Below, piece after piece: positions 1 to 64,000 of a stretch of DNA of 64,000 bases. Origin of the DNA: Natronomonas gomsonensis (GTDB taxonomy: Archaea; Halobacteriota; Halobacteria; Halobacteriales; Haloarculaceae); the NCBI RefSeq assembly GCF_024300825.1, contig NZ_CP101323.1, positions 1,240,001 through 1,304,000 of the forward strand. The letters are read 5' to 3'. Each line of letters begins with the position of its first letter. Within the stretch, counting starts at the first letter, position 1. The notes under the pieces were generated by a model that was given only the letters and a program-made list of their open reading frames with translations, searched no databases and was not told where the DNA came from. Position numbers and translations under genes: made by a program.

Positions 1-1
1 C

Positions 2-655
2 GTGACCGGAATCAGCGACTCCCAGCGAGCCATCGAGCGCGACTTCATGGACAAACCCTACGTCGAGGAGGTCGTTCGGATGCCGTACGGAAACGGCACC
101 CTCGATGCCGACGGGTGGGTGACGGGAATTCGACTCGTCGGGGCGCTCCTGCCGTTGGCGTTGTTCGGCGTTGTCGGTCGGAGCCGTCGCATGAAACGTG
201 ACGCCGTACGGTTCTTCCGACAGCACCGCCGCGAACTCGGCCTCGGAGGCGGGTTGTTCGTACTGTATACGAGCGTTCGTCACGTCGGCATCCTCCTTGA
301 GACGACGTTCCCAGGGCTCCCGCCGAAGGCCATCGCCGCGCCGCTGTACGTCGCACTCGTGGCCGGGACGCCAGCGATTGCGTACGTGCTAGGGAGGGAC
401 TCCGACCGCGTGTGGGCGTTTGCCTTCGCCGCGGTGGGACTTGGGGCCGCCTTCGTCGTCGATTTCGCCGCCATGGGCGTCTCGGTGCTACCGTTGCGCG
501 TGGTGCTTCACCGAGGGTCGGTACTGCTCGCGGTCGGACTCGTCGCCGTCGGTGCCGCAATGCGCGAGGGTGTCGATGGGCGACCCGACGCGCTCGTCGT
601 CGGGAGTGTCGGTTGGCTGTTCACCCTCGGGGCGCCACTGTTGGGGTATTTGTAA
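2..655 (+). CDS. Polytopic membrane protein of unknown function
   Basis: This 217-residue frame opens with GTG at the very edge of the window, so the true start may lie upstream and the gene may be 5'-partial. I see about six hydrophobic segments, beginning near residues 43, 80, 110, 137, 170 and 198. A basic loop (RSRRMKRD) follows the first segment, which suggests an integral membrane protein of the cytoplasmic membrane. No catalytic motif is recognisable. It lies 56 bp upstream of the substrate-binding-like lipoprotein gene on the same strand, but that gene has its own TATA-like box, so co-transcription is uncertain. Function unknown. Confidence 0.6.
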   Translation: MTGISDSQRAIERDFMDKPYVEEVVRMPYGNGTLDADGWVTGIRLVGALLPLALFGVVGRSRRMKRDAVRFFRQHRRELGLGGGLFVLYTSVRHVGILLETTFPGLPPKAIAAPLYVALVAGTPAIAYVLGRDSDRVWAFAFAAVGLGAAFVVDFAAMGVSVLPLRVVLHRGSVLLAVGLVAVGAAMREGVDGRPDALVVGSVGWLFTLGAPLLGYL

Positions 656-676
656 CCCCAGACATCGACGGAGAAC

Positions 677-684
677 TTTATACG
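677..684 (+). promoter_or_regulatory. TATA-like box for the substrate-binding lipoprotein gene
   Basis: The A/T-rich string tttatacg is centred about 31 bp before the ATG at 712, in otherwise GC-rich DNA. This spacing fits an archaeal TATA box that gives a leaderless or near-leaderless transcript. Confidence 0.5.
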
Positions 685-711
685 TATACATACGAGAACA
701 TAAGAACACGC

Positions 712-2475
712 ATGGCGCCCGACTCAGCCCTCCGTCGCCGTGCGGTACTCGCGAGCGGTCTCGGGGCGCTCACGGCCACGAGTGGCTGTGTCAGCGAACT
801 CCGGAGTATCGCCGGTCGGGAAGCCTCCGAACAGCTATCGCTCTCTATCTCGACGCTTCCTGCCTCTGAAGACCCCTATTCGGTTCGTATCGCCAACCGC
901 CTTGCAACCAACCTCACTCGAGTCGGTGTCGACACGTCGGTCAGCCCGATGGAATCGAGCGAACTCTTCCAGAACGTCCTCATCAACCTCGATTTCGACA
1001 TTTATGTCGCTCGCTATCCGGCCCAAGGGGCTCCCGACGAACTACGGTCGTTGTTGTACTCCAGTTACGGCGAAGAGGCGGGGTGGCAGAACCCCTTCGG
1101 GTTCAGCGACCTCGAGATGGACGACATCCTGGACCAACAGCGACACCTCTCGGGGACCGACAGAGCGGAGTTGGTTCGTGAGATTCAACGGGAGGTCGTC
1201 AAGAAGCAACCGTTCACCGTCGTCGCCTTCCCGGACCGAATCGCCGGCGTCCGCACCGACCGGTATCGGGGCTGGCCCAACGGCGGCATTCGTCGCCCGA
1301 CCGACTACCTCCCGCTCGTTCACACCGGTGAGACTGACCGCCTGCACCTGCTCATCCGGGACCCACGGGTGACGGAGAACCGGAACCCGATAGCCGTCGA
1401 GTACCGCGACAGCGGTATCGTGACGGGCCTGCTGTACGAACCGCTGGCTCGAACGATAGACGGAGAGGCGATACCGTGGCTCGCACGCGAGGTCGAGTGG
1501 AGCGACGGCGACCGACTGACGGCGACCGTCACGCTTCGTGAGACGCCGTGGCACGACGGCGAGACGGTGACCGCAAACGACGTGGCGTTCACCTACGACT
1601 TCTTGGCCGACACGTCGCTCGGGAACTCCGAGACGGCCGTCCCGACACCGTGGCGACGGGGCCGTCTCTCGCTCGTCGAGTCCGTTCGAGCCAAAAACGA
1701 CGAGGAGGTGCATATCACGTTCACGGCCTCGGAAATCGAGCCTGCACGGCGAGCGCTGGAGGTTCCCGTTCTCCCAGAACACATCTGGCGGGAACGGAGC
1801 GACACCGTCGACATCGCGGGCATCGACATCGCCGGTCAGACGACCGAGGCGCTGGTCTGGACCAACGAATCGCCCGTCGGGAGCGGACCGGTACAGTTCA
1901 GCGACGCCAGCGTCGACAGTTACCTCACGCTCGACGCCTTCCCGCAGCACTTCCTGCACGACGGCGATGCGACGGGAATCCCGGAGCGATTCGCCGACGG
2001 CGTTCCCTTCAGTCGACTCCGCATCACGGTCGTCCCATCCGACGACGCGGCCGTCGAACTGCTGGAATCGAACGATGCCGACGCGACGGTGAGCGGCGTG
2101 ACCGCTTCGGTCGTGCCACGCATTGGCCGGAACGACGACATCGACCTCACGGTGGGCCGCTCGGAGACGTTCCACCACGTCGGCTACAACTGTCGACGGG
2201 CGCCGTTGTCGAACCCGCGGTTCCGCCGCACCGTCGCCCGGTTGCTCGACCGCGGCCACATCGTCAGAGACGCCTTCGAGGGGTACGCCAGCCCCTCGGA
2301 GACACCGTTGGGGGAGCCGTGGCAGCCCACTGAGTTGGAGTGGTCCGGTACGGCGTCGCTGCCGTTCCTCGGTGAGGACGGCAAACTCGACGTGCCGGCC
2401 GCACGGGAGGCGTTCCGTGACGCCGGCTACCAGTACGACGACAGCGACCGACTCGTCAGACGGGGGGCAGCGTAA
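712..2475 (+). CDS. Tat-exported substrate-binding lipoprotein, SBP family 5-like, apparently circularly permuted
   Basis: The open frame runs back to 412, but the ATG at 712 gives a Tat signal (LRRRAVLASG) with a lipobox ending SGC near residue 26 and follows a TATA-like box, so I chose it (587 aa). Residues 208-587 look like the N-terminal and middle parts of peptide/nickel-binding proteins (SBP_bac_5). They include HDGETVTANDVAFTYDF near 281 and, near the end, the RFRRTVARLLDRGHIV stretch and the 'AREAFRDAGY' element. Residues 41-205 look like the family's C-terminal segment: a beta strand, 'VGVDTSVSPM', 'DFDIYVARY', then 'DRAELVREIQREVV'. In usual members that segment follows the rest; here it comes first. 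The gene overlaps the PAP2 gene by one base (TAATG). No permease or ATPase partner is adjacent. The assignment to the fold is fairly secure; the ligand is unknown. Confidence 0.8.
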   Translation: MAPDSALRRRAVLASGLGALTATSGCVSELRSIAGREASEQLSLSISTLPASEDPYSVRIANRLATNLTRVGVDTSVSPMESSELFQNVLINLDFDIYVARYPAQGAPDELRSLLYSSYGEEAGWQNPFGFSDLEMDDILDQQRHLSGTDRAELVREIQREVVKKQPFTVVAFPDRIAGVRTDRYRGWPNGGIRRPTDYLPLVHTGETDRLHLLIRDPRVTENRNPIAVEYRDSGIVTGLLYEPLARTIDGEAIPWLAREVEWSDGDRLTATVTLRETPWHDGETVTANDVAFTYDFLADTSLGNSETAVPTPWRRGRLSLVESVRAKNDEEVHITFTASEIEPARRALEVPVLPEHIWRERSDTVDIAGIDIAGQTTEALVWTNESPVGSGPVQFSDASVDSYLTLDAFPQHFLHDGDATGIPERFADGVPFSRLRITVVPSDDAAVELLESNDADATVSGVTASVVPRIGRNDDIDLTVGRSETFHHVGYNCRRAPLSNPRFRRTVARLLDRGHIVRDAFEGYASPSETPLGEPWQPTELEWSGTASLPFLGEDGKLDVPAAREAFRDAGYQYDDSDRLVRRGAA

Positions 2476-3365
2476 TGCTCGGCATCGTCCTCACACAACT
2501 GTTGCTTGTCGTGACGCTTTTGCTCGCCGCCGGGGCGGCGCTGTTCATCGGCCGAGATCGTCTTCAACAGACGCGTACGGAGTACCGCACGCGGCTCACG
2601 TCGATTTCGCCCTACATGGGACTGCTCGGCATCGTCCTCGTGGCGAACAAGGTCGCACGCGACATCGGCCCGGACATCTCGTGGGTCATCGGTTGGAACA
2701 TCACGCCGTACATTCACGAACTCGACGGCCTGCTGTTGGCCCCGTTCTACCGAGGACAGGCCCCGCAGGTCGTCGTCTGGCTGCAGTCGATGGCGACGCC
2801 GGAGTTAACGCTGTACTTCACGTCCATCTACGTGTACGGCTACGTGTTCCTGTTGGCCTTCCCGGTGGTCGCGTACTTCGCGCTCCCGGACCCGCGGCCG
2901 CTCCGGCGAACCATCGTCGCCTACGGTGCGAACTACGTCATTGGCGTCACCTGCTACATCGTCTTCATCGCCTACGGACCCCGGAACCTCCTCTCGGAAT
3001 CCGTCGAGGGACTGATGTTCAGCCACCACTCACAGTACCAGTTCCTCACGACGGCTATCAACTCCGAGACGAACGTGTTCCCCTCGCTGCACACGTCGAT
3101 GGCAGTCACCGCACTCGTCCTCGCGTGGACGACTCACGACGAGTACCCGCGGTGGACACCCGTCGCCGCCCTTCTCGCCTCGAGCGTCGTGGTGGCGACG
3201 ATGTATCTCGGGATTCACTGGGCAACGGACGTCATCTTCGGCATCCTCCTCGGCGTCGTAAGCGTCAAAATCGGACAGCGGATGGAGGAGAACCCACCGG
3301 AGTTCGTCCGACTACGTCGGTGGAGCCGAAGCCTTCAGAACCTCATGCCAACTCGCGCGAAATGA
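2475..3365 (+). CDS. PAP2 superfamily membrane phosphatase/transferase, Aur1-like
   Basis: A 296-residue polytopic membrane protein. The PAP2 signature motifs are present: PSLHTS at about 203-208 (catalytic His206), and GIHWATD at about 246-252 with His248 and Asp252. Members of this superfamily remove phosphate from, or transfer head groups on, lipids. The long N-terminal membrane region and PSLHTS resemble inositol-phosphorylceramide-synthase-like (Aur1-type) proteins, so a lipid head-group transferase is possible. The start ATG overlaps the stop of the upstream lipoprotein gene (TAATG), implying translational coupling. The 3' end overlaps the convergent purL by 23 bp. Substrate not predictable. 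Confidence 0.8.
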
Positions 3366-5484
3366 CGGCTCGGAGGTCCGCGATGGCGTCGGCAGCGTAG
3401 TCGAGTTCGAAATCGCCGACGGTGAGTTCGAGTCGGCCCGTCTCCGTCGCTTCACCGAGTTTCTCGACCGGTGCGACGCCGTCGAAGCGCTCCCGAACCG
3501 ACTCGGGGTCGGTCGTCTCGACGACGACGCGGCCGACGGCCTCCGAGAACAGCGCTTCGAGCGGCGACTTCTCCTCCGGTAGAGTCACGTCGGCACCGGC
3601 CTCGCCGACCATTTCGGCGAGCGTGACCGCGAGGCCGCCGTGGCTCACGTCGTGAGTCGAGTGCGTGGCGTCGTGTTCCGCCACATCCGCGATGGCCGCG
3701 ACGGCATCGGCCGCGTTCTCGGGCACTGCCGGGAACCGGTCGGTGCCGCCGAACTGCGCCAGCAGTTCCGACCCGCCCAGCGAGCGGTCGTCGGAGCCAC
3801 CAACGACCAAGAGCGTTCCCTCACTGTCGAGGGCGGAACTCGGCGCGTCGTAGCCGGCCTTCGTGCCCGCCATCGCGAGCGTCGGCGTCGGCGGAATCGG
3901 ACCGGACGGGGAGTCGTTGTACAGCGAGACGTTGCCGCCGACGACGGGCACCTCAAGGTGCGAACACATGTCGGCGAGGCCGTCGACGATACCCTGAAAG
4001 CCGCCGTACACGTCCGGCTTTTCGGGGTTGCCACCGTTGAGACAGTCGACGGCCGCAAGCGGTGTCGTCCCCTTCGCCGCGAGGTTCGTAGCGTTCTCCA
4101 AGGCGATTGCACGGGCGCCCTCGTAAGGGGCGGTGTCGGTCCAGTTGGGGTCGGCACCCGACGTGAACCCGAGGCCGGTGCCGTTCTCTCGAATGGCCAT
4201 CAGCGCCGCGTCGTCGCCGGGTTTCATCGCCGTCCGCGTGCCGACCTCGTGGTCGTACTGGCGGTACACCCACTCCTTCGAGGCGGTGTTCGGCGAGGCG
4301 ACGATTGCCTCGAAGGCCTCGGTGGGGTCCACGTCGGGCAGGTCCCGTTCCGGTTGGGTCGGTTCGACGTGTGGTAGGTCGTTCATCGGCGCACCCTCCG
4401 CGAGGTAGTCGGCGTCGACATCGACGACGACCTCGCCGTCGAACTCACAGACGTAGTTGCCCTCGGTCACCTCGCCGATGACCGAACAGCCGAGGTCGTA
4501 CTTTGCGGCGATTTCGGCGACGCGGTCGACGTCCTCCGGGCGGACCTCGTAGCACATCCGCTCTTGGGATTCCGCGAGCAGGATTTCCAGCGCGTTCATG
4601 TTCGGCTCGCGCTGGTGGACCGCCTCGAGGTCGATGTGAGCGCCGAGACCGCCCTTGGCGACGAGTTCGGAGGAAGCGCCGCCGAGCCCCGCCGCACCCA
4701 AATCGCGTGCAGCCCGCAACAGTCCCTCGTCGACCAACTCCTCGTTGGCCTCGATGAGTCGCTTTTCGGCGTAGGGGTCGCCGACCTGAACTGCGGGGCG
4801 GTCTTCGGTTTCGGCGTCCTCGGCGAGGTCCTCGCTGGCGAAGGAGGCGCCGCCGAGGCCGTCACGGCCCGTCGCGTTGCCGACCAAGACGAGTTTGTTG
4901 CCCGGCGTCTGGGCTTCGGCGGTGACGAGGCGCTCTTCGTTGGTCAGGCCGATGCAGGCGACGTTGACGAGCGGATTGCCCTCGTAGTCGTCGTGAAAGG
5001 CGACCGACCCAGTCACCGTCGGGACGCCAATACAGTTGCCGTAGTGGGAGATTCCCTCGACGACGCCCTCGAAGAGATATCGGGAGTGTTCGCGGTCGAA
5101 GTCGCCGAAGTAGAGGCTGTCGGCGAGCGCGATGGGATAGGCGCCCATCGACAGCGTGTCGCGGACGATGCCGCCGACGCCCGTCGCCGCGCCGTCGAAC
5201 GGGTCGACGTAGGAGGGGTGGTTGTGGCTCTCGATACCCATCGTGATGTACGTCTCGCTGTTCTCGCCGGTTTCTGGGTCTGGAAGCGCGACAACGGCGG
5301 CGTCGTCGCCCGGCCCCACGACGACCTGGTCGCCCTCGCTGTCGAAGGCCGACAACAGCGGCCGCGAGGAGCGATAGGCACAGTGTTCGCTCCAGAGGTT
5401 CTCGAACAGCGTTTCCTCAGCGGGCGTTGGGTCTCGGCCCAGTTCCTCGACGACGAGTTCGCGGTCCGACGGCGCGAGTGGCAT
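3343..5484 (-). CDS. purL: Phosphoribosylformylglycinamidine synthase subunit II
   Basis: At 713 aa this matches the small archaeal/Gram-positive PurL, which works with separate PurQ (glutaminase) and PurS rather than as the large fused enzyme. It catalyses ATP-dependent conversion of FGAR to FGAM in purine synthesis. Visible family features are [11 protein letters not shown] near residue 28, the GIESHNHPS and [15 protein letters not shown] region (ATP/Mg binding), the [13 protein letters not shown] repeat, and in the second half [11 protein letters not shown] and [10 protein letters not shown]. The start ATG at 5484 has a TATA-like box about 28 bp upstream. PurQ and PurS are not nearby. The end overlaps the convergent PAP2 gene by 23 bp. 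Confidence 0.96.
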
Positions 5485-5506
5485 TCATCCGTATGCTTCT
5501 TTCGGG

Positions 5507-5516
5507 TGGATAAATC
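5507..5516 (-). promoter_or_regulatory. TATA-like box for purL
   Basis: On the minus strand the string gatttatcc lies 24-32 bp before the purL ATG. The spacing suggests a leaderless purL mRNA. Confidence 0.5.
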
Positions 5517-5591
5517 GCTTTTCATGTGCACGTTCGTGTATTACGATAGCCAGCCGAACGTCGTGTTAATCGTTAACGGTAGTTAGGAGAC

Positions 5592-5598
5592 TAAATAT
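5592..5598 (+). promoter_or_regulatory. TATA-like box for the ABC-2 exporter operon
   Basis: The string taaatat is centred about 27 bp upstream of the ATG at 5623. This supports that codon as a leaderless start, rather than the internal ATG at 5695. Confidence 0.45.
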
Positions 5599-5622
5599 TC
5601 TCGTCGACGTACCCCGACGGAC

Positions 5623-6798
5623 ATGACGACGCTCGCTCCGGCGAAGGCGGCCTGTGCCGACCGGGTTATCCGATTGGCACTCCTACAAGAAACAATGACG
5701 AACCGGGACGGAACCGACGGCGAGCGCCACCGAACGGCCGACCGGAACGGCCAGCCCCAGCAGTCGGTAGATGCTGCGGTTGCGGAGACCGAGGAGTTTC
5801 CGACGGCGACCGAACCCAAACACGGCACGTCGGAACGAGCGGCGTCACGGGAGACGGCAATCACGGTCGAGGGGTTGACGAAACGCTTCGGTACGGACGC
5901 CGACTCGGTGCTGGCGGTCGACGACGTGCGTTTCGAGGTCGAAACCGGGTCGGTCGTCGGTCTGCTCGGCCCCAACGGTGCCGGGAAGACGACGCTCATC
6001 AAATCGGTGCTCGGGATGGTCGTTCCCGACGAGGGGTCGGTTCGGATAGCCGGTATCGACGTTGCCGAGCGACCGAAAGCGGCGTACGCGAACGTCGACG
6101 CGATGCTGGAGGGGGCACGCAACGACTACTGGCGGCTGACCGTCCGCGAAAACCTTCGATACTTCGCGACGGTGAGCGGCGTCGACCCCGATTCGGTTAC
6201 CGACCGCCACGACCGCCTGCTCGAACGGCTCGACCTGACCGAGTGGGCCGACACGCCCGTCCGGAAGCTCTCGCGGGGCATGAAACAGAAAGTCTCGCTG
6301 GCGAGCGTGCTGGCCGGCGGTGCCGACGTCGTCTTTCTCGACGAACCGACGCTGGGTCTCGATGTCGAGAGTTCCCGAACCCTTCAGGGTGAGCTTCGAC
6401 GGCTCGCCGAGGAGGAAGGGCTGACCGTCCTCATCAGCAGCCACGACATGGGCGTCATCGAAACGGTCTGTGACCGGGTGCTCGTCATGTCCGAGGGTCG
6501 TATCGTCGCCGACGACGCCGTCGACTCGCTGCTCCGCGGTGCCGAAAGCGGGACAGTCGCCATCGAGAGTTCCGATATCGACGGTGACGCGATAGCGGCC
6601 ATCCGAGAGCGGTTCGACATCACCGACATCGAGGAGTTAGAGCGGGGAGCGCGAATCGAAGTCGTGGCGGCCGGCGACGACCTCTACGCGCTGATGGATG
6701 TGCTATCGGCCACTGGCGTGACGCCGGAGCGAATCCGGACGGTCGAACCCGACCTCGAAGACATCTTCGTCGGCCTGACCCGGGAGGAGAACCGATGA
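5623..6798 (+). CDS. ABC transporter ATP-binding protein, ABC-2 exporter type
   Basis: A 391-residue ATPase. After a hydrophilic, probably disordered leader of about 80 residues it has a full ABC domain: Walker A GPNGAGKTT, Q-loop region with 'MLEGARNDYWRLTVREN', signature LSRGMKQK, Walker B VVFLDEPTLGLD and H-loop SSHD. A C-terminal domain of about 80 residues is typical of drug/lipid exporters and DrrA-like ATPases. The start at 5623 is favoured by a TATA-like box 27 bp upstream; the ATG at 5695 would remove 24 residues and cannot be excluded. The stop overlaps the permease start by 4 bp (ATGA), so the two are translationally coupled. Substrate unknown. Confidence 0.93.
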   Translation: MTTLAPAKAACADRVIRLALLQETMTNRDGTDGERHRTADRNGQPQQSVDAAVAETEEFPTATEPKHGTSERAASRETAITVEGLTKRFGTDADSVLAVDDVRFEVETGSVVGLLGPNGAGKTTLIKSVLGMVVPDEGSVRIAGIDVAERPKAAYANVDAMLEGARNDYWRLTVRENLRYFATVSGVDPDSVTDRHDRLLERLDLTEWADTPVRKLSRGMKQKVSLASVLAGGADVVFLDEPTLGLDVESSRTLQGELRRLAEEEGLTVLISSHDMGVIETVCDRVLVMSEGRIVADDAVDSLLRGAESGTVAIESSDIDGDAIAAIRERFDITDIEELERGARIEVVAAGDDLYALMDVLSATGVTPERIRTVEPDLEDIFVGLTREENR

Positions 6799-7598
6799 CC
6801 GCAGACGAAGCCTCCGGGCCGCGGAAGGCAGGCTACTACCACCTCGCACGCGCCGTCCTCTACCGGGAATTCCTGCTGTTCGTCCGGTATCCAGCCAACG
6901 CCATCGGAGGTATCGTCATCTCGCTTTTCTTCTTCGGCGTCCTGTTCTACGGCGGGCGGATGCTCGCGGGACAGGCGCTCACCGACTCCATCGAAGGTAT
7001 CATCGTCGGCTACTTCCTGTGGACGCTTTCGGTCGGAGCCTACTCGTCCATATCGAACGACATCGGCAGCGAGGTCCAGTGGGGGACGCTCGAACGCCAC
7101 GTGATGACTCCGTTCGGATTCGCGCCCGTCGCTTTGCTGAAGGGCGCCGCCAAGGTGGTTCGGACGTTCCTCATCTCGTCGATTATCCTCGCGGCGATGT
7201 TGCTGATTACCGGTACCAGACTGGAGTTACACGTCGGTACCATCGTCGTCGTCGCGTCGCTCAGCATCCTCTCGGTGCTGGGGTTGGGCTTTGCGGCCGG
7301 TGGCATCACCGTCCTGTACAAACGAGTCGGCAACTGGCTGAACCTGCTTCAGTTCGGCTTCGTCGTGCTGATTTCGGCACCCGCCTTGGAGGTGCCGTGG
7401 CTGAAGGTGCTGCCGCTTGCACACGGAAGCGACCTCCTCCAGCGGGCGATGGTCGACGGCGTCCGACTCTGGGAGTTCCCGCCAGCCGACGTGGCGCTGT
7501 TGGTGGCGGTCGCTGTCGGGTATCTCGGTCTCGGCTACGCAGTTTTTCAGGCGTCGACGCGACGGGCACGCCGGCTGGGCGTTCTCGGTGACTACTGA
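6795..7598 (+). CDS. ABC-2 type transporter permease
   Basis: A 267-residue membrane protein with about six hydrophobic segments. A cytoplasmic N-terminus leads into an amphipathic 'RAVLYREFLLFVRYPANA' element, characteristic of ABC-2 permeases. Internal segments include 'GIVISLFFFGVLFYGGRML', and the protein ends near 'LLVAVAVGYLGLGYAVF'. It overlaps the preceding ATPase by 4 bp and is its evident partner in an export complex. Nothing in the sequence identifies the exported compound. Confidence 0.9.
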   Translation: MTADEASGPRKAGYYHLARAVLYREFLLFVRYPANAIGGIVISLFFFGVLFYGGRMLAGQALTDSIEGIIVGYFLWTLSVGAYSSISNDIGSEVQWGTLERHVMTPFGFAPVALLKGAAKVVRTFLISSIILAAMLLITGTRLELHVGTIVVVASLSILSVLGLGFAAGGITVLYKRVGNWLNLLQFGFVVLISAPALEVPWLKVLPLAHGSDLLQRAMVDGVRLWEFPPADVALLVAVAVGYLGLGYAVFQASTRRARRLGVLGDY

Positions 7599-7664
7599 GT
7601 GTCGTCGGGAGTGGAGTTCCCGAGCAGGGTACAAAGGTAAGTGCCTTTGTCGTGGATAGGGAGT

Positions 7665-8147
7665 ATGGCCGAGGAGGACATCGACGACGTCGACAGAGCG
7701 ATTCTGTACGCATTACAAGAAGACGCCCGAAATATGTCGTCCGGAGACATCGCAGAGCGGACCGGCACCTCGGACAGTACTGTCCGCAAGCGCATCCAGC
7801 GTCTGGAATCCGACGGCGTAATCAAAGGTTACAGCGCCAGCGTCGATTATCAGAAATCGGGCTACCCACTCAGAATGTTGCTCTACTGCACCGCTTCGAT
7901 ACCCGAACGCGGTGACCTCATCCCCGACATTCTGGAAATCGACGGCGTCATATCGGTCCAGGAGTTGGTCACCGGTGAACAGAACCTCCTCGTAACTGCT
8001 GTCGGCGAGTCGGACGATGACATCACGCCCGTGGCACAGGAACTCCTCGATATGGGGCTCACCGTTGCCGACGAGGTACTCGTGCGAACCCACCAGACGA
8101 CGCCCTTCGGCAAGTTCGATTCCAATCGGACGGAAGACGACACCTAA
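7665..8147 (+). CDS. Lrp/AsnC-type transcriptional regulator
   Basis: With the ATG at 7665 this is 160 aa; an in-frame ATG at 7641 would add eight residues that look non-coding (MPLSWIGS). Residues 1-60 form a winged HTH typical of Lrp/AsnC (DVDRAILYALQEDARN, SDSTVRKRIQRLESDGVI). The rest resembles the ligand-sensing RAM/ACT-like domain, with 'GVISVQELVTGEQNLLVTAVG'. Such proteins control amino acid or energy metabolism genes. It overlaps the convergent amidohydrolase by 4 bp. Target genes are unknown. Confidence 0.85.
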   Translation: MAEEDIDDVDRAILYALQEDARNMSSGDIAERTGTSDSTVRKRIQRLESDGVIKGYSASVDYQKSGYPLRMLLYCTASIPERGDLIPDILEIDGVISVQELVTGEQNLLVTAVGESDDDITPVAQELLDMGLTVADEVLVRTHQTTPFGKFDSNRTEDDT

Positions 8148-9160
8148 ACGAGGGCGCGTTTGATGTCCAGTTCGGTCGCACGCCGGGCGACTGCACGCAC
8201 CGGGTCAACCGAGCCAGCTAGATTGTCCGAGTCACCGTCGAAGACGACGAGTGCTCCCGGTCGTCCGGGGGCGATGACGCCGCAGTCGAGACCGGCAATC
8301 TCGGCACCGGCCGAGGTAGCCATCCGTAACACCTCTCTGGCGGTCACGTCGAACCGTTTCGCAGTGTATGCCATCTCTCGGAGCATCGACGGGGGATTCA
8401 ACATCACGTTGTCAGTCCCGAGTGCGACGGTCGTGTGGTCGAGTAGTTGCCGTATCGGCGGCTTCCCAACGTCGAGAACGGTGTTCGCGCGCGGACAGAC
8501 CGCAATCGGAACCGACTGGTCTGCGACGCGTTCCAGATGCTCCCCTTCGGCGTGTACCATGTGGACGAGCAAGTTCGGCTCCAAATCGAGCGCCGGATGG
8601 ATGTCGGTCGCGTCCGGTTCGCCGGCGTGAATCGCGAAGGGGCGGTCACGTTTCTCGCACGCAGCACGCTGTTCGGTGAAATCGTTGTCGTTCGCACCGG
8701 AGGCACCGTAGCCATCGGCAACGTCGAGGACGGATCGGTCGTCACTCCCGAAGATGAACGGGTCGATGTCGAGGGGCGCTGCTGCCTCGCGAAGCGCGCG
8801 TGCCCCGTCGGTTCCGAACTCCCGGAAATCGAGACAGGAGACGGTGCCGGTTCGCTGCATGAATCGGAGCGTACGCCGCATCGCCGACACGAGTTCGGAG
8901 CGGTCGGCCGCCTTCAGGCGTCGGTGTTTCAGGCTGTTGGGCGGTGCCACGGCCTCGTCGAGCGAGAGCCCGACAGCCGCTTCTTTCGCAACGGAATCCC
9001 CCAGATGCGTGTGGGCGTTGACGAACGCCGGACAGATGATGTCGGTCGAGGTCGTTTCTGTCTCCTCGATGTTCGCTATCCGACCGTCCTTGACGACGAC
9101 ACGTCCACGAATCGGTTCGAACGACTCCCCGACGAGGACGGTCCCAGTGAGCTCTTCCAT
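8144..9160 (-). CDS. Amidohydrolase superfamily metal-dependent deaminase/hydrolase
   Basis: A 338-residue enzyme with the amidohydrolase metal-ligand set: NAHTHLGD near residue 47, AIHAGE, VHMVHAEG and the ALGTDN Asp near the C-terminal third. It closes with the usual small beta-sandwich (GVIAPGRPGALVVFDGD). Such enzymes typically deaminate nucleobases or hydrolyse cyclic amides. The layout is nearest to the cytosine/guanine/SAH deaminase branch, but I cannot choose a substrate. It is convergent with and overlaps the Lrp-type regulator by 4 bp. Confidence 0.85.
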   Translation of the reverse strand: MEELTGTVLVGESFEPIRGRVVVKDGRIANIEETETTSTDIICPAFVNAHTHLGDSVAKEAAVGLSLDEAVAPPNSLKHRRLKAADRSELVSAMRRTLRFMQRTGTVSCLDFREFGTDGARALREAAAPLDIDPFIFGSDDRSVLDVADGYGASGANDNDFTEQRAACEKRDRPFAIHAGEPDATDIHPALDLEPNLLVHMVHAEGEHLERVADQSVPIAVCPRANTVLDVGKPPIRQLLDHTTVALGTDNVMLNPPSMLREMAYTAKRFDVTAREVLRMATSAGAEIAGLDCGVIAPGRPGALVVFDGDSDNLAGSVDPVRAVARRATELDIKRALV

Positions 9161-9551
9161 GCCAGCACTCCGAATCTAGTACCGATATGGGTTTCTAAAC
9201 GAAAGAAGCGAACGTTGCGGTAATAGAAGGCGGTGTAGGCGACCGATATGGGGCATGCGATTTCCCGACAGGCGGTCTCTGGTCGCCCTCGACGGTGTGA
9301 CGGGACCGACGCCGGTTCTGGCGTGTCTCACCGAGGACACGGCTTCAGGTCGTGAATCTACTTACCTCCGCGATGGGAATTTAGCCGCAAATTCTGCAAA
9401 ACCATAATGTTCTTTAATTACTGATTTGCGAACAGTTCGTGAATATAGATAGATTTAATAGTCAAACTGTTCTCTCTTGAGCCAGAGACGACCAGAATCT
9501 GATTCCGGGCACGTCCCGGATACCGAGAGAGGTCGTACGACGAGCTGAACG
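9161..9551. other. Intergenic region upstream of dabB, no secure gene
   Basis: This 391-bp gap becomes A/T-rich in its right half and carries the dabBA promoter region. A possible 50-codon frame (ATG at 9255, stop ending 9407, plus strand) has only weak coding character and I do not call it a gene. Confidence 0.4.
9430..9472 (+). promoter_or_regulatory. Inverted repeat framing a TATA-like box upstream of dabBA
   Basis: GAACAGTT at 9430-9437 and its exact reverse complement AACTGTTC at 9465-9472 flank an A/T-rich stretch with gaatatagat and gatttaatag. A repressor or activator binding both arms would straddle the TATA/BRE region. The dabB start lies about 80 bp downstream, so a 5' leader is predicted. 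This is inference from symmetry and position only. Confidence 0.4.
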
Positions 9552-11036
9552 ATGTCAGGACGCACCTCGAAACCGACGGTCGGAGCACTCCCGGACACGG
9601 CGGTGGAATCACCGTTCGTGCCCGTTGCACTAACGTGGCTCGTGTGGTCGCTGTTCGCTGCGAGTATCGCCGTCCTCATCGCCCGAATCCGGCTCGGCGG
9701 CGCCTGGGAGATTCCCGGCGTGGTCGCCATCGACGGTCTGACCGTTCTCATGTGGGTGGTGGTCACGTTCTTTAGCGGAATCGTTCACAGTTACTCGCGC
9801 CGCTACATGGCTGGTAGCGCCCACGAAACCGGCTTCTTCCTCGCCGTGTTCGGCTTCACGGCTGCCGTGATGGGCCTCGTCGCGGCCGACCACATCGCGC
9901 TGTTCTGGCTGCTCTGGCTGGCGATGGGCCTGCTGATGGCGAACCTCATCGGTACCGTCGACGGCTGGACGCAGGCACGGGCCGCCGCGAGCGTCGCCCG
10001 CAAGTACTTCCTCGCAAGCAGCGCGCTCCTCGGCGTCGCACTGACAGCGCTGTGGTGGACGACCGACGCGACGACGGCCTCCGGTATCGCCGCGGCCGCC
10101 GACAGCCTCGGCGGGCCGGTGTGGCTCGTCGCCGCGGCCGCACTCGTCTTCGCAGCGATGATTCAGTCCGCCCTCGTCCCGTTCCACGGCTGGCTGCTCT
10201 CCTCGATGACCGCCCCGACGCCCGCCTCGGCGCTGATGCACGCCGGGTTCGTCAACGCGGGCGGCATCCTGTTGACCCGTTTCGCACCGGTCGTCACCGT
10301 CGACACCACACTCATGCTCGGTATCGTGGCCGTCGGCGCGGCGAGTGCCCTGCTCGGAAAACTGCTCAAGGCCGTCCAGCCGGACGTCAAGAGCGAACTG
10401 GGCTGCTCGACGGTCGGACAGATGGGCTTTATGATTATGCAGGCTGGTCTCGGCTTCTTCGGCGCCGCCATCACCCACCTCATCCTGCACGGCTTCTACA
10501 AGGCGTATCACTTCCTCGGTTCGGGGGGGCAGGTCGAACACGCCAGCCCGACTGAGAGCGAACCCACCGGGATGAACGTCGCAGGCACAGCCGCCGTCCT
10601 GATGACCGGACTGGCAGGTGGTGCGTTGTTCGCTCTCCTCACGGGGAAGGGCACGAGCGTCGACAGCGGACTGCTGCTCGTGTTGTTCGTCGTGCTCACG
10701 ACGCTGCATGCGGCCCGCAGCGCCGTCCAGCACACACCCCTGTCGGCGGCGGCTCGCTACGTCGCGGTCCCGCTGGTGTTCATTCCGGCCATCACCGTCT
10801 ACGCACTCGTCTACCTGGCTATTTCGAGTGTCCTCTCCGGGCTTCCGCTCGTCTCGGCCCCGACCGAGCTGAGTGCGCTCCACGCGCTCGTCGCCGTCGT
10901 CTTCCTCGCGGTCTACGTCGCGATAGAGACCGGCGCCCACGAGCGAAGCCAGCGCCTCTACGTCGCGTTGTTGAACGCCAGCCAACCCGCTTCCAGTACC
11001 GTGCTAACCGCCACGGAGGACTACAATGAGTACTGA
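9552..11036 (+). CDS. dabB: DabB, membrane subunit of a dissolved inorganic carbon transporter (NuoL-like)
   Basis: A 494-residue polytopic protein of the proton-conducting subunit family shared with complex I NuoL and MrpA. Family features include 'ALMHAGFVNAGGILLTRF' and 'SELGCSTVGQMGFMIMQAG', with Lys and His residues in membrane segments. It is not in a nuo or mrp operon. It is directly followed, with an 11-bp overlap, by the DUF2309-type dabA gene, and this pairing defines the DAB inorganic-carbon pump. In studied bacteria the complex couples cation flow to vectorial CO2 hydration. The function here rests on the pairing and family, not on haloarchaeal data. Confidence 0.88.
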   Translation: MSGRTSKPTVGALPDTAVESPFVPVALTWLVWSLFAASIAVLIARIRLGGAWEIPGVVAIDGLTVLMWVVVTFFSGIVHSYSRRYMAGSAHETGFFLAVFGFTAAVMGLVAADHIALFWLLWLAMGLLMANLIGTVDGWTQARAAASVARKYFLASSALLGVALTALWWTTDATTASGIAAAADSLGGPVWLVAAAALVFAAMIQSALVPFHGWLLSSMTAPTPASALMHAGFVNAGGILLTRFAPVVTVDTTLMLGIVAVGAASALLGKLLKAVQPDVKSELGCSTVGQMGFMIMQAGLGFFGAAITHLILHGFYKAYHFLGSGGQVEHASPTESEPTGMNVAGTAAVLMTGLAGGALFALLTGKGTSVDSGLLLVLFVVLTTLHAARSAVQHTPLSAAARYVAVPLVFIPAITVYALVYLAISSVLSGLPLVSAPTELSALHALVAVVFLAVYVAIETGAHERSQRLYVALLNASQPASSTVLTATEDYNEY

Positions 11037-13431
11037 ACACACTACCGAAGACAGCATCGACAAAGCAGCGACCACCGTCGGGTCGGTCTGGCCGATTCAC
11101 TCCTTCGTGACGGCCAACCCACTCTCGGGCTTCGAGGACATGCCGTTCAGCGAGGCCGTCACCCAGGCTGGGGACCTCCTCGGCGGCCGCGGCTATCCAA
11201 GTCCGGAGACGTTCCAGACAGCCCTCGACAACGGGCAAATCGACCCCGAACTCCTCGATTCCGAACTGGCCGAACGCGGCTACGAGCAAGACCCCGAGAC
11301 CCTACTGGAGCGCATGGAAACCAGCGTCGAGACGGAGCGTCCGAACACCGACGCCGAGCAGGTCGACCACGTGCTGACGAAGTGGCTGTCGGCGTTCCTC
11401 GATGAAGGGCAAGCGCAGTGGTCGATGCCGAACCGCGAGGACGGGTTCTACAGCGCCTTCCGGTCGGTGGCCGCATACGACGGCCAGATACCCGACGAGG
11501 AGGTCGTCGCCGACCTACCTGAGTCGCCACTCGAAGCCATCGAGACCGTGTTAGAACCGTACCCCGAGAGCCAATGGGTCCCCATCTTCGAGGAGCAGTT
11601 CGCCGCACTCCCTGGGTGGAGTGGCTTTATCAAACAACGCGTTGCCGACGACGGGGCGTGGCAGTCCACGTACCCCATCACGCTCGAGGGGTATCTCGCG
11701 GCCCGTCTCACGCTGCTGGAGGCCTTCGGCGCCGGTGTCGAGCCGTCGACCGGTCCCGACAGCGCCGACGATGAGGCGGCCGACGAACTCGCCGAAGCGT
11801 TCCTGAATGCGTGGGAGGCGAGTTACCGCAGCGAGGTCGTCGAGTCCGTCGCCTCCGAAAGCGAGGCCCTCGCCGACAGCGACCCCTTCGGCCGCCCGGA
11901 CGCACAACTGGTGTTCTGTATCGATACGCGTTCGGAGATTATCCGCCGCCACATCGAAGACGCTGGCGACTACGAGACCCACGGCTACGCTGGCTTCTTC
12001 GGTATCCCGATGGAGTACCAGGGATACGATTCCGAAGTGTCGGTCGATGCCTGTCCCCCTATCCTCGATGCACAGCACCGCATCTCCGAGATTCCAACCG
12101 ACAGGGACACACAGACGAGTCACGACCGCTGGTCGCGTCTCCGCGAGGCCACAGGCGAGGTAATCGAGACGCTGAAAACGAACCCCGCCACCGCCTTCGG
12201 CTTCGTCGAGAGCGCCGGCAGTGGGTACGGACTCGCGCTTGCGGCCCGGACGCTCGTTCCTGGCCGCGTCTACGACTTACTCGAAACCACCGACGATGCG
12301 GTGGCCGACGACCACGAGTTCTGTGAGCCAATCGTCCACCACCAGCACACCTACGCCGGTGACCTCCCAGTTGGACTGACTCACGAGGAGAAAGTCGAGT
12401 ACGCCGCGTCCGCCTTCGAATTGATGGGTTGGGAGGAGTTCAGCCGCCTCGTCGTCTTCACCGGCCACGCCAGCGAGACGGCCAACAACCCCTATGACTC
12501 GAGTCTGGACTGTGGCGCCTGTGCCGGCAACCCCGGGGGCCCGAGTGCTCGCGTCCTCGCGACGATTTGTAACGACGCCGAAGTCAAGGCGGCGCTGCGC
12601 GAACGCGGCTTCGACATTCCCGACGACACCGTCTTCCTCGCCGGCGAACACAACACGACGACCGACGAAGTGGAACTGTTCGCCGACGGCGTGCCCGAAA
12701 GCCACGCGGACGACCTCGAGCAGTTGCGTGCAGACCTCGAAACTGCCCGCGAGAACGCGACCGCCGAGCGCGCCGAGTCGATGGGGGGCGACGACTCGAA
12801 GGGTGTCAGTGAGACGGAGCGCCGTGCCGCCGACTGGGCCGAAACGCGTCCCGAGTGGGGACTGGCCGGCAACGCCGGATTCGTCATCGGTCCCCGCGGT
12901 CTGACGAACGACCTTGACCTCGATGGCCGCGCCTTCCTCCACTCCTACGATTGGTCGACCGACCCCGACGGTGACGCACTCGAAGCGATTCTCACCGGCC
13001 CGATGGTCGTCACCCAGTGGATTAACACCCAGTACTACTTCTCGACGGTCGACAATTCGGCGTACGGCGGTGGGTCGAAGGTGACTCACAACCCAGTCGG
13101 AAACGTCGGCGTCTACCAGGGCAACGGCGGCGATTTGATGACCGGTCTTCCGCTCCAATCGGTGATGGCCGCCGACGACAAACCGTATCACCAGCCGCTT
13201 CGCCTCTCGACGGTCATCCACGCGCCGGTCGAGCGCGTCACCGGCGTCTTGGCCGCCCACGAGGAGTTGACCGAACTGCTTGACAACGACTGGCTCTCAC
13301 TGACGGTCGTCGACCCGACGCAGAATCACCGCGCCTTCCACTACGAGGAGGATTTGGAGTGGACACCGGTGTCCGAACAGCCCGAAGCCCACCCGGAGAT
13401 GCCGAACGCGCCCGCCGTCGCGGACGACTAA
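11026..13431 (+). CDS. dabA: DabA, carbonic-anhydrase-like subunit of the inorganic carbon transporter (UPF0753/DUF2309)
   Basis: An 801-residue soluble or peripheral subunit. The beta-carbonic-anhydrase-like zinc site of the DabA family is visible: VFCIDTRSE with Cys298 and Asp300, FTGHAS with His481, and SLDCGACAGNPGG with Cys496. The His-to-Cys spacing of 15 matches the bacterial proteins. The N-terminus 'VWPIHSFVTANPLSGFE' is also typical of the family. It overlaps dabB by 11 bp, so the two are co-expressed. The predicted role is zinc-dependent hydration of CO2 at the membrane, trapping bicarbonate in the cytoplasm. No carbon-fixation genes are in the window. Confidence 0.92.
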   Translation: MSTEHTTEDSIDKAATTVGSVWPIHSFVTANPLSGFEDMPFSEAVTQAGDLLGGRGYPSPETFQTALDNGQIDPELLDSELAERGYEQDPETLLERMETSVETERPNTDAEQVDHVLTKWLSAFLDEGQAQWSMPNREDGFYSAFRSVAAYDGQIPDEEVVADLPESPLEAIETVLEPYPESQWVPIFEEQFAALPGWSGFIKQRVADDGAWQSTYPITLEGYLAARLTLLEAFGAGVEPSTGPDSADDEAADELAEAFLNAWEASYRSEVVESVASESEALADSDPFGRPDAQLVFCIDTRSEIIRRHIEDAGDYETHGYAGFFGIPMEYQGYDSEVSVDACPPILDAQHRISEIPTDRDTQTSHDRWSRLREATGEVIETLKTNPATAFGFVESAGSGYGLALAARTLVPGRVYDLLETTDDAVADDHEFCEPIVHHQHTYAGDLPVGLTHEEKVEYAASAFELMGWEEFSRLVVFTGHASETANNPYDSSLDCGACAGNPGGPSARVLATICNDAEVKAALRERGFDIPDDTVFLAGEHNTTTDEVELFADGVPESHADDLEQLRADLETARENATAERAESMGGDDSKGVSETERRAADWAETRPEWGLAGNAGFVIGPRGLTNDLDLDGRAFLHSYDWSTDPDGDALEAILTGPMVVTQWINTQYYFSTVDNSAYGGGSKVTHNPVGNVGVYQGNGGDLMTGLPLQSVMAADDKPYHQPLRLSTVIHAPVERVTGVLAAHEELTELLDNDWLSLTVVDPTQNHRAFHYEEDLEWTPVSEQPEAHPEMPNAPAVADD

Positions 13432-13556
13432 CGGTGGCCTCGGGACGAAACTGGGCCGAACGGAACGGCACCGGGACTCGGTCGCTATCGGTGTCTGATT
13501 GCGCTGGTCGGAACAAGATGTCCCTTGCGAGAGGCGTCTCGTTGAGAACTGCTGTG

Positions 13557-13588
13557 GGCTTTATTGTGTTGCCAGTGAAACCACTGGT
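13557..13588 (+). promoter_or_regulatory. TATA-like box and short perfect dyad before the 13589 gene
   Basis: The string ctttatt at about 13558-13564 lies some 28 bp before the ATG at 13589. Between them CCAGTG (13572-13577) and CACTGG (13582-13587) form a 6-bp inverted repeat with a 4-base loop, ending one base before the start codon. If the mRNA is leaderless, the dyad is in DNA only and may be an operator. Confidence 0.35.
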
Positions 13589-14062
13589 ATGGCGCTCGAT
13601 ATAGAGGTCCCGGAACCACCAGACCTGTCCAACCGAGGAATGCCGCGTGAGTTCGAGTGGCAAGAAGAGACGCTCGGGTCGGAGGACTTCTACCGTGAGG
13701 ACATCGAAGATTTGCTCCAAGTGGGTGCATGGAAGGAGGGGTTCAACGAGTGGGCCGAGTACACGAACCTCGATGAAGAACACGTTCGAATTATCAGCGA
13801 CCTCGGCCTGTTCCAAACGTTCGACTTCTACTGGGACCCAACCGAAGACCGCCTTCGGTTCGACGCCCCAACGATTTCGGACGACTGGCGGAAGCAAGAC
13901 GCGACTGAGTCCCTCGATTCGAGCACGGTCTCGATGATTAACGGTGAGTTAACGGACCTCGGCCGAGCGGTACTGGAGATACTGGAGGACTACATCGAAC
14001 GGAACGACGAAGCGTCCGACTATGGGTGGGGTGAGGAAACGTACGGCAAACGCGAGGAGTGA
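13589..14062 (+). CDS. Acidic soluble protein of unknown function
   Basis: The ATG at 13589 is preceded at the right distance by a TATA-like box; the frame is open further upstream but that stretch is rich in Cys and Arg and looks non-coding. The product is 157 aa, strongly acidic, without a signal or membrane segment. It is rich in Trp/Asp/Glu pairs ('DFYREDIEDLLQVGAWKEGFNEWAE' is split here by its aromatic residues). I do not recognise a family. It ends 6 bp before the convergent SHOCT gene. Confidence 0.65.
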   Translation: MALDIEVPEPPDLSNRGMPREFEWQEETLGSEDFYREDIEDLLQVGAWKEGFNEWAEYTNLDEEHVRIISDLGLFQTFDFYWDPTEDRLRFDAPTISDDWRKQDATESLDSSTVSMINGELTDLGRAVLEILEDYIERNDEASDYGWGEETYGKREE

Positions 14063-14068
14063 TTCCAG

Positions 14069-14308
14069 TCACTCCACCTCATCAGTAGCATCTAGCCGCT
14101 TGCGGCGACGTCTATACTCCTCTTCATCGATTTCTCCTCGCTCATAGCGGTTCTGGAGGACTTCTCTCGCCGAATCGTGGGTTTTCGAGCGAGTGCTGCT
14201 TCGGTTTCCAAGCCAGTAGAGTGCGCCGCCGAGAACACCCAGCACTCCGAGCGCCCCGCCGACGAAGGGAATACTCCAGATTCCGCCTCCAGTGCGGCCG
14301 TTCATCAT
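14069..14308 (-). CDS. Small SHOCT-domain membrane protein
   Basis: A 79-residue protein with one N-terminal membrane segment (about residues 10-33, 'IPFVGGALGVLGVLGGALYW'). A C-terminal SHOCT motif follows: 'LQNRYERGEIDEEEYRRRR', the usual short oligomerisation or membrane-associated helix pair. SHOCT proteins are common and mostly uncharacterised. It lies just downstream of the two-YHS permease on the same strand and could be co-transcribed with a separate gene there, but 164 bp separate them. Confidence 0.75.
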   Translation of the reverse strand: MMNGRTGGGIWSIPFVGGALGVLGVLGGALYWLGNRSSTRSKTHDSAREVLQNRYERGEIDEEEYRRRRKRLDATDEVE

Positions 14309-14472
14309 CCCGTGGTCGCCCCCCCACCAGGTGTCTCGATTCGATACCCCTCGTTTGCTGATACGTTGAGAGCCCTGACTGCTCAGACGGTCGTTTTGGG
14401 CGCGACCGGCGTGTCAATCGCGATGGTAGCACCTGAAATCACGGTATCCCCAGAGTGGGTTTCGATTCGCAT

Positions 14473-15855
14473 TCAGTGGTCGTGGCTTGTCACCTGTGGG
14501 CTTTGACCGGCAAACGCCGTCGGATTCTCCTCGAACCGTCGCTTGCAGGCACTAGAGCAGAAGTAGTACGTCGTTCCCTCGTGAGACGCGCTCGGCCCAT
14601 CATCGTCGGTCCGCATTCCACAGACGGGGTCGCGGTACTGGCCGGGCGCACCGAGGCCACGGCGGTACACGTACAGGAGAAACCCGGAGAGTCCGAAGGC
14701 GATGAGGTTGAGGTAGAACGTGTAGTTGAGTTCGAAGTACGTCTGTTCGGTCGCCGTCTCCCCACCGGCCAAATCGGGAACGATACCGAGTGCGTCGAAC
14801 AGCAACTCCATGAGAAAGCCGGTGAACGCCATCGTCACGAAGAAGACGCCGAGGATGTACAGCATGATTTTCCAGCCGTAGTACTTCCGGTAGACGTTCA
14901 ACACGGGAATCGTGATGAGGTCGGCATAGACGAACGCGATGACGCCGGCGAAGCTAATTCCACCACCCCACAGCGCAACGGCGAAGGGGACGTTGCCCAT
15001 ACTGCCGACGAAACTGATGACGGCGATGGCGACACCCATAATCGCGTTCTCGGCGGTCACGAGCAGGCCGTCGCCCTGAATGAACAGGGTGTTCCAGACC
15101 CACTGGGGAACGAAGACGATGACGAACCCGGAGATGAGAAAGCCCGCGATGACGTCCTTCCAAATCATCGACCACTCCTTGCGATACTGGTTTGCGACCT
15201 TGTACCAGCCACCCCACGACAGCAGTTCGTCGCGCCACCCGCCGCTGCTCGATGTCTCCTGGAGATAGGTCTCCATACAGCCTTCCGAGCAGAACTGCAG
15301 CGTTTCACCCCCGTCAGTCGTGAGCGTGTACTCCTTTTTGCCTTCCATCCCGCAGGTTGGGTCCTCGGTAACACCAGCCTCACGGTCGCGTTCGTTGAGT
15401 GTCTGTCTGACCTCACCGAAGAGGTTCTCGGGGAGCGTAAGGTGGACGATGACGGCCATGACGGCGATGAGAATGAGGCCGCCGAGCAGTTCGGCGAGGA
15501 GGAACTCCCAGCCCAGCAGAATCAGAATCATCAACCCGAGTTCGACGATGAGGTTCGTCGACGCGAACATGAACGCCAGAAAGTTCACCGCGTGAGCACC
15601 TTTCTTGAACAGACCCTTCCCGATAGCGACGGCACCGAAACTACACCCACTGCTTGCCGCCCCGAATGCGGTTGCCTTGGTGAGGCCGCCCAGGTCGCCA
15701 TCACCGAGAACCTTCGCCATTCGCTCCTTGGAGACGTAAACCTGGACGAGACTCGTAACCGTGAGGCCCATGATGATTGCCCACGCCGCCGTCCAGAGAA
15801 ATCCGACCCCGATGCGGAGGGCTTCGCGGACTCCATCGAGTACCGTCGCCTGCAT
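14473..15855 (-). CDS. Permease of the ArsP/UPF0718 family with two YHS/TRASH metal-binding domains
   Basis: The ATG at 15855 gives 460 aa; the frame is open to 15969 but the extra 38 residues lack a plausible N-terminus. Two membrane bundles are present, with the family motif GAASSGCSFGAVAIGKG near residue 65 and 'VGSMGNVPFAVALWGGG' in the second half. A Cys-rich YHS/TRASH-like module lies between the bundles (about 165-197, DPTCGM ... FCSEGC). A second sits at the C-terminus (about 408-450, DPVCGM ... FCSSACKRRF). The bundles resemble permeases that export organo-arsenicals or unknown solutes; the YHS modules suggest a soft-metal or metalloid link. Substrate unproven. Confidence 0.85.
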   Translation of the reverse strand: MQATVLDGVREALRIGVGFLWTAAWAIIMGLTVTSLVQVYVSKERMAKVLGDGDLGGLTKATAFGAASSGCSFGAVAIGKGLFKKGAHAVNFLAFMFASTNLIVELGLMILILLGWEFLLAELLGGLILIAVMAVIVHLTLPENLFGEVRQTLNERDREAGVTEDPTCGMEGKKEYTLTTDGGETLQFCSEGCMETYLQETSSSGGWRDELLSWGGWYKVANQYRKEWSMIWKDVIAGFLISGFVIVFVPQWVWNTLFIQGDGLLVTAENAIMGVAIAVISFVGSMGNVPFAVALWGGGISFAGVIAFVYADLITIPVLNVYRKYYGWKIMLYILGVFFVTMAFTGFLMELLFDALGIVPDLAGGETATEQTYFELNYTFYLNLIAFGLSGFLLYVYRRGLGAPGQYRDPVCGMRTDDDGPSASHEGTTYYFCSSACKRRFEENPTAFAGQSPQVTSHDH

Positions 15856-16073
15856 AGATGTATCATCGTAGGGGTCATCTAATTCAGTTGCCCCTAGGAG
15901 ACCGCGGCTCAGAGAGCACCTCCACCACGGATTTGCGGACTGAAAGGCCCGGATTTCAAAGAATTCCAAAGCGACCTCACAGGAAACGTCGCTCAGCCGC
16001 TACGTATCAGTATTTTGTTAATTGAGGCTACCGTCTTTCACCGTTCCGTGGCTCGCCGATTCTCTGTCCGTAT

Positions 16074-16877
16074 TCAACTGCTCTCTGCGGTCGTGTTCTC
16101 AGCAGCGAGTTCTCGGGCCGTCTCGACCCAGTCGTGTTCCGGGAATGGGGCTGGGCCGACGTTGTACGTGTACTGGTAGCTCGTTCCGTCATCCTCGATT
16201 GTGATGTCGAAAGCGTAGATGACTCCGTCATCGAGGCCGAGCCGAAGTGTTCCATTGCTGGCCGGGGAGGCATTCGATGCGTTCGCTCGCGTGCCGGTTA
16301 CCTGATACGTGATGACGGGCACGCCGTGGTGGGTTGTCGTGTTGACGGCTTCCCACGTGTACCGTTCAAGCATGTTGGTGTGCCGGCCGATGTTCGTGGG
16401 TGCGAGGTTGCCGTACTGTGGGTCATAGCGGTAGTACGCGTCGGTGTCGTTGTCGTAGACGAACGAATCGTCCGATTCGAACTCCTCTCGTTGATGCGAA
16501 TTCGGGATGCTCTCGGCGGGTTGGAGGAACGCGTAGATACTCCCGTTTCGGTAGACCTCAGCGTCGTACCATCGCTCGGCAAGTATTTCTCCCGTCTCGG
16601 CGTTGATGTAGTACTCACCCTCGACGATTGGCCGTTCGGCCGGTGCGTCGTACTCGATTGCGTAGGAATCCCAGTGTTCACGCGGCGTGTGTGAAACGTT
16701 CGAATCAGTGGCATCGAGCGCCGTGAAGTTGATATGGTCCGCTCCTGTGCCTGCGGGATACTCTTGATCGGGACCCAGCGGGCTGGACCCGGCCGGGCCA
16801 ATCGTGGCGAGTGCAACGCCGATAGCTACGATAGCTACGACCGCAACGAGTCCGCCGAACAAGTACCGTCGTTCCAT
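16074..16877 (-). CDS. Membrane-anchored extracellular protein of unknown function
   Basis: With the ATG at 16877 the product is 267 aa; a longer frame adds 15 unlikely residues. A single N-terminal membrane segment (about 5-27, after MERRY) anchors an acidic external domain. That domain has many N-x-S/T sites (e.g. NVSH, NGSI, NTTT, NASN), fitting an S-layer-side glycoprotein. It resembles the widespread haloarchaeal single-pass proteins of LolA/outer-membrane-carrier-like fold by layout only. The gene is flanked by the metal permease and the giant kinase; no operon is evident. Confidence 0.65.
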   Translation of the reverse strand: MERRYLFGGLVAVVAIVAIGVALATIGPAGSSPLGPDQEYPAGTGADHINFTALDATDSNVSHTPREHWDSYAIEYDAPAERPIVEGEYYINAETGEILAERWYDAEVYRNGSIYAFLQPAESIPNSHQREEFESDDSFVYDNDTDAYYRYDPQYGNLAPTNIGRHTNMLERYTWEAVNTTTHHGVPVITYQVTGTRANASNASPASNGTLRLGLDDGVIYAFDITIEDDGTSYQYTYNVGPAPFPEHDWVETARELAAENTTAESS

Positions 16878-17045
16878 ACAACGGCTACATTCGCTTTTGG
16901 TTAAGTACTGAGGAAGGCTCAAACCAGTGTTTGTGTGTCAATTCGAATCACACTCAGGAAGCGAAGGGGTTCCGGTTGCCGAACGAATCCATCGTGCAGT
17001 CGTGCCGCCACCGACTGTCGAGGAGGACGCCTACTTCGAACCGTC

Positions 17046-20000
17046 TCAGATTTCGAACTCGAATCGTGCCCCACCGTCAGTACCCTCCGTGACGGACACG
17101 CTCCAGCCGTGTGCCTTCGCGATATCGGCTACAATCGAGAGGCCGAAGCCGGTTCCGCCCTCCGTCGACGTGACGCCGTGGTCGAAGACCTTCGTTCGGT
17201 TCTCCGGTGGAATCCCCTTGCCGTCGTCTTCGACGTAGAAGCCATCGCCGCCATCGAGTTTCCCGACGGTGATGGTGACGTCGGAACCGCCGTGTTCGAC
17301 TGCATTCCGAAAGAGGTTCTCGAAGAGTTGTGTCAGACGCCCCCCATCAGCAGTCACGGTCTGGATCTCATCGGCAACGGTCAGCGTTGCCTCAGCGGTA
17401 TCGACGTACCCCCACGCCTCCGTCGTTACTGTTCTGAGGTCGACCTCTCCCGTGTCCGTAACTATCGATTCGCCGCGTGCAAGCGTCAGGAGGTCGCGGA
17501 TGAGTCGCTCCATGCGGTCGTGTGCCGACTCGATTCGCTCCAGATGGTCGTGGTCGCCCGTTTCCTCGACGATTTCGAGAAATCCCTTGGCGACCGAAAG
17601 CGGGTTCCGGAGGTCGTGGGCGACGACACTGGCGAACTCATCGAGCCGTTCGTTCTGCCGCTGGAGTTCCGCTTCCCGACTCGAGCGGGCGAATGCCGCC
17701 TCGACGGTCGCACCGAGTATCTGGAACAAATCGATATCCGTATCCGAGAATTGCTGTTCGTGGGACGCACCGACTCCGATGAGTCCGAACTCACCCAAGG
17801 GGACGAACAGACCACGTTGGAGGTCCACGTCGGACTCCGAAAGCGCCGTCTTACTCCGAATATCGTCGTATACACGCATTTCGGAGGCCTCGAAGGCGTC
17901 CCATGCAAGACTCTCTCCGGGCTGTAGCCGCGGCAATTCCCCGAGTATCTCACCTGTACGCTCACTGGCAGTCAGTGGGACGAGAGCCTCGCTTTGGCCG
18001 GAATATTCCCAGATACCAGTGAGTTCGAATCCGAGAATCTCGACAGCTGCCTTGACAGCGATATCGCCGACTTCTTCGTTCGACTGTGCGCCGCTGAGTC
18101 GCTGGGCGGTCCCCTGAAGCGAGCGGAGTTTCGTCTCCAGTTGTTTCTGGTCGGTAATGTCCTCTAAGACCGCGAGTATGCTCGTTATTTCTCCATTCGC
18201 GTCGGTAATCGGGGCGACCGACAGGAGCAAGTCCAGTTCAGTTCCGTCTTTCCTTTTCCGTTTTATCTCTTGGCTACGAATCCGTTCGCCGTTCAGGGCT
18301 CGCTCTCGATGTGATGTGAACTCGTCCTGTTTGTCTTCGGGTACTATCGGATTGAACTCGCCAAGGACTTCCGCCCGCGACCAACCGAACATTTTCTCGG
18401 CCTCATCGTTCCATCGGGTGACGTTGCCGTCAGTGTCGATTTCCATCACGGTGAGGGGTGTGGCTTCGATGAGGGATTCCAACCGCTGGTTCGTCGTCTC
18501 GAGGTCGTGTTCTCGATTGACCTGTTCGGTCACGTTCCGAGCGATGCCGACGATTCGGACGGTTTCGCCGTCAACGATGACTGGCGCGAGACTCGTCTCC
18601 CAGAACCGTGCATCCGCAGCGATATCTAACTCCTCGCGATAGGAAATCGGCCCGCCCTGCTCGACGCAGCGACGGTAATTCACTTCGATTTTCCCACCCC
18701 GTTCCGCACCGAATACCTCTCGCGGTGTCTGCCCCAGGACCTCCTCAGTCGTGAGTCCCGTCTGTGTTTCGTATCCGGGACTGAGTCGGGCGAACTCGAA
18801 TCGGGGGTCATCACCCGTTGTATCGACATCGAGTAAGAATATCGCATCCCCAGAGGTCTCAAGCAGTGCCTCGTATTCCTCCGCGAGTTCTTGATATTCC
18901 CGTTCTTGGGCTGTTCGCTCCGTCACATCTTGAAATACGCCTCGAAGAACGGGCGTATCGTGTCGTCGGCTGTCGACACGCTCGCCCCACGCCCGCACGT
19001 TACGAGTTTCACCGTCGGCTCGAATCAATCGGAGGTCGAGGTCGTAGGGCTCCCCGTCCTCGATTACTTGGTTGACTGCTGCGGTAATCGTTCCGCGGTC
19101 GTCAGGATGATAAAACTCGATAGCATCCTCCAGAGAGGGTTCGTAGTCGTCACCGACGCCGTGAATCCGACGGACACCATCGGACCACTCGAGGTCGCCC
19201 GTCGACGAGAAGTACTCCCAGACGCCGATGTCTGCGATATCCTGTGCATGTTCGAAGAGGAAATCGCGCCGTTCGAGTTTCGCTCGGTCCACACTTCGTG
19301 TTACCTCGGCACTCACGAGTTCCGATAGCAGTTCGACAAACGTTCGCTCGAACGCCCCGAAGGAGTCCGAGCGGGTGGTCGGACTGGAGAAGTTGACCGT
19401 CCCGTAGCGGTCGTCGTTTACGACGAGCGGCACGCCGATGTACGATTCCAGCTCGAATTCAAGGTAGGCCGGATGGGCCTGTTTCCCGTCGGCGACGGCG
19501 TCGGTGAACGAACAGACCGTATCGCTTTCTATGACCTCCTCACAGTATGTCGATTCGAGGTCGAACGTGTCTCCGGTTTCGATATCGGAATCCGGCGCGT
19601 GAACCGCACGAACCGTGTAGTCGCCGTCGTGGATGTGTGAGACGATTCCGATTTCCAGCCCCAGAGTCCGACAGCCGACTTCCAGCAGTTCCCGAAGGCG
19701 AGTATCGGTGGAGACGCTGCTTTCGGCCATGATGCCCTGGAGTTCCCGGAGTGCATCGCGCTCTCGTTGTAATTGTCGTTTGATGTCGCTTTGTTCCGTG
19801 ACATCCCGGGCGACGACGAGCACTTGTCGACTTCTGCCGCTCCGAAACGGCGTAAAGCGCACGTCGAACGTCCGCTCTCCACGACCAGTTTCGATGTCGA
19901 GTTGCAGGTCCGAATCGTACGGCTCGGTTACGCCCCCATCACTCTCCACCTCATCAAGCGTCGATTCGACTGCGTTCCGGAATCGCTCTGCGTTGGGGGC

Positions 20001-20945
20001 AGTAACGCGGTCACCCACGACCGCTTCGAGGGGTTGTCCTTCGAGTTGCGTCGACTGACCACCACCGACGAGCCGTCGGGAGGCCGCATTCGTAAACTGG
20101 ACGATACCCGCTTCGTCGACGACGAACACGATATCGTGGATGTTCTGCAGAATCGTTTCACTGCGTTGTAGCTGTATGTCTTGCTGACGCTCGGCTGTAA
20201 TTTCCCGTGAAAAGACGGTCAGACCGTTATCGTCGGGGAACACCCGTATCTCGACCCAGTAATCGAGCGGGGGGCCGAGACGCTGCTCGAACGACGCCGG
20301 TTCACCGGTCTCCATTGCGGTTCGATATCTGTCTTCGAGTTCGGTACCGACAATCGAGGGGAATTCCTCCCAGAGGATGCCTCCGACGACGGCATCGCGG
20401 TCGCAGCCGACACGTTCGGCCATTTTTTCGTTTAGGTACTCGATGCGCCACTCCTCGTCGACGGCGTAAATCGCGTCAGTCGCGCGTTCGAGCGTCCGCT
20501 GGAAGCGGTCGGACATCCGCTCGGCGAACGCTTCTTTGCGGGCCGCCGCAACGAGGGTCCGAATGCGGCGTGCGAGTAACTCGAAGTTGTCCTGTCTCGC
20601 GTCGACAGGGATGTAATCGGAGACGTCCGCCTGCATCGCTTCACTCGCGATCCGTTCGCTCCCACGACCGGTAAATAGGATAGTCGGAAGGTCGTACTGT
20701 TCGGCTCGGATTCGTTTCAAGAAATCGATGCCGGTACCCTCGGGCAGCGAATAGGCGGTCACCACACAGTCGATTGGAGACGTCGAAAGCTGTTCGAAGG
20801 CCGCTTCCGGAGTTTCGACGGTCGTAACTTCGAGCACCGACGAGGCGTTCAGAAGCTTCGTCTCTGCCAATTCGGCAAAATCGGTGTCGTCGTTCACATA
20901 CAGAACGTGAATAGCCTCGGAATCCCCGTCATCTGCATGACCCAT
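17046..20945 (-). CDS. Giant hybrid sensor histidine kinase: degenerate receiver, five PAS, two GAF, HisKA-HATPase
   Basis: Numbering from the ATG at 20945 (1299 aa), chosen because a TATA-like box lies about 28 bp upstream; in-frame ATGs at 20951 and 20975 are alternatives. Order: receiver about 12-130, PAS about 148-255 and 262-383, GAF about 405-550, PAS about 561-680, 688-805 and 816-935, GAF about 945-1085, HisKA with the phospho-His in VVAHDLRNP (about 1110), and HATPase with N-box LFRNAVEH, DDGKGIPP and GTGFGLSIV. In the receiver the acidic patch 'VNDD' is present, but the position of the phospho-acceptor Asp reads Ala (VVTAYSLPEG). It has no membrane segment, so cytosolic sensing is likely. 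The RR-HEAT-GT2 operon lies just upstream, on the same strand. Confidence 0.92.
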   Translation of the reverse strand: MGHADDGDSEAIHVLYVNDDTDFAELAETKLLNASSVLEVTTVETPEAAFEQLSTSPIDCVVTAYSLPEGTGIDFLKRIRAEQYDLPTILFTGRGSERIASEAMQADVSDYIPVDARQDNFELLARRIRTLVAAARKEAFAERMSDRFQRTLERATDAIYAVDEEWRIEYLNEKMAERVGCDRDAVVGGILWEEFPSIVGTELEDRYRTAMETGEPASFEQRLGPPLDYWVEIRVFPDDNGLTVFSREITAERQQDIQLQRSETILQNIHDIVFVVDEAGIVQFTNAASRRLVGGGQSTQLEGQPLEAVVGDRVTAPNAERFRNAVESTLDEVESDGGVTEPYDSDLQLDIETGRGERTFDVRFTPFRSGRSRQVLVVARDVTEQSDIKRQLQRERDALRELQGIMAESSVSTDTRLRELLEVGCRTLGLEIGIVSHIHDGDYTVRAVHAPDSDIETGDTFDLESTYCEEVIESDTVCSFTDAVADGKQAHPAYLEFELESYIGVPLVVNDDRYGTVNFSSPTTRSDSFGAFERTFVELLSELVSAEVTRSVDRAKLERRDFLFEHAQDIADIGVWEYFSSTGDLEWSDGVRRIHGVGDDYEPSLEDAIEFYHPDDRGTITAAVNQVIEDGEPYDLDLRLIRADGETRNVRAWGERVDSRRHDTPVLRGVFQDVTERTAQEREYQELAEEYEALLETSGDAIFLLDVDTTGDDPRFEFARLSPGYETQTGLTTEEVLGQTPREVFGAERGGKIEVNYRRCVEQGGPISYREELDIAADARFWETSLAPVIVDGETVRIVGIARNVTEQVNREHDLETTNQRLESLIEATPLTVMEIDTDGNVTRWNDEAEKMFGWSRAEVLGEFNPIVPEDKQDEFTSHRERALNGERIRSQEIKRKRKDGTELDLLLSVAPITDANGEITSILAVLEDITDQKQLETKLRSLQGTAQRLSGAQSNEEVGDIAVKAAVEILGFELTGIWEYSGQSEALVPLTASERTGEILGELPRLQPGESLAWDAFEASEMRVYDDIRSKTALSESDVDLQRGLFVPLGEFGLIGVGASHEQQFSDTDIDLFQILGATVEAAFARSSREAELQRQNERLDEFASVVAHDLRNPLSVAKGFLEIVEETGDHDHLERIESAHDRMERLIRDLLTLARGESIVTDTGEVDLRTVTTEAWGYVDTAEATLTVADEIQTVTADGGRLTQLFENLFRNAVEHGGSDVTITVGKLDGGDGFYVEDDGKGIPPENRTKVFDHGVTSTEGGTGFGLSIVADIAKAHGWSVSVTEGTDGGARFEFEI

Positions 20946-20967
20946 TACCATAACTAGGCGGTGCGGT

Positions 20968-20977
20968 CTTATCAATC
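20968..20977 (-). promoter_or_regulatory. TATA-like box for the giant kinase gene
   Basis: Minus-strand string attgataag, centred about 28 bp before the ATG at 20945. Supports this start as leaderless. Confidence 0.4.
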
Positions 20978-21041
20978 GTTTGTCCCAGCGCGTGTTCGTG
21001 GTGGAATCGGTGGGGCCGACGTCACAGCGATGGGAACGGAG

Positions 21042-22451
21042 TCAGTCGGAGTCGAACCCCGAGCGCTGCATCTCGCCCCACGACGTGTCCCCGCGCAGGT
21101 ATTCATAGAGACCGCGCCACGCGATTAGCGTCTTCCACTGTCGGAAGCCGAAGTTTTCGAGGATGCCATACCCCAACAGACGGAGGACCTGCTTCGGGCG
21201 GTCGTACCGCCTGAAACTCCAGACTTCGCTGAGAATCCCGAACCAGGACAGAAACACGCCGAATCCGACCGTCAGCCCGAAATACAGGAGGACGAACGAC
21301 GCGTCGGCGGCCCCGATGAGGAACGCCAGCGGAACGAGTACGTATCCGAACCCCTCGACGAGCGGTCCAAGCACCTCAGCGAGCAGGAAGGCCGGGTACC
21401 CGAACACGCCGGGCGACCCGTATCGTCGCCTGCCAATCATCTTCCGATGGCGAGCCATCGTATCGAGGAGGCCCCGATACCAGCGGCGTCGCTGTCGGCT
21501 GAACGTGGCGGGTGATTCCGGTACCTCCGTCCAGACGACGGGTTCGGGGACGAATTCCACGTTGTACGCTCTGTCCTGTTCCCGGAGGTATCGGTGTAGC
21601 CGAAGCGTCAACTCGAAGTCCTCGGTTATGCTTTCGGTCTCGTAGCCTCCGACTTCCCGGACGAGGTCGGTCCGAAAGACGCCGAATGCGCCCGATATCA
21701 ACATCAGGGCGTTCAGCCGGTCGAGACCCAATCGACCCGAGTAGAAGGCCCGCAAGTACTCCATCGTCTGGAGACCGGCGAGACGATTATCGGGGAGGTT
21801 CACCGACTTGATTGTGCCGTTCTCAATCGTACATCCGTTTGCGACGCGGATGGTCCCACCGGTCGCGACGGTCTCCTCCGGTCGTTCCAAAAACGGTTCG
21901 ACCGCCTGCAAAAGCCCATCCCTGTCGATAATCGAATCGGCGTCGATTGTACAGAAAAGCGGCTGCTCGGCCAGCCAGATACCGGCGTTGACCGCGTCAG
22001 CACGCCCCCCGTTTTCCTTATCGACGACCCGAAGTCCGGGCGCGTCTTCGGAGCGATACACCGCTTCAATCGGTTCGCTCGGGATTTCGAACGGGACGTC
22101 CGCGTCTATCGGGTGGAGGTCGAACGCCGAACGAAGCCGAGAGAGCGTCTCGTCATCCGACCCGTCGTTGACGACCACGATTTCGAGTTCGGGATAGTTG
22201 AGATTCAACAGTGACTGAACGCTTTCGACGATGACTGCTTCCTCGTTGTATGCGGGAACGACGACGGTCACCCCCGGGAAGAACGGGGAAGAAAACCGCT
22301 GATACATCGTTCCTGCGGCTTGCCGTTTCAGGTCCGAACGGAGTTCGAACAGGGCGGCGATGTGGACGGTCAGATACATCCCGTTGACCAACAGGTAATA
22401 CCCCAGAACGAACCACCCGATGACGAGCAACGCCTCGGCGATGGACGTCAT
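21042..22451 (-). CDS. Processive family 2 glycosyltransferase, membrane-bound
   Basis: A 469-residue protein with one or two N-terminal membrane segments, a cytosolic GT-A domain, and three to four C-terminal membrane segments. Catalytic motifs of processive GT2 enzymes are all seen: PAYNE near 66, VVNDGS (Asp96), the DAD motif (CTIDADS, 170-172), TED (276-278) and the QxxRW-type QRRRW (320-324). This layout is shared by cellulose, hyaluronan and poly-GlcNAc synthases, so it probably makes and extrudes a polysaccharide. No PilZ domain is seen. Its start overlaps the HEAT-repeat gene by 4 bp, and that gene overlaps the response regulator, giving one coupled operon. Confidence 0.92.
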   Translation of the reverse strand: MTSIAEALLVIGWFVLGYYLLVNGMYLTVHIAALFELRSDLKRQAAGTMYQRFSSPFFPGVTVVVPAYNEEAVIVESVQSLLNLNYPELEIVVVNDGSDDETLSRLRSAFDLHPIDADVPFEIPSEPIEAVYRSEDAPGLRVVDKENGGRADAVNAGIWLAEQPLFCTIDADSIIDRDGLLQAVEPFLERPEETVATGGTIRVANGCTIENGTIKSVNLPDNRLAGLQTMEYLRAFYSGRLGLDRLNALMLISGAFGVFRTDLVREVGGYETESITEDFELTLRLHRYLREQDRAYNVEFVPEPVVWTEVPESPATFSRQRRRWYRGLLDTMARHRKMIGRRRYGSPGVFGYPAFLLAEVLGPLVEGFGYVLVPLAFLIGAADASFVLLYFGLTVGFGVFLSWFGILSEVWSFRRYDRPKQVLRLLGYGILENFGFRQWKTLIAWRGLYEYLRGDTSWGEMQRSGFDSD

Positions 22452-23539
22452 TGTTCCGTCTCGCTTCGTGTCGGTTCAGTCGAGGCGAGAACCCAGTCTC
22501 GCGCTGCCGAACTCGCAGGGGTGAGTTCGCTCTCGGGGATGGACGTCGCCCGCTCGCCGAGGGCGGAAATCGCATCGATTGCGGCCCGCGTGTTCGATTC
22601 CGACCGGAGGGCGTTTCGGAGCGCGTTCACCGACGCCTCGTCATCCCAACTTCCGAGCATCTGATACACCGCCTGTCGGACAGGTGGGGAGTCGTCCGTT
22701 CGTACTTGCTCGATTTCGATAGCGGAGCGAACGCCGTCGTGCCAGCCGTACCCGACGAGTGCGTTCGCTGCCGCCACCCGGACGTTCGGTGACTCACTCA
22801 CGAAGAGAAAGCCAATCCAATCGAGAGGCGTATCCGGACTCGCCGGGCCAGCGGTACCGATTACCCGCAGGACCTGAATGAGTCGCGACTCGGACCACTC
22901 GTGGTAGGACTCCTTGGTGCGTGTGAACAACAGGTCTGGTGAGAGTTTGTTGAGTTGATACAGTGTGTCCATGCCCAGTACCGACAGTGGCCCCGTACCG
23001 CGCAGTAATAGCTCGGTCCCCTCTTCGGTCGCGTTCGCGCGGTCCTGCTCGTAAAGCACCCGAGCGGCCGCCGCTCTCGTTTCCGGATGGCCCCCACACG
23101 TCGCTTCGAGCGTCTCGATGGTGACATCGATATCGAGGCGAGCAATCCAGTGAAGTGCCCGGCGGCGTTCGAGGTGGTCTCCCTCGTGGAGTTTCCGTCG
23201 GGCTTTCTCGCCGATTCCGAGCGCGTAGCCGAGTTGCTGGAGCGACTCCCGGTCGCCGCCACGTATTCGGTGTAGATATTCCTCTAACAGGTCTTCTGCG
23301 ACACGTCGCTCAGTCCCACTCAGGCCGCCGACCCACGCTTCCCACTCGGGGTCCGTCGCCTCCATTCGGCTGAGAAGTGCCTGCCGGACCTGTGGCCGTA
23401 CGTCCGCAAGTCGGTTATCCCGTCGCGCCGACAGAACCGACCGGGCGACGGTCGATGTGCCGACGACGGCCAGTAGACCCGTTATGAAAGCGCCGATGAG
23501 AGATAGTGTCTCGAAGGAAACCGCCGAGGCGTTACTCAT
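22448..23539 (-). CDS. Membrane-anchored HEAT-repeat protein
   Basis: A 363-residue protein with one N-terminal membrane segment (about 10-30, 'LSLIGAFITGLLAVVG') and a cytosolic alpha-solenoid. Repeated helical pairs are visible, e.g. 'RRRALHWIARLDIDVTIETL', 'ETRAAAARVLYEQDR', 'NVRVAAANALVGYGWHDGV' and 'PPVRQAVYQMLGSWDDEASV', which match HEAT or PBS-lyase-type repeats. Such solenoids bind partner proteins. It is translationally coupled on both sides (4-bp overlaps) to the response regulator and the GT2 synthase, so a scaffold that links the regulator to the synthase at the membrane is the simplest inference. Confidence 0.85.
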   Translation of the reverse strand: MSNASAVSFETLSLIGAFITGLLAVVGTSTVARSVLSARRDNRLADVRPQVRQALLSRMEATDPEWEAWVGGLSGTERRVAEDLLEEYLHRIRGGDRESLQQLGYALGIGEKARRKLHEGDHLERRRALHWIARLDIDVTIETLEATCGGHPETRAAAARVLYEQDRANATEEGTELLLRGTGPLSVLGMDTLYQLNKLSPDLLFTRTKESYHEWSESRLIQVLRVIGTAGPASPDTPLDWIGFLFVSESPNVRVAAANALVGYGWHDGVRSAIEIEQVRTDDSPPVRQAVYQMLGSWDDEASVNALRNALRSESNTRAAIDAISALGERATSIPESELTPASSAARDWVLASTEPTRSETEQ

Positions 23540-23904
23540 CCAAGCACTCGCTGAATTCGGGCGACAAGTTCGTTCCCCGAGAACGGTTTCGTCATGTAGT
23601 CGGTCGCTCCGGCGTCGAGTGCGCGAACGATGTCGTCTTCTCTCCCGCGTGACGTGAGCATGATGACTTCGACATCGTCGAAGCGTTCGTCATCTCGCAT
23701 CCGGTCGAGAATGCGATACCCGCTCAGTCCGGGCATCATAACGTCGAGTACCATCAAATCAGGAAGGTCGTCCGCGTTCTCGTCAAGATAGCGCCAACAC
23801 TCCTCCCCGTCGGCGACGGCCGTAACGTCGTACCCGTTTTGTAATTTGAATCTGAGGAGTTCTCGCATTTCCTCGTCATCATCAGCGATCAAGATAGAAT
23901 ACAT
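23536..23904 (-). CDS. Single-domain response regulator (receiver only)
   Basis: A 122-residue CheY-like receiver with a complete active site: acidic pair ADDDEE at about 7-12, phospho-acceptor Asp54 in MVLDVMMPG, the conserved Thr/Ser in MLTSRG and Lys in YMTKPFSG. No output domain is present, so it must act by protein-protein contact. It is the first gene of the operon with the HEAT and GT2 genes and overlaps the former by 4 bp. A TATA-like string (taatataac on the minus strand) lies about 40 bp upstream. Candidate kinases are the giant hybrid kinase downstream and the membrane kinase divergently upstream. Confidence 0.93.
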   Translation of the reverse strand: MYSILIADDDEEMRELLRFKLQNGYDVTAVADGEECWRYLDENADDLPDLMVLDVMMPGLSGYRILDRMRDDERFDDVEVIMLTSRGREDDIVRALDAGATDYMTKPFSGNELVARIQRVLG

Positions 23905-24140
23905 ACGTTCAATCGAGGGCTACCGATTGTAGTGGGTCTGTTATATTAGGTGTTCGGAACTTTGGCGACGAACACCGCATCCAGCAGTTGGTACATGGGT
24001 TGCCGCGTGCGATTCGTTCGTCGACATTCCATGAGGCCATCCAGAGTCCGGCTGGCCATCGTCGCCCGTTCGAATCGGCTCAGGAATACGTTTCCTCCGG
24101 GAGGCAAAAGGAGAATACCTTTCAACGGATAGGATAGGGT

Positions 24141-25199
24141 ATGGTGTTTACGACCGAAGCAATCCACCCTCGACATGGGTTTTACGCGTTAGGGTGGCTC
24201 TGTTTCGGGTTCGGAATCGGCCACGGCCTGCTCGAAGCCAACGGATTGGAATCGGTCCTTGAAATGCTCATAATCGTCGGAGTGTCCACAATCGTGTTCC
24301 ATACAGGCTACGGACTTCACGAGCGACCGATTTCACAAGCCGGCCAGTGGCGAGCGTTACTGGAGGGTGTGGTCATAGCCGGGTCGTTTACACTCCTCGC
24401 GGTTGCCGTCTGGGTGACGTGGTCGCTGGACGGAATCAATACCGAACTGAGCTTTCTCCTTGCGTTTGCGGCCTCACTCGGTGCAGCAGTCGGTACTCGG
24501 GGGAGTCTCTATGCGGTCCAATCGAACGAGCAACTGGCCGAGACGGACGACCTCACCAAACTGCTCCGAATCAATCAGCGAGTCCTCCGACACAATCTTC
24601 GGAACGAACTCTCAGTCGCGCTTGGACACCTCGAAAACATCGAGAACGCTGCCGAAACGGACGACTTCGCCCACGACATCGACCTGATTCGCGACCACCT
24701 CGAGGCGCTTCTCGAAACCACCACTCGGACTCGGAAGATCGTTGCCATCTGGGACGACACCGATTCGACCACACTTGAACTGACATCGATAATCGAGAGT
24801 CAGATACAGCAGGTTCGAGAGGACCACCCAACGGGAACGCTCTCCTCGAGGCTGCCGGCGGAGTGTCGGGTGACCGCCCACTCGGCACTCCCACTCGCGA
24901 TTCGTGAGGCACTGACGAACGCAATCGAACACAACTCGGCCGATGTTTCGGTTACCGTGACGGTTGAGTGTCACGACGAGTCGGTCCACCTCACAATCGC
25001 AGACACGGGGACTGGAATCCCGGAAACCGACCGAGAGGCGATAACTCTTCCCGAAGAGACGCCGCTCACCCACACCCGTGGACTCGGACTGTGGATTCTC
25101 TATTGGACAGTCCGAATGTCTGATGGCACGGTCGCCTTCGAGAACAACGAGCCAAGCGGGACCGTCGTTCGCATTACGCTCCCGACCGCATCGTCGTAA
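24141..25199 (+). CDS. Membrane sensor histidine kinase
   Basis: A 352-residue kinase. About four membrane segments fall within residues 12-125, with almost no extracytoplasmic domain, resembling haloarchaeal four-helix sensor kinases. The phospho-His is His151 in RVLRHNLRNELS. The HATPase domain has the N-box LTNAIEHN, the D-box ADTGTGIP and a G-box RGLGLWI. It is transcribed away from the response-regulator operon across a 236-bp gap. The proximity suggests, without proving, that it phosphorylates that receiver. Confidence 0.9.
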   Translation: MVFTTEAIHPRHGFYALGWLCFGFGIGHGLLEANGLESVLEMLIIVGVSTIVFHTGYGLHERPISQAGQWRALLEGVVIAGSFTLLAVAVWVTWSLDGINTELSFLLAFAASLGAAVGTRGSLYAVQSNEQLAETDDLTKLLRINQRVLRHNLRNELSVALGHLENIENAAETDDFAHDIDLIRDHLEALLETTTRTRKIVAIWDDTDSTTLELTSIIESQIQQVREDHPTGTLSSRLPAECRVTAHSALPLAIREALTNAIEHNSADVSVTVTVECHDESVHLTIADTGTGIPETDREAITLPEETPLTHTRGLGLWILYWTVRMSDGTVAFENNEPSGTVVRITLPTASS

Positions 25200-25202
25200 T
25201 CC

Positions 25203-25478
25203 TCAGGTCGAATCCAGTTGATACGTCGACCGCCACCGGCGGCAATCACCGCCACGGCCAAGTCCCACCACCAGAACGTCGTGTACAGCGGTATCGTCGC
25301 GGTCGACGAGTCCGTGTACGTCCCCCTCGACCGGTTTGAGTATCCCGTCGCAGCAGTTTGCCGTCGGGCTGGCAGAAGGACTCGGAACGCCCGTCACGCT
25401 CGAAGGGACGGCTGCGGCCGATGACCGCGCGAGTATCTGCTCACCTATCGGTGGGGCGAAGCCATCACCGATGACTGA
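25203..25478 (+). pseudogene. Probable decayed 3' end of an unrecognised gene
   Basis: This stretch has no intact gene, but several plus-strand frames contain protein-like pieces that would join only through frameshifts. Examples are 'VVYSGIVAVDESVYVPLDRF', then 'CQFAVGLAEGLGTPVTLEG', then 'REYLLTYRWGEAITDD' followed by a stop at 25476-25478. The last two pieces resemble the C-terminal part of a sensory or output domain. I treat it as a degraded remnant with at least two frameshifts; the parent family is not identified. Confidence 0.35.
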
Positions 25479-25505
25479 AGCACCGAATCCTATCGCGGTG
25501 AACAG

Positions 25506-25511
25506 TTATTT
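25506..25511 (+). promoter_or_regulatory. TATA-like box for the NTPase-TPR gene
   Basis: The string ttattt is centred 28 bp before the ATG at 25536. This fits a leaderless transcript and confirms the start. Confidence 0.4.
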
Positions 25512-25535
25512 CCCGGATAGGGCTCGTGTCTGCAT

Positions 25536-28500
25536 ATGGTCGAAGAGCAGGCCGTCTCGCTTTTCGTCAATCTCGCTGCGACCGGAATCACTGCGGGGTC
25601 TGGGGTGGCGTCACGGAAGGCACGGGACGTGATTCGGCAACGGGTCCATCGAGAGGACCTCGAACATGTGGCAACCGAGTTCAGCAAATCACTGCGGCAG
25701 TCGATTGCCGACGTGGATGCACGGACGGAGACGAACGAACTCACAGAAGTCTCCGACAACTGGGAGGCCGTCATCGCCGAACTCGCGGGGCTGCCGGGGG
25801 ACACCAGCCAGCCGGTCGAAAAGCAACGAGAGCGAGACCAACTCGAAGTTCTGTTCCGGTCCGATAACGGGACGGACGCAGTACAGGAAATCGTCGAGGC
25901 AATCGCGACGGCGAAAGGCTTCGATATCGCAAACACTCCACAACTGCGGGAGGCACTGACCGACGCCGTCGCCGAGGCGTACCGTGAGGCGCTGGTCGAC
26001 TTCCAGCACCGCATCGCTGGAACTGACCTCGCTGACGTGTTCCAACAAGAGTTAGGACTGCATCTCTCGGACCAACTGGAGGGCGCCCAGCAACGACTGA
26101 CGACACTAACCGAAATCGGCGAGCAGTTGCTCACACAGGACGCTCGCAACGAGGGGTTCCGCCAGCTGTCACCCGCGTACTTCCAGCGGGCACCGGTCAC
26201 CCCCGAGTTGTCTTGGCGGACGACGTTCAGTCTCGCAGATGTCGCGGCAGATATCCCGGCACAGCGGACAGGTATCGAAGCGGACACTGCCAGTAGCGAA
26301 CTGTTGGATTCGCTCGAAACAGGGACGAACCGACTGGTCATCGGTCGGGCCGGCAGCGGGAAAAGCACGCTCTGCAAGCAGGTCGCAATCGAGTGGTATC
26401 GCGATGACGAGACCGGGCCGGTGTTCTACCGTGACACAGACCGCGCGGGGAGGCGATTCGAGAGTCGCGACGCCCTTCGACGGGCTATCGAGCAGGGACA
26501 GGGTCACGCCCTCGTTGTCGTTGAAGATGTCGTGCGTTCGGACGCGAGAGCCGTACTGCGGGTGGTGGAGGAATACGAAGACGACCCGGATGTGAGCTTC
26601 CTTTTGGACGCTCGCGTCTCGGAACTGGACGATGAGATGGGGGCACGTGCCTACGACGAATCCATGACACGCCGGACGCGTGCGATTATCGACGACGTGA
26701 CGTCATACACCCTGCCGGTGGTTTCAAAAGCAGACGTACAGCGGGTCGTCGATGCGTTCGAGGACGCCACCGGACGAACGGTCTCACAGTCGGTCACTGA
26801 CCTATACGAGACGGTCCGCAGCGAGGATGTCGAAGGCTTCGGCGCGTTCATGCTCCTGGCATTTCACTTGCCACTGGGCATCGATTCGATAGAGAACGAC
26901 GGCCGGGCAGCGACCGGCTTGGAGGGACACGTTCGGTCGCGGTACGAAACTATCGAACGGCCGGCCGATGAGCAGTCTCTCCGGGACCTCACACAGTTCA
27001 ATCCCAACCTACTGGCAGACGTAGCCGTGATGGTGAACCTGTTGAACGCCAGTGGAATCGGCATCCATCCCGAGTTGGTCCACGCACTCGGGTACGAGTA
27101 CGGACACGATATCGACACCCACGATGAGATTGCCGCGATTCGCGAGGCGCTGACGGGGTGGTTCCTCTATCCGGTCGAGACGGGGGAGCAAACACGCGCA
27201 ACCCATCCCCTGTGGTCGACGCTGTATCTGCGTGTGCTGGCCCAAGACCATGCTGACCAGCAGGCCGACAGCCGACGGCGGAGTCGCTCTGAGCCACGGA
27301 CCGGTCGGTGTCTGGAGGCCCTGTTTCGGCTCTTCGATGAACTCAACCACCGCGAATCGACGGCGCGGGAGTTTCCGCAGTCATCGGTGGTGGCGGAGAT
27401 TGAAACCCACTCGACCGAGACGGCCGACGACTACGTCAGGTCGGTGATGGACCTCAGCCGTGAATGGCCGATTTTGGGTCCACTCGTTGGAACATCGGCG
27501 ACGGCTCGCTATGCGTTGCCGGAGTGTTGTCCGGACAGCACCCGACAACAGACCCGCCTCAGTCGGGCGTGGGCACACCTCCAGAACGGCTCGATAGATA
27601 GCGCAAAATCGGAGTACGAGGCGGTCCTAGAGCAGTCACAGAACCTCACCGAAAGAGCCAAGGTTTCCGCTCTTGCGGGACTCGGAACCATCGCCCACCA
27701 ACGGGGCGACCCGGAGAAGGCAAAAGAGATTCACGAGGAGCGTCTCGATATTTGCCAATCGGCCGGGTACCCCGTCGGTGAAGCCGGTGCTTTGGACAGC
27801 CTCGGGAACATCTCACTCGTGCTCGGAGAGTATCAGACAGCCGAAAAGCACTACCAACAAAGCCTCGAACTGGTCCAGGACATCGGATTCTCCCTCGGGG
27901 AGGCACAGAGCCTCAACAATCTGGGCGCACTCGCACAGGAGATGCGCGAGTACCGGAGGGCCCGAGAATACCACCAGCAAAGTCTCGACATCTATCGTGA
28001 GTCTGGGTCCCGTCGAATGCAGGCCCGCGTCATCACCGCACTCGGAAGCGTTGCCCACTCTCTCGGAGAGTTTGAGTCGGCCCGAGAGTACCACCAGCAA
28101 AGCCTCGCCATCTGTCGTGACATCGGTGACCGCTTGGGTGAAGCGAAAAGTATCGAAGGGCTCGGAACAGTGAGTGAACAGGCCGGGGACCGCCAGCAAG
28201 CCAAGCAATACTACGAACGAAGTCTCGAACTATTCGATGCGATTGATGACCCTCGCGGGAAAGCCTCTAGTCTCACAAACCTCGGCGATATCGCCAAGGA
28301 GCGCGAGAACATCGAGCAAGCCGAAGCGTACTACCGGGAGAGTCTGTCTCTCTGTCGTGAATCCGGTGACCGCCGAGGTGAGGCGGGAACCCTCAACAGC
28401 CTCGGTATTATCGCGCGATCACGCGGGGACCTCGAGGCAGCAAATGAGTACTATCACGAGAGTCTCGAAATCGTCCGTGACATCAATAAGCGCGGAGACG

Positions 28501-29618
28501 AGGCGATGGTACTCACCAATCTCGGAAATCTCGCGCAAGAACGCGGGAATCTTGAAGAAGCTACGTCCTACCACGAACAGCGACTCGACATCTACCGCGA
28601 TCTCGACGACAGCCGAGAGGTAGCGGCGAGTCTTAGCAATCTGGGCGATATTGCACACAGTCGTGGGGAGTTCGAAACAGCCACTGAGTACTACCAGCAG
28701 AGCCTCGATATTCTCCGTGACCTCGAGGACCGCAAGGCCGAAGGGGCACTCCTTGAGCGTCTCGGTGAGATTGCCGGAGACGGTGGCCAGTTTGTGCGTG
28801 CCAGACGCTACTACCAAGAGAGTCTCGAAATTTTCCAGGACATCGGTACCCCAGCCGATACGGTATCCATTCGAGTCCCCCTCGGGACCCTCGCGCTTCT
28901 CTTGGGCGAGTACCACCAAGCGAGAACACATACCGAACAGAGTCTTGAAATCGCGAGAGATCTCGACCACGCTCCTGTAGAGAGTCTCTGCCTCAATCTT
29001 CTCGGGGAAGTCGCCCACCAACTGGGCGACTACGAGGCGGCGACCGAATATCTCAACCGGAGTCTGGACATCGCTCGAGAGATCGGACACAGCCAGGGAG
29101 AAGCCAGAGTGCTCAAAACGCTTGGAGAGGTGGCTCGGAGCCAACAGGAGTACGAGGACGCCACGGAGCACTACATACAGAGTCTCAACAGCTTTCGAGA
29201 CCTCGACGATAAACGGAACCAAGCCGAGGTGCTGAGGGATTTGGGAACGGCGCTGCTACTGTGGGGTCGTCTCACCGACGCCCGGACTCGCTTCGAGGAG
29301 AGCCTCGATATCGACGTGGAAGTCGAGAATCCTCGGCAAGAGGCTCTGTATCGGGGTACATTCGCGGCTATCGATATCGCTGAAGGAGAGACTGAGACCG
29401 CACGAAACAAACGGGATGAAGCGCTTTCGTCGCTTCGCGAGATGGACCTCCTCCCTGATGAACTCCGAGTGCTCCGTCTCCACGTCCAAATCGAACGCGA
29501 GTATGGCGACGATGAGGTCGCCAGAACGCTCTACCAGCGGGCTCGTGGTCGAATCGAAGATTCGAGCCTGCCATTGGACCACCACCGCGAACGACTCGAC
29601 GATGTCTCTCCACAGTGA
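25536..29618 (+). CDS. Large P-loop (NACHT/STAND-like) NTPase with about 17 TPR-like repeats
   Basis: A 1360-residue protein. Residues 1-210 form a helical N-terminal domain I do not recognise. An NTPase domain follows with Walker A GRAGSGKST (270-278), a Walker-B-like HALVVVEDV (324-332) and 'VSFLLDARVSE' near 353, in the style of NACHT/STAND ATPases. A helical region spans about 400-670. From about 671 to 1350 come repeats in an exact 40-residue register; the best-conserved run is 711-1270 (14 copies), each near 'LGxIAxxxGExExAxEYYxxSLEI'. These are extended TPRs of the kinesin-light-chain/LGN type. STAND proteins of this layout act as ligand-triggered switches, including in defence and regulation; the role here is not known. 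Neighbours are kinases and a decayed gene. Confidence 0.85.
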   Translation: MVEEQAVSLFVNLAATGITAGSGVASRKARDVIRQRVHREDLEHVATEFSKSLRQSIADVDARTETNELTEVSDNWEAVIAELAGLPGDTSQPVEKQRERDQLEVLFRSDNGTDAVQEIVEAIATAKGFDIANTPQLREALTDAVAEAYREALVDFQHRIAGTDLADVFQQELGLHLSDQLEGAQQRLTTLTEIGEQLLTQDARNEGFRQLSPAYFQRAPVTPELSWRTTFSLADVAADIPAQRTGIEADTASSELLDSLETGTNRLVIGRAGSGKSTLCKQVAIEWYRDDETGPVFYRDTDRAGRRFESRDALRRAIEQGQGHALVVVEDVVRSDARAVLRVVEEYEDDPDVSFLLDARVSELDDEMGARAYDESMTRRTRAIIDDVTSYTLPVVSKADVQRVVDAFEDATGRTVSQSVTDLYETVRSEDVEGFGAFMLLAFHLPLGIDSIENDGRAATGLEGHVRSRYETIERPADEQSLRDLTQFNPNLLADVAVMVNLLNASGIGIHPELVHALGYEYGHDIDTHDEIAAIREALTGWFLYPVETGEQTRATHPLWSTLYLRVLAQDHADQQADSRRRSRSEPRTGRCLEALFRLFDELNHRESTAREFPQSSVVAEIETHSTETADDYVRSVMDLSREWPILGPLVGTSATARYALPECCPDSTRQQTRLSRAWAHLQNGSIDSAKSEYEAVLEQSQNLTERAKVSALAGLGTIAHQRGDPEKAKEIHEERLDICQSAGYPVGEAGALDSLGNISLVLGEYQTAEKHYQQSLELVQDIGFSLGEAQSLNNLGALAQEMREYRRAREYHQQSLDIYRESGSRRMQARVITALGSVAHSLGEFESAREYHQQSLAICRDIGDRLGEAKSIEGLGTVSEQAGDRQQAKQYYERSLELFDAIDDPRGKASSLTNLGDIAKERENIEQAEAYYRESLSLCRESGDRRGEAGTLNSLGIIARSRGDLEAANEYYHESLEIVRDINKRGDEAMVLTNLGNLAQERGNLEEATSYHEQRLDIYRDLDDSREVAASLSNLGDIAHSRGEFETATEYYQQSLDILRDLEDRKAEGALLERLGEIAGDGGQFVRARRYYQESLEIFQDIGTPADTVSIRVPLGTLALLLGEYHQARTHTEQSLEIARDLDHAPVESLCLNLLGEVAHQLGDYEAATEYLNRSLDIAREIGHSQGEARVLKTLGEVARSQQEYEDATEHYIQSLNSFRDLDDKRNQAEVLRDLGTALLLWGRLTDARTRFEESLDIDVEVENPRQEALYRGTFAAIDIAEGETETARNKRDEALSSLREMDLLPDELRVLRLHVQIEREYGDDEVARTLYQRARGRIEDSSLPLDHHRERLDDVSPQ
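27666..29345 (+). repeat. 120-bp tandem coding repeats, 14 clear copies
   Basis: Within the NTPase-TPR gene the DNA repeats with a 120-bp period (40 codons) and no insertions or deletions between units. Copies differ in many synonymous and some non-synonymous positions, so the array is old and under selection at the protein level. Two or three weaker units extend it on both sides. Confidence 0.8.
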
Positions 29619-30035
29619 ATATCTTGATTTTCTATATCGACGGCTCCCAACACCAGACGTTTATAATCGGTCGTCGTCTGTCGATTTGGATATGGTGTCT
29701 CGCTGCCGCAATCTACAGGAGAGTGTTTGGCGTCTCGATTTGATTGTTAGAGGGCCGCTTGAATGCGAGTCCAAGAGATAGCGAATATTCGGGTGTCACT
29801 GTGTCGGGAGCCTAGTGAGTTTTCACAGACGATAACAGCCACTGTGCGGATGTTCGGGCCGATCATGAAACTTGAGGCTCTGTCGAAATTCTCATCTGAA
29901 ACAGCCGGTCGCTGACGCCTGCGGACCGACAGATAATCAATCACAGTTCATCCACTCGCGGAGAGTTGTTGTTCAACAGACATTCGATTTCTCTGTTCAG
30001 GAACAATTATTTTGGTGACTCGGCTACGGAAGACT
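29619..30035. other. Lower-GC intergenic region with a possible micro-ORF
   Basis: This 417-bp gap is visibly richer in A/T than its surroundings. A TATA-like string (tttataat at about 29660-29667) stands 28 bp before an ATG at 29692 that opens a 29-codon frame ending at 29781 (MVSRCRNLQESVWRLDLIVR...). Whether it is translated is unknown. A second A/T-rich box near 30004-30012 serves the next gene. No insertion sequence is recognised. Confidence 0.35.
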
Positions 30036-30278
30036 ATGGACTGGGAGAAGGGAGCAGACGTGTGTGTTGCTGTCGGGATGCTACCCTTCGTAGTCTGGAT
30101 GGCACTTACAAGCCGTTCCATCGCCGCAGTTGGCTGTCTCCTATTTACTTTGGCTGCCGTCTTCCGACTTCGCTCGCCACGGGTGCGGCGGTGGACAGAC
30201 GAAAACCAGTGGCAATTTCTGGTAATCATGCTCCCGGCGCTCCTGCTTACCGTGTTCGGAGCAATGCCGACCAGATAA
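30036..30278 (+). CDS. Small two-helix membrane protein, unknown function
   Basis: With the ATG at 30036 (80 aa) a TATA-like attatttt lies about 28 bp upstream; an earlier in-frame ATG at 30012 overlaps that box and is less likely. Two or three hydrophobic segments (about 9-47 and 60-78) are separated by a basic loop 'RLRSPRVRRW'. No family recognised. Confidence 0.5.
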   Translation: MDWEKGADVCVAVGMLPFVVWMALTSRSIAAVGCLLFTLAAVFRLRSPRVRRWTDENQWQFLVIMLPALLLTVFGAMPTR

Positions 30279-30427
30279 TCAATACAGCGCCTGCGTTAAC
30301 TGGTAACTCCGTCTCCCATACCGAGCGATCGAGAGTGCGCGGAAACTATCGGTGACGGTGGTTTCTACGGGCCAAAATTGCGGGTTGGGCGGGGGCCGTA
30401 CTGGGACCGCTCGGTAGGTGTGAAGCA

Positions 30428-30985
30428 CTAGTCGTAGTAGCTGAGTCGCTCGGTAACCTCTGCGAAGGCGACGTTCTCTCGGACATCGGTGATTTCGATG
30501 GTGACGCGCTCGCCGGGGTCAGTGTCGGGGACGATTACGACATACCCCCGCTCGACGCGTGCGATGCCATCGCCCTGGTCGCCGAGGTGCTCGATTTCGA
30601 CGTTGCGTGTCTCTCCCTCTGTTACCGGTGGGGTCGGCGCAGCACGGTCGGGCGTCGAGTCCGTTGTGGTGTCGGTGTCCGCCGTCGAGGAGGGCGCCGA
30701 AAAGATGGCGACGCGGTACGTTTCGTGTTCCTGTAGCGTCCCGAGTTCGACGTCTCGTTTGGGAATCTCAATTCGATAGGTGTCGTCGGTGGCGTCGATT
30801 TGGGTGGAAAACAGACTCCGTAGTTGGTCTGGAAGCTCCATGTGAGATGTTACTTTTCGTGGTTTGAGACGGCTGGTTCTTTGTTTCACCGATTCAGCCT
30901 TCTCTCCGAGCTGTTCAGTCCCAAAACCCCACGCGTACCCCTTGATGAGATTCTTGTTCCACCATCCACGCATTTGCTCAAACAT
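30428..30985 (-). CDS. TRAM-domain protein with a basic N-terminal extension
   Basis: The C-terminal part (about 115-185) is a TRAM domain: 'IEHLGDQGDGIARVERGYVV' and 'VTIEITDVRENVAFAEV'. TRAM is a small OB-type RNA-binding fold; in archaea stand-alone TRAM proteins act as RNA chaperones or translation-related factors. A Ser/Thr/Pro linker precedes it. The usual family start would be the ATG at 30841 (137 aa, MELPDQLRSLF). A TATA-like atattt lies 26 bp before the ATG at 30985, however, and the intervening 48 codons read like a basic protein segment (MRGWWNKNLIKGYAWGFG), so I give the longer form. The two starts are not resolved. Confidence 0.75.
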   Translation of the reverse strand: MFEQMRGWWNKNLIKGYAWGFGTEQLGEKAESVKQRTSRLKPRKVTSHMELPDQLRSLFSTQIDATDDTYRIEIPKRDVELGTLQEHETYRVAIFSAPSSTADTDTTTDSTPDRAAPTPPVTEGETRNVEIEHLGDQGDGIARVERGYVVIVPDTDPGERVTIEITDVRENVAFAEVTERLSYYD

Positions 30986-31005
30986 TCCGACGCTGCTCTG
31001 ATTTC

Positions 31006-31014
31006 TAGAAATAT
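31006..31014 (-). promoter_or_regulatory. TATA-like box for the TRAM gene
   Basis: Minus-strand gatatttct, centred about 26 bp before the ATG at 30985. Supports the extended TRAM start. Confidence 0.35.
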
Positions 31015-31093
31015 CGGTGGACAGCGCCGCGACTATACTGCTTCATCGCTCGCAGCAGGGGCCGGGCGGACACCCGCCGAAGTGATGTGTCCA

Positions 31094-31405
31094 TTATGAT
31101 TCCGTCCAGTTCGGTTCTGCGTCATCAGCGACCGACCGGCAGTACCGTCTGAGGAACGTTTTGCGGTCGGTTCGACCGGCGTCGGCTGCGACCAGCGTCG
31201 TCTCAAGGCCATCGCGGTTCTGGTGACAGCACTCGCGGTGGCAGGGCTTACAGAGGTACTCGAACTCCTTGCCGTCGCGATTCCAGCGGTCGCCGTGTTT
31301 GTCGTACTCGCGGGCGTCCTCACGGGCAAGCGTCTCACCACAGGCGATACAAGTCACCTGCCGGTCGGCATCACCGACCCACAGTGTCGAGGAAGTCATG
31401 GTCAC
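31094..31405 (-). CDS. Small Cys-rich putative zinc-binding protein
   Basis: A 103-residue protein (ATGs at 31405 and 31399 both possible). It has two paired-Cys elements, CIACGE near 19 and CKPCHRECCH near 52, with interspersed His, implying one zinc-finger or HNH-like treble-clef site. No nuclease catalytic set can be confirmed. It overlaps the end of the nuoCD gene by 4 bp (31402-31405), so the two are translationally coupled. Function unknown. Confidence 0.65.
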   Translation of the reverse strand: MTMTSSTLWVGDADRQVTCIACGETLAREDAREYDKHGDRWNRDGKEFEYLCKPCHRECCHQNRDGLETTLVAADAGRTDRKTFLRRYCRSVADDAEPNWTES

Positions 31406-33042
31406 CGATCGACCTCCCCCATGATGGTGTCGAGACTCCCGAGGGTCGCAACGAGGTCGGCGACGAACTCCCCTTCAGCCATCGCCGGAAGCGCCGAGAG
31501 GTTCGAGAACGACGGTCCACGAATTTTGAACCGTGCGGGCGTCTCGGTTCCGTCGGCCCGGATGTAGATACCGAGTTCTCCCTTGGCGCCCTCGACGGCC
31601 CTGTAGCACTCGCCGGAGGGCTTCAGCGTCCGTGGCACGTTGGCCTGAAACGTACGCTCCTCTTCGGGCCACGCTTCGAGCAAGTCGATACACTGATCGA
31701 TGATGGCTGCCGACTCCTCGATTTCCCGCAGTCGGACAAGAACGCGAGCGAGGTTGTCACAGCCGTCCTCGGTGACCACATCCCACTCAAGACGGTCGTA
31801 GTAGCCGTAGGGGTCGTCCCGCCGGATGTCGTAGTCGATACCGGAGCCGCGGGCAACCGGCCCGGTGACCCCGTATTGCTTTGCAATGTCAGGTGGCAGC
31901 TCGCCGGTGTCAACACAGCGGACTTGGAAGGCTTCGTTGCTCGTCAGCAGGTCATGATACTCGCTGAGCTTCCGCGGGAGGTCGTTGGTGAAGGCGCGCA
32001 CGTTCTCAAAGAACTCCTTCCGCGGCTCAGGGATGTCCCAGGCCACCCCGCCAACCCGGAAGTAATTGAACATCAGCCGCTGGCCGGTGAGGTCCTCTAG
32101 GAGGTCTTGGACGATTTCCCGGTCCCGATACCCGTACATGAAGGCAGCGGTGAACTCCCCACTAACATCCAGCGCATACATCGCAGTGAATAGCAAATGC
32201 GAGAGGATACGTGACAGCTCGGCGCTCATCGTCCGAATCACTTGAGCGTACTCGGGGACCTCGATACCTGCCAAATCTTCGATGGTGCGGGCGTACGCCC
32301 ACTCGTTGAGGAGGCCCGCCCCGCCCCAGTCCCAGCGGTCAGGGTACGGCATGATTTGGTGGCGGTAGGTTCCCTGCTGGCACATCTGCTCCTCACAGCG
32401 GTGGATGTAGCCGATGTCGGGGTCCACGTCGGCCACTTGCTCACCGTCCAAGACCACCTCTAGATGGAGCACACCATGGGTCGAAGGGTGGTGTGGGCCG
32501 ATGTTGAGAAACATCGTATCACCCTGCCTCCTGTCCTCTTTGATGGGGTTTGCATGCTCACGTAGTGGCACGACCTGTGACTGGCTCGGGTCGTAATCCA
32601 TCGACAGCGGATGGCCTTGCCAGGTTTCTGGTAGCAGGATGCGGCGCAGGTCGGGGTGGCTGTCGTATTCGATGCCGACGAGGTCGTAGGCTTCTCGTTC
32701 GTGCCACTCGGCCGTCCGGTAGACCGACGTGGCCGACTCACTGACCGGGTCGTCCTTCGTCGTCGGAACGATTACTGACAGTTCGCGAGTCCGGTCATCG
32801 TAGCTGGTGAGATGATACACCGTCTCGAAGCGGTCGTCGTACTCTTGGGCGGTCACACACGAGCAGTGGTCGAATCCCGCCTCCGAGCGGAGCGCCGAGA
32901 GGACCTTATGAACACAGTCCGCTCGGATTACGACTGCCAGAGCGTGCTCGTGTGATGTGCGGCCGATGATGGCGTCATCGGGGAGGGCTGTGACCGTCTC
33001 ATCGACGAGCCGGTCGAGGGTCGAGCGTTGTTGCTGTTGCAT
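31402..33042 (-). CDS. nuoCD: Fused NADH-quinone oxidoreductase subunit C/D (complex I-like), isolated from a nuo operon
   Basis: The ATG at 33042 gives 546 aa; 17 further upstream codons are open but unlikely. Residues 1-150 are the NuoC part (WHEREAYDLVGIEY, HPDLRRILLPETW). The rest is the NuoD/49-kDa part: NIGPHHPSTHGVLHLEV, 'DIGYIHRCEEQM', 'RMSAELSRILSHL'-like segments, and a proper C-terminus ending DTIMGEVDR. The fused form is normal in haloarchaea. What is odd is the context: none of the nuoA, B, H-N genes is adjacent. Instead it pairs with a Cys-rich protein gene and a divergent HTH_10 regulator. It is intact and looks functional; it may be an extra copy with a special role. Confidence 0.9.
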   Translation of the reverse strand: MQQQQRSTLDRLVDETVTALPDDAIIGRTSHEHALAVVIRADCVHKVLSALRSEAGFDHCSCVTAQEYDDRFETVYHLTSYDDRTRELSVIVPTTKDDPVSESATSVYRTAEWHEREAYDLVGIEYDSHPDLRRILLPETWQGHPLSMDYDPSQSQVVPLREHANPIKEDRRQGDTMFLNIGPHHPSTHGVLHLEVVLDGEQVADVDPDIGYIHRCEEQMCQQGTYRHQIMPYPDRWDWGGAGLLNEWAYARTIEDLAGIEVPEYAQVIRTMSAELSRILSHLLFTAMYALDVSGEFTAAFMYGYRDREIVQDLLEDLTGQRLMFNYFRVGGVAWDIPEPRKEFFENVRAFTNDLPRKLSEYHDLLTSNEAFQVRCVDTGELPPDIAKQYGVTGPVARGSGIDYDIRRDDPYGYYDRLEWDVVTEDGCDNLARVLVRLREIEESAAIIDQCIDLLEAWPEEERTFQANVPRTLKPSGECYRAVEGAKGELGIYIRADGTETPARFKIRGPSFSNLSALPAMAEGEFVADLVATLGSLDTIMGEVDR

Positions 33043-33101
33043 CGTCCACAACAAGCCAGTTCCCGGCGTAGTACGGTAGGTACGCTGCCTCACCTGTGGT
33101 G

Positions 33102-33130
33102 GGATTTAAATGCGATTGGGCGTTTTAATC
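33102..33130. promoter_or_regulatory. Divergent promoter between nuoCD and the HTH_10 regulator
   Basis: The 109-bp divergent gap holds two A/T boxes. gttttaatca (about 33120-33129) lies about 27 bp before the regulator ATG at 33152. The symmetric atttaaat at 33103-33110 lies about 64 bp before the nuoCD start and could serve it. The close arrangement would allow the regulator to control both genes. Confidence 0.4.
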
Positions 33131-33151
33131 ACGCACCCGTTGGGTTATCGT

Positions 33152-33808
33152 ATGCGATATCTCACTGTATTGGTCAAACCGGATGGGAGGAATGGGTTCC
33201 ATCCACTCGGTGAGAAACTGACAGAGGAGCCGTCTATCAAACGGAGGGCGATTCATCATATCGAGCTACTTGGTGATGACACGGTGTTGCTATTTGCTGA
33301 GGCAAGTGGCAGTCAAGAACGGTACAAGGAAATTATGGAGGACTCGCCCCACGTTGTCGATTATCTTACTGCTGGCGAAGATCGGTGGATGGCTGTGAGC
33401 CAATTTGAACCGACAGAAGACGTTCGTCGGGCCTTGGAACTGCAACGAGACTCACTTCTGATAATCGAGACACCAATCCACTTCACCCCCGAGGATTACC
33501 TGAAAATAACCTACTTAGGAACTGATGAGACGTTCAGAAAACTGTCTGGGTACGCTGAAGAGGTGGACTCTGTGACGTTCGACATTCTCGACATGGGTGA
33601 CTTTGAGGCGGACGAATCATCGTTTAACAGGATAATCACCCCTCGACAAGAAGAGGTGCTTGAGGCAGCAGTTGATGTGGGGTATTATCGTGAACCTCGC
33701 CAGGCATCGCTTGAGGATATCAGCGAGGTTGTCGGAATCGCCCCAGGAACGGTAGGTGAACACCTTCGAAAAGTCGAAGAACGGGTGTTCGCCGAAATCG
33801 TTCATTGA
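33152..33808 (+). CDS. HTH_10 (bacterio-opsin-activator-like) transcriptional regulator
   Basis: With the ATG at 33152 (218 aa) a TATA-like box is correctly placed. The C-terminal about 55 residues form the HTH_10 domain: 'ITPRQEEVLEAAVDVGYY', EPRQASLEDISEVVGI and 'PGTVGEHLRKVEE'. The N-terminal 150 residues are the sensor-like alpha/beta region usual for these haloarchaeal regulators. Codon use is noticeably more A/T-rich than the neighbours (e.g. frequent gat, gaa, ttt), so it may be a recent arrival or under relaxed codon selection. It is divergent from nuoCD, its most likely target. Confidence 0.88.
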   Translation: MRYLTVLVKPDGRNGFHPLGEKLTEEPSIKRRAIHHIELLGDDTVLLFAEASGSQERYKEIMEDSPHVVDYLTAGEDRWMAVSQFEPTEDVRRALELQRDSLLIIETPIHFTPEDYLKITYLGTDETFRKLSGYAEEVDSVTFDILDMGDFEADESSFNRIITPRQEEVLEAAVDVGYYREPRQASLEDISEVVGIAPGTVGEHLRKVEERVFAEIVH

Positions 33809-34170
33809 GTTCGCCTCGAGAATCTCGTGGTTATACGCGAACTGGGCGACAGTAGCTTTCGCATTCGAGCATCCGCAGTATGCGTACGGTGAACGCCTGC
33901 GGTAGTGGTAAGGCTAAGAGAGGCAAATCGAACGGAAGGCGAACAAGCCGAAACCAGCCAAAAAGAGAGAACGTCTAAACAAAAATAGGAGAAGTCGATT
34001 GAGCGGACCGACCTCGGTATATCGCATCTCAGAGATTGAAAATCTGCGGGTTCAACCTCTGTGAAAACGGTGCCACCGTATCCAGCGAGCGATGGCCGTT
34101 GGCACCTCCTACCTGATTAGGAGACGAAGTAACCGAGGCGCTTTTCTCACCCGCCCGTCAACCCCCGCCC
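33809..34170. other. Lower-GC intergenic region, no gene seen
   Basis: This 362-bp stretch is A/T-rich around 33950-34060. I found no convincing open frame, RNA gene or insertion sequence. A tRNA-like scrap near 34030-34070 does not fold. It separates the HTH_10 regulator from the PHP gene, and may simply hold the promoter of the latter. Confidence 0.4.
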
Positions 34171-34848
34171 GTGCTGTCGGTCGAGCTCCACTCACACTCC
34201 GAGTTGTCGTACGATGGGCGGGATCCCATCGAGTTACTGTTAGAGCAGGCCGAAGCCGTGGGCCTCGACGCGCTCGCGATTACCGACCACGACGAAATCG
34301 ACGCCTCGCTCGAAGCCGCAGCCAAGGCCCAGAAGTACGGCCTCGTCGGCATCCCGGGGATGGAGGTCTCCAGCGCCGCCGGGCACATCCTCGCGTTGGG
34401 TGTCGAGGAGTTGATTCCGGCAGGCAAGAGCTTCGACGAGACCCTCGACCGCATCCACGAGGCCGAGGGTATCGCCGTCGTCCCCCATCCGTTCCAGAAG
34501 TCCAGACACGGCGTCGCACCGCACGTCACCCGCGAACAGCTCGCCGAGGCCGACGCCATCGAGGTGTACAACTCTCGGCTGTTCACGGGGCGTTCGAATC
34601 GTCAGGCCGAGCAGTTCGCCCGCGAGTACGACCTGCCGATGACCGCCGGCAGCGACGCCCACATCGCCGAGATGGTCGGGCAAGCCGTCACGGAGGTCGA
34701 CGCCTACCACCAGAGCGTCGACAGCATCCTCGACGCCATCGTCGAGGGGCGCACGAGCGTCGTCGGCAAGCGGACGCCGTGGTTCATCAGCATCCAGCAG
34801 TTCAGCGGCGGCGTGAAACGACGCGTCGCCTCGATGCTGCCATGGTGA
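34171..34848 (+). CDS. PHP-domain metal-dependent phosphoesterase
   Basis: A 225-residue protein starting with GTG at 34171. It has the PHP metal-binding motifs: ELHSHSELSYDG near the N-terminus, ITDHDEID near 37-44, GMEVSS near 63, 'VVPHPFQKSRHG', and TAGSDAHIAEMVG near 157-169. Stand-alone PHP proteins cleave phosphodiester or phosphomonoester bonds in nucleotides or similar compounds. The tail 'RRVASMLPW' runs into the start of the next gene, with a 7-bp overlap, so the two are coupled. Confidence 0.88.
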   Translation: MLSVELHSHSELSYDGRDPIELLLEQAEAVGLDALAITDHDEIDASLEAAAKAQKYGLVGIPGMEVSSAAGHILALGVEELIPAGKSFDETLDRIHEAEGIAVVPHPFQKSRHGVAPHVTREQLAEADAIEVYNSRLFTGRSNRQAEQFAREYDLPMTAGSDAHIAEMVGQAVTEVDAYHQSVDSILDAIVEGRTSVVGKRTPWFISIQQFSGGVKRRVASMLPW

Positions 34849-35915
34849 TGGACGGCGCGGACGCCGCCGTCGTCCAGCGCGCACTCGACGCTCGCGACCC
34901 CCTGCCGGGAACGCAGGGCTTCGCCGGCGAACTCGACGACGCGCTCGTCCGCGACGTACTCGGACGGTATCCTCTCTTTTCGGAGGCCGACGACCACACG
35001 GCGTGGTCGTTCGACCCGACCGACCTCGACGACCCCGACCCGGTCCCGGCGGGCCACCTGCGTGACGGCGACGGCGACACACAGGTGTGGACGCTGCCGA
35101 ATCCCGACCGCTACGCCGACGACGAGCGGGCGGTCAAGGAGGTCCGAACCGCGGTGACGGAGTCGGTCGATGCAATCGAGTCGACGCCAGCTATCGCCTT
35201 CTCGGGCGGCGTCGACTCGGCGATACTCGCCGACCGACTCGACGGCCCACTGTACGTCGGCGGCTTCGAGGGGAGCCACGACATCGAGGCGGCGCGGTCG
35301 ACCGCCGAGGTGCTCGGCCGTGACCTCACCGTCGTCGAGTTCACCCACGCAGACCTCGAACGTGCCGTCCCCGAACTCGTCGCCGCGACGGGTCGGTCGA
35401 ACCCGATGGACATCGCTATCGCCTTACCGCTGTATCTCGTCGCCGAGCGCGTCGCCGCCGATGGCCACGACCGCCTCGCGGTCGGGCAAGGCGCCGACGA
35501 ACTGTTCGGCGGCTACGCGAAGGTGGCGAAAGCGCCTGAGGACCCCCGCGTCGATGCGGATACCGTCCGCGGAGCAACGCGGGAGGTCATCGCCTCGCTG
35601 CCGGCACAGTTGGAGCGAGACGTGTTGACCCTCCGTGCGGCGGGCGTCGAACCCATCGCGCCGCTGTTGGACGACCGGGTCGTGGCCGCGGCACTTCGGC
35701 TGCCGGGCCATCTCCTTGTCGACGGCGAAGAACGAAAAGTCGCGCTCAGGCGGGCCGCGGACTTCCTGCCGGAGTCGGCCCGGACGCGGGAGAAGAAGGC
35801 CGTCCAGTACGGCAGCCTCGTCTCTCGGGAGTTGGACCGCCTCGCTCGACAGGCAGGCTTCAAACGCCGGATGGACGACCACGTCGGACAGTACATCGAC
35901 TCGCTCGTGGAGTGA
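34842..35915 (+). CDS. Asparagine-synthase-like PP-loop amidotransferase domain protein
   Basis: A 357-residue protein. Its C-terminal two thirds match the asparagine synthetase ATP-PP domain: PP-loop SGGVDSAILAD near 125, 'VGGFEGSHDIEAAR', 'GQGADELFGGY' and 'EKKAVQYGS'. The N-terminal about 100 residues are a shortened region with no N-terminal Cys, so it lacks the class II glutaminase nucleophile. It would use free ammonia or another amine donor, or make a different amide. The start ATG at 34842 overlaps the PHP gene by 7 bp; a second ATG lies at 34848. Confidence 0.85.
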   Translation: MVMDGADAAVVQRALDARDPLPGTQGFAGELDDALVRDVLGRYPLFSEADDHTAWSFDPTDLDDPDPVPAGHLRDGDGDTQVWTLPNPDRYADDERAVKEVRTAVTESVDAIESTPAIAFSGGVDSAILADRLDGPLYVGGFEGSHDIEAARSTAEVLGRDLTVVEFTHADLERAVPELVAATGRSNPMDIAIALPLYLVAERVAADGHDRLAVGQGADELFGGYAKVAKAPEDPRVDADTVRGATREVIASLPAQLERDVLTLRAAGVEPIAPLLDDRVVAAALRLPGHLLVDGEERKVALRRAADFLPESARTREKKAVQYGSLVSRELDRLARQAGFKRRMDDHVGQYIDSLVE

Positions 35916-35958
35916 GCATAGACCGAACGTTTAGGAAAGTGGGCCATCCACGCCTGAT

Positions 35959-36108
35959 ATGCGACGACTCGGCCTACGAGAGAAGCTCGTTATCTCCGTC
36001 ATCGGACTGCTGTTTCTCGTCATTTTCGGCCTCTTGATGCCATGGTGGCTGTTCGTCGCCTTCGCCGTCGTCCTCGCGCCGATGTTCTACAAACTGCTGC
36101 GGTCGTGA
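35959..36108 (+). CDS. Small membrane protein (49 residues)
   Basis: A short frame with good haloarchaeal codon use: MRRLGLREKLVIS, then a long hydrophobic stretch of about 30 residues containing 'MPWWLFVAFAVVLAPMF', and a basic tail KLLRS. A pair of membrane helices is likely. It ends 5 bp before the end of the convergent UspA gene. Such small hydrophobic proteins are common in haloarchaea; no function is known. Confidence 0.55.
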   Translation: MRRLGLREKLVISVIGLLFLVIFGLLMPWWLFVAFAVVLAPMFYKLLRS

Positions 36109-36113
36109 CGTAC

Positions 36114-36512
36114 TCACTCCTCCTCGAACGGACAGAACAACACCGGAACCTCGCTGTCGAGCATCACCGTCTGTGAGACGCTGCCGAAGACGGCCTTCCC
36201 CGCGGGCGAGCGCTTGCGACCGGCGACACAGACGAGGTCGGCGTCGCGTCGCTCGGCGAGACTGATGATTTGGTCGGCGGGGTCGCCGCTGCTCTCTTCG
36301 AGCGTCACGTCGATGCCGTTCTCTTCGAGGATGTCGCGGGCGACGCGTGCCGGCGCGAACTGGCTAATCGAGGCGCCCTCGACGTTGTCGGTGAAGACGT
36401 GAGCGACGGTCACGGTCGTACTGCCGTCAGCCCAATCGAGGTCCGCGACCGCTTCGGCCTGCAGCTGTGCGCGGCTTTCGTCGTCGTCGACAGCGAGTAG
36501 GATATCGGTCAT
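36114..36512 (-). CDS. Universal stress protein family (UspA)
   Basis: A 132-residue single-domain UspA protein. It has the N-terminal 'DILLAVDDDE' strand and the C-terminal nucleotide-binding motif (VCVAGRKRSPAGKAVFGSVSQTV is split as G-R-K-R then G-S-V-S). The canonical G-2x-G-9x-G-S/T pattern is only partly kept, so ATP binding is likely but not certain. The role is stress protection or regulation. A TFB gene lies upstream on the same strand, 58 bp away. Confidence 0.88.
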   Translation of the reverse strand: MTDILLAVDDDESRAQLQAEAVADLDWADGSTTVTVAHVFTDNVEGASISQFAPARVARDILEENGIDVTLEESSGDPADQIISLAERRDADLVCVAGRKRSPAGKAVFGSVSQTVMLDSEVPVLFCPFEEE

Positions 36513-36570
36513 GCAGTCGTCCTACGAAGGCCTCCATCATTATACTCCCCCTGCGAACAGCGCCGGAAAA

Positions 36571-37545
36571 TCAGGTGGCGATGTCCTCTTCGGCTTCGAG
36601 CAGTTCGTGATACCGGTTGCGGATGGTGACCTCCGAGATGTCGGCCACTTCGCTGACCTCGTTTTGGGTGACCTTCTCGTTGGTGAGCAACGAGGCGGCG
36701 TACACCGCGGCGGCGGCGAGGCCGACCGGCGACTTCCCGGAGTGGATGCCCGCCTTCTGGGCGCTATCGAGCAGTTGGCGCGCGCGTCGTTCGGCCTCGT
36801 CGGAGAGTTCGAGGTCGCTTGCGAACCGCGGGACGTAGCTCTTCGGGTCGGCGGGTTCGATTTCGAGACCGAGTTCGCGGGCGACGTAGCGGTACGTGCG
36901 AGCGATTTCGTCCTTGCCGACGCGGGAGACGTTCGCCACCTCGTCGAGGCTGCGGGGCGTCCCGGCCTGTCGAGCGGCGGCGTACAACGACGCCGTGGCG
37001 ACACCCTCGATGGACCGCCCCGGAAGAAGGTCGTCGTCGAGGGCCCGCCGGTAGATGACCGAGGCGGTTTCCCGGACGTTCTCGGGGAGTCCGAGCGCAC
37101 TCGCCATGCGGTCGATTTCGCCGAGTGCCTGCTTGAGGTTGCGCTCCTTCGAATCCCGCGTGCGGAACCGCTCGTTCCACGTCCGCAGGCGTTGCATCTT
37201 CTGGCGCTGGCGACTCGACAGGGAGTTGCCGTAGGCGTCTTTGTCCTGCCAGCCGATGTTCGTCGACAGCCCCTCGTCGTGCATCATCTTCGTCGTCGGG
37301 GCGCCGACGCGGGATTTCTCGTCTTTTTCGGCCGAATCGAAGGCGCGCCACTCCGGTCCGCGGTCGATTTCGTCCTCCTCGACGACCAGTCCGCACTCGC
37401 TGCAGACTGTCTCGCCGCGTTCGGTGTCGGATTCGAGTCGCCCCCCACACTCCGGACAGACGAGTTCGTCTTCCTCCTCGTCCTCCCGTTCGTTCTCGTC
37501 TCGGGCGTTCTCCTCCTGGAAGCGTCTGACGGTGGAATCGGTCAT
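36571..37545 (-). CDS. tfb: Transcription initiation factor IIB (TFB)
   Basis: A 324-residue archaeal TFB. The N-terminal zinc ribbon is CPECGGRLESD ... CSECGLV, followed by the B-finger/linker ('IDRGPEWRAFDSAEKDEKSR') and two cyclin-like repeats. The repeats have the expected 'VATASLYAAARQAGTPRSLD' and 'GLAAAAVYAASLLTNEKVTQ' helices. TFB bridges TBP on the TATA box and RNA polymerase. Haloarchaea carry several TFBs; which one this is cannot be told. It begins divergently from gatC; A/T-rich boxes lie in the 199-bp gap. Confidence 0.95.
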   Translation of the reverse strand: MTDSTVRRFQEENARDENEREDEEEDELVCPECGGRLESDTERGETVCSECGLVVEEDEIDRGPEWRAFDSAEKDEKSRVGAPTTKMMHDEGLSTNIGWQDKDAYGNSLSSRQRQKMQRLRTWNERFRTRDSKERNLKQALGEIDRMASALGLPENVRETASVIYRRALDDDLLPGRSIEGVATASLYAAARQAGTPRSLDEVANVSRVGKDEIARTYRYVARELGLEIEPADPKSYVPRFASDLELSDEAERRARQLLDSAQKAGIHSGKSPVGLAAAAVYAASLLTNEKVTQNEVSEVADISEVTIRNRYHELLEAEEDIAT

Positions 37546-37744
37546 TTTGGGTGTGAAGTCAGCAGTTGCTGAAAGAACCGGCCGTATATTTTGTTGCTGT
37601 GGCTACAACTTAAATATTTGGGCAACGGACGGTCTCTCCGGAGGGTCTGCGGTTCTCGCTCCGTTCACTCGGGACCGTCCCACGGGGAGTGTGAGGAGCG
37701 AACCATTCGAAACCCTTAGTGACATCCCACGCCCACTCGGGAAC

Positions 37745-38014
37745 ATGACTGTCGACGACGAGGAGGTCCGCCACGTCGCTTCGCTGGCCCGGGTCGACCT
37801 CGATGACGAGGAAGTCGAACTGTTCACCGAGCAGTTCGGCGACATCCTCGAGTATTTCGAGGCGCTCGACGACGTGCCCGAAGTCGAACGCGAGGCCGAG
37901 TTGGCGAACGTGATGCGACCCGACGAGGTCCGAGAGAGCCTCTCACAGGAGGAGGCACTACAGAACGCTCCCGAGACCGAGGACGGCTACTTCAAGGGGC
38001 CGAAGGTCTCATGA
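37745..38014 (+). CDS. gatC: Aspartyl/glutamyl-tRNA amidotransferase subunit C
   Basis: An 89-residue GatC. The start ATG at 37745 was chosen because a long open frame upstream lacks coding character. Family features are EEVRHVASLARVDL, the 'QFGDILEYFEALDDVPE' helix, and the C-terminal 'ANVMRPDEVRES' followed by FKGPKVS. It stabilises GatA and bridges it to GatB in the enzyme that converts Glu-tRNA(Gln) or Asp-tRNA(Asn) to the amide form. It overlaps gatA by 4 bp. gatB is not in the window. Confidence 0.93.
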   Translation: MTVDDEEVRHVASLARVDLDDEEVELFTEQFGDILEYFEALDDVPEVEREAELANVMRPDEVRESLSQEEALQNAPETEDGYFKGPKVS

Positions 38015-39279
38015 GCTACAACGCGTTCATCACCGAAGCGACCATCGAACCGACCGACGACGGCCCCCTCGACGGCGTCACCGTCGCCGTCAAGGACAAC
38101 ATTTCCACCGAGGGCGTCCGCACCACCTGTGGCTCGGCGATGCTCGACGACTACGTGCCGCCGTACGACGCCACCGTCGTCGAGCGACTGAAAGCCGCCG
38201 GTGCGACCATCGTCGGCAAGACCAACATGGACGAGTTCGGGATGGGGACGACCACCGAAACCTCGGCGTTCGGGGCGACGGAGAACCCCGCCGCCGAGGG
38301 GCGCGTCCCGGGTGGGTCCTCGGGGGGCTCTGCCGCGGCCGTCGCCGCCGGCGAGGCCGACGCCGCACTCGGCTCGGACACCGGTGGGTCCGTCCGCTGT
38401 CCCGCCGCCTTCTGTGGCGTCGTCGGCATCAAGCCGACCTACGGCCTCGTCTCCCGATACGGACTCGTCGCCTACGCCAACTCGCTCGAACAAATCGGCC
38501 CGCTGGCACCGACCGTCGAGGGCGCCGCCGCGGTGCTCGACGCCATCGCCGGTCCCGACCCCAACGACGGGACCACCCGCGAGGAAGGGGCGAACTCGAA
38601 CTACGTCGACGCTGCCGACGGCGATGTCGGCGGCCTCACTGTCGGCGTTCCCACCGAACTGCTTGAAGGCGCCGACGAGAGAGTCCGTGAGACCTTCGAG
38701 GCGGCACTCGATGACCTCCGCGAGCAGGGCGCGACGACCGAGGAGGTGTCACTGCCGTCCGTCGAAACCGCCGTCCAAGCGTACTACGTCATCGCCATGT
38801 CCGAAGCGTCGTCGAACCTCGCGCGCTTCGACGGCGTCCGCTACGGGAAGTCGGGCGGCTACGAGGGCAACTGGAACGAATCCTTCGCCAACGCCCGCGA
38901 GGAGGGCTTCGGCGAGGAGGTCAAACGGCGCATCCTGCTCGGTACCTACGCCCTCTCTGCGGGGTATCACGACAAGTACTACAAGCAGGCCCAAGACGCC
39001 CGTGCGTGGGTGAAACAGGACTTCGACGAGGCCTTCGAGACCGTCGACGTGTTGGCCTCGCCGACGATGCCCGTCCCGCCGTTCGAGTTGGGCGAAAGTC
39101 TCGATGACCCCCTCCAGATGTACCTCGCCGACGCCAACACCGTCCCCGTCAACCTCGCGAACCTCCCCGCAATCTCCGTGCCCGCCGGCGAAACCAACGA
39201 GGGGCCGGTCGGCCTCCAACTCGTCGGACCAGCCTTCGAGGAGGAGACGCTCATCCGCGCCGGCTCGGCGCTGGCCTGA
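38011..39279 (+). CDS. gatA: Aspartyl/glutamyl-tRNA amidotransferase subunit A
   Basis: A 422-residue amidase-signature protein. The catalytic Ser-cisSer-Lys triad region is visible: VAVKDNIST (Lys near 30), 'GRVPGGSSGGSAAAVAAGEA' and 'GSDTGGSVRCPAAFCGVVGI' holding the two Ser. GatA hydrolyses glutamine and feeds ammonia to GatB on misacylated tRNA. The overlapping gatC start/stop pair (ATGA) confirms the operon. Its length is normal for haloarchaea. Confidence 0.95.
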   Translation: MSYNAFITEATIEPTDDGPLDGVTVAVKDNISTEGVRTTCGSAMLDDYVPPYDATVVERLKAAGATIVGKTNMDEFGMGTTTETSAFGATENPAAEGRVPGGSSGGSAAAVAAGEADAALGSDTGGSVRCPAAFCGVVGIKPTYGLVSRYGLVAYANSLEQIGPLAPTVEGAAAVLDAIAGPDPNDGTTREEGANSNYVDAADGDVGGLTVGVPTELLEGADERVRETFEAALDDLREQGATTEEVSLPSVETAVQAYYVIAMSEASSNLARFDGVRYGKSGGYEGNWNESFANAREEGFGEEVKRRILLGTYALSAGYHDKYYKQAQDARAWVKQDFDEAFETVDVLASPTMPVPPFELGESLDDPLQMYLADANTVPVNLANLPAISVPAGETNEGPVGLQLVGPAFEEETLIRAGSALA

Positions 39280-39349
39280 CCACGCTATCGATTCACACGC
39301 CCGAGGAAGGCTTATTTTCCCCGCGTCGAACCGCTCGGCGGGGGCTTCG

Positions 39350-39934
39350 ATGACGCGCTATCTGATTTCCGACCACCACTTCGACCACGACAACATCATC
39401 GGCTACTGCGACCGCCCGTTCACCTCCGTCGGCGAGATGCACGACGTGCTGCTCTCGCGGTTTCACGAAACCGTCGACCCGGACGACACCCTGTATCACC
39501 TCGGCGACGTGGCGATGGCGATGCGGGACGGCGAGAAGACCGGCGAGTGGCTCGGTCGACTGTCGGACTCCGCCGTTCTCGTCCGCGGCAACCACGACGC
39601 CGCACTTGACCCCGAATCGGTCGACTACCCGGTCGTCTCGTCCTGCGTGCTCGAAGCCGGCGAGTACCGCTTCTACTGTACCCATCGTCCCGAGGATACT
39701 CCAGAGTGGTGGAACGGGTGGGTACTCCACGGCCATCACCACAACAACCACCCCAAGGAGTACCCCTTCGTCCGAACCGACGAAAAGCGCGTCAATGTCG
39801 GCGTGGAGTTACTCGACTACCGGCCGGTGGCCCTTCCGTCCATCGTACGGCTGTTGGAGGCCTGTGAGGAACGCGGCCGACGATTCGTTCGCGACCGAGC
39901 AGCTGCCGACGAACTGCTAAGGACTGCGACGTAA
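39350..39934 (+). CDS. Calcineurin-like metallophosphoesterase
   Basis: The ATG at 39350 gives 194 aa. Metal-binding motifs are complete: ISDHHFDHDN at the start, YHLGDVAM, VRGNHDA, 'CTHRPED' and LHGHHHNN near the C-terminus. This small form resembles phosphoesterases of unknown substrate found widely in archaea. It lies 70 bp downstream of gatA, perhaps in the same transcript. Confidence 0.88.
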   Translation: MTRYLISDHHFDHDNIIGYCDRPFTSVGEMHDVLLSRFHETVDPDDTLYHLGDVAMAMRDGEKTGEWLGRLSDSAVLVRGNHDAALDPESVDYPVVSSCVLEAGEYRFYCTHRPEDTPEWWNGWVLHGHHHNNHPKEYPFVRTDEKRVNVGVELLDYRPVALPSIVRLLEACEERGRRFVRDRAAADELLRTAT

Positions 39935-39937
39935 TCC

Positions 39938-40708
39938 TCACCCCGCAACGGTCGAGATGTACGCCAACGCGAACAGCGTCGCGTTGTACAATCCGTGGAT
40001 AATCGCCGGGACGACGACGTTGTCGGTCATCTCGTAGGTAATCGCGAAGACGAGACCAGGGAAGAACAAAAGCGTAATCGTGAGCGCGACGCCCGAAGTG
40101 GGTCCGCTGAGCGACCCCGCGTGGGCGGCGGCGAAGATGGCCGTCGCCAAAGCGAGACCCACGGGCGCCGAGAACGTCTCTCGGAGGCGACTCTGGATGA
40201 TACCGCGGAACAGCAACTCCTCGCCAGGACCGATGAGGACGAACGCGAGCACGATGAGCACGAGGAAGATACGGGGGTCCTGCTGGCCGAGTTCACCCGC
40301 CCGGTTCTGTGCGGGCGTCAACCCAAGCAGGAACACGACGACGAAAATCATCGTGATGGCGGTGACGAACGCGAGGACGTACCCCGCCCCGACGTAAATC
40401 CATCCTTCGAGGTCCGGGGTTCGGACGCCCACGTATTCGAGGTCGAACCCACGATACCGGAGGTAAAACGCCGAGAGGCCGAAGAACGTGAGGCCTTGCA
40501 ACAACACCGTCGAGAGGACCGTCGACGCGACCAACGGGAGGTCGATGCCGGCGGAGCCGAGCGCCTCCGCAACGGCAAGCCCGATGAGACTTCCACCACC
40601 GAGACCCACGACAGCGAGGAGGAGGGCGGTGAGGAGGGCAAGTACGGGCGACGGAATCCGACCGGCGACCGCGTCGATTGGACCCGACGAACTATCGAGT
40701 GGAGCCAT
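39938..40708 (-). CDS. CPBP-family intramembrane metalloprotease-like protein
   Basis: A 256-residue polytopic membrane protein. The CPBP (Rce1-like) active-site elements are present: GEELLFRG (EExxxR), the AAHAG His and the C-terminal 'IIHGLYNAT' His. Known members cleave prenylated proteins or process bacteriocin leaders; archaeal substrates are unknown. It is convergent with the phosphoesterase gene (3-bp gap) and divergent from doxX. Confidence 0.87.
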   Translation of the reverse strand: MAPLDSSSGPIDAVAGRIPSPVLALLTALLLAVVGLGGGSLIGLAVAEALGSAGIDLPLVASTVLSTVLLQGLTFFGLSAFYLRYRGFDLEYVGVRTPDLEGWIYVGAGYVLAFVTAITMIFVVVFLLGLTPAQNRAGELGQQDPRIFLVLIVLAFVLIGPGEELLFRGIIQSRLRETFSAPVGLALATAIFAAAHAGSLSGPTSGVALTITLLFFPGLVFAITYEMTDNVVVPAIIHGLYNATLFALAYISTVAG

Positions 40709-40868
40709 TGGAGGCCGTAGGGCCGGCGGGGTGAAAAGCCCACACGCTCCCCGTGGGGAGTTCGGAACGGCACCGGAATCAGGTGCAGTACCGATTGACC
40801 TCCATCTCGAAGTACAATATAGCTGCCATTTGAATCGCCATCAGGGCAGAAAGAGGCAACAATCGCAC

Positions 40869-40878
40869 CAATATTTAA
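40869..40878 (+). promoter_or_regulatory. TATA-like box for the DoxX gene
   Basis: The string caatatttaa is centred about 30 bp before the ATG at 40906, in a clearly A/T-rich stretch. A leaderless transcript is implied. Confidence 0.5.
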
Positions 40879-40905
40879 GTCAAATGCGTCTAAAACCTGA
40901 TTGGT

Positions 40906-41460
40906 ATGGTATCACAAGAAGTACAACTTCGAAGTACGGTCGCCGGCTTCACCGCGGAGGGACGGCTCCACACGCTCAGCGTCTGGTTCATTCTCGCACT
41001 CCGATTGATGATGGGAGTGGCGTTCCTCCAAAGCGGCGCCAGTAAGGTTCTCGCAGGGGATTTCAGCGCCGCAGGCTATCTCCAGAACGCGCCGCCGGCG
41101 AACGGCAGCCCCGTCGCGGACCTGTTCGTCGCCATGGGCAACACGCCAGCACTCGTCGAGTTCGCGAACATCGCCGTCCCGTGGGGTGAGGTACTCATCG
41201 GGTTGGGGCTCATCGTCGGCGGCCTGACGCGTCTGGCGGCGTTCTGGGGTGCGGTGTTGATGCTCATGTTCTATCTGGGTAACTGGGAAATTAGTCACGG
41301 CTACATCAACGGCGACTTCGCCTACATGCTCGTCTTCCTGTCGGTCGCCGCCTTCGGCGCCGGCCGAATTCTCGGACTCGACGCCTACATCGAGCAGTAC
41401 GAAGTCGACGGCCAACCGCTCGTCGAACGCTACCCGTGGACGGCGTACATCCTCGGATAA
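40906..41460 (+). CDS. DoxX-family membrane protein
   Basis: A 184-residue protein with four hydrophobic segments beginning near residues 27, 85, 105 and 138. The DoxX layout is visible: 'LRLMMGVAFLQSGASKVL', then a loop, then 'WGEVLIGLGLIVGGLTRLAA' and 'FWGAVLMLMFYLGNWEI'. DoxX proteins are linked to quinone/thiosulfate or redox functions, but most are uncharacterised. A T-run on the plus strand at about 41472-41476 just after the stop may help termination. Confidence 0.85.
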   Translation: MVSQEVQLRSTVAGFTAEGRLHTLSVWFILALRLMMGVAFLQSGASKVLAGDFSAAGYLQNAPPANGSPVADLFVAMGNTPALVEFANIAVPWGEVLIGLGLIVGGLTRLAAFWGAVLMLMFYLGNWEISHGYINGDFAYMLVFLSVAAFGAGRILGLDAYIEQYEVDGQPLVERYPWTAYILG

Positions 41461-41464
41461 CGGC

Positions 41465-41644
41465 TTACCGATTTTTGACCAGCAGGTAGATACCGACAGC
41501 GACGACCGGCACCGCGAGAAACGCCGGCAGCGTCACGACACCGCTGGCATTGCCGCCGAACTGCACCAACAGCAGGAGGGCGACGAAGACGACGGCGAAC
41601 GCCGCGATGACGAGACCGACGATTCGGAACGGGTCGTCGTCCAT
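41465..41644 (-). CDS. Small two-helix membrane protein (59 residues)
   Basis: A short minus-strand frame with the coding bias of its neighbours: MDDDPFRIVG, then a hydrophobic helix 'LVIAAFAVVFVALLLLVQF', a short polar turn, a second helix ending 'VGIYLLVKNR', then TAA. It lies 4 bp downstream of the winged-helix regulator, so it is probably the last gene of that operon. Confidence 0.6.
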   Translation of the reverse strand: MDDDPFRIVGLVIAAFAVVFVALLLLVQFGGNASGVVTLPAFLAVPVVAVGIYLLVKNR

Positions 41645-41648
41645 CGGA

Positions 41649-42173
41649 CTACCGGTCGGCGTCGTGGAGGCTCTCGAGTATCTCGGGGTCGGTGCGGAAC
41701 TTCAACACGTTCGTCACGACGGAGTTGCGGAGGTTGTGAACGACTTCGCCGTGTCGCTTGTAGAACTCGTGAATCCACTGGGATTGGGCATCTCTAGTCG
41801 GGAACATCATCACCGACTTCCACTGGTACTCCCCATCCGAGAGGAAGTAAAACAGCGTGTTCGGCGAATCGCGGATGAACTCCATGGCCGCGCGCCACTC
41901 CTCGGCGAAGTTCTCGGGGTTGAACTTGAACTCGAACAGCGCGAAGTGGAAGTACTCCTCGTTGGGGATGATCGCCTCACGGAAGACGCCCTCCTCGCGC
42001 ATCCCCCGAATCGACTCCGAGACGGTGACGTGCGAGACGTCGATGCCGTACTTCTCGTCGAGAATGCGCGCGAGGTCCCGCGAGGACAGCTGTGGGTCCC
42101 GCGAGAGCTCCCGAAGCACCAACACGTCGCGTTCCTTGAACTCCCAATCGGGCGATGTGCGCTCCATACTCAC
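41649..42173 (-). CDS. Winged-helix transcriptional regulator, Lrp-like HTH
   Basis: A 174-residue protein starting with GTG at 42173, or with ATG at 42167 (172 aa). The N-terminal 60 residues form a winged HTH ('KERDVLVLRELSRDPQLSSR', 'SHVTVSESIRGMREEGVF'). The remaining domain has no clear ligand motif and carries aromatic residues in pairs ('EEYFHFALFEFKFNPENF'). It overlaps the alpha/beta hydrolase by 4 bp, so it is coupled to that gene and the acyl-CoA dehydrogenase, and it probably regulates the same pathway. Confidence 0.8.
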   Translation of the reverse strand: MSMERTSPDWEFKERDVLVLRELSRDPQLSSRDLARILDEKYGIDVSHVTVSESIRGMREEGVFREAIIPNEEYFHFALFEFKFNPENFAEEWRAAMEFIRDSPNTLFYFLSDGEYQWKSVMMFPTRDAQSQWIHEFYKRHGEVVHNLRNSVVTNVLKFRTDPEILESLHDADR

Positions 42174-43036
42174 GCCCCATCGCCCGGGCTACTGGGGTTT
42201 TCGGTCAGGAACGACCGGAGTTCCGCTCGATACGCCTCGGGAACGTCCTCTACGACCCAGTGGAACGCCTTCGGGAGCCGCGACAGCTCCCCTCCGAGGT
42301 CGTCGGCGAGCCGTTCGCCGTACTCGATTGGCTGCATCACGTCGTCTTCGGCCCACAGACACAGCAACTCGGCGTCGATGTCCCCGTAGGGGATTTCGGT
42401 CGTGTGGTTGGTGTTGGTCGCCACCGCCGCCCGCGAGATGGCGCGTTTGCCACCCTCACGGAGCCACGGTTCCTTCATCCCCTCGACGAAGGCGGGGTCG
42501 GCGTCGCCGTAGGCACCCTCCGCGAAGGCGAAATCCAGTTTCGCTTCGAACTCCTCGTCGTCCAACTCGGCCGTCGCCGGCAGGCCGAGGTTGCTGATGA
42601 ACTCGACGGGCCAAGAATCATAACAGACGATGTTCGAGGCGACGAGGCGCTCCACGCGGTCGGTGTGGGCGGCGAAGCGAAGCGCCACACCACCGCCGAT
42701 GTCGTGGGCGACGAGCGTCACGTCACCGAGGCCGAGGTCATCGAGCAGTTCGCCGAGCATGGCCTCCTGGGCGCGAATCGAGCGGTCGAAGCCGTCGTGG
42801 GCGTCGGAGTTGCCGTAGCCCAGCATGTCGGGGACGATGACGCGGTAGTCGTCCTCGAAGGCGGGTGCGACGTGGCGCCACAGAAACGACCACGTCGGGA
42901 TGCCGTGGAGGAAGACGAGCGGGTCGCCGTCCTCGGGGCCTTCGTCACGGTAGGCGACTTCGAGGTCGTGGCCGTCGACGGTGACCGTCGTCGACTCTTG
43001 GACCTCGGTCCACTCCTCGTGTCCCGGCCCCGTCAT
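42170..43036 (-). CDS. Alpha/beta hydrolase of the haloalkane dehalogenase/epoxide hydrolase type
   Basis: A 288-residue alpha/beta hydrolase. The oxyanion motif is FLHGIPTWSFLWR. The nucleophile elbow VAHDIGGG carries Asp112 rather than Ser, as in haloalkane dehalogenases and epoxide hydrolases. The acid is within LWAEDDVMQP and the catalytic His is in FHWVVEDVPE. The halide-stabilising residues of true dehalogenases (Asn in HGNP, Trp in HDWG) are here Ile and Ile, so a dehalogenase role is doubtful. It is sandwiched, with 4-bp overlaps, between the regulator and the acyl-CoA dehydrogenase genes. Confidence 0.85.
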   Translation of the reverse strand: MTGPGHEEWTEVQESTTVTVDGHDLEVAYRDEGPEDGDPLVFLHGIPTWSFLWRHVAPAFEDDYRVIVPDMLGYGNSDAHDGFDRSIRAQEAMLGELLDDLGLGDVTLVAHDIGGGVALRFAAHTDRVERLVASNIVCYDSWPVEFISNLGLPATAELDDEEFEAKLDFAFAEGAYGDADPAFVEGMKEPWLREGGKRAISRAAVATNTNHTTEIPYGDIDAELLCLWAEDDVMQPIEYGERLADDLGGELSRLPKAFHWVVEDVPEAYRAELRSFLTENPSSPGDGA

Positions 43037-44178
43037 AGAACGCGGTCGGAGATGATGTTCTTCTGGATTTCCGAGGTGCCCTCGTAGATTTTCGTGATGC
43101 GAGCGTCACGGTAGATGCGCTCGACGGGGTGGTCGGAGACGTAGCCCGCGCCGCCGTGTACCTGAATCGCCTCGTCGGCGACGTCGACGGCGTGTTCGGA
43201 GGCGAACAGTTTCGCCATCGACGCCAGTCGGACGGCGGTGTCGTCTTTGTCGCCCTCGACGTGGCTGGCGGCACGGTAGGTCAACGAGCGAGCGGCCTCC
43301 ACGTCGGTCGCCATCTCGGCGACCTTGTGCTCGATGGCCTGGAACTCCTTGATCTTCTGGCCGAACTGCTCGCGGTCGTTAGCGTAGTCGACGGCAGCGT
43401 CGAGTGCGCCCTGTGCCGCACCGACCGCCTGTGAGGCGACGCTCGTCCGACCGGAGGCGAAGAAGTCCATCAGCTGGTAGAAGCCCTCGTTCTTCTCGCC
43501 GATGATGTTCTCCTCGGGAACGCGGACGTCGTCGATGACGACCTCAGCGAGGTCTGAGGCCCGAATACCGAGTTTATTGTCGATTTTCGAGGGCTTGAAG
43601 CCGGGGTCGTCGGTGGGGACGAGGAACGCGGTGATGCCGCGGTGGGCCGGGTCGGCGTCGGGGTTGGTTTTCGTCATCACGACCGCCACGTCGGCGACCG
43701 TGCCGTTGGTAATCCACATCTTGTTGCCGTTGAGGACGTAGCCGTCGCCGTCTTCCTCGGCGACCGTCTCGATGCCCGCGACGTTCGAGCCGTGGGCCGG
43801 CTCGGAGATACAGGAACAGGATGCCGACTCGCCGTTGGCGATTTTCGGCAGCCACTCCTCTTTCATCCACTCGTCGCCGTATTCGAGAATCATCGACGAT
43901 CCGAAGCCCGCCGACCCCACCGCCGACCCGATGCCGGGGTCGGCCCGCCACAGTTCCTCGGTGACGATACACCGAGAGAGCATGTCCATCCCCGCGCCGT
44001 CGTACTCCATCGGAATGTGCGGCGCGACGAAGTCCAACTCCGCCGCCTTCCGGCGGAGTTCTTCGGGGTACTCCCCGTTTTCGTCGTGCTCGCGGGCGAC
44101 GGGCTTGATTTCTTCCTGTCCGAATTCGCGGACGGCCTCGCGAATCGCTTCGTGCTCGGCCGAAAGTTGGAACGCCAT
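43033..44178 (-). CDS. Acyl-CoA dehydrogenase
   Basis: A 381-residue FAD enzyme that oxidises acyl-CoA to enoyl-CoA. Seen are the first ACAD signature region (CSCISEPAHGSNVAGIET), 'GNKMWITNG', the FAD-binding 'SQAVGAAQGALDAAVDYA', and a C-terminal IYEGTSEIQKN whose Glu is the usual catalytic base. The length is typical of short/branched-chain ACADs. It heads the run with the hydrolase and regulator and lies just downstream of the crotonase-family gene. Confidence 0.93.
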   Translation of the reverse strand: MAFQLSAEHEAIREAVREFGQEEIKPVAREHDENGEYPEELRRKAAELDFVAPHIPMEYDGAGMDMLSRCIVTEELWRADPGIGSAVGSAGFGSSMILEYGDEWMKEEWLPKIANGESASCSCISEPAHGSNVAGIETVAEEDGDGYVLNGNKMWITNGTVADVAVVMTKTNPDADPAHRGITAFLVPTDDPGFKPSKIDNKLGIRASDLAEVVIDDVRVPEENIIGEKNEGFYQLMDFFASGRTSVASQAVGAAQGALDAAVDYANDREQFGQKIKEFQAIEHKVAEMATDVEAARSLTYRAASHVEGDKDDTAVRLASMAKLFASEHAVDVADEAIQVHGGAGYVSDHPVERIYRDARITKIYEGTSEIQKNIISDRVL

Positions 44179-44250
44179 ATCCGAACTCTAGGTTCCCGTT
44201 GCAAAATAGATTTGCCAAACGGTACAACAGTGTTAAGTTCTTTACCGAGT

Positions 44251-44267
44251 GACAGACACTCTCTGTC
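44251..44267. promoter_or_regulatory. Short perfect dyad between the crotonase and acyl-CoA dehydrogenase genes
   Basis: GACAGA (44251-44256) and TCTGTC (44262-44267) with a 5-base spacer. It sits just after the crotonase stop and about 75 bp before the ACAD start. It could be an operator for the acd operon or a weak terminator; no T-run follows. Confidence 0.3.
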
Positions 44268-44273
44268 GAGTCG

Positions 44274-45065
44274 TTACTTGCCCTCGAATTCGGGTTTGCG
44301 GCCCTCCATGAACGCGTTGGCTCCCTCGACGTGGTCGTCGGTCGCGAAGACTGCGGCCTGGGCAGCCGCCTCGTTGTCGAGGGCATCCTTCAGGCTGGCG
44401 TTGAACCCCTGTTCGATGAGTTTCTTCGAGGTCCGAAGCGCGACCGTCGGCCCGGTTGCGATGGGTTCGATGAACTCCTCGACTTGCTCCTCGAAGTCCT
44501 CCTCGTAGACGTGGTTGAACAGCCCGAGTTCGCCGGCCTCCTCGGCGTCGAGCAGTTCGCCGGTGAAGACGAGTTCCTTCGCCTTGCTGGCGCCGACCTG
44601 TCGCGGCAGGAGATACGACGTGCCGGTGTCGATTGCGAGACCGACCTGCCGGAAGCCGAAGGAAATCTGGGCGTCGGCGGAGGCGAGCGTCACGTCGGCG
44701 GCGATGGCGAGGTTCGCACCCGCGCCGTAGGCCGTGCCGTCGACCTTGGCGATGGTCGGGAGGTGGAACTCGGCGACGCGCTGGATGGCCCGACTCGTGT
44801 CGTGTTGGATGCCTTCGACGGCCTCGTGGAGTTCGGCGGTGCCGCTCATCAACTCGACCATGGAGTTCACGTCGCCGCCGGCACAGAACGTCCCCTCCTT
44901 GCCGGTGACGACGAGACAGCGGGCCTCATCGGAGTCCTCGACTTCGTCGACGGCGTCGACGATAGCGTTGGACATCTCCTCGGAAAGCGCATTGCGGTTG
45001 TCGGGTCGGTTCAGCGTTATCGTCGCGACGCCCTCGTCGATATCGAGGAGCACTGGGTCACTCAT
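44274..45065 (-). CDS. Enoyl-CoA hydratase/isomerase (crotonase) family, PaaG-like
   Basis: With the ATG at 45065 the protein is 263 aa (an ATG at 45080 would add five). The crotonase fold's two CoA-oxyanion segments are present: FCAGGDVNSM near 60 and 'DGTAYGAGANLAIAADVTLA'. The two catalytic Glu of hydratases are replaced by Asn118 and Arg139, while Asp146 (AIDTGTS) is kept, as in PaaG-type isomerases. An isomerase or related acyl-CoA role is more likely than simple hydration. A striking dyad lies at its promoter. Confidence 0.9.
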   Translation of the reverse strand: MSDPVLLDIDEGVATITLNRPDNRNALSEEMSNAIVDAVDEVEDSDEARCLVVTGKEGTFCAGGDVNSMVELMSGTAELHEAVEGIQHDTSRAIQRVAEFHLPTIAKVDGTAYGAGANLAIAADVTLASADAQISFGFRQVGLAIDTGTSYLLPRQVGASKAKELVFTGELLDAEEAGELGLFNHVYEEDFEEQVEEFIEPIATGPTVALRTSKKLIEQGFNASLKDALDNEAAAQAAVFATDDHVEGANAFMEGRKPEFEGK

Positions 45066-45104
45066 GATACGTCTCGACATGCGAGGCCACCGGCTAAAGT
45101 GTTG

Positions 45105-45165
45105 CCACGTGGTTGACCATCGTTTGTCAACCTTGCCCCCCGAGTTAACGGCGAAAATATAAAGT
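45105..45165 (-). promoter_or_regulatory. Promoter of the crotonase gene with an operator-like dyad and an adjacent palindrome
   Basis: On the minus strand a TATA-like tttatatttt lies near 45155-45164, predicting a start site near 45130. There GGTTGAC (45111-45117) and GTCAACC (45126-45132) form a perfect 7-bp inverted repeat with an 8-base spacer. The octamer palindrome CCACGTGG (45105-45112) abuts it. A repressor at the dyad would cover the start site. Confidence 0.45.
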
Positions 45166-45204
45166 CGCTTTTCAGTTACGATTGCTCACCGAGAGGTCGG
45201 TTCC

Positions 45205-46008
45205 CTACTCGCTGCCGAGGTACGCCTCTTGGACGTCCGGGTTCTCCCGGATTTCCTCGGGCGTCCCCTCCGCGAGCAGTTCGCCGAAGTTGATGACGAT
45301 GGCCCTGTCGATGAGTTCGAGCAACCCGCGCATGTTGTGGTCGACGACGACGAGCGTCGTTCCCTCCTCGCGGAGTTCGGTCAGCAGACTCGAAATCTGT
45401 CCGATTTCGCCCTCCGCCAGCCCCGCGAAGGGTTCGTCGATTAGCATCATGTCGGGGTCGGTCGCCATCGCACGGGCGAGTTCCAACCGGAGCATCCCCG
45501 CGTGGGGGAGTTCGTCGGGCATCCGGTGCATCTCCTCGCCCAGACCGACGCGTTCGCACAACTCGATGGCCTGCGCTCGCGTCTCCCCGCGCAGGCCGCT
45601 CGTCGAGAACAGTCGGTCGGGAACCAGCGCCGTCTGGACGTTCGCGAGGATGGTCCGGTCCTCGAAGGGCCGGAACTCCTGGAACGTCCGTGCCAGTCCC
45701 TTTCCGACCATCTCGTAGGCGGGAAGACCGGTGACGTCCTCGCCGCGGTAGTACACCGTCCCCTCCGTCGGGGGATACCGGCCGGTGATGCAGTTGAACG
45801 TCGTCGACTTCCCGGCGCCGTTCGGGCCGATGAAGCCGAGTATCTCCTGTTCTTCGACCGCAAACGAGAGGTCGTCGACCGCGGTCAGTCCACCGAAGCG
45901 CTTGGTGAGACCGTCCGCGACCAACACGCCGTCGTCGGGGTCGAAATTGCGGGCGTCGTCGGCCCCCGGCGTCTGCTCGGCGTCGCCCAATTGGGCTTCG
46001 CTGCTCAT
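45205..46008 (-). CDS. livG: ABC transporter ATP-binding protein, branched-chain amino acid type
   Basis: A 267-residue ABC ATPase: Walker A GPNGAGKSTTF, 'RTFQEFRPFEDRTILANV' (Q-loop region), Walker B MMLIDEPFAGLAEG and H-loop VVDHNMRGLLEL. The 'NPDVQEAYLGSE' C-terminus is typical of LivG. The signature segment reads LPHAGMLRLELARAMA instead of LSGGQ, a divergent form. It overlaps livM by 4 bp. No livF-type second ATPase is present, so the transporter either uses a LivG dimer or borrows a LivF. Confidence 0.92.
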   Translation of the reverse strand: MSSEAQLGDAEQTPGADDARNFDPDDGVLVADGLTKRFGGLTAVDDLSFAVEEQEILGFIGPNGAGKSTTFNCITGRYPPTEGTVYYRGEDVTGLPAYEMVGKGLARTFQEFRPFEDRTILANVQTALVPDRLFSTSGLRGETRAQAIELCERVGLGEEMHRMPDELPHAGMLRLELARAMATDPDMMLIDEPFAGLAEGEIGQISSLLTELREEGTTLVVVDHNMRGLLELIDRAIVINFGELLAEGTPEEIRENPDVQEAYLGSE

Positions 46009-47156
46009 CGGCGCTCACCTCCGAACAACTCACGGAGGTCGTCGGTCCACGACTCGACGATACGTTCGCCGCGGCTCTTGCCGCCGTCTGCGACCGCTTC
46101 ACCCGCCTGTGGTTCCGAGCGAGCGCGCCACTCGCCGACCACCCGGGGGACGATTCCCTCCGGCAGGTAAAACAGGAATCCGAGAGTCACGATGCCGAAC
46201 AGCAGGAAGTAGACCTCGCCAACCGGGACGTTGACGACGGGAATCGTAAATTCGAGGTTCCGCAGGAACACCCGAAGTAGATAGAAGAACAGGCCACCGA
46301 TGGCGGCGCCGGTGATGGTGCCGATGCCGCCGAGGATGGCGGCGACGATGACCTCGATGCTGATGATGAGCGCCAGCAGTTCGGAGACGTTGAAGCCGCC
46401 GACACTGTGACCGTACATCGCGCCCGCGAGGCCGCCGATTAGCCCCGAAAGCACGAAGGCGAACAGTTTGAACTTCGCGGGGTTCTTGCCGGTCGCCGCG
46501 ACGGATATCTCGTCAGCACGGATGGCCGTGAACACCATCCCCGCATCCGAGCGGGTGATGGCGACGAAGACGACCAGTGCGAACAGGAACACGAACAGCG
46601 CGAGGTAGTACCCCGAGTAGGGGTCGAACCCGGGCGACGGTATCGGTCCGATGGCGCTGAACTTCTCGACGGTGCCGACGCTCACGAGGCCGAGTTCCCC
46701 ACCGGTCAAGTCCGGGAAGAACCGGAACACCGAGATGAGGATAATCGGCGTCACGAGCGTGATAAGCGAGAAGTACGGCCCCTTGACGCGCAGCGACGGG
46801 AAGCCGATGAGCAACCCGGCGAGGCCCGCCGCGACTGCACCGAGGGGCGCCGCAATCCACGGGTCGAGACCCATATGCAGGTTCAACATCCCCGAGGTGT
46901 AGCCGCCGACCCCGAAGAACAGCCCGTGACCGAACGAGATTTCGCCAGTGTAGCCGGAGACGAAGTCCCAGCTCATCACGAACGTCGCGAAGAACAGCGC
47001 CGACGAGAGGTAAATCGCGTAAATCGCCGGGATGACGAGCGGCAGGACGAACAGCGACAGGATACCGAGCAGGCCGACCTGCTGGTGGCGCTGCATCTCG
47101 ACGGGGTTGAGGATGTCGCCCCACGACTTCAAATCGGATTGGGTCTGTCCCGACAT
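46005..47156 (-). CDS. livM: Branched-chain amino acid-type ABC permease
   Basis: A 383-residue polytopic permease. The family pattern is clear: 'GYTGEISFGHGLFFGVGGYT' early, 'FPSLRVKGPYFSLITLVTP', 'RADEISVAATGKNPAKFKLF' (coupling helix/EAA-like loop), and 'GGIGTITGAAIGGLFFYLL'. It pairs with LivH as the membrane dimer. A hydrophilic C-terminal tail (about 40 residues) is longer than usual. Located between livG and livH with 4-bp overlap and 1-bp gap. Confidence 0.93.
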   Translation of the reverse strand: MSGQTQSDLKSWGDILNPVEMQRHQQVGLLGILSLFVLPLVIPAIYAIYLSSALFFATFVMSWDFVSGYTGEISFGHGLFFGVGGYTSGMLNLHMGLDPWIAAPLGAVAAGLAGLLIGFPSLRVKGPYFSLITLVTPIILISVFRFFPDLTGGELGLVSVGTVEKFSAIGPIPSPGFDPYSGYYLALFVFLFALVVFVAITRSDAGMVFTAIRADEISVAATGKNPAKFKLFAFVLSGLIGGLAGAMYGHSVGGFNVSELLALIISIEVIVAAILGGIGTITGAAIGGLFFYLLRVFLRNLEFTIPVVNVPVGEVYFLLFGIVTLGFLFYLPEGIVPRVVGEWRARSEPQAGEAVADGGKSRGERIVESWTDDLRELFGGERR

Positions 47157-47157
47157 C

Positions 47158-48021
47158 TCACTCCTCCACGAGTTCGCGGCCGAAGAGGCCCTTGGGTCTG
47201 ATGAGCAACACGAGCACCAACACGACCAGCGCCGAAACCCCAGCGAGCCGTTCGCTGAGGAACTGAATCGTCATCTGATCGAGGAAACTGATGAGGTAGG
47301 CGCCGATGACACTCCCGCGGATGCTGCCGAGACCACCCAACACGACGATGGAGAACGACAGCAGCAGCGGATTGCGACCCATCAGTGGGTTCGCCGTCTG
47401 GAACGATGCGAGGAACAGCCCCGCGAGACCGGCGAGGGCGCCGGCGAGCACCCACGTGTAGGAGTACACCTGCTCGGAGTCGATGCCGACGAGCGCGGCG
47501 CCTTTATCCGACATCGAGGTCGCGAGAATGGCCTTTCCGGTTCGCGTCCGGTTGACGAAGTAAAACAGGCCACCGATGAGCACCCACGACAGCACGAACA
47601 CGAGGATGCGGTTGAGTTGGATGCTGTCGCTGAGGACGGTAATCGACCCATCGAGGAGTTGCGGCACGAGCAACTCCTCGCCGCCGAAGATGACGAGCAT
47701 CAGTTGCTCGACAACGATGGCGACGACCAGCGTCAGGATGAGCACGGTGACCGGATTGTGTCGGACTTTACTGATGAGACCCTTGTACAGCGCAAGGGAG
47801 AACGCCCCGGAGATGACTGCCGCGGCGATGGCACCGAGAACGATACTTCCCGTGGCGGCGTCGACGGCGTAGGCGCTGTAGGCGCCCACGGTGATTATCG
47901 CCCCGTGGGAGAGGTTCAACACCCCGCCCACGCCGAAGATGAGCGTGAAGCCGATGGCTACCAACGAGTACAACGCCCCCAACATGAGGACGTTCGTCGC
48001 GATAGTGATGGCACTTACCAT
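47158..48021 (-). CDS. livH: Branched-chain amino acid-type ABC permease
   Basis: A 287-residue LivH-type permease with eight or so membrane segments. Motifs include 'LYSLVAIGFTLIFGVGGVLN' with the nearby 'SHGAIITVGAYSAY', the coupling-loop element 'DKGAALVGIDSEQVYSYTWV', and 'VVLGGLGSIRGSVIGAYLIS'. It forms the channel with LivM. It lies 6 bp downstream of the binding-protein gene in the same operon. Confidence 0.93.
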   Translation of the reverse strand: MVSAITIATNVLMLGALYSLVAIGFTLIFGVGGVLNLSHGAIITVGAYSAYAVDAATGSIVLGAIAAAVISGAFSLALYKGLISKVRHNPVTVLILTLVVAIVVEQLMLVIFGGEELLVPQLLDGSITVLSDSIQLNRILVFVLSWVLIGGLFYFVNRTRTGKAILATSMSDKGAALVGIDSEQVYSYTWVLAGALAGLAGLFLASFQTANPLMGRNPLLLSFSIVVLGGLGSIRGSVIGAYLISFLDQMTIQFLSERLAGVSALVVLVLVLLIRPKGLFGRELVEE

Positions 48022-48027
48022 CGTGTC

Positions 48028-49359
48028 TTAGGCCCACGGTGGCGACTGGTACTCTGCTTCCTCCAGGTCGTCGGGCCAGAGGACGCGCTGGTGGCCCTCG
48101 CCGCTTTCGTCGGCCTGCCACTGGAAGTAGACGCCTTGTGCGTAGTCGGCGCCGTACCGGACGTCGTGGGGGAACCGGCCGTCGGGACCGAAGAATTCGA
48201 TATTCCCACCGGTGCCGGTGTAGGACATCCCCTCCAGTTCGGAGACGAGGTCGTCGCTGTTGACGCTCTCGGTCGCCTCGATGGCCTCCTTTATCATGTA
48301 CACCGCGTCGTACGCCGAGTAGCCGGTGTACACCGGGAGACTGTCGTATTCCTCTTGATAGGCGTCGGCGTACGGTACCGTCTTCTCGGTGACCTCGGAG
48401 TTGGCCGTCGCCGTCGTCTGTGAGAACGTCGAGATGGCTGCTCCCTGAGTCGCCTCGTAGAACGACGGCAACTGCGTCGGGACGTGGATACCACCGAAGC
48501 CGAACGGCCGCTGCTGTTGGGCCCACTGGACGAGCGCCGTCGTCCCGGTGTGTGCTAGGGCCGTGTAGGCGCCGTCGACCTCGTCGGACTCGAGTTGGTC
48601 GTACACCGGTGTGAAGTCCTCGGTGCCCTCCGCAACACGGCGGACCTCGGTTACCTCGACGCCGGCCTCCTCTTCGAGTTGGGACTGAATATCGTTAGTA
48701 ATCGGCTCCGTCCACTTGTAGTCCTCCGCGAGGAAGGCGATTTTCTCCCAGCCCATCTCCTCGAAGCGGTCCGCAGCGAACTGAACCTGTGACTCACCGA
48801 GGAACACGGAGTTGATGGGACCGACACGGAACCAGTACTTGTTCCGGTCGTAGTTCTCCTCGACGAGGGCGGGGGCCTCCGGCGTCGCGGCACCCGCGGT
48901 GAGGTGGACGGTGCTCTGCTGGGCGATGTTACCCATAATCGACAGCAGGCTCTCGGAGCCGAAGATGCCGACCGTGGCGTCGACGTTCTCGCCGGTCGTC
49001 AGCTCCTGGTAGACCTCACGGGTCGTCCCGGGCTGGTCCTTCGTGTCCTTCGTCGAGACCTCCACGTCGGCGCCGGCGATGCCGCCGTCGTCGTTGATTT
49101 CGCTGACGGCGAGTTCGGCGCTTTTCAGAATCGAATCGCCCATCGGCGAGTCGGCGGGCCCGAGAGCGCCGATGGTGACGGTGTCGGGAACGCCACCGCC
49201 GCCGTTGCCGTTCCCGTTGCCGCCGCCCAGACAGCCCGCCAAAGCAGTCCCCACGGCCCCTGCACCCGTTGCTCTCAGGAACGAGCGTCGATTGACCCCG
49301 AGAGCGCTGTTTGTTCGTGAACCGTTCGACCGTCGGCTGCCATTATTATTGTTAACCAT
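48028..49359 (-). CDS. livK: Tat-exported substrate-binding lipoprotein, LivK-type
   Basis: A 443-residue periplasmic-binding-type lipoprotein. The N-terminus has a Tat signal (NRRSFLRATGAGAVGTALAG) with the lipobox LAGC followed by a Gly/Asn linker. The mature part matches type I binding proteins (Peripla_BP_6): 'VTIGALGPADSPMGDSILKS', a Walker-less alpha/beta fold, 'TAGAATPEAPALVEENYDRN' and 'YSAYDAVYMIKEAIEATESV'. Such proteins bind branched-chain amino acids, amides or urea. It is the first gene of the livKHMG operon; a TATA-like box is 32 bp upstream. Confidence 0.93.
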   Translation of the reverse strand: MVNNNNGSRRSNGSRTNSALGVNRRSFLRATGAGAVGTALAGCLGGGNGNGNGGGGVPDTVTIGALGPADSPMGDSILKSAELAVSEINDDGGIAGADVEVSTKDTKDQPGTTREVYQELTTGENVDATVGIFGSESLLSIMGNIAQQSTVHLTAGAATPEAPALVEENYDRNKYWFRVGPINSVFLGESQVQFAADRFEEMGWEKIAFLAEDYKWTEPITNDIQSQLEEEAGVEVTEVRRVAEGTEDFTPVYDQLESDEVDGAYTALAHTGTTALVQWAQQQRPFGFGGIHVPTQLPSFYEATQGAAISTFSQTTATANSEVTEKTVPYADAYQEEYDSLPVYTGYSAYDAVYMIKEAIEATESVNSDDLVSELEGMSYTGTGGNIEFFGPDGRFPHDVRYGADYAQGVYFQWQADESGEGHQRVLWPDDLEEAEYQSPPWA

Positions 49360-49390
49360 TACCGCTATCCGTCCTTATGGGACAACCATC

Positions 49391-49399
49391 ATAAATGTG
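49391..49399 (-). promoter_or_regulatory. TATA-like box for livKHMG
   Basis: Minus-strand cacatttat is centred about 33 bp before the livK ATG (49359). It is the only such box in the 170-bp gap at this distance. Confidence 0.45.
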
Positions 49400-49537
49400 C
49401 TGCTGGTTTCCAGACGACACGATGTTAGAGAAAAAGCAATTTTCTACTACCGATGGTAATATTTGGTGAAAGCGGTCAAATTCTGTAGTTTTTCATGGGC
49501 GAAATTCCATATCCCGGAAAGCGGCATACGTGACAGC

Positions 49538-50293
49538 TCAGCGAGCAGTCCACCCGCCGTCGACCGCCAGCGTCTCGCCGGTTGCATACGAGGCGAGGTC
49601 GCTGGCGAGAAACACCGCCGGCCCGGCGATTTCCTCGGGGTCCGCAAAGCGGTTCAGCGGCGTCCTCGCCTCGATGGAGTCACGCAGGTCGTCGTTTTCC
49701 TGAAGGTCGGTCGTGAGGTCCGTCGCGACGTACCCCGGCGCCAGACAGTTCACCCGCACGTCCGGCGCCCAATCGAGGGCGAGACTCTTCGTCAACCCGA
49801 CCAGTCCGTGTTTGGAGGCGACGTAGGGGTGTTGCCGGGGGAGACCGACGATGCCGCCGACCGACGCGACGTTCAACAGGGTGCCGCCAGCGTCCTTCAG
49901 CGACGACTCGGCAGCACGGGCACAGGCGAAGGCCCCACCCAAATTCACGTCCAGCACCGAATCGAACCCCTCCTCGGAGACGGCCTCCGGCGTTCCCAGC
50001 GCGTCGTCGGGGTTGATGCCGGCGTTGTTGACGACGATGTCGACGCCGAGGTCGCTGGCGATACGGTCAAAACAGGCCTCGACGGCCTCGGTGTCGGCCA
50101 CGTCGAGGGTTTCGGTGCGACTCTCGACGCCGCGGTCACGAACCTCCTCGACGACGGCCTCGACGGCGTCTTCTGTCCGTGCCAGCGGAACGACGTTCGC
50201 GCCAGCGTCGGCGAACCCCAACGCGATTGCCCGGCCGATACCGCGGGAGCCACCAGTGACGACGGCAGTTCGTCCCGAGAGGTCGAGTTCCAT
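49538..50293 (-). CDS. Short-chain dehydrogenase/reductase, 3-oxoacyl reductase-like
   Basis: A 251-residue classical SDR. The Rossmann motif is VVTGGSRGIGRAIAL; the NNAG motif, the catalytic Ser in LLNVASVGG, and YVASKHG (Tyr-x-x-x-Lys) are all present. It most resembles FabG-type NAD(P)-dependent 3-oxoacyl reductases. With the acyl-CoA dehydrogenase and crotonase nearby it may act as the 3-hydroxyacyl dehydrogenase of the same pathway, though it has its own promoter region. Confidence 0.9.
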   Translation of the reverse strand: MELDLSGRTAVVTGGSRGIGRAIALGFADAGANVVPLARTEDAVEAVVEEVRDRGVESRTETLDVADTEAVEACFDRIASDLGVDIVVNNAGINPDDALGTPEAVSEEGFDSVLDVNLGGAFACARAAESSLKDAGGTLLNVASVGGIVGLPRQHPYVASKHGLVGLTKSLALDWAPDVRVNCLAPGYVATDLTTDLQENDDLRDSIEARTPLNRFADPEEIAGPAVFLASDLASYATGETLAVDGGWTAR

Positions 50294-50384
50294 ACCGCCT
50301 CCGCGGCCGGCGTCTGCAAAAAGCCACCTACCGAAGGGAACGCCTTCGTAACGCTCATACGCCCGATACGTCTAAGGGTACCCA

Positions 50385-50669
50385 ATGGAACTGCGCGTCA
50401 TCGAGAACTTGGAGAACGAGTTGTCCATCGAGATTCAGGGCGAAGACCACACGTTCATGAACGTGCTGAAGGGTGCCCTGCTCGAAGTCGAGGGCGTCAC
50501 CGCCGCCACATACGACATGAACCCCGAGCAGTCCGGTGGTCAGACCGACCCCGTCGTCACCATCAAGACCGACGATACGATTGCGCCTCTGGATGCGCTC
50601 GAGGAGGCCACCGGCGGTGTCAAAGAGAAGACCACCGCGTTCCGGGACGCCTTCGAATCCGCGGCCTGA
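50385..50669 (+). CDS. rpoL: DNA-directed RNA polymerase subunit L
   Basis: A 94-residue RpoL (homologue of eukaryotic Rpb11). Family features are the N-terminal '[20 protein letters not shown]', the [18 protein letters not shown] helix and the C-terminal dimer helix. It forms the assembly platform with RpoD. Length normal. Divergent from the SDR gene; a T-rich stretch just after the stop (about 50673-50680) may act in termination. Confidence 0.95.
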
Positions 50670-50721
50670 CGGCTTTTCTCTCCCCGAAACCGCTTTGCGT
50701 CTTCCACTCCGAGCGACGTGT

Positions 50722-51483
50722 ATGCACCGACGGAGTTTCCTCGCCTCGACCGGGGCGGCGGCGGCCGCATTCGCCGGTTGTCTCGGCGGCGACGGCGAAA
50801 GCGACGACGGGTCGGGAAACGACGGCTACCCACCCGCCTCTGAGGACACCCCCGAACCAATGGGCGTCGACACGGACGGCTTCCAGCGCATCGACGTCGA
50901 AGGAACCGCGGTTCCGCTGGCCCCCATCGAGGTGACCTACAACTGGTACCGGCGACGGGAGGCGCGCTTTGCTGACGCCCGCGGCGAGGGCCAATACGAA
51001 CGCGCCCACATCGAAGGCGCCGCCTGGAGTCCCGCACCGGAGGGCCGAACGAACGACCCCGTCAAGTCGTGGCCACGCGAGGACCGCATCGTCTGTTACT
51101 GTGGCTGTCCACACCACCTCTCGTCGCTCCGAGCGGCCACCCTCATCGAAGCCGGCTACGAGAACGTGTACGTCATCGACGAGGGGTTCTTCGAGTGGTT
51201 GGAGCGGGAGTACCCGGCGGTCGGGTCGGAGATACAGAACAACGTTGCGTCCTACACCATCGCCGGACGAACCGACCCCGCCCACGCCGAGGCCACCGTC
51301 TACGCCGCCCACGAACCCACGGACCAACGGGAGGCCGCCTTCGTCGACGACGACGGCGGCTACGAGATGACGCTGCACTTCGGCGGACTCACCGAAGACA
51401 GCGAAATCCGGCTGGAAACCCCGGCGTACGAACTCCTCGCGCCGCTGTCGGAGCTCACCGCCGGCGTAATAACGGGACCGTAA
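50722..51483 (+). CDS. Tat-exported rhodanese-like lipoprotein
   Basis: The ATG at 50722 gives 253 aa with a compact Tat signal (HRRSFLASTGAAAAAFAG) and lipobox FAGC. The mature protein has an acidic linker and then a rhodanese-like domain: 'YNWYRRREARFADARGEGQY' and the active-site loop VCYCGCPHHLSSLRA. A C-terminal beta-rich region of about 70 residues follows. The loop has two Cys; the first or second may carry persulfide. A cell-surface sulfur transferase or binding role is inferred. It is convergent with hisF; the stop abuts the hisF stop. Confidence 0.82.
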   Translation: MHRRSFLASTGAAAAAFAGCLGGDGESDDGSGNDGYPPASEDTPEPMGVDTDGFQRIDVEGTAVPLAPIEVTYNWYRRREARFADARGEGQYERAHIEGAAWSPAPEGRTNDPVKSWPREDRIVCYCGCPHHLSSLRAATLIEAGYENVYVIDEGFFEWLEREYPAVGSEIQNNVASYTIAGRTDPAHAEATVYAAHEPTDQREAAFVDDDGGYEMTLHFGGLTEDSEIRLETPAYELLAPLSELTAGVITGP

Positions 51484-52299
51484 TCAGATTCGCATCGGGA
51501 TGCCCTGCTCGTCGAGGTATCGCTTGACCTCGTCGACGGAGTACTCCTCGAAGTGGAAGATAGAGGCCGCAAGCGCCGCGTCGGCGTTGGCTTCGGTGAA
51601 CACTTCCTCCATGTGGGCGGGCGAACCACACCCCGAGGAGGCGATGACCGGCGTCGAGACGTTGTCACAGACCGCCTTCGTCAGCGGGATGTCGTAGCCG
51701 TCCTTCGTGCCGTCGGCGTCGATGGAGTTGACGAACAACTCGCCGGCACCGCGGTCGGCCGCCTCCCGCGCCCACTCCACCACGTCGATGTCGGTCCCCT
51801 CGCGGCCCCCCTTGACGGTACATTCGAACCAGCAGGACTCGCCGTCGACCTCAGCGTAGTACTCGCCGGCCTCGTCGTAGCGCCGCCGGGCGTCGACCGA
51901 GATGACGATACACTGACTGCCGAAGGCTTCGGCGCCCTCGCCGACCAACTCGGGACGCTCTAAGGCGCCGGTGTTGATGGATACCTTGTCGGCGCCGGCC
52001 CGCAGCGTCTCCTTGATGTCGTCTTTCGTCCGGATGCCGCCGCCGACGGTCAGCGGGATGAAACACTCATCGGCGACCGCCGAGACGGTTTCGAGCATCG
52101 TCTCTCGACCCTCAGCCGACGCCGTGATGTCGAGGAAGACGAACTCGTCGGCGCCGGCCTCGTTGTACTTCTTTGCGAGTTCGACGGGGTCACCGGTGTA
52201 CTCGAGGTCCTCGAAGTTGACGCCGGTGTAGACGGCTGCGTTGCCGTCGTCGTCCAAATCCACGTCGATACAGGGGATAATCCGCTTCGTGAGCGTCAT
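51484..52299 (-). CDS. hisF: Imidazole glycerol phosphate synthase subunit HisF
   Basis: The ATG at 52299 gives 271 aa, the normal size; the frame is open much further upstream but that part is not HisF-like. The catalytic Asp pair is visible: IPCIDVD near residue 10 and FLDITAS near 70-76, then the phosphate-binding GGGIRTKDD and '[12 protein letters not shown]'. HisF is the cyclase of histidine synthesis, using ammonia from HisH. hisH is not in the window. Confidence 0.95.
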
Positions 52300-52373
52300 C
52301 TGATAGGCGTTTGTACGACGCCCGTTCCTAAAAGGAGTCGGGAACTGATGCCGCCAGTTCGACCATCGAACCC

Positions 52374-52979
52374 TCAGTCGGCGGCGGTGTCGGGGTCCGC
52401 GTCGCTGAACATCGTTCCGACGTCTACGTCCTCGGTTTCGGATGCGGGTGGGTCGTACAGTTCGTGGGCGGTAAATCCGAGCGGCCCGGCCAACACGACG
52501 TACGGCACCTGTCGAATCAACTGATTGTGGGCCGTCACCGACTCGTTGTACACCTCCCGTCGGTCCGCGATTTGCTCTTCGATGCGGGCGATTTCGTCCT
52601 GAAGCGACTGGAGGTTCTGGACGGCCTGCGGTTCGGGGTGGTCCTCGGCCCGGACGTTCAGCCGGCCGAGCGCCCCTCTGATGGCTTCTCCGGCCGCGGC
52701 CTCCTCCTCTGGCGTCTCGGCCCGCTGGGCCTGTTCGCGGGCTTCGACGATGTCCGACAGCAACTCCTCCTCGAAGTCCATCGCCCGCTTGGCCGTGTCG
52801 ACGAGTTTTTCGAGAGCGTCCTGTCGCTGTTTGAGCAACACGTCGATGTCCGCCCACGCGTTCTTGACCCGTTCGTCTACCCGAACGAGTCGGTTGTACA
52901 GCGAGACGACGTACGCCCCGACGACGACGACGGCAAGGATGACCACCACCGCACCGACGATAGTGAGGATATTTACCAT
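52374..52979 (-). CDS. LemA family protein
   Basis: With the ATG at 52979 this is 201 aa. One N-terminal membrane segment ('ILTIVGAVVVILAVVVVGAY') is followed by the LemA signature ('YNRLVRVDERVKNAWADIDV' then LLKQRQDALEKLVDT) and a long helical domain ending near 160 ('YNESVTAHNQLIRQVPYVVL'). LemA proteins are membrane-tethered helical bundles of unclear role. It lies 43 bp upstream of nothing on the same strand but next to the GIDE-like gene (53038-54285), which reads toward it, so the two form one transcription unit. Confidence 0.9.
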   Translation of the reverse strand: MVNILTIVGAVVVILAVVVVGAYVVSLYNRLVRVDERVKNAWADIDVLLKQRQDALEKLVDTAKRAMDFEEELLSDIVEAREQAQRAETPEEEAAAGEAIRGALGRLNVRAEDHPEPQAVQNLQSLQDEIARIEEQIADRREVYNESVTAHNQLIRQVPYVVLAGPLGFTAHELYDPPASETEDVDVGTMFSDADPDTAAD

Positions 52980-53037
52980 ACTGTCTGGATGCAACGACCG
53001 GCGTTAAGAAACTTACCCGACTCCGGGCGGCGGTCGG

Positions 53038-54285
53038 CTACAGAACCGGCAGTTCGAGGCCGACCAACGGACCGAACGTGCCAAGCAGCAATCCAACCGC
53101 GACGACGATGGCGACGACGGCGGCCGGAACGCGCCACAGCGCCCACCGCCGTTCGGAGATGAGTTCCGACTGCGGTTCGTCGGCAATCATGAACAGCGGT
53201 TCCTGTGTCGCGTCCCCCTCGGGCACCTTCCGGATGACGAGGTTTTCGGCGTTCGAGGTTCCACCGTCGGCCTCGGCTCTGGGCTGGACCGTCCCGAAGA
53301 CGAACACGTCCTCGCCCGGCTTGATGAGGTTCTGTCGGTACTTCCGGTCGCCCTCGGAGGCCCCACCCCCACTCGATGATTCGGAAACCCGACCGACACC
53401 GCTCGTGGTGTCGATGAACGACGCTATCGGCCCGGGTGGCGTTTCATCGGCGTCGACCCGTATCGTCGTCTCGCCGTCCGGGTCGATTTCGTAGCGGGCG
53501 TCGCCGTGCGGTTCGACCAGCACCGACCCCGTGCCGTCGTCTACGTAGAAGGGGACGCCGTCCAGTCCCGAGGCGACGTGGTTCCACGACCCGCCGTCGT
53601 CGTCATCGTCGTCGTACTCTAAGACCTCCCACGTGCAGACGATACACTCCTCGTCGGAAAACGGTGCCGTCGCCGCCTCAGAAGGGCCCGGGCGGGCGAT
53701 ACCTGTGACCTCGGAAGGGCCCATCGACAGCGATTCTGCCTGTTCGGTCGGCGTATCCGCCATCAGTTCCCGCTGTTTGCGCCGCCTGAACCCCTTCCTG
53801 ATGAGGAAGACGCCGGAGACGAGCAACGCCAACGCGTAACCGACCGTAATGAGCCAGCCATCCGGCCAGCCGTCGTTTCGGATGTACGCCTCACTGGCGT
53901 CGTGGGGATTGTACTGGGCCTCGACCGACTGCCCGGCCTGATAGTCTCCGGCGACGGACTGGGCCCACGAGCGGGAGTCGCTCCACCGGCGGAACGACCC
54001 CGGGAAGACATTGTCGTGGGCGTACCGCTTTCCCTCGGCCGTGTAGCTGTACTCGACGACGGGCCGGTACTCGTAGTCGTCGGGGCCGTCGTCGTTCTCG
54101 ATGACTCGGCGGTCGACGCCCGTCGATTCGACGGTAGCGTCGGTCGGTTGGTTCTCCTGTATCGCCAGGTTGTGCTGGAGGACGTGGGTCCCGCCCGCCG
54201 CGCCGGCGATGAGGCCGACGACCAGCAGCACGACGACGAACCCCAAATCCTTCTCTGCCCAGAGCCCGTCCGTTGACCCCCGCAT
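53038..54285 (-). CDS. Membrane protein with a DUF3592-like external loop and a GIDE/E3-ligase-like domain
   Basis: The ATG at 54285 gives 415 aa; 129 further upstream codons are open but not coding in style. Membrane segments are near residues 14-36 and 135-155. Between them lies an external loop like DUF3592 ('YEYRPVVEYSYTAEGKRYAH'). After the second segment comes a cytosolic domain with 'DEECIVCTWEVLEY' and 'FYVDDGTGSVLVEPHGD', resembling the GIDE (E3-ligase membrane-associated) domain, and a final membrane segment near 390-410. There is no RING finger. GIDE-type proteins often neighbour LemA in prokaryotes, as here. The molecular job is unknown. Confidence 0.8.
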   Translation of the reverse strand: MRGSTDGLWAEKDLGFVVVLLVVGLIAGAAGGTHVLQHNLAIQENQPTDATVESTGVDRRVIENDDGPDDYEYRPVVEYSYTAEGKRYAHDNVFPGSFRRWSDSRSWAQSVAGDYQAGQSVEAQYNPHDASEAYIRNDGWPDGWLITVGYALALLVSGVFLIRKGFRRRKQRELMADTPTEQAESLSMGPSEVTGIARPGPSEAATAPFSDEECIVCTWEVLEYDDDDDDGGSWNHVASGLDGVPFYVDDGTGSVLVEPHGDARYEIDPDGETTIRVDADETPPGPIASFIDTTSGVGRVSESSSGGGASEGDRKYRQNLIKPGEDVFVFGTVQPRAEADGGTSNAENLVIRKVPEGDATQEPLFMIADEPQSELISERRWALWRVPAAVVAIVVAVGLLLGTFGPLVGLELPVL

Positions 54286-54382
54286 ACCCACCTCAGGCAG
54301 GGGAGAGGCTATAAAGCCTCGCGTCGCTCGAACCCGCCGAGCGGTGGAAAGGCACAAACCGCCCGCCCGACAAGCGCCGGCA

Positions 54383-54967
54383 ATGACTACCGTACGGAAC
54401 ATCGCACAGGGGGTGCGCTCCTTTACGAGCAACGCCTTCCTCGTCGACGGCAAGCGGACCGTCCTCGTCGACGCCGGCAACGACTTCGACGCCGTCGAAC
54501 GAATCGAGGCCGCCGAGACGGGCCTCGATGCCCTCGTGTTAACCCACACCCACCCTGACCACGTCGGCAACGTCGGGGCCGTCGTCGACGCCTTTGACGT
54601 CGATGTGTGGGGGTTCGACCCCGACCACGAACTCGTCGACCACGCCATCGCCGACGGAGACACCGTGGCCATCGGCGACGACGACCATCTCGCGCTTCAC
54701 ACGCCGGGGCACAAGGACGACCATCTCTGTCTGTATTCACGGGAGGGGGGCATTCTGTTCGCCGGCGACCTCGTCTTCGCCAACGGCGGGTTCGGACGAA
54801 CCGACCTCAAGGAAGGCGACCGCGGGGCGCTCGTCGAGAGCATCGATTACCTGCTTGAGACCGTCGATGACGGCCTCGAAGCGATGTACGTCGGCCACGG
54901 GCCGGCCGTCGAAACCGACCCGCTGTACCACATCGAACTCGCCGCCCAATCCGCGCGGATGGGCTAA
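54383..54967 (+). CDS. Metallo-beta-lactamase-fold hydrolase
   Basis: The ATG at 54383 gives 194 aa. The MBL zinc motif THTHPDHVGN is present, with His in LHTPGHKDD, the Asp in LFAGDLVF and the last His in YVGHGPAV. It is a small glyoxalase-II/hydrolase-like member with unknown substrate. It overlaps the convergent P-loop ATPase gene by 4 bp. Confidence 0.88.
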   Translation: MTTVRNIAQGVRSFTSNAFLVDGKRTVLVDAGNDFDAVERIEAAETGLDALVLTHTHPDHVGNVGAVVDAFDVDVWGFDPDHELVDHAIADGDTVAIGDDDHLALHTPGHKDDHLCLYSREGGILFAGDLVFANGGFGRTDLKEGDRGALVESIDYLLETVDDGLEAMYVGHGPAVETDPLYHIELAAQSARMG

Positions 54968-55773
54968 ACCGCCGCCAGCAGTTCGTCGTAGGTATCGGCG
55001 TAAGCGTTGGCGACGATACCGGGGTCATCGCGCTCCCGTCCGGACAGCGCCGGCAGCGTCGTCGTCGACAGCGGGTCGAGCAACTCGACGACGTGTTCGA
55101 CGCGCTCTTCGAGGCGCCCCTCGTGGGCGCTGCCGCTTGCAACGTCGCAGGCCTTCGCGTAGCGCTCGCCGTCGAAGATTCGACAGCGACGCGGTTCGAC
55201 CACCGCGACGGCGTCGGGGACGAACTCCGAGAGTGGCCGAGCGATGTCGGCGTAGGATTCGACGATTGCAGAGTCGCGTTGGTCGATTTCCTCGCCCAGC
55301 GCTGTCAGCGCCGGGGCGTGGAGTTCGGCCATCAGGTCGTTGAGTTCCGGCAACGACTCGACGTGCGGGGCGTCTTCCAGCGGGAGGTGCCGTTTCGCCG
55401 CTGGCGGTATCTCGATGGTACCATTGACGACGTAGCGGTCCTCGTCGGATCGGGTGATGCGGTCGACGACGAACGCCCGACCCTCCCGTCCGAGCAGTCC
55501 CTTCCCGGAGCCGGGACGTGGAATCCACAGCCGATGGATGGGGTTGATTGCCTCGGGGTCGATATCGCCCGGCGAGGCTGCGGCGAGGCGTTTCGAGTCC
55601 TTGCCGTACAGTCGCCCGTCGGCGACGGCACGCCGATAGTCGTCGTGGTCGTACCAGTAGCCGTTGCCCGCTCGCGGTTTGAACCCGCGGGCGCCGGTGC
55701 GTTCGATGAGCCCCGTGGTGAACGTCGTCTTCCCAGCGTCGACCTCCGCGGCCCCGGCGACGAGCAGTTTCAT
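54964..55773 (-). CDS. Predicted P-loop ATPase, unknown role
   Basis: The ATG at 55773 gives 269 aa and places a P-loop at the very N-terminus (AGAAEVDAGKTTFTTGL), like dethiobiotin-synthetase or MinD/BioD-type nucleotide-binding proteins. Conserved basic 'FKPRAGNGYWYDHDDYRRAV' follows, and further 'FVVDRITRSD' and 'AVVEPRRCRIF' elements. No partner domain is seen. Its start overlaps the next upstream gene (55770-56033) by 4 bp, so they are coupled. Haloarchaea carry such ATPases widely; the substrate is unknown. Confidence 0.78.
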   Translation of the reverse strand: MKLLVAGAAEVDAGKTTFTTGLIERTGARGFKPRAGNGYWYDHDDYRRAVADGRLYGKDSKRLAAASPGDIDPEAINPIHRLWIPRPGSGKGLLGREGRAFVVDRITRSDEDRYVVNGTIEIPPAAKRHLPLEDAPHVESLPELNDLMAELHAPALTALGEEIDQRDSAIVESYADIARPLSEFVPDAVAVVEPRRCRIFDGERYAKACDVASGSAHEGRLEERVEHVVELLDPLSTTTLPALSGRERDDPGIVANAYADTYDELLAAV

Positions 55774-56033
55774 TTCAAGCCGTAGTGTCCCGGTTCCTCG
55801 TCGCTCTCCGGTTCGGCGAAGACGAACGACTCGCTGTGGTCCAACATCCACGGAATCGCCCAGTTGAGCAAGATGTCCTCGGTTCCGGGGTCGAGGTCAC
55901 GGTCCGGTTCGACACCCTGCAGCAGGCGGGCGATTTCGTAGACGGTGTAGAGCTGGTCGGGTTCCAGTACCTCCTCGGGGTCGTAGAACTCGAAGTCGCG
56001 GATGTCGTCGAACTCCTCGCGCGGTCGTGGCAT
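55770..56033 (-). CDS. Small acidic protein of unknown function
   Basis: An 87-residue soluble protein, about a third Asp/Glu, without membrane segments. The core 'LYTVYEIARLLQGVEPDRDL' looks like two helices, and the end is 'EPESDEEPGHYGLK'. It probably belongs to a family restricted to haloarchaea, but I cannot name it with confidence. Coupled (4-bp overlap) to the P-loop ATPase gene, hinting at a shared function. Confidence 0.7.
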   Translation of the reverse strand: MPRPREEFDDIRDFEFYDPEEVLEPDQLYTVYEIARLLQGVEPDRDLDPGTEDILLNWAIPWMLDHSESFVFAEPESDEEPGHYGLK

Positions 56034-56125
56034 GGGTGCCGGTAGGTCATCACCCCTTTTATGCGTTGGTTACCGGCGCCGAGGGCACCCAAAATAGGTT
56101 TGTCCGTGGCGGAACACTGCAGCAT

Positions 56126-57040
56126 ATGACCCCATCGTCGTCAGCGGAAGCCCGCCGTATCAGCGAGGAAGTGTCGTACATCCCCTTCGGGATTCGCGGG
56201 CTCGATGGGACACTTCGCGGCATTCCGACGGGAAGTTCAGTGTTACTCGCCGGCGCGCCCGACGCAGGTGGCGACCCTTTCACCTACACGAGTCTCGCGC
56301 GATTGATGGCCGCGAAACACGCCCCCGAACAGGTCCCCAGTCAACTGAGCGACCGTGCCGAACACATCCCCGAATCGGTGACGTACCTGACCCTCTCACA
56401 CGACCGCGAACACGTTTACAGCGCGATGGACGCCGTTCTCTCGGACGACCAGTTCGACGTACTCGCCGACCACACCACGGTTGCGGACTTCTCACAGCGA
56501 TTCATGGACCTGTTGCCGGTACCCGAGGCCCTGTTCGACGCCAGACGGCGCGACGATGCTATCGAGCAATCCGAGGGGAAACACCACGAGATGGATACGG
56601 AGTCGGAACCCCAACCGGAGACGTTTCAGGGGTTCCTCGACGATATCAGTGACCGACTCGCGGAGGCCTCCGATAGCCTCATCGTCGTCGATTCGCTCTC
56701 CGATATCGAGCGGGCCACGGAGTTCGGACTCCCAACGGGTCACGAACTCGCCTTCCTGCTGGGGTTGCGTGAGGCGGTCGTCAACTGGGGAACCGTCGCC
56801 TACGTCAAGTTAGACCGGCGAGCGGGGTCGGTCCGAGAGGACACGACCATCAACGGACTGTTGCACGGGTCTGTGTACTTCTACTCCAACGACGAGGGGT
56901 ACACGACCTACCGGACGGTTCGAGTCGGCTCTTTCGGCGGCGCCCTCGACACCGAACGACAGGAGGTGTTCGACTCCATCATCGACGACGGCGGCTTCCG
57001 GGCGAAGGCGACGAAGAAGGTCGGACGGAAACACTGGTAG
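56126..57040 (+). CDS. KaiC/RecA-superfamily ATPase-like protein with a degenerate Walker A
   Basis: The ATG at 56126 gives 304 aa. The layout follows haloarchaeal KaiC-like signal-transduction ATPases: 'SYIPFGIRGLDGTLRGIPTG', a beta strand SVLLAG, then APDAGGDPF where Walker A should read GxxxxGK(S/T). The Lys and Ser/Thr are Gly49 and Asp50. The Walker-B-like DSLIVVDSLSD is kept. ATP binding is therefore doubtful; it may be a regulatory pseudoenzyme. It is convergent with the superoxide dismutase gene. Confidence 0.8.
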   Translation: MTPSSSAEARRISEEVSYIPFGIRGLDGTLRGIPTGSSVLLAGAPDAGGDPFTYTSLARLMAAKHAPEQVPSQLSDRAEHIPESVTYLTLSHDREHVYSAMDAVLSDDQFDVLADHTTVADFSQRFMDLLPVPEALFDARRRDDAIEQSEGKHHEMDTESEPQPETFQGFLDDISDRLAEASDSLIVVDSLSDIERATEFGLPTGHELAFLLGLREAVVNWGTVAYVKLDRRAGSVREDTTINGLLHGSVYFYSNDEGYTTYRTVRVGSFGGALDTERQEVFDSIIDDGGFRAKATKKVGRKHW

Positions 57041-57092
57041 CTGTCGCTACGGACGGTGCCGCTCGAAAAATATCGGTGATGTGACTACGGTT

Positions 57093-57698
57093 CTACTGCT
57101 GGACGGCGTTTTCGTACTGCTCTGCGACGTTGTCCCAGTCGACGACGTCGAAGAAGGCGTCGATGAAGCTTCCGCGGTCCGGACCGTAGTCGTAGTAGTA
57201 GGAGTGCTCCCAGACGTCGAGCGCGAGGATGGGGTGGCTGCCCCACAGGGCACCCTGGTCGTGCTTGTCGACGACGAGGTTGCGCAGTTGGTCGGCAACC
57301 GGGTCGTAGACGAGCAGCGCCCAGCCGCCTGCGGCGCCCGCAGCAGCCTTGAACTCGCCCTTCCAGCCCTCGTAGGAGCCGAAGTCCTCCTCGATGCGGT
57401 CGGCGAGGTCGCCCGAGGGCTCCCCACCGCCGTTGGGGTCCATGTTCTCCCAGAACAGCGTGTGGAGATAGTGACCGCTACCGTTGTGGGTGACGTTGCG
57501 GATGGCGCTGCCGGACGAGCCGAAGTCGCCGGCTTCGCGGTTCTCCGCGAGCGTCTCCTCGGCCGACTCGAGACCGTTCACGTAGCCCTGATGGTGGGTG
57601 TCGTGATGCCACGTCAGGACCTGCTCGGAGATGGACGGTTCGAGTGCGTCGTAGTCGTACGGGAGCGGCGGCAGTTCGGGATTGGAATGTTCGGGCAT
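57093..57698 (-). CDS. sod: Superoxide dismutase (Fe/Mn type)
   Basis: A 201-residue Fe/Mn SOD. Metal ligands are visible in the family positions: His in the N-terminal helix ('LTWHHDTHHQGYVNGLE'), His in GSGHYLHTLFWENM, and Asp and His in LALDVWEHSYYYDYG. It converts superoxide to peroxide and oxygen. It is unusual here for a clear Shine-Dalgarno sequence (GGAGGT, 8 bases before the ATG), whereas most neighbours look leaderless. A TATA-like region lies about 40 bp upstream. Confidence 0.95.
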   Translation of the reverse strand: MPEHSNPELPPLPYDYDALEPSISEQVLTWHHDTHHQGYVNGLESAEETLAENREAGDFGSSGSAIRNVTHNGSGHYLHTLFWENMDPNGGGEPSGDLADRIEEDFGSYEGWKGEFKAAAGAAGGWALLVYDPVADQLRNLVVDKHDQGALWGSHPILALDVWEHSYYYDYGPDRGSFIDAFFDVVDWDNVAEQYENAVQQ

Positions 57699-57706
57699 TT
57701 ATATCG

Positions 57707-57712
57707 ACCTCC
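57707..57712 (-). promoter_or_regulatory. Shine-Dalgarno sequence of sod
   Basis: GGAGGT on the minus strand, 8 bases before the ATG at 57698: a near-perfect anti-16S match, rare among the genes of this window. The sod mRNA therefore carries a leader; A/T-rich gttttaaca near 57738-57747 is the likely TATA box. Confidence 0.6.
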
Positions 57713-57905
57713 AAATGTACCAGTCGTCTGGATAGCTGTTAAAACTTCGTGGAGTGGTGGTATCACACCACACGAGAGAGACCGCTTGATAGCGCCGGGG
57801 TGGCGTTTCTCGTCAGGGGGTCGTCGCGTACCGCAAACTCGGAGGACCCATCGGAGAAAGTGATTTAACTACAGGGATTAAGTAAGACAGTTGAAAACTA
57901 GTTGT

Positions 57906-59786
57906 ATGGCCGAGGATTCTCGAGGGGATAACCACAGCCCGGGGGACAGGGCAGGTGGAGTACCACCCAATGACGACCCCGGGACGAGCATCGATTCGAC
58001 TGCGTACGAAACCATCTTCAACGCAGTCGAAGATGCCGTCTTCATTTTCGACGTTACCCACGACGATGCCGAGGTGACCTTCAGGTTCCGAGCGAACAAC
58101 CAGGCCCACGAATCGATTACCGGGATGACGACCGAGGACTACCGCGGCCAAACGCCACAGGACCTTTTCGACGACGAACAGGCTGCGGACGTTCTCGACG
58201 AGTATCGCACCTGTGTCGAGCGGAAAGAGACGATAGAATACGAGGAGACACTGGAACATCCCTCCGGAACCATCGAGTGGCAAACGAAACTGACACCCAT
58301 CACCGAGGACGGGACAGTCACTCGAATCGTCGGTATCGCCCGCGATATCACGGACCGAAAGGAACGGGAGCGTGAACTCGAACGGTATCGAGACGTCCTC
58401 GGCAAGGCACAAACCATCGCAAACATCGGTGCGTGGGAGGCCGACCTGCGTCGGGAGGAATCCTGGACGACCGAGCAGATAAACGAAATCTACGGGTTAC
58501 CCCCCGACGAGGAAATCGGCATCGGCGAGGGTATCGACTACTTCCACCCTGACGACCGTCCAATCATCGAAGAGGCGTTCGAGCGGGCTGTTGAAACGGG
58601 AGAGCCGTACGACCTCGAACTTCGTGTCGAGGGTGAGGACGGAGAACGGCGATGGGTTCGCGCTCAGGCCGACCCCTATCTCGAGGATGGCGAGGCGGTT
58701 CGCATTCGAGGGACGTTCCAGGACATCACCGAACGAAAAGAGCGAGAGCGGGAACTGGAACGAAGCCGGAGGCGGTTGCAGGCCCTCTTCGAACAAGCCC
58801 CGGACGCGATTTTCATTCACAACGAGAGAGGAGAGATTCTGGACGTGAATACACAGGCCGTAGAGTCACTGGGATACGATTATGAGAAGTTGTGTTCGAT
58901 GGAGGTCACCGATATCGAAGTTACCCACAGGGAGGAACTGGACGAAACCTGGCAGGGGATGGATACGGGCGAAATGGTGAAAAAAGAGGGAATGCAGCGG
59001 CGAAAGGACGAATCGACGTTCCCGGTGGACGTGTGGGTAACGAAGTTAGAACTCCCCGAGGGAATCCGGTATCTTGCACTTGCCAGGGACACGAGTGAGC
59101 GAAAGCAATACGAACAGCAACTCAAAGAGCAGCGGGATAACCTGCAACTGCTGAACGAGGTCGTCCGGCACGACATTCGGAACGACCTCACCGTCGTCAA
59201 GGGGTACGCGGAGTTGCTCGCCGATCACGTCGACGAGGATGCTGAAACGGAGCTTACGACCGTTCAACAGAAGGCCGAAGAAGCAATCGAGTTGACGAAA
59301 ACGGCCCGGGATTTGGCGAACGTGATGCTCCAATCCGAAGCCGAAAAACAGCAGATGTCCCTCAGTCACGCGCTCGAAAATCAGGTCGAAGAGACCCGAA
59401 CTGGCGATTCTGTGTCGATTGTAACTATCGATGGGTCGATTCCGGACGTTTCCGTTAGAGCGGACAACATGCTCGACGCGGTTTTTCGAAATCTGCTACA
59501 GAACGCGATTCAGCACAACGATAAAGACGTTCCGAGGGTGGCCGTGACCGCCGAAGAGACCGATACGTCGGTACGGGTTCGGATTGCGGACAACGGGCCG
59601 GGAGTCCCCGATTCACGGAAAGACGAAATCTTCGCCCGGGGCGAGAAGGGGCTCGAAAGCGCCGGGAGCGGCCTCGGCCTGTATCTCGTCAAGACGCTCG
59701 TCGACCGATACGGTGGCGACGTGTGGGTCGAAGACGCCGAACCCGAAGGCGCCGTGTTCGTCGTTGAGTTGCCGATTGCTGACTGA
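57906..59786 (+). CDS. Cytosolic sensor histidine kinase with three PAS domains
   Basis: With the ATG at 57906 the protein is 626 aa. Three PAS domains run at about 35-165 ('FNAVEDAVFIFDVTHDDAEV'), 165-285 ('TIANIGAWEADLRREESWTT') and 292-410 ('LFEQAPDAIFIHNERGEILD'). They are followed by a kinase core with the phospho-His in VVRHDIRNDLT, N-box LLQNAIQHN, ADNGPGVP and SGLGLYL. No membrane segment is present. Its target regulator is unknown. The stop is followed by a pyrimidine-rich non-coding stretch before the photolyase gene. Confidence 0.9.
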   Translation: MAEDSRGDNHSPGDRAGGVPPNDDPGTSIDSTAYETIFNAVEDAVFIFDVTHDDAEVTFRFRANNQAHESITGMTTEDYRGQTPQDLFDDEQAADVLDEYRTCVERKETIEYEETLEHPSGTIEWQTKLTPITEDGTVTRIVGIARDITDRKERERELERYRDVLGKAQTIANIGAWEADLRREESWTTEQINEIYGLPPDEEIGIGEGIDYFHPDDRPIIEEAFERAVETGEPYDLELRVEGEDGERRWVRAQADPYLEDGEAVRIRGTFQDITERKERERELERSRRRLQALFEQAPDAIFIHNERGEILDVNTQAVESLGYDYEKLCSMEVTDIEVTHREELDETWQGMDTGEMVKKEGMQRRKDESTFPVDVWVTKLELPEGIRYLALARDTSERKQYEQQLKEQRDNLQLLNEVVRHDIRNDLTVVKGYAELLADHVDEDAETELTTVQQKAEEAIELTKTARDLANVMLQSEAEKQQMSLSHALENQVEETRTGDSVSIVTIDGSIPDVSVRADNMLDAVFRNLLQNAIQHNDKDVPRVAVTAEETDTSVRVRIADNGPGVPDSRKDEIFARGEKGLESAGSGLGLYLVKTLVDRYGGDVWVEDAEPEGAVFVVELPIAD

Positions 59787-59980
59787 GGACGGTCCGTGTC
59801 GGAACGGCCGTCAGTCCGACCGTTCACTGCTCACTCCTCTTCCCCTGCTCGCGTGTCGTCGCTTCGCTCCTCCCGCTCGTCTTTTCGGATGACTCGTTCG
59901 ACGTTCTCACTCCTCCTCGCCACGCTCCGGGGTTCGTCCGACGTACTCACCGCTCCGCCTCGAGGACTCCTTCGCGATGC
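59787..59980. other. Pyrimidine-biased intergenic stretch
   Basis: The 194 bp between the kinase and photolyase stops are rich in C/T on the plus strand and in 'cgcttcgctcctcc'-like short repeats. No gene or clear hairpin is seen; it may serve as a bidirectional terminator zone. Confidence 0.3.
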
Positions 59981-61369
59981 TCAGTCGTCCTCGCCCCTCG
60001 CCCGCTCGAACATCGCAAGCGCCTGCTCGCGGCGTTCGCTGTGGTCGACTATCGGGTCCGTGTACTCGGGGGCGGCGTTGGCTCGCTGTGTCGGCGAACA
60101 CTCGTGCCAGGAGTGGACGATTTCGGGGTCGGTGTCCCGCAGTTCGGGCACGTACTCGCGGATGTACTCGGCGTCGGGGTCGTAGCGTTCGCCCTGCGTC
60201 ATCGGATTGAAGATACGAAAGTACGGTTGAGCGTCGGTCCCCGTCGAGGCGGCCCACTGCCAGCCGCCGTTGTCGTTTGCGGTGTCGTGGTCGACCAACC
60301 GCTCCCGGAAGTGGTCGTAGCCGTGCCGCCAGTCGCAGAGGAGGTCCTTCGTCAGGAAGGATGCCACTATCATCCGCACGCGGTTGTGCATGTACGCCTC
60401 CTCTCGCAGTTGGCGCATCCCTGCATCGACGATGGGATACCCCGTCTCACCGCGTTTCCACGCCTCGAGGAGGTCCTCGTCGTCGTCCCACTCGATGGCG
60501 TTCTCGTAGGACTTGTAGTTCTCTCTCACCACCTCGGGATTGAAGTAGAGGACGTGGGTGTAGAACTCCCGCCAGGCCAACTGCGAGCGGAACTCGGTGA
60601 CCGACTCGCGCTTTTCGCCGGACATCGAGTCACGAACCTCACGGACCCGTTCGTCGACCTCCCGGATGCCGATGGTCCCGAACTTCAGGTGCGGCGAGAG
60701 CCGCGAGGTACAGCCCTCAGCCGGGTAATCGCGGCGGTCGTCGTACCGGAACACGTCGTCCGTGAGGAACTCCTCCAGCAGTTCACGGGCCGCTTCGGTG
60801 CTCGCGGGCGGAACGTCGGCGCTCGGTTCCTCGAAGCCCAACTCGGCGAGCGTCGGAATCGGCTCGTCGTCTGTCACCTCGGCGAGTTCCGGCACCGCTC
60901 GGGGGTCATCCTTCTCGCGGTCGCGCCACTTCTTCCAGAAGTAGGTGTACACCGAATAGGGGTCGCCAGCGTTGGTCGTGATGGAGCCGGGTTCGTGACA
61001 GATGGCGTCGTGGAACTTCTGTGGTGTCACGCCGTCGTCTTTGAGTTCCTCGGAGACGTGGTCGTCGCGCCGCTGTGCCAGCCCGGAGTAATCGCGGTTC
61101 CAAGAGACGACATCGACGCCGTAGTCGGCGGCCAGCGCCGGCAGTACCCCCGCCGGGTCGCCGTGGCGGACGAACAGCTCCGACCCGTTCTCGCGATAGG
61201 CCTCGCGCAACGATTCGAGGGCGTCCAGCATGAACGCCACTCGTGGGGGTGCGGCGTGGCCCAGCAGTTCGTCGTCGAAGACGAAGACGCCAGCCGCCGG
61301 TTCGGCGGGGTCGGCAAGGCCGCGGTTGTCGGCGACCCGGAGGTCCCGCCGATGCCAGTGGAGTCGCAT
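59981..61369 (-). CDS. phr: Deoxyribodipyrimidine photolyase
   Basis: A 462-residue cryptochrome/photolyase-family protein. The N-terminal alpha/beta antenna domain starts 'MRLHWHRRDLRVADNRGLAD'. The helical FAD domain has 'GCTSRLSPHLKFGTIGIREV', 'EFRSQLAWREFYTHVLYFNP', the Trp-rich 'YMHNRVRMIVASFLTKDLL' and 'DWRHGYDHFRERLVDHDTAN'. The C-terminal FNPMTQGERYDPD is typical of class I CPD photolyases. It repairs UV-induced pyrimidine dimers using light, apt for a sun-exposed halophile. The end is Asp-Asp, just downstream of the kinase. Confidence 0.93.
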   Translation of the reverse strand: MRLHWHRRDLRVADNRGLADPAEPAAGVFVFDDELLGHAAPPRVAFMLDALESLREAYRENGSELFVRHGDPAGVLPALAADYGVDVVSWNRDYSGLAQRRDDHVSEELKDDGVTPQKFHDAICHEPGSITTNAGDPYSVYTYFWKKWRDREKDDPRAVPELAEVTDDEPIPTLAELGFEEPSADVPPASTEAARELLEEFLTDDVFRYDDRRDYPAEGCTSRLSPHLKFGTIGIREVDERVREVRDSMSGEKRESVTEFRSQLAWREFYTHVLYFNPEVVRENYKSYENAIEWDDDEDLLEAWKRGETGYPIVDAGMRQLREEAYMHNRVRMIVASFLTKDLLCDWRHGYDHFRERLVDHDTANDNGGWQWAASTGTDAQPYFRIFNPMTQGERYDPDAEYIREYVPELRDTDPEIVHSWHECSPTQRANAAPEYTDPIVDHSERREQALAMFERARGEDD

Positions 61370-61438
61370 TGTCGAGAAGTCGAACGGTCGAGGTGTAAAG
61401 GTCGGGGTCCCGGTGGTTTGCGGGAGTTCGAGGCAGGC

Positions 61439-62374
61439 CTACTTGTGGGCGTCCAGCAGGTCGTAACTGCGCTCCCACTCGTAGTCGTCGTCGTGGTAGC
61501 GTTCGGCCAGCGGCTCGTCGGGCATCTCGCCGACGGAGCGCTTCTCGGAGCCGTAGGAGTGGCGGTTCTCGTCGTGGTAGAACCGGCCAGTCAGCACTTT
61601 CCCCTCGTACAGCGCCGACTCGGTCTCGTACATCATCTCGGCGGCCTCCTTGCGGTCCGTGATGTCGAAGTCGTAGTCGTCGTTCTGCTGGACGTCGACG
61701 TAGGGGACGTACTGTTTGGCGTCCTTGTTCCAGGTCGGACACTGGGTGAGGAAATCGACGTGGGCGAAGCCGTCGTGTTCGATTGCCTCGGTGAGGATTT
61801 CCTGTGCCTGATTCGGATTGACGGCGGCGGTCCGGGCGACGTAGGACGCCCCCGAAGTCAGCGCCAGCGACAGCGGGCGAATCGGGTCCTTCGCCGACCC
61901 GTGGGGTTGGGTCTTCGATTTGTGACCCTTCGGGCTGGTGGGCGAGGTCTGGCCCTTCGTCAACCCGAAAATCTCGTTGTTGAACACGATGTAGGTCATG
62001 TCGTGGTTCTCCCGGGCGGTGTGCATGAAGTGGTTGCCGCCGATGCCGTAGCCGTCGCCGTCGCCGCCCGCGGCGATGACTTCGAGGTCGGGATTGGCGA
62101 GTTTGGCCGCTCGTGCGATGGGCAACGACCGGCCGTGGATGGTGTGGAAGCCGTAGCTCTCGAAGTAGCTGCTCAGTTTGCCCGAACAGCCGATGCCCGT
62201 CGCGAGCAGTATCTCGTCGGGGCTCTTCCCGAGGTCCGACATGGCGCCTTTCAGCGACTTCAGGACGGCGAAGTCACCACAGCCGGGACACCACGTCGCC
62301 TGTGGCTCGATGCCGGGCGTGAACTCCTCGCGCTCTACTTCTCGGTTCTCTCCGATTGCGTTGAAGGCACTCAT
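61439..62374 (-). CDS. korB: 2-oxoacid:ferredoxin oxidoreductase, beta subunit
   Basis: With the ATG at 62374 the subunit is 311 aa (a further in-frame ATG at 62380 is possible). It has the thiamine-diphosphate motif 'GGDGDGYGIGGNHFMHTARE' and 'VFNNEIFGLTKGQTSPTS', and the Cys residues 'TWCPGCGD' that could bind a cluster or zinc. With KorA it oxidises a 2-oxoacid to acyl-CoA, passing electrons to ferredoxin. It overlaps korA (4 bp at the longer start), confirming the operon; pyruvate versus 2-oxoglutarate preference cannot be told. Confidence 0.93.
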   Translation of the reverse strand: MSAFNAIGENREVEREEFTPGIEPQATWCPGCGDFAVLKSLKGAMSDLGKSPDEILLATGIGCSGKLSSYFESYGFHTIHGRSLPIARAAKLANPDLEVIAAGGDGDGYGIGGNHFMHTARENHDMTYIVFNNEIFGLTKGQTSPTSPKGHKSKTQPHGSAKDPIRPLSLALTSGASYVARTAAVNPNQAQEILTEAIEHDGFAHVDFLTQCPTWNKDAKQYVPYVDVQQNDDYDFDITDRKEAAEMMYETESALYEGKVLTGRFYHDENRHSYGSEKRSVGEMPDEPLAERYHDDDYEWERSYDLLDAHK

Positions 62375-62376
62375 GG

Positions 62377-64000
62377 TCAATCACCTGCCGCGGGGACGAA
62401 CTCCGTCGTCGGTGCGGGTTCGTCGCCCTCGATAATCGCTTCGGACCCCTCGACGACCTCGTGTGGCTCGAAGGGGTCACCGTTGTACTTCAGCAGACTG
62501 TTCAGTTTCGGCCCGAACCGCCCCAACTCCTTCTGTATCAGTCCACGGAACTGCGCCGACCCGTTCATCTCGACGACCATCGCCTCCTCGACCGACTCGA
62601 GGAACTCGGTCATCTCGGCGTCCGGGAACGGCATCATGTCCGAGACGCCCAGCGCGCGCACGTCGTGGCCGGCGTCGTTCAGCCGGTCGACGGCTTCGAG
62701 GACGGTCCCCTGTTGGCTGCCGAAGGTGATGATGCCGTAGTCGGCGTCGTCGGGGCCGTGATACGTCTGATGACTCGATTCCTCGGCGTCGAGTTCCTCG
62801 CGGATGGATTCGAGTTTCCGCCGACGCCGGCTGAGTTGAGCCACCCGATTTTCGGGGTCTTCGCTGATGTGGCCCTCCGGAGTGTGTTCGTTGCCGGTCG
62901 CGAGGAATCGGCCGTCCTTCTGGCCCGGAATCGAGCGGGGCGAGACGCCCTTGTCGTTGTCGGGGTCGTGTTGGAACCGCTGGAACTTCCCGGAGGCGTG
63001 GTGGGCGGCCTCGGCGATTTCCTCCTCGGACAGCGTCGACCCGAGGTCGGGGTTCGGCTCGCGGTCGAAGAACGACTCGTCGACGTTCCGGAGTTCTCCG
63101 GAGAGTTTCTGGTCGTAGAGGACGATAGCCGGCAGTTGGTAGTCGTAGGCGATTCGGAAGGCCGCACGGGTCTGGTCGTAGGCTTCGGCGACGTTGCCGG
63201 GCGCGAAGACAACTCGCGAGGAGTCGCCCTGACTCGTGTAGAGGACGTGTTCGAGGTCGGCCTGTTCGGGTTTCGTCGGCATCCCCGTCGAGGGGCCGGC
63301 CCGCATCGCCTCGACCAACACGACGGGCGTCTCGGTCATTTCGGCGAGGCCGAGCGGTTCCGACATCAGGGCGAAGCCGCCGCCCGAGGAGCCGGACATG
63401 GCCTTCACGCCGGCGTGGGAGGCGCCGAGCGCCAGCGCCGCGGCGGCGATTTCGTCTTCGACCTGCTCGGAGATGCCGCCGATTTCGGGGAGGTGTTGAG
63501 TCATCAGCGTAAACACCTCGGTCCACGGCGTCATGGGGTAGCCGGCGATGAACCGACAGCCCTCGTCGATTGCGCCGTAGGCGATGGCGTTGGACCCGGA
63601 GAGCAACACCTGCTCTTCGTCGTGGCTCCCCTCCGGCATCCGGAGGTCGTGGGAGAACTCCATCTCCTCGACCTCGTCGTACACCATCTGGAGGATGTCG
63701 AGGTTCGCTTGGAGCACCTCGCCGCTCATTCGGTCTTCCATGAGCCCCTGGATGTGCTCCATGTCGTACTCCAGAAGCGCCGCGGTCGCACCGACGCCGG
63801 CGGTGTTGCGCATCACTTCCCGACCGTGTTCGCGTGCGATGGCCCGGAGGTCCATCGGGTAAACGTGCCAGCCGTTCTCCTCGACGCGTTGCTCGAAGTC
63901 GGGCACGTCGTCGATGTCGACGAGTCCTTCGTCGTAGACGATGACGCCACCTTCGCGGAGTTCGTCGAGGTTCTCGGCGAGCGGTTTCACCTCCTCGTTG
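62377..64000 (-). CDS. korA: 2-oxoacid:ferredoxin oxidoreductase, alpha subunit (5'-partial)
   Basis: At least 541 codons are inside the window; the frame is open to the right edge and the start lies beyond it. The visible part covers the end of the gamma-type domain (residues up to about 135) and the alpha domain: 'AIAYGAIDEGCRFIAGYPMT', PWTEVFTLMTQH, 'AGPSTGMPTKPEQADLEHVL' and the C-terminal transketolase-like domain. The fused gamma-alpha form is normal in haloarchaea. It lies directly upstream of korB. Confidence 0.92.
   Translation of the reverse strand, partial: NEEVKPLAENLDELREGGVIVYDEGLVDIDDVPDFEQRVEENGWHVYPMDLRAIAREHGREVMRNTAGVGATAALLEYDMEHIQGLMEDRMSGEVLQANLDILQMVYDEVEEMEFSHDLRMPEGSHDEEQVLLSGSNAIAYGAIDEGCRFIAGYPMTPWTEVFTLMTQHLPEIGGISEQVEDEIAAAALALGASHAGVKAMSGSSGGGFALMSEPLGLAEMTETPVVLVEAMRAGPSTGMPTKPEQADLEHVLYTSQGDSSRVVFAPGNVAEAYDQTRAAFRIAYDYQLPAIVLYDQKLSGELRNVDESFFDREPNPDLGSTLSEEEIAEAAHHASGKFQRFQHDPDNDKGVSPRSIPGQKDGRFLATGNEHTPEGHISEDPENRVAQLSRRRRKLESIREELDAEESSHQTYHGPDDADYGIITFGSQQGTVLEAVDRLNDAGHDVRALGVSDMMPFPDAEMTEFLESVEEAMVVEMNGSAQFRGLIQKELGRFGPKLNSLLKYNGDPFEPHEVVEGSEAIIEGDEPAPTTEFVPAAGD

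What the first reader, a model, noticed from the sequence alone, without database searches (positions are those of the whole stretch)
21042..23904. Response regulator - HEAT solenoid - processive GT2 operon: candidate post-translationally controlled exopolysaccharide system
Three genes overlap by 4 bp at each junction, an intact output-less receiver first, a membrane-anchored HEAT solenoid second, and a synthase with full D, DAD, TED, QRRRW motifs third. Sensor kinases lie on both sides. Bacterial synthases of this kind are often controlled by c-di-GMP through PilZ; no PilZ or GGDEF domain is present here. The simplest model is that the phosphorylated receiver acts through the HEAT scaffold on the synthase to switch polymer production.
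Basis: partly seen in the sequence, partly recalled or inferred. Interest (0 to 1): 0.72.

Follow-up and report, generated by a model that had tools for sequence, protein, structure and literature searches.

The report
Receiver-gated polysaccharide synthase operon
A haloarchaeon carries a compact operon whose first gene is a phosphorylation switch, whose second is a membrane-anchored helical-repeat adaptor and whose third is a sugar-polymer synthase; the same three-gene set recurs in at least 16 bacterial phyla, which suggests a widespread, apparently undescribed way for a sensor kinase to turn exopolysaccharide production on or off, without cyclic-di-GMP in this organism.

Summary
On the minus strand, an intact stand-alone receiver (23536-23904), a TM-anchored HEAT protein (22448-23539) and a processive-type GT2 (21042-22451) overlap by 4 bp at each junction. 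A same-strand PAS/GAF hybrid kinase (17046-20975) follows.

In 292 Halobacteria genomes the HEAT family and this GT subfamily occur in the same 49 genomes, adjacent. A GT search of a one-genome-per-species collection gave 80 loci, mostly bacterial: a HEAT gene abuts the GT in 75 by profile, and a receiver lies just upstream in 64, far above background. Complete trios occur in 16 bacterial phyla; haloarchaeal GTs form one group.

Lineage-specific additions are informative: a TPR/YaiO outer-membrane barrel in diderms, a GH-A-like hydrolase in monoderms and haloarchaea, GlmS/GlmU nearby in some haloarchaea, and Hpt-REC-GGDEF-REC instead of a bare receiver in some bacteria. The host has no detectable GGDEF or PilZ protein.

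Best reading: a two-component, c-di-GMP-independent post-translational switch of a synthase-dependent polysaccharide. Myxococcus EpsW-EpsZ is a precedent on a different enzyme. Receiver-HEAT-GT contact, the polymer and the direction of control are inferred.

The parts
23536..23904 (-). Stand-alone receiver (response regulator without output domain), 122 aa; phosphoacceptor Asp54, with Thr84, Tyr103, Lys106
   Evidence: Pfam Response_reg 102 bits, full length; residues; conserved in orthologues
22448..23539 (-). HEAT-repeat protein, 363 aa: one N-terminal hydrophobic segment (about residues 11-31), R-rich stretch, conserved N-terminal region and C-terminal HEAT repeats
   Evidence: HEAT_2 45.5 bits; family alignment; all 56 sequences of the cross-phylum alignment match HEAT_2; colinear with the bacterial family by hhalign, prob 99.75
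21042..22451 (-). GT2 synthase, 469 aa, N-terminal TM helix, catalytic domain with D/DAD/TED/RQRRRW, C-terminal TM helices, no PilZ domain
   Evidence: Pfam; NCBIfam best TIGR03937 PgaC 126 bits, below cut-off 422; motif conservation; AlphaFold2 model and Foldseek
17046..20975 (-). REC-PAS/GAF-HisKA-HATPase hybrid kinase, downstream of the GT on the same strand (ORF start TTG 20975; ATG at 20951 is an in-frame alternative); probable cognate kinase
   Evidence: Pfam; 74/68/60% identical homologues downstream of the GT in L036/L048/L063
24141..25199 (+). Divergent histidine kinase with N-terminal hydrophobic region, not conserved with the triplet; possible second input only
   Evidence: HATPase_c; no strong match in 40 related loci

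Best explanation
This is a synthase-dependent exopolysaccharide module under two-component, post-translational control. A kinase, most likely the downstream PAS/GAF hybrid kinase, phosphorylates the stand-alone receiver at Asp54. The receiver has no DNA-binding or enzymatic output, so it must act by binding a protein or in a relay. The gene beside it, a membrane-anchored solenoid whose repeats probably lie in the cytoplasm, is the best candidate docking platform and would pass the state of the receiver to the GT2 synthase, changing its assembly or catalytic gating. The GT2 polymerises a nucleotide sugar, plausibly UDP-GlcNAc, and extrudes the chain through its own TM helices. Shown: genes, domains, conservation, linked-gene context. 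Inferred: physical contacts, phosphorylation route, substrate and direction of control.
For: Architecture. In 292 Halobacteria genomes the HEAT and GT families coincide in 49 genomes at adjacent coordinates; receiver, HEAT and GT were found in all 30 short loci and in 39 of 41 wide loci with the first receiver search. Of 80 GT loci from a one-genome-per-species collection, HEAT abuts GT in 75 by profile and a same-strand receiver lies within 3.3 kb upstream in 64, against a few percent per kb elsewhere in the flanks. All 64 receiver-position proteins match Response_reg and all 56 HEAT-position proteins match HEAT_2. Linked genes point to an exported polysaccharide: GlmS and archaeal GlmU, YaiO barrel (16 of 23), GH-A-like hydrolase. 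Kinase overlapping or adjoining the receiver upstream (L040, L046, L050) or conserved downstream. Distances of the three proteins correlate (rho 0.71-0.84 in haloarchaea). Host lacks GGDEF and PilZ. Precedent: EpsW~P activates EpsZ post-translationally in Myxococcus (PMC12802240).
Against: No interaction, phosphorylation or polymer data exist. No receiver-HEAT or HEAT-GT fusion was found in 80 loci. Correlated distances partly reflect shared ancestry. A minority of HEAT-GT loci lack a nearby same-strand receiver (16 of 80 GT loci by the strict criterion, several on short contigs), so the receiver is not strictly required. Some bacterial versions carry a diguanylate cyclase domain, so the signal may not be the receiver itself everywhere. 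The GlmS/GlmU linkage is mostly in one genus-level group plus one other family and could be local synteny. The GT model is moderate (pLDDT 72).
Confidence: 0.6

Rival explanations
1. The HEAT protein is chiefly a structural co-synthase: it assembles or positions the GT2 complex (and the outer-membrane barrel in diderms) and is needed constitutively; the receiver only sets where or when the complex assembles, for example at a cell pole, rather than gating catalysis.
For: HEAT-GT pairing (75 of 80) is tighter than receiver pairing (64 of 80); some loci keep HEAT-GT without an adjacent receiver, e.g. Deinococcus radiophilus TPR-HEAT-GT.
Against: The receiver is still far above background and part of the same overlapping or closely packed gene set in most loci.
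Confidence: 0.22
2. c-di-GMP is the ancestral and general signal: the receiver-position protein controls a diguanylate cyclase and the HEAT or GT protein binds the nucleotide; the stand-alone receiver versions are reduced.
For: 13 of 64 receiver-position proteins hold GGDEF and 12 hold Hpt; five have an intact GG[DE]E[FY] motif, e.g. Hpt-REC-GGDEF-REC in L098 and L145.
Against: Most receiver-position proteins have no GGDEF; several GGDEF domains lack the motif; this host has no detectable GGDEF or PilZ at all.
Confidence: 0.07
3. The GT2 is not a polymer synthase but adds sugars to a lipid or protein (for example N- or O-glycosylation), and the receiver controls surface glycosylation.
For: Foldseek's top hit is an archaeal mannosyltransferase (6yv7), and the NCBIfam equivalog cut-offs of PgaC, CelA and NodC are not reached.
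Against: Full processive motif set with invariant RQR.RW; cellulose and hyaluronan synthases are the next structural neighbours; outer-membrane barrel and hydrolase partners in relatives.
Confidence: 0.08
4. The receiver belongs to an unrelated phosphorelay or transcriptional circuit and is only co-transcribed with HEAT-GT.
For: The genome has 18 receiver-domain matches, and stand-alone receivers can work in relays.
Against: Recurring linkage in 16 bacterial phyla and haloarchaea with correlated divergence.
Confidence: 0.03

Closest known systems
EpsW-EpsZ of Myxococcus xanthus (PMC12802240)
   Different: EpsZ is a phosphoglycosyl transferase of a Wzx/Wzy pathway; here the enzyme is a processive-type GT2, with a HEAT protein encoded between receiver and enzyme.
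PNAG synthase PgaC/IcaA (TIGR03937) with its small membrane partner PgaD/IcaD
   Same: Best NCBIfam match; GT2 with flanking TM helices; a membrane partner encoded beside it; UDP-GlcNAc genes near some loci.
   Different: 126 bits against a cut-off of 422; partner is a HEAT solenoid; receiver in the operon; no deacetylase gene recognised beside it.
Bacterial cellulose synthase BcsA-BcsB
   Same: GT2 catalytic motifs and fold, synthase-dependent export.
   Different: No PilZ domain and no BcsB found; host has no GGDEF or PilZ; TIGR03030 score 63 against cut-off 699.
Hyaluronan synthases (Chlorella virus, Xenopus)
   Same: Closest processive fold neighbours besides BcsA by Foldseek.
   Different: About 15% identity; no receiver or HEAT partner known to me.
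YaiO-family outer-membrane barrels
   Same: Encoded between receiver and HEAT in most diderm loci examined and annotated so in Mesorhizobium ciceri pMESCI01.
   Different: Not in the window; haloarchaea have no outer membrane.

Membership tests
Synthase-dependent exopolysaccharide system | Membrane-embedded processive GT2 with D, DxD, TED and Q/RxxRW motifs | tested here: met
   Motifs present and conserved; TM helices and BcsA/HAS-like fold in a moderate model
Synthase-dependent exopolysaccharide system | Dedicated envelope export partner in diderm relatives | tested here: met
   TPR in 19 of 23 and YaiO barrel in 16 of 23 genes between receiver and HEAT; annotated example
Synthase-dependent exopolysaccharide system | A secreted polysaccharide product | not testable with these tools
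   Needs chemistry
PgaC/IcaA PNAG synthase (TIGR03937) | Score at or above the curated cut-off | tested here: not met
   126.2 bits against 422.3
PgaC/IcaA PNAG synthase (TIGR03937) | Linked UDP-GlcNAc supply | tested here: inconclusive
   GlmS and GlmU-like genes beside the triplet in one genus group and one other family; not seen beside it in the window
BcsA cellulose synthase | C-terminal PilZ domain and CelA model score | tested here: not met
   No PilZ (none in genome); TIGR03030 63 bits against 699
c-di-GMP-controlled synthase | GGDEF or PilZ proteins in the host | tested here: not met
   None found, controls ring
Single-domain-receiver control of EPS (EpsW-EpsZ type) | Stand-alone receiver with intact phosphorylation residues | tested here: met
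Single-domain-receiver control of EPS (EpsW-EpsZ type) | Enzyme is a large monotopic phosphoglycosyl transferase | tested here: not met
   Enzyme is GT2; it may work like EpsW-EpsZ but is not a member
Single-domain-receiver control of EPS (EpsW-EpsZ type) | Receiver~P contacts the enzyme or its partner | not testable with these tools

The most novel reading that the evidence does not exclude
Receiver-HEAT-GT2 is a previously undescribed, phylum-spanning class of polysaccharide secretion system in which a HEAT solenoid lets a phosphorylated receiver gate a processive synthase directly, independent of c-di-GMP, with a single spread into haloarchaea and with diguanylate cyclase modules added or lost in some bacterial lineages.
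Probability: 0.5. Interest if true: 0.82.

Novelty: new variant of a known kind. Interest (0 to 1): 0.68.

Why it matters
Post-translational control of synthase-dependent polysaccharides is described mainly through c-di-GMP (PMC8461298, PMC12802240). This module points to a second, widespread solution that also serves organisms without c-di-GMP, such as this haloarchaeon. It supplies a defined protein partner (the HEAT adaptor) and a testable residue (Asp54), gives a candidate matrix-polysaccharide operon for halophilic archaea, and gives a genomic marker for finding undescribed exopolysaccharides in many phyla.

Tried and rejected
The HEAT alignment could not seed the species-collection scan (no conserved stretch), so the GT alignment was used. 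The HEAT profile run over the phylum gave full-length matches only in Halobacteria and otherwise generic HEAT repeats; outside the phylum the family is too divergent for that profile and was found by position first. Filing as PgaC or BcsA was rejected on curated cut-offs and the missing PilZ. The divergent kinase 24141-25199 as cognate kinase was set aside for lack of conservation. Searches for receiver-HEAT or HEAT-GT fusions found none. Solved-structure search with the linked hydrolase gave nothing significant; the fold search with its low-confidence model (pLDDT 63) gave GH157/GH2/GH5-type TIM barrels, so only 'clan GH-A-like' is claimed. The host genome has no copy of that hydrolase by this profile. 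Ten literature searches found no description of the triplet in the open library; papers that looked close were read and did not describe it; subscription papers are not covered.

Full report
1. What is there. The window lies in a haloarchaeal genome of 3.65 Mb (G000, contig 1, 1240001-1304000). On the minus strand three ORFs follow one another with 4-bp overlaps: receiver 23536-23904, HEAT protein 22448-23539, GT2 21042-22451. Pfam gives Response_reg (102 bits, whole domain, nothing else), HEAT_2 (45.5 bits) and Glyco_tranf_2_3 (91 bits). The receiver keeps D8-D10, D54, T84, Y103 and K106. The GT2 keeps D96, D170-A-D172, T276-E277-D278 and RQRRRW 319-324, and these are invariant or nearly so in orthologues. 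The HEAT protein begins with a hydrophobic segment followed by arginine-rich sequence, which by the positive-inside rule (established knowledge) puts the repeats in the cytoplasm. A hybrid kinase (17046-20975) follows on the same strand within about 90 bp.

2. Conservation in haloarchaea. Searches of 292 Halobacteria genomes with the HEAT protein and with the GT found full-length relatives in the same 49 genomes, at adjacent coordinates. The other HEAT matches were weak, generic repeats, and the GT search (E up to 1e-60) had no orphan GT. In all 30 short loci the order receiver-HEAT-GT was found; of 41 wider loci 39 had the receiver by the first search, and one of the other two (L070) shows a receiver-like ORF just upstream. 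Seven other genomes of the host's genus lack the system, and the nearest GT (88% identity) is in another family, so distribution is patchy and horizontal movement likely (inference). Plasmid-borne copies exist in Salinirubellus, Haloarcula and Halosolutus.

3. Conservation outside. A scan of one genome per species (84,980 species) with the GT alignment gave 80 loci, 73 of them not from Halobacteria. A HEAT-family gene abuts the GT in 75 by profile, and several of the remaining five also have a TM-plus-solenoid ORF there. A same-strand receiver lies within 3.3 kb upstream in 64; one-kb bins 4-9 kb upstream hold receivers in about 2-11% of loci, against 62% at 1-2 kb and 47% at 2-3 kb. All 64 receiver-position proteins scanned match Response_reg and all 56 HEAT-position proteins match HEAT_2. 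The haloarchaeal and bacterial HEAT families align colinearly over 313 columns including the N-terminal region (hhalign prob 99.75, no shared members). Loci with all three genes cover 16 bacterial phyla, and the 45 haloarchaeal GTs form one group (SH-aLRT 99), consistent with a single entry into haloarchaea, although the root is unknown. Protein distances correlate within haloarchaea (0.71-0.84) and bacteria (0.43-0.58); part of this is shared ancestry.

4. What the neighbours say. In diderm loci a gene between receiver and HEAT carries TPRs (19 of 23) and a YaiO outer-membrane barrel (16 of 23), as independently annotated in Mesorhizobium ciceri: kinase, two receivers, YaiO barrel, HEAT, GT2, Hpt. 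In Bacillota, some other bacteria and many haloarchaea a secreted or lipoprotein-like 700-1100 aa protein is linked; its conserved EW.P and EFGVP motifs and its predicted fold resemble clan GH-A hydrolases (low-confidence model). GlmS and archaeal GlmU-type enzymes flank the triplet in a Halorubrum-type group and in a Natronorubrum-type locus. A polymer exported through the envelope, possibly from UDP-GlcNAc, is the common denominator (inference). The host itself lacks the hydrolase.

5. Signal input. The window's downstream kinase is 74, 68 and 60% identical to kinases downstream of the GT in L036, L048 and L063. In other loci a kinase overlaps or adjoins the receiver upstream (L040, L046, L050). 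In 13 of 64 loci the receiver-position protein has a GGDEF domain and in 12 an Hpt domain; L098 and L145 read Hpt-REC-GGDEF-REC with an intact motif, whereas L152, L096, L116 and L120 lack it. The window's host has no detectable GGDEF or PilZ proteins. The receiver, not c-di-GMP, is therefore the constant element.

6. Mechanism. A receiver without output domain works by protein contact or in a relay. Its recurring neighbours here are the HEAT protein and the GT2. The most economical model is receiver~P to HEAT to GT2. A precedent exists for receiver~P activating an EPS enzyme post-translationally: EpsW-EpsZ of Myxococcus (PMC12802240), on a different enzyme class. Direct gating versus assembly or localisation cannot be separated here.

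7. Known or new. The GT2 is neither PgaC nor BcsA by curated cut-offs; its fold neighbours are an archaeal mannosyltransferase, cellulose synthase and hyaluronan synthase (model pLDDT 72). Ten literature searches found no account of the triplet, with the limit that only open papers were searched. I rate it a new variant of synthase-dependent polysaccharide systems.

Noticed in passing
window 25536-29618 (+): 1360-aa protein with an nSTAND_NTPase5-type P-loop domain and many TPRs, next to the operon; STAND-TPR architecture of the kind seen in signalling or defence proteins.
   Followed up: partly
L084:5847-7970, L085:6245-8404, L097:11474-13699, L103:5066-7240, L123:11415-13571, L124:4088-6796, L145:11408-14695, L076:12845-15172: Family of 700-1100 aa secreted proteins recurrently linked to the GT2 in bacteria and haloarchaea; the haloarchaeal members scanned have no Pfam or NCBIfam match; TIM-barrel GH-A-like plus a CBM9-like C-terminal stretch; a candidate new glycoside hydrolase family.
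   Followed up: partly
L047:9373-16001: Three tandem copies of that hydrolase gene in one haloarchaeal genome.
   Followed up: no
L098, L099, L101, L114, L145 against L152, L096, L116, L120: Proteins of the Hpt-REC-GGDEF-REC type at the receiver position, some with an intact and some with a decayed GGDEF motif.
   Followed up: partly
window 10000-34000: GC content falls from about 0.65 to 0.56-0.61 from about 13 kb on, around the operon; possibly an acquired region.
   Followed up: no
window 14473-15969 (-): ArsP_1-type permease with a C-terminal YHS/TRASH metal-binding domain.
   Followed up: no
L042:8421-10030 (G060): GT2 split into two overlapping-frame ORFs in one genome, a likely frameshift or sequencing error.
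   Followed up: no
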